NCBI GenBank assembly: GCA_903927605.1
Contig: CAIYNT010000217.1
Coordinates: 1-8,468, forward strand
Direction of reading: 5' to 3'
DNA length: 8,468 nucleotides
Origin: an uncultured Holophagaceae bacterium
GTDB lineage: Bacteria > Acidobacteriota > Holophagae > Holophagales > Holophagaceae
Below, piece by piece: positions 1-8,468 of the stretch. The position numbers and the translations under genes were made by a program. Every line of letters starts with the position of its first letter. Position 1 is the stretch's first letter. The notes beneath the pieces are model-generated. The model saw nothing but the letters and a program-made list of their open reading frames with translations. It searched no databases and was not told where the DNA came from.

Positions 1-9
1 GGAGGCCCC

Positions 10-477
10 ATGGGACGAAGTGTTCGAGCGCCGCTGCCAGTGGAAGTGGATGAGGTCAGGGCCAGGATCGAGCGGTGGCGTCAGCAGCGTAAATGCCTTG
101 GGCCGATGCCGGAGAAGCTCTGGGCCGAGGCGGCTGAACTGGCAGTACGTTTTGGCATGAGCCCCATCTGCCAAAACATGGGGTTGAGCTATGGCGCCCT
201 GAAAACCCGCATGGACAAGCACTCCAGTCAGCAGCACCCAGCGCCGAAGCCCCATCCGGAACAAACCCTGATCCACGCACTACCACCAAGGCCAAAGCCG
301 CAACCCATGGCGCCGACCTTCGTGGAACTCGGCGGCGATAGCCTGCTGGGCGGGATCCAGGCCGGGCCTGTGCTGGAGGTCAGTACTCCGGATGGCGTGC
401 GGGTGGTGCTCCGCCTTCCGACTGGAAGTTCCGTGGACCTGGCCAGCCTGATGACCGCCTTTCTCGGATGCCGGTGA
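10..477 (+). CDS. tnpA: IS66 accessory protein TnpA (HTH)
   Basis: A 155-residue protein of the IS66 TnpA type, the small helix-turn-helix accessory protein encoded first in IS66 elements and thought to help the transposase at the ends. Residues about 13-70 carry the family pattern: an arginine-rich helix (ARIERWRQQRK), then WAEAAELA and a helix-turn-helix ending in LSYGALKTRM. A proline-rich linker (about 75-100) follows, then a second conserved block with FVELGG and a C-terminal strand region ending in LASLMTAFLGCR. The start is well supported: GGAGG at positions 1-5 lies four bases before the ATG. The gene overlaps tnpB by a few bases, so the two are probably translationally coupled. Part of its coding sequence (337-370) recurs as a relic at 3045-3078. 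Confidence 0.85.
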   Translation: MGRSVRAPLPVEVDEVRARIERWRQQRKCLGPMPEKLWAEAAELAVRFGMSPICQNMGLSYGALKTRMDKHSSQQHPAPKPHPEQTLIHALPPRPKPQPMAPTFVELGGDSLLGGIQAGPVLEVSTPDGVRVVLRLPTGSSVDLASLMTAFLGCR

Positions 478-839
478 TGATTCAAATTTCCCCCCAGATG
501 AAAATCATGGTGGCCGTGGAGGCGGTCGATTTCCGCCGTGGGATCGATGGGTTGGCTCAACTCTGTCGCGTCACCCTGGGGGCCGATCCCTTCTCGGGCA
601 CGCTGTTCGTGTTCCGCAGCCGTTCGGGGGCATCCCTGCGCGTTTTGGCCCACGACGGCGGGGGCTACTGGCTATGTCAGAAGCGGCTATCGAGAGGTAG
701 GTTCCGCTGGTGGCCCACCAATCAGGATGAACCGTCCGCCCGGCTTCTCGCCCATGAACTCCAGATCCTGATTTGTGGTGGCGATCCTGGCGGCACCAGG
801 GTGCCTGCGGCATGGCGATCTGTGAGTCCACCAATGTGA
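468..839 (+). CDS. tnpB: IS66 accessory protein TnpB
   Basis: IS66 Orf2/TnpB family protein, about 120 residues, the normal length for the family. Visible family hallmarks are AVDFRRGIDGLAQL near residues 18-31 (the usual 'D-R-G-DGLA' block), DPFSGTLFVFRSR at about 39-51, then VLAHDGGGYWLCQKRLSRGRF, which corresponds to the WDGxGxxLxxKRLExGRF block. Its exact biochemical role is not established, but it is needed for transposition in IS66 elements that carry it. Two starts are possible. One is ATG at 468. The other is ATG at 477, which shares its A with the TGA stop of tnpA (TGATG) and would suit termination-reinitiation. The last 25 residues (ILICGGDPGGTRVPAAWRS) look like the family's usual tail, so I do not think the gene is frameshifted. 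Confidence 0.85.
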   Translation: MPVMIQISPQMKIMVAVEAVDFRRGIDGLAQLCRVTLGADPFSGTLFVFRSRSGASLRVLAHDGGGYWLCQKRLSRGRFRWWPTNQDEPSARLLAHELQILICGGDPGGTRVPAAWRSVSPPM

Positions 840-919
840 TACCTGGAAATGTAAATTATTGACAGTATTCGCCTTTTCTACGCTTGTACTAATCGACGAC
901 TTCGGGCACATTCTGAACG
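840..919 (+). promoter_or_regulatory. AT-rich spacer between tnpB and tnpC with a -35-like TTGACA
   Basis: Eighty bases separate tnpB from tnpC, and they are clearly more AT-rich than the genes either side. In many IS66 elements tnpB and tnpC are nearly contiguous, so the gap is unusual. A perfect TTGACA lies at 859-864, but I find no convincing -10 at 16-18 bp. The nearest candidate, TACTAA at 887-892, is 22 bp away. tnpC also lacks a clear Shine-Dalgarno upstream of its ATG at 920. A separate promoter for tnpC is therefore possible but unproven. Confidence 0.25.
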
Positions 920-2605
920 ATGGCACGCACCAAGCACCGAAAGAAAACCACACCACCATCTCCACGCCCAGATCTGCGGCACAAGGAGATCAGCGCCGAA
1001 GTGCTTCACGGCCATCTGGACCGTGCGCGGACAGTCCTTGGTGAGGAAGGCTATGAGGACCTCCGGACAGCGGTGGACACCCTGGCCTTCGTGAACCAGG
1101 AACTGGAATCGAAGCGAACTTCCATTCAGCGGCTGAAGTTCATGATGTTTGGTCCCAAGACGGAATCCACGGCGGCGGTGTGCGGAAAGGCCCCATACCA
1201 GGATCCCCCGAAACCCAGCCAGGCAGGTTCCTCCGAGGCACCCACGGATCAGAACCAGGAACCGCAGCAACCGACGGAGCAGCGGCCAAAGGAGAAGGCC
1301 CCAGGACATGGGCGGAATGGCGCCAGGAACTACCCCGGCGCGGATCGCGTGAAGGTGACACGGACGGGGATGGAGAGCGGTGCCCCGTGCCCGGAATGCC
1401 CCAACGGGAAGGTCTACCTCCAGAGTGAGCCTGCCACCCTGGTGCGCGTGAAGGGTGTGGCCCCGTTCGCGGCCAGGGTCTACGAACTGGAGCGGTGGCG
1501 CTGCAACCTGTGCGGTGAAGTTTTCACAGCTCCGGCACCTGATGGGGTCGGCTCGGAGAAGTACGACGAGACGGTGGCTGCCATGCTTGGAATGCTCAGG
1601 TATGGTTCGGGACTCCCCATGCACCGGATTGAAAAGCTCCAGCAGGGCTTTCGGATCCCCCTGCCAGTCTCGACCCAGTGGGAAATCCTGCTGGAGGCCG
1701 CTGGGCTCCTGCTGCCCGCCCACGAGGAACTAGCCAGGCAGGCCGCCCAGGGCGAGGTCATTCACAACGACGACACCACCATGCGGATCCTGGGTGGGAC
1801 CACGAATCGGAAGGAAGGGCGGAAGGGCACCTACACCACCGCCATCCTCTCCAACCATGGAGAGCACCGCATCGCCCTCTACATCACGGGCCACAACCAC
1901 GCGGGAGAGAACCTGGAGGTTGTCCTCCGGCACCGTGCGGAGGGCCTTGGCGCTCCCATCCAGATGTCCGATGCCCTCGCTGCAAACAGCGTGGGCGAGG
2001 CCGGGGAACTGAACACCATCCTGGCCCACTGCCTGGCCCATGCCCGGCGGCGGTTCGTGGAGGTGGAGGAGCGGTTCCCTGACGAGGTCCGGCACCTCCT
2101 GGAGTCCTTGAAGGCGGTCTACACGAACGACGCCCGAGCCAAGAAGGAAGGCATGGACCCGCCTACCAGGCTGGCCTTTCACCAGCAGGGGAGTGGACCC
2201 GTTATGAAGGCTCTCGAAACCTGGCTCAGGGATCAGATCGAGGAGCGGAAGGTGGAGCCCAATTCAGGGCTGGGCCAGGCCATCACCTACATGCGGAAGC
2301 ACTGGAAGGAACTGACGCTGTTCCTGCGTGAGCCTATGGCGCCACTGGATAACTCGATCTGCGAGCGGGTGATCAAGCGGGCCATCATGCACCGGAAGAA
2401 TTCCCTATTCTACAAGACCGAGACCGGCGCCAGGACTGGGGATGCCTTCATGAGCCTCATCCACACCGCGGAATTGAATGGCGCTCAGCCCTTCGACTAC
2501 TTGGTTGCCCTCCAGCGGAACCATGCCCTGGTGGAGGAAAACCCAGGGGAATGGATGCCTTGGAACTACCTGGACACCCTGGCGGGACTTGCTCTGGCTT
2601 CGTAA
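920..2605 (+). CDS. tnpC: IS66 family transposase TnpC (DDE)
   Basis: A full-length, 561-residue IS66 transposase that cuts and joins the element's ends. Domains in order: an N-terminal helical leucine-zipper-like region (about 25-75) leading into RLKFMMFGPKTES, the family's 'RLRRMLFGRxSE' signature; a charged, proline-rich linker (about 90-140); a zinc-binding domain with Cys157/Cys160 (CPEC) and Cys195/Cys198 (CNLC); and the DDE core. Likely catalytic residues are Asp284 in HNDDTTM, Asp351 in QMSDALAAN and Glu482 in NSICERVIKRA, followed by HRKNSLF. The C-terminal IS66 motif (SLIHTAELNGAQPFDYL) is intact. The start is the first ATG after an in-frame TGA at 914-916. No strong Shine-Dalgarno is visible, so a downstream start cannot be excluded. 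Confidence 0.95.
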   Translation: MARTKHRKKTTPPSPRPDLRHKEISAEVLHGHLDRARTVLGEEGYEDLRTAVDTLAFVNQELESKRTSIQRLKFMMFGPKTESTAAVCGKAPYQDPPKPSQAGSSEAPTDQNQEPQQPTEQRPKEKAPGHGRNGARNYPGADRVKVTRTGMESGAPCPECPNGKVYLQSEPATLVRVKGVAPFAARVYELERWRCNLCGEVFTAPAPDGVGSEKYDETVAAMLGMLRYGSGLPMHRIEKLQQGFRIPLPVSTQWEILLEAAGLLLPAHEELARQAAQGEVIHNDDTTMRILGGTTNRKEGRKGTYTTAILSNHGEHRIALYITGHNHAGENLEVVLRHRAEGLGAPIQMSDALAANSVGEAGELNTILAHCLAHARRRFVEVEERFPDEVRHLLESLKAVYTNDARAKKEGMDPPTRLAFHQQGSGPVMKALETWLRDQIEERKVEPNSGLGQAITYMRKHWKELTLFLREPMAPLDNSICERVIKRAIMHRKNSLFYKTETGARTGDAFMSLIHTAELNGAQPFDYLVALQRNHALVEENPGEWMPWNYLDTLAGLALAS

Positions 2606-2680
2606 GTCCCAGATGTGGATCAGTCGTGACAGACCAGTCAGTCATGTGCCGAATCATCCCTGTGTGCGCCGAAAGGACAC

Positions 2681-3049
2681 GAACTAACCAGCCGTGGCGT
2701 CAAGGTGACCTTCATAAAAGAGTCCATGACCTTCACGGGGGAGGACAGCCCCATGTCCACCTTGATGCTCAGCATGATGGGAGCCTTTGCCGAGTTCGAG
2801 CGCAGCATCATCCTGGAAAGGCAACGCGAAGGGATTGCTCTGGCGAAGGGAAGAGGTGTCTACAAGGGGCGGAAGCCATGCCTATCACCTGAGCAAGCGG
2901 AACAAGTGCGTCAGAGGGTTCAGGTCGGAGAGTCGAAGGCTGATCTCGCCAGGGCCTTCTCCGTCAGCCGAGAGACGATCTATGCGTATCTCCGGCTTGG
3001 TCCAGACGAGAAGAGCCATTCAAAAACAGAGCCAGGAGCCGCAGGATAG
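2681..3049 (+). pseudogene. Serine resolvase/invertase, C-terminal fragment
   Basis: The C-terminal half of a small serine recombinase of the Tn3-resolvase/invertase kind. Homology starts abruptly at GAACTAACC (reading ELTSRGVKVTF) and continues through FTGEDSPMSTLMLSMMGAFAEFERS, the long E-helix region with ERQREGIALAKGRGVYKGRKP. It ends with a DNA-binding helix-turn-helix (LSPEQAEQVRQR, then KADLARAFSVSRETIYAYLR). The N-terminal catalytic domain, with the nucleophilic serine and the arginine cluster, is absent. The open frame continues upstream into IS66 end sequence with no resolvase similarity. The likely explanation is that IS66 inserted into the gene. A GTG at 2705 could start a short product, but it would be catalytically dead. 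Its TAG stop (3047-3049) falls inside the tnpA-like relic. Confidence 0.85.
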
Positions 3050-3078
3050 CCTGCTGCGCGGGATCCAGTTCGGGCCTG
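3045..3078 (+). repeat. 34-bp relic of an IS66 tnpA gene
   Basis: This stretch matches 337-370 inside tnpA of the neighbouring IS66 at 31 of 34 positions, with mismatches at three bases and no gaps. In the corresponding frame it reads DSLLRGIQFGP against DSLLGGIQAGP in TnpA. Similarity ends sharply on both sides. It is best read as a leftover of a related, not identical, IS66 element, or of a recombination event involving one. The resolvase stop codon lies inside it. Confidence 0.7.
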
Positions 3079-3133
3079 GTGATTCTGCTGCACCAGAGGG
3101 CAGCCGGGAATCTTTTATCTACCCAAATGGTAT

Positions 3134-4537
3134 ATGCTGGGCTTACTCTCCTGGATCGGTCAATCTATGCACGAAAAGACCCAGTCTCCTTTCGCCTCCC
3201 TCAACAGGGAAGAACTGATCGTCCGCGCCGAACAAGGGGCCGCAGTATTGGTGGAGGCGATCAAAGAGCTTGCCTTTGAGAACGAGGAGAAGGCAAAGCG
3301 GGCAGCCGAGTTGGAACTTGCCAACAAGGAGCTTGCCTTTCAGAACGAAGAGAAGGTAAAGCGGGCAGCGGAGTTGGAACTTGCCAACAAGGAGCTTGCC
3401 TTTCAGAACGAAGAGAACACCAAGCTCCATGAACGTTTGTTTCAAGCTGAAAAATTGGAAAGCCTTGGACTCTTGGCTGGGGGAGTCGCCCACGATATGA
3501 ACAACGTGCTGGGGGCCATCCTTGGGCTCTCTTCAGCCATGCAAAATTTCCAAGTGGTGGATAGCCCAGCTTGGCGTGCCTTCGACACCATCGAAAAGGC
3601 CGCCACCCGTGGCGGGAAGCTGGTCCAAAGCCTATTGGTCTTTACTCGGAACAGCCTTCCAGAAGAAAGGGTCTTGAATCTGAACGAGATCCTTCAAGAG
3701 GAAGTTCGGATTTTGGCCCACACCACGCTATCCCATGTTCGCCTCACGCTGGACATGGACTCTGAGTTGCGACCAATCCGCGGTGATGGCGCTGCCTTGA
3801 CCCACGCAATCATGAACCTCTGCGTTAACGCCGTAGATGCCATGCCCGAAGATGGCACCCTGACGCTCAGAACTCGAAACATCGACAACGCTTGGATTGA
3901 AGTGGTGGTGGAGGATACGGGGAGTGGGATGTCGAAAGAGGTTCTCAAAAGGGCCTTTGATCCCTTCTTCACCACGAAAGAGGTTGGAAAGGGGACGGGA
4001 CTGGGCCTGTCGGTGGTCAACCGCACCGTGAAGGCTCACCAAGGACAGTTGGAAATTCAGAGTGAACCGGGTCATGGGACACGAGTGGGCATCAGGTTCC
4101 CGGCCTGTGAACATTCGCCATACCTCGGGGAAACTACCGCTGAACCTCGACCAGAGTCCTCCCCTTATGCACTGAGCGTGCTTCTGGTCGACGACGATGA
4201 ACTGATCCAGAGTTCAATGCAGGCGATCCTGGAATTGCTTGGCCACAGCGTTACTGTCGCCTCCAGCGGTGAAGAAGCCCTGTCGAAACTTGCAACCGAT
4301 TTCCAACCCGATGTGGTGATTTTGGACCTGAATATGCCTGGCCTTGGAGGCAGAGGAACCTTGCCACGCCTTCGCGCTTTGCGTCCTACCCTCCCATTGA
4401 TTCTCTCTACGGGTCAAATTGACCAAGTCGCCATTGATCTTTCGAGAGCGCACCCCCACGTCACCTTGCTCCCAAAGCCCTTCAGCACTAGGGATCTTCA
4501 GGAGAAGCTCGCTGTGCTCACCACTCCAAAAGGATAG
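3134..4537 (+). CDS. Soluble hybrid histidine kinase with C-terminal receiver domain
   Basis: A 467-residue hybrid sensor kinase. Residues about 25-108 form a charged coiled coil built of a 21-residue repeat (ELAFQNEEKxKRAAELELANK). The HisKA domain follows, with phospho-acceptor His120 in LAGGVAHDMNNVLGAI. The HATPase shows the N box (NLCVNAVDAM, 229-237), G1 (VEDTGSGM, 259-266), F box (FDPFFTTK) and G2 (GKGTGLGLSVV). The receiver domain (about 347-460) has the acidic pocket Asp353-355, phospho-acceptor Asp398 (ILDLNMPG), Thr426 and Lys448 (LLPKPF). There is no transmembrane segment and no PAS or other recognised sensor, so signal input is unknown, perhaps through a partner or the coiled coil. 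The frame is closed by TGA at 3080-3082, so it does not extend into an upstream sensor. The start is uncertain: ATG 3134 has no Shine-Dalgarno, and ATG 3167 (MHEKTQ) would fit an extended -10-like TGGTATATG at 3128-3136. The receiver may act in phosphorelay or in feedback on the kinase. Confidence 0.92.
   Translation: MLGLLSWIGQSMHEKTQSPFASLNREELIVRAEQGAAVLVEAIKELAFENEEKAKRAAELELANKELAFQNEEKVKRAAELELANKELAFQNEENTKLHERLFQAEKLESLGLLAGGVAHDMNNVLGAILGLSSAMQNFQVVDSPAWRAFDTIEKAATRGGKLVQSLLVFTRNSLPEERVLNLNEILQEEVRILAHTTLSHVRLTLDMDSELRPIRGDGAALTHAIMNLCVNAVDAMPEDGTLTLRTRNIDNAWIEVVVEDTGSGMSKEVLKRAFDPFFTTKEVGKGTGLGLSVVNRTVKAHQGQLEIQSEPGHGTRVGIRFPACEHSPYLGETTAEPRPESSPYALSVLLVDDDELIQSSMQAILELLGHSVTVASSGEEALSKLATDFQPDVVILDLNMPGLGGRGTLPRLRALRPTLPLILSTGQIDQVAIDLSRAHPHVTLLPKPFSTRDLQEKLAVLTTPKG
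3266..3417 (+). repeat. 63-bp tandem repeat encoding a coiled coil
   Basis: Two full 63-bp units (3266-3328 and 3329-3391) are followed by a partial third (3392-3417). The second unit differs from the first at only a few positions. Each encodes the 21-residue unit starting ELAF and ending ANK. Similar ELAFQNEEKEKRAAEL-type repeats are common in bacterial kinases and diguanylate cyclases. The high DNA identity suggests recent duplication and possible copy-number variation. Confidence 0.9.
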
Positions 4538-4538
4538 G

Positions 4539-4697
4539 ATGTCGTCCCTGCCCCTTGCCTATGCCCCAGAGCGGAAATGCATATTCATCAAGGCTCAACA
4601 ATCCCTGGTATCAATGCCAGCATTTACGGGCATCCCCAAAAATCCAGTAATAGGTGAGCTTAGGATTCCAAATAGCAGTACAGTGGAACTGCGATAA
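4539..4697 (+). CDS. Possible 52-residue protein just after the kinase
   Basis: An ATG at 4539 lies one base after the kinase stop (TAG 4535-4537) and opens a 52-codon frame to 4697. AAAAGGA at 4528-4534 could act as a ribosome site, so translation could be coupled to the kinase. The predicted peptide (MSSLPLAYAPERKCIF...) has no family I recognise, no hydrophobic segment and no repeat. It may simply be a chance frame. The rest of the gap to 4759 holds only short inverted repeats, such as CGCT-TCGG-AGCG, and no convincing terminator. Confidence 0.2.
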   Translation: MSSLPLAYAPERKCIFIKAQQSLVSMPAFTGIPKNPVIGELRIPNSSTVELR

Positions 4698-4759
4698 GCA
4701 CCTTACGCTTCGGAGCGCGAGGGGAAGGCCGAAAAGCCAGCCCTGCCCACGGAGCGTTT

Positions 4760-4890
4760 ATGAGCAGCAACCTCAACATCTTCATGAATATGAATTGTAT
4801 TAAAGAGCTTGAGGTGTTTCATGAAGGCTTTGCCGGGTTGATCCGCATTGCCAAGCAGCAGGGGTCTACCCCAGGAGAGATCGAATATTC
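4760..4890 (+). pseudogene. 5' fragment of an unknown gene interrupted by the IS3 element
   Basis: ATG at 4760 is preceded by GGAG (4751-4754) at five bases and opens a frame whose first 44 residues lie outside the IS. They begin MSSNLNIFMNMNCIKELEVF and end near PGEIEYS, after which the frame enters the left end of the insertion sequence. The onward frame through the IS is an artefact: it happens to be the frame of the IS3 orfB. I do not recognise the 44 residues. No continuation of the gene is seen right of the IS at 6262, so the remainder seems to have been lost rather than merely displaced. Confidence 0.45.
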
Positions 4891-4914
4891 CGTCCCCCTC
4901 AGAGGTTGGACAGG
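4891..4914 (+). repeat. Left terminal inverted repeat of the IS3 element
   Basis: It pairs with 6239-6261 with about five differences, including a one-base gap. The shared core is GTCCCCC near the tip and TTGGACA inside. The first base is C rather than the T typical of IS3 ends (TG...CA), so this end may be mutated or the true tip may differ by a base or two. Confidence 0.7.
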
Positions 4915-4944
4915 CAATAAGGAGCCGAGAAGGATGATTTCCAG

Positions 4945-5003
4945 CCGCCAGGGTGCGCAGCGAAGGGAGGCCGTAGGCCGACCGAAGCGGAGCACCCTGG
5001 CGG
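4945..5003 (+). promoter_or_regulatory. 12-bp perfect inverted repeat in the IS3 leader
   Basis: CCGCCAGGGTGC at 4945-4956 is the exact reverse complement of GCACCCTGGCGG at 4992-5003, with a 35-base loop. The flanks AGCC (4943-4946 region) and GGCT (5007-5010) can add pairs. It lies between the left IS end and orfA, upstream of the orfA ribosome site. IS elements often carry such structures, which reduce translation of transcripts reading in from outside. That function is inferred here. Confidence 0.5.
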
Positions 5004-5045
5004 GTCGGCTCTGGAGGGATCAGGCTGCTTCCCAGGAGAAGCACG

Positions 5046-5378
5046 ATGTCCCAACCCCAACCCGCAGAAGGAGAGGTCCAGCGATGGACGGCCAAGCGAA
5101 AGGCCGCCGTGGTTCTGGATCTGGTCCGAGGCAAGATCACCCCGGCCGATGCAGCCCGCCAGCATGGGCTGACCGTGGCAGAGATCGAACAATGGAAGGA
5201 GGACTTCCTCGCTCAGGGCACGGAGGCCCTGCGAAGCCATCCACGGGACCGAGAGGCCCAGTGGGAGGCGGAGAAGCAGCGCCTTCACGCCAAGATCGGC
5301 GAGTTGGCCTTGGAGGTCGACGTTCTAAAAAAAGTTCACCGCATTCTCGGCAAGGACTTGCCGGACGGGATCTCGTGA
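5046..5378 (+). CDS. IS3 OrfA, helix-turn-helix DNA-binding protein
   Basis: A 110-residue OrfA of an IS3-family element. It binds the terminal inverted repeats and, when produced alone, usually restrains transposition. The N-terminal part (about 13-60) matches the family's HTH: RWTAKRKAAVVLDLVRGK, then PADAARQHGLTVAEIEQWKE and FLAQGTEALRS. The C-terminal part (about 68-98) is a heptad-rich coiled coil (KQRLHAKIGELALEVDVLKK) that continues into the OrfAB fusion. The start is supported by AGGAGA at 5034-5039, six bases before ATG. The stop at 5376-5378 lies inside the frameshift stem. Confidence 0.9.
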   Translation: MSQPQPAEGEVQRWTAKRKAAVVLDLVRGKITPADAARQHGLTVAEIEQWKEDFLAQGTEALRSHPRDREAQWEAEKQRLHAKIGELALEVDVLKKVHRILGKDLPDGIS

Positions 5379-5386
5379 ATGCGGTG
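5327..5386 (+). promoter_or_regulatory. Programmed -1 frameshift site with nested stimulatory stem
   Basis: In the orfA frame the sequence reads CTA AAA AAA GTT, giving the slippery heptamer A AAA AAA at 5327-5333. Three bases downstream begins a perfect 10-bp stem: CACCGCATTC (5337-5346) pairs with GAATGCGGTG (5377-5386). Inside its loop a second perfect stem forms, CGGCAAG (5348-5354) with CTTGCCG (5357-5363). The orfA stop codon (5376-5378) straddles the base of the outer stem. Slipping back one base joins OrfA to the long frame ending at 6226. This is the classic way IS3 elements make the OrfAB transposase. The 3-base spacer is shorter than the usual 5-9. Confidence 0.85.
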
Positions 5387-6226
5387 CGGTGCAATGTGCT
5401 GGAGGCGGGGATGGAGATCCCGATGACCCGCCTCTGCCGGATCCTGGGCGTACCCCGGTCCACGGCCTACCACCAGCCCAAGGTTGAGCGCATGCACCGC
5501 CCGGTGGACGAGGCTCTGGCCCGGACCATCCACGAGATAATTCAGGCCCATCCGACCTACGGCATTCGCCGCGTATGGGCCTGGTTGAAGCATCGTCTGG
5601 ACCAGCCCACCAACCGCAAAAAGATCCACCGCCTCATGCGGATCAAGGGCTGGACCATGCGCCAGCGGGCCATTGGTAAGCGCCCGAGGGTGCCTGGGTC
5701 CAGATCTATTGCCCCAGAACCCAATCAGCGCTGGTGCACGGATATCGCCCTCATCGAGTGCGGCAAGGATGGGTGGTGCGCGTTTGTTCCCGTCCTCGAT
5801 TGCTGCACCCGCGAGGTGTTGGGCTGGTGCCTCGACCTCACCGGCCGAGCTCAAACTGCCGAGCGTGCCCTGGAGGAGGCCCTGATCCACCGGTTTGGCT
5901 GGACTCACGGCGCCCCCAAAGGGCTCACCCTGCGCCATGACAACGGCCTGGTATTCGGCTCACGGCTCTACCGAGCCCTGGCCCGCGACTACGGCCTGAA
6001 GCAGGAATACATCACGCCCTACACGCCACAACAGAACGGCCTCTGCGAGCGGTTCAATCGCTCCTTCAAAGAGGAATGCGCTTGGCTTCACCGGTTCCAG
6101 GACATTCAAGAGGCTCGCGCCGAGGTCGCCCGCTACATCGATCACTACAACCACGAGCGCCCTCATCAGTCGCTCGAATACCGAACGCCCCACCAGGCGT
6201 TCCTCAACCCCAAACCCGCAGCCTGA
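5333..6226 (+). CDS. IS3 transposase OrfB (catalytic part of the OrfAB fusion)
   Basis: The DDE integrase-like part of the IS3 transposase, expressed as OrfAB through the -1 frameshift at 5333. The fusion would be about 393 residues (96 from orfA plus 297). A helix-turn-helix region (HTH_21 type: HEIIQAHPTYGIRRVWAWLK, then NRKKIHRLMRIKGW) precedes the rve catalytic core. Catalytic residues are Asp in RWCTDIAL (codon 5741), Asp in LRHDNGLVF (codon 5939) and Glu in QQNGLCERFNRSF (codon 6047), giving the D(35)E spacing typical of the family. The C-terminal YNHERPHQSLEYRTPHQAF motif is intact. The same frame stays open upstream to 4760, but that part only shadows orfA. No good independent start is seen near the junction. 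Confidence 0.93.
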   Translation, partial: SSPHSRQGLAGRDLVNAVRCNVLEAGMEIPMTRLCRILGVPRSTAYHQPKVERMHRPVDEALARTIHEIIQAHPTYGIRRVWAWLKHRLDQPTNRKKIHRLMRIKGWTMRQRAIGKRPRVPGSRSIAPEPNQRWCTDIALIECGKDGWCAFVPVLDCCTREVLGWCLDLTGRAQTAERALEEALIHRFGWTHGAPKGLTLRHDNGLVFGSRLYRALARDYGLKQEYITPYTPQQNGLCERFNRSFKEECAWLHRFQDIQEARAEVARYIDHYNHERPHQSLEYRTPHQAFLNPKPAA

Positions 6227-6238
6227 ATAAGCCTCGAA

Positions 6239-6261
6239 CTTGTCCAACTATCGGGGGGACA
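6239..6261 (-). repeat. Right terminal inverted repeat of the IS3 element
   Basis: Read on the minus strand from 6261 it starts TGTCCCCCCGATAGTTGGAC, with the TG tip expected of IS3-family ends. It begins 12 bases after the orfB stop. The sequence beyond it (from 6262) becomes abruptly AT-rich. Confidence 0.8.
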
Positions 6262-6307
6262 CTACAACGAAGGGTAAAAAAGTAACAAAAAATCAATAAA
6301 TTCTATC

Positions 6308-6333
6308 AAAAAGACCTCTAATGAGGTCTTTTT
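6308..6333. terminator. Bidirectional rho-independent terminator
   Basis: A perfect 11-bp stem, AAAAAGACCTC (6308-6318) and GAGGTCTTTTT (6323-6333), with loop TAAT. The A run on one side and T run on the other let it end transcripts in both directions. It stands just downstream of the minus-strand gene at 6365-6556 and also downstream of the IS3 transposase on the plus strand. It could insulate the right-hand genes from IS readthrough. Confidence 0.9.
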
Positions 6334-6364
6334 ATTTGTACTTATCAATTATATGATATGCTAT

Positions 6365-6556
6365 TTAATTGCCAATTTTGTCTAGCCCATACAATTTGGT
6401 TATGTAATCCTCACGCTCTTTGCGCTCTGATGTGGACTCTGGACCTACAAGAGCAACCAGTTCAGCTGCGAATACCGGGTCATACTCAGGGCTACGTGGA
6501 TCAATATAACGAAACATTGCTTCAGCCAGTTTTGCTTCTTCTTCCTTAGAAGTCAT
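6365..6556 (-). CDS. Small acidic hypothetical protein (63 residues)
   Basis: Not a family I recognise. The protein is highly charged (MTSKEEEAKLAEAMFRYIDP, later ESTSERKEREDYITKLYG), has no membrane segment or cysteine, and is probably helical and cytoplasmic. Three features support it as a real gene. On the minus strand AGGAGAG stands eight bases before the ATG. The stop is followed within about 30 bases by a strong terminator. The frame has no competing plus-strand gene of comparable support. Its low GC and strong Shine-Dalgarno differ from the IS elements to the left. Small acidic proteins of this kind occur on phages and plasmids, but no role can be assigned. Confidence 0.65.
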   Translation of the reverse strand: MTSKEEEAKLAEAMFRYIDPRSPEYDPVFAAELVALVGPESTSERKEREDYITKLYGLDKIGN

Positions 6557-6775
6557 GCGGATACTCTCCTGTTAGGTCCACTCGGCGGCGGGACGATACC
6601 GGTCATTACTTGGGGGCTTTGTATTTCAGGTGGCCCACGGCACCCTCACCGATAATCTACTAACCGGAAGTCTCCTTTATCCCCAAGAGATACTGTCTCA
6701 ATTGAAATTTCCATAGCCTGGGCTGCGGGGCTGGCTATCGAGCCAGATGAGGACGAAACAGCCTAAGGAGTAGGT

Positions 6776-6817
6776 ATGGCCCCGGCAGTGGGATCCCCGG
6801 CCTGCATTTCTTGCTGA
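6776..6817 (+). CDS. Possible 13-residue leader peptide
   Basis: ATG at 6776 follows a strong Shine-Dalgarno (AAGGAG, 6765-6770) by five bases and encodes MAPAVGSPACISC before TGA (6815-6817). Its stop overlaps the 3' arm of a potential long-range stem (6817-6824). A short frame with so good a ribosome site inside pairing sequence suggests a leader peptide or attenuator, but only the arrangement supports this, and chance is possible. The promoter suggested at 6856-6886 lies downstream, so a separate upstream promoter would be needed. Confidence 0.25.
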   Translation: MAPAVGSPACISC

Positions 6818-6855
6818 GCCCCGCTTGGTCTCTCCAAGACCCGGATGAAGCTATA

Positions 6856-6902
6856 TCGACAGATTGCCGTACCTATAGCCTATACTTTTTTTAGGTAACC
6901 TA
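6856..6902 (+). promoter_or_regulatory. Possible promoter and small palindrome before the TIGR04255 gene
   Basis: TATACT at 6881-6886 is close to a consensus -10. TCGACA at 6856-6861 matches the -35 consensus at five of six positions, but with a long 19-bp spacer. Just after the -10 lies the palindrome TAGGT-A-ACCTA (6892-6902), which could be an operator over the start of transcription. The ATG follows at 6910, with only a weak ribosome site (TAGAG). Confidence 0.4.
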
Positions 6903-6909
6903 GAGTCCC

Positions 6910-7650
6910 ATGCCAACACATCCTTCCTACTCACGTGCACCGATCACTGAGGCAATCCTAGACATCCGGGTTCAACCGCTCGGATTGGATCTTGAGGCCC
7001 TCAAGGCACTGGGAGGAAGAACGCCTGTTTTCACAACAACAAAGATAATGAACGAAATTCACGGGCAAATGAAATTTCACGAAGACCCTTCAACTGCCCC
7101 TGAGGCTTCTGCGACAACAGAACCAGCGGGATTTGTTTTCATTTCCCCGGACCAAAGACGGCTCTGGCAGGCCCGACTGAACGGATTTACATTGAGTCAC
7201 TTGGCCCCGTACAAGAGTTGGGGAGAATTAAAAACTGAAGCCATTCAGCTTTGGTCAATTTTTAAAGAAGCAACAAAACCGACAATCACTAGAATTGCAG
7301 TACGTTATGTAAATAGATTTGATTTACCTGGTGGAAAACTTGATTTTGCGGATTATTTTGAAACAGTTCCAAAAATTCCAACTCAACTTGATACCGGCCT
7401 TAGCGGCTATTTTATGCAATTGCTCATTCCCCAGCCGATTGTTGCGGGAATGGTTATTATTAATCAAGCACTTGTACCCCCAGTGAATCCGGGCACTATA
7501 GCTGTAGTTCTTGACATTGATCTTTTCTGTGAGGGTAAAGTACCCCAGAATGACGATGAGATGTGGATTGCTTTTGAGGCGCTTCACAACCGGAAAAACG
7601 AAATCTTCGAAGCATGCATTTCTGATGCAGCTAGGGAGTTGATCCGTTGA
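6910..7650 (+). CDS. TIGR04255 family protein (function unknown)
   Basis: A 246-residue cytoplasmic protein of the sporadically distributed TIGR04255 family. Family features include the N-terminal PITEAILDIRV strand, the central block RLNGFTLSHLAPYKSWGEL (about residues 96-114), ITRIAVRYVNRFDLP (about 137-151), the AVVLDIDLF strand (about 197-205), and the C-terminal helix with EALHNRKNEIFEACISDAARELI. Length is normal (about 250). There is no signal peptide, membrane segment or obvious catalytic motif. It is the first of three tightly packed genes: its TGA (7648-7650) overlaps the TTG start of the next. The family's biochemical role is not known to me. Its lower GC than the IS genes and its position beside mobile elements suggest horizontal acquisition. 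Confidence 0.85.
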   Translation: MPTHPSYSRAPITEAILDIRVQPLGLDLEALKALGGRTPVFTTTKIMNEIHGQMKFHEDPSTAPEASATTEPAGFVFISPDQRRLWQARLNGFTLSHLAPYKSWGELKTEAIQLWSIFKEATKPTITRIAVRYVNRFDLPGGKLDFADYFETVPKIPTQLDTGLSGYFMQLLIPQPIVAGMVIINQALVPPVNPGTIAVVLDIDLFCEGKVPQNDDEMWIAFEALHNRKNEIFEACISDAARELIR

Positions 7651-7940
7651 AACTTGCGATCGCATTGGCCACTGCACCAACCCTGTTTCTACCGATTCCA
7701 GTTAGCGCCTCAAGTCGTGGCCTCGGCAGTGAATCCAGGGCTGTAGCCTCAATTTCATTTGAGGCCCAAATGCACCGAGCTCTCTTGGGAAGCGAAGTGC
7801 TTCGCAAGACTACCGAATCAGAAGATAATTTCGAATATTTCAGCCCCCGTTTGATTTCAACCAAGACGATCAAAGCAAAGATTCGCTTACTCGGTAAAAT
7901 TAAGCCAAAGCCCTATGTCTTTGAAGATGACGAAACCTGA
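7647..7940 (+). CDS. Small conserved-looking protein of the TIGR04255 cassette (97 residues)
   Basis: Starts at TTG (7647), which overlaps the preceding stop as TTGA. The start is well supported by AGGGAG at 7633-7638, eight bases upstream. The N-terminal 25 residues are alanine- and proline-rich and mildly hydrophobic (LAIALATAPTLFLPIPVSAS), which could be mistaken for a signal peptide but lacks a basic stretch beyond one Lys. The C-terminal third is basic (KTIKAKIRLLGKIKPKPY) and ends in an acidic tail (VFEDDET). I recognise no named domain. Its stop (7938-7940) overlaps the next ATG by one base. Translational coupling on both sides suggests it works in fixed ratio with its neighbours. Confidence 0.7.
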   Translation: MKLAIALATAPTLFLPIPVSASSRGLGSESRAVASISFEAQMHRALLGSEVLRKTTESEDNFEYFSPRLISTKTIKAKIRLLGKIKPKPYVFEDDET

Positions 7941-8468
7941 TGGTTGTTCTCGATCCATCAGCCCGCCTTGCGGCTGACCCAAATTTTTATTGGGAGCAGG
8001 TGACTGATCCCAATAGCTTGTCACAGGGTGATCACCTAATTAATTGCATGGTTCCACTTTATGGTGAGACCTTTGGTGAAAGTCCCGAAGAAGAAATTGA
8101 CATTCCCGTCGTAGAGATGGATCTGATTGTTGTTACCCAAGCGTGTGATCTAGAACAGAACAAAGTTGATCATGTCGCTCTATGCCCTATCTACTCTCGT
8201 GCTGAGTTTGAACTGAATTCGCCAGGGTCGAAAATTCAATGGGAACAAGTGCGTAAGGGGATGAGGGAGGGCCTTTGCCTTCTTGGATCTCAAACCGACC
8301 CGGCTGACAACCAGTCAACCCTCGTCGTTGACTTTAGACAGATCATTTCTCTACCCATTTCCTATTTGAAGGGCCACGCAACGGAACGCGTCAATGATTT
8401 TGAGACAGGTAGTGGCCTGAGTTATCGCTCCGACCCACCCGCTGCGGAGAGCCGCCGGGGCCATGGAC
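7940..8468 (+). CDS. Third cassette protein with TQxCDL motif, 3' end outside the window
   Basis: The ATG at 7940 shares its A with the preceding TGA (TGATG). The frame then stays open for 176 codons to the window edge. It begins MVVLDPSARLAADPNFYWEQ, continues through SQGDHLINCMVPLYGE and an acidic segment, and contains EMDLIVVTQACDLEQNKVDHVALCPIY, a strand-turn block with the TQ-x-CDL motif that I associate with uncharacterised accessory proteins. The cysteine in this motif may be functional, but this is inference. From about 8420 the reading (SYRSDPPAAESRRGHG) is GC-rich and loses the character of the rest, so the true C-terminus may be altered by a frameshift or a junction near the window end. 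It has no membrane segment. Confidence 0.7.
   Translation, partial: MVVLDPSARLAADPNFYWEQVTDPNSLSQGDHLINCMVPLYGETFGESPEEEIDIPVVEMDLIVVTQACDLEQNKVDHVALCPIYSRAEFELNSPGSKIQWEQVRKGMREGLCLLGSQTDPADNQSTLVVDFRQIISLPISYLKGHATERVNDFETGSGLSYRSDPPAAESRRGHG

Follow-up and report, generated by a model that had tools for sequence, protein, structure and literature searches.

The window, a stretch of 8,468 nucleotides from an uncultured Holophagaceae bacterium, carries three plus-strand genes near its right-hand end (Table 1), the last of which is listed as an open frame from 7940 to the window end. The initial annotation had described these genes as overlapping at both junctions and the second as starting at TTG behind a good Shine-Dalgarno sequence. 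Both descriptions were accurate: TTGA at 7647-7650 joins genes 1 and 2, TGATG at 7938-7942 joins genes 2 and 3, and the AGGGAG of gene 2 lies 8 nt upstream of its start, inside gene 1. The GC content is also lower around the trio, as claimed (0.464 for 6240-8381 against 0.598 for 1-6240). When the genome assembly was compared with the window, the match stopped at position 5384, at transposase ORFs (5046-6226), and searches for TIGR04255 and for P0001, a close relative of gene 3, returned nothing in this genome's assembly; the place of the trio in the genome is without independent confirmation.

Table 1 Features of the three-gene locus and its right-hand flank
Feature	Position	Strand	Evidence
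Gene 1, TIGR04255 family protein, 246 aa	6910..7650	+	NCBIfam 1.3e-34, 120.2 bits
Shine-Dalgarno AGGGAG of gene 2	7633..7638	+	sequence
Gene 2, 97-aa antitoxin-like protein; 4-nt overlap with gene 1, 1-nt with gene 3	7647..7940	+	ORF, tail profile match
Conserved C-terminal tail of gene 2, proposed toxin-binding segment	7830..7937	+	alignment of 61 tails, profile score
Gene 3, remnant of predicted MazF/CcdB-fold protein, first 147 codons	7940..8381	+	relatives, P0001 model, alignment A1
End of multi-copy repeat (mobile element) interrupting gene 3	8382..8468	+	copies in relatives, unrelated left flanks, shared read-through

Further upstream lies an IS66-type element (10-2605), with a DDE_Tnp_IS66 transposase at 920-2605 (Pfam) and two ORFs (10-477 and 468-839) resembling what we take to be the usual accessory ORFs of such an element. 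It is followed by the C-terminal part of a serine recombinase with a helix-turn-helix (2705-3049; Pfam), apparently a fragment, and by a hybrid histidine kinase with a receiver domain (3134-4537; Pfam) and an internal repeat at about 3262-3417, which the genome assembly matches out of register (94.6% over 93 bases). Between the minus-strand ORF 6365-6556 and gene 1, about 90 bases (6572-6666) have matches in two same-genus genomes (G048 and G046; 77–86% identity) and are possibly another repeat or a recombination site.

Gene 3 is not intact: a multi-copy repeat interrupts it at 8381|8382. The sequence from 8382 onwards recurs, 82–100% identical, in other genomes of this genus and family, and the 25 bases to the left of the repeat are unrelated among the window and the three relatives checked (by eye). 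The first 148 residues of P0001 (185 aa) agree exactly with the window, the last of them spanning the junction, after which P0001 continues with the conserved C-terminus of the family, the part missing here, while P0028-P0030 share the window's read-through peptide into the repeat. Gene 3 of the window is thus an interrupted copy and, with its effector gene broken by a mobile element, this copy of the trio should be inert. At one other locus (L212), a copy of the repeat lies beside ORFs resembling, by eye, a TniB-type ATPase and a TniQ-like protein, and the repeat may belong to this kind of transposon.

The assignment of gene 1 to TIGR04255 was confirmed, with a score above the cut-off of 30 bits (Table 1) and residues 7-245 of 246 covered by the model. 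Its predicted fold consists of two beta/alpha repeats (beta-alpha-beta4-alpha and a similar second half; AF2 pLDDT 94.7). We retrieved 473 relatives at E ≤ 1e-3, gene 1 itself included, and among PDB sequences a single chance-level match (0.54). The family had been called sporadic, and at E ≤ 1e-3 we detected it in 38 of 396 Acidobacteriota genomes (in 34 above the cut-off), a distribution that fits an accessory module. So far, it amounts to a family number and the tag 'sporad', and a full-text search of the open-licence PMC literature found no paper naming it. At the sequence level, none of 72 members matched SecB in Pfam at E ≤ 1; a fold comparison of the TIGR04255 model had no chaperone, SecB included, among the matches listed, which excludes nothing. 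DUF4065 was absent from the window proteins, from the 72 members and, at E ≤ 0.01, from 66 partner ORFs of the family.

According to the initial annotation, nothing in the sequence showed a nuclease or toxin active site. This picture changed with the model of P0001, the uninterrupted sister of gene 3, which is predicted to adopt the MazF/CcdB toxin fold (pLDDT 90.5) and whose fold matches are nearly all toxins of toxin-antitoxin (TA) systems; recognised toxins also follow TIGR04255 at other loci, described below. The remnant in the window retains the invariant QGD-type and TQ-CD motifs, and the invariant residues of the family include Q29, G30, Q67, C69, D70, R153, E162, Q166 and R170 (P0001 numbering, alignment A1, which omits 9 of 80 loci, some frame-broken: L019, L023, L037, L053, L056, L065, L072, L079 and L082, as well as P0014, P0025 and P0028-P0030). 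Near relatives measure about 175–185 aa, the protein search gave 27 relatives at E ≤ 1e-3 (P0001-P0027; the three other listed matches, P0028-P0030, cover the repeat only), and 5 of 396 Acidobacteriota genomes carry it. At the sequence level, no MazF, PemK or CcdB model of Pfam (including PF02452) matched any of 96 members at E ≤ 1, nor did PemK match the window protein; the sole toxin-named match was Tox-GHH in one member (0.084), and gene 3 itself had only a sub-threshold match to DUF488 (E ≤ 1). Profile-profile comparison with a PemK set was not significant (hhalign, P = 0.72), and PDB sequences gave one chance-level match (0.84). Canonical MazF uses a catalytic Arg and a catalytic Thr; neither corresponding position is invariant in A1, in a register taken from the non-significant hhalign alignment. 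Having no evident counterpart of these residues, gene 3 may not be a nuclease.

A scan of genome contigs with P0001 gave 137 confirmed stretches, and the best 80 were retained; these come from Planctomycetota, Acidobacteria, Methanosarcinales, Asgard archaea, Armatimonadetes, Cyanobacteria and others. A profile built from database TIGR04255 proteins only placed the family directly upstream of gene 3 at 18 of the 80 loci, and a wider profile (A3) at 41, with 36 lacking it and 3 more loci whose own sequence breaks off within 160 nt of gene 3. Since 16 of the 23 added loci had contributed their upstream ORFs to A3, the larger count is partly circular. The NCBI TIGR04255 model nevertheless scored above its cut-off at the expected place in 21 of these 23 (L028 in two pieces; places compared by hand); L066, cut by the contig end, fell below the cut-off and L035 had no match. 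In all, 39 of the 41 trio loci rest on models that were not trained on them, and at 12 negative loci the NCBI model found no TIGR04255 at the locus. The expectation that the tight packing implies a joint function, with the same two neighbours recurring, was supported across several bacterial phyla and archaea (41/80).

Gene junctions were compared at 35 of the 41 trio loci, six having been dropped with no middle ORF recovered, and with longest-ORF starts throughout. Genes 1 and 2 overlap at 32 of the 35, while genes 2 and 3 overlap at 13, abut at 2 and otherwise lie within 30 nt; both junctions overlap or abut at 13. Because overlaps recur in related loci, the tight packing is, on this comparison, not a product of chance. 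At five loci (L029, L036, L037, L064 and L074), a second family of about 220 aa occupies the place of TIGR04255 before gene 3, as an alternative third component.

Sequence search with gene 2 returned only gene 2 itself at E ≤ 0.01, so that relatives were found solely by position beside gene 3; genes 2 and 3 had no match in NCBIfam, PADLOC or PHROGs at E ≤ 1, and gene 2 none in Pfam either. The middle proteins nonetheless share a C-terminal tail of about 36–45 residues (about 36 in the window), which in gene 2 comprises a basic strand-like stretch, K-P and an acidic end. It was defined from 61 tails, 20 of the 80 loci having yielded none (13 without a recovered middle ORF and 7 whose ORF was judged by eye to be the wrong one). 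Against a profile of the 60 other tails, that of gene 2 scored 32.9 bits compared to 3.0 for the best of 200 shuffles, and gene 2 thus looks like a real gene. In L039, a tail of this type is fused to a TPR-like protein.

The N-terminal part of the middle proteins varies, being weakly VapB-like (L011) or DUF7557-like (L058, L069) at loci without TIGR04255. A recurring N-region scored above 5 bits at 17 of 36 loci with TIGR04255 (leave-one-out) versus 1 of 27 without, a signal that comes mostly from one related group and to which the window's own gene 2, at 0.3 bits, does not contribute; in L030 the N-region is present, yet TIGR04255 is absent from both locus and genome. This is suggestive of an N-region that tracks the presence of TIGR04255. 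We found no support for the idea that this N-region is a hydrophobic segment to which a chaperone binds (p = 0.27). A middle-type ORF is retained at 27 of the 36 gene-3 loci that lack TIGR04255 (a few of these ORFs being doubtful), and 5 more were set aside by eye. The simplest reading, suggestive as it is, would pair the tail with gene 3 and the N-region with TIGR04255, and with a tail conserved alongside gene 3 and an N-region that is swapped, gene 2 appears antitoxin-like.

We also looked at the family from the side of gene 1, taking 40 of the 45 matched TIGR04255 places in Acidobacteriota with their flanks. At 24 of the 37 loci with usable downstream sequence (3 of the 40 had none), the next ORF overlaps TIGR04255 or starts within 10 nt of it. 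TIGR04255 is not tied to these two particular genes: the trio recurs, but only 3 of the 40 loci have a clear gene-3 relative (L117, L147 and L154), with weak ones in 6 more (E 3e-5 to 4e-3), and the others have different partners or none recognised. Pfam was run on 66 of 87 partner ORFs, 21 being left out as spurious or too far, and at E ≤ 0.01 matched HTH_3 (4), Xre-like antitoxin HTH (3), PemK (2), PIN (2), zeta (1) and HEPN (1), of which one PemK (L136, 0.0061) and the HEPN lie below curated cut-offs; classes beyond these matches were judged by eye.

Among these partners, the last genes that are toxins above Pfam cut-offs are MazF, PIN and zeta. In L141, from the window's own genus, TIGR04255 is followed by a 95-aa protein and then by a canonical MazF (PemK, 5.8e-19). 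The C-terminal tail of the 95-aa protein weakly matches five plasmid places (E 0.1–3), and the two that were checked are MazE-type genes beside MazF; the protein found nothing in PDB sequences. L125 and L146 carry PIN toxins (1.7e-11 and 7.1e-8). The middle protein of L125 had unconvincing PDB sequence matches only (best, designed armadillo repeats, 4e-5), and a VapB-type tail suspected on it by eye found no match in plasmids. On a Vibrio plasmid, TIGR04255 is followed first by a hypothetical protein and then by a zeta toxin. Candidates below curated cut-offs are HEPN-like (L120, L130) and HicA-like (L137). At L119, L121-L123, L133 and L142 the middle protein is HTH-bearing or HTH-like, and most of these loci also encode a larger protein in which a T/S-Q/H-x-CD motif is visible by eye; an Acinetobacter plasmid has TIGR04255, then an HTH-type middle protein and a larger protein in the same order. 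Eight further loci (L128, L135, L143-L145, L150, L152 and L153) have small proteins downstream of TIGR04255 that look alike by eye and are possible unrecognised effectors; that of L143 had no Pfam match at E ≤ 0.1. As the same protein precedes quite different toxins, a general role of TIGR04255 is suggested.

Taken together, we think it probable that the trio is a tripartite TA-like operon in which TIGR04255 is a shared third component. Gene 3 would be the effector, with its predicted MazF/CcdB fold and invariant residues unlike those of canonical MazF. Gene 2 would be the antitoxin, its C-terminal tail clasping gene 3 and its N-terminal part engaging gene 1, as the swapping of domains suggests. 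TIGR04255, the component common to many unrelated toxins, would most likely keep the antitoxin active and protected, chaperone-like as in toxin-antitoxin-chaperone (TAC) systems, such that its loss or diversion would free the toxin. Translational coupling in the order TIGR04255, antitoxin, toxin would see to it that synthesis of the guards precedes that of the toxin. Several results count against this reading. Pfam toxin models miss gene 3, as does the PemK profile comparison, and the catalytic residues of MazF have no evident counterpart in it. The N-region signal comes mainly from one related group, with a low score for gene 2 of the window and L030 as an exception, the hydrophobic-segment idea found no support, and no chaperone is among the fold matches listed for TIGR04255. 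Moreover, 36 of the 80 gene-3 loci lack TIGR04255, which indicates that gene 3 is not always in need of it.

Several known systems are similar in part. As in omega-epsilon-zeta, there is a separate gene besides toxin and antitoxin, and zeta follows TIGR04255 on the Vibrio plasmid; omega, however, is a small RHH protein, whereas TIGR04255 is a two-repeat protein of 246 aa. The trio shares with type II TA systems in general a small antitoxin-like gene that immediately precedes gene 3 and is coupled with it, and with MazEF/PemIK (PF02452) the predicted fold of gene 3, the conserved C-terminal tail of the preceding protein and the gene overlaps, in addition to the L141 operon with its MazE-like-tailed protein and MazF. 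It differs from MazEF/PemIK in that TIGR04255 stands first as a third gene, gene 3 is larger, lacks a Pfam MazF match and has other invariant residues, and gene 2 has no AbrB match. The closest logic to the favoured reading is that of the SecB-like TAC systems, including CmdTAC, which likewise comprise three genes; according to PMC5105189, the chaperone binds a short antitoxin segment (ChAD) that independent antitoxins lack. An antitoxin segment tracking the third protein would be a suggestive parallel, but TIGR04255 has no SecB match in Pfam and is encoded first, and the variable segment of gene 2 is N-terminal, unlike the C-terminal ChAD of the same source. Ideas of three-component TA systems are in themselves not recent; PMC2701414 proposes some, with other proteins.

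Of the alternatives, the one we weigh most seriously, although it is rather unlikely, is that the trio works as an effector system of phage defence, with TIGR04255 as the sensor of infection that releases the MazF-like effector. CmdC would be the model for this in CmdTAC, where, according to PMC11618068, the chaperone is driven out of the complex by a phage capsid protein. Besides this precedent, the sporadic distribution (38/396) speaks for it, as do the type I restriction proteins, mad2 and DUF3780 encoded in the neighbourhood of TIGR04255 and the multiubiquitin, ThiF and DUF6527 genes that adjoin the TIGR04255 operon on a plasmid of Rhizobium sp. CB3060 (L188). Matched control stretches, however, also match PADLOC families: near TIGR04255 (88 ORFs, 20 loci), restriction enzymes, mad2 and DUF3780 were among the 25 of 80 families listed, and on the same contigs the controls (126 ORFs, 20 stretches) had PDC-S02, PD-T4-6, mad6 and a CARF regulator among the 25 of 65 listed, so that these listings establish no enrichment. 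PADLOC 2.0.0 models matched none of the three window proteins at E ≤ 1. In addition, tblastn with P0001 had no match at E ≤ 0.01 among 50,697 phage records and none at E ≤ 1e-5 among 72,556 plasmid records, while 3 loci came from a scan of IMG/VR. That gene 3, in spite of a MazF fold, is no toxin, and the trio some other regulatory or enzymatic complex, seems unlikely to us; the missing PemK match, the lack of evident canonical catalytic residues and an invariant residue set that suggests a different chemistry are in its favour, but TIGR04255 elsewhere precedes unmistakable toxins and the fold matches of gene 3 are nearly all TA toxins.

The remaining two alternatives concern gene 1. TIGR04255 could be the DNA-binding regulator of the operon, standing in for a DNA-binding domain that is absent from some middle proteins, that of L141 among them; its two-fold repeat resembles the TBP-type fold, and omega is the DNA-binding part of omega-epsilon-zeta, yet we regard this role as improbable. 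Very unlikely, in our view, is a TIGR04255 that is itself a promiscuous antitoxin like PanA of the PanAT (Panacea, DUF4065) systems, with gene 2 merely adapting it to each toxin. One family partnered with MazF, PIN, zeta and, weakly, HEPN does resemble the breadth of toxin partners given for PanA in PMC8832971, where toxins of several unrelated families have one protein family as their common partner in TA-like operons. PanA, however, is the antitoxin of a two-gene system, whereas the trio has a separate antitoxin-like gene and no DUF4065; the middle proteins also carry toxin-matched tails (MazE-like with MazF, the common tail with the gene-3 family), and most gene-3 loci without TIGR04255 keep a middle-type ORF.

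Returning to the tripartite TA-like operon, the three-part arrangement is by itself of a known kind; what sets this one apart are a third family that had no earlier role and a putative effector of predicted MazF fold that Pfam misses. Only tentatively would we go further and propose TIGR04255 as a new class of universal third TA component, a non-SecB two-repeat protein that might license antitoxins against effectors of at least the MazF, MazF-like, PIN, zeta and HEPN types and act as the trigger that frees them, for instance when a phage product captures it. With TIGR04255 placed as the invariable first gene of diverse TA-like operons, many genes now called 'hypothetical' would gain a testable role, and the locus points to a family of MazF-fold effectors that current Pfam models miss. 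It also suggests that control of unrelated toxins by an extra protein may have a possible second route besides that of the SecB-type TAC modules.
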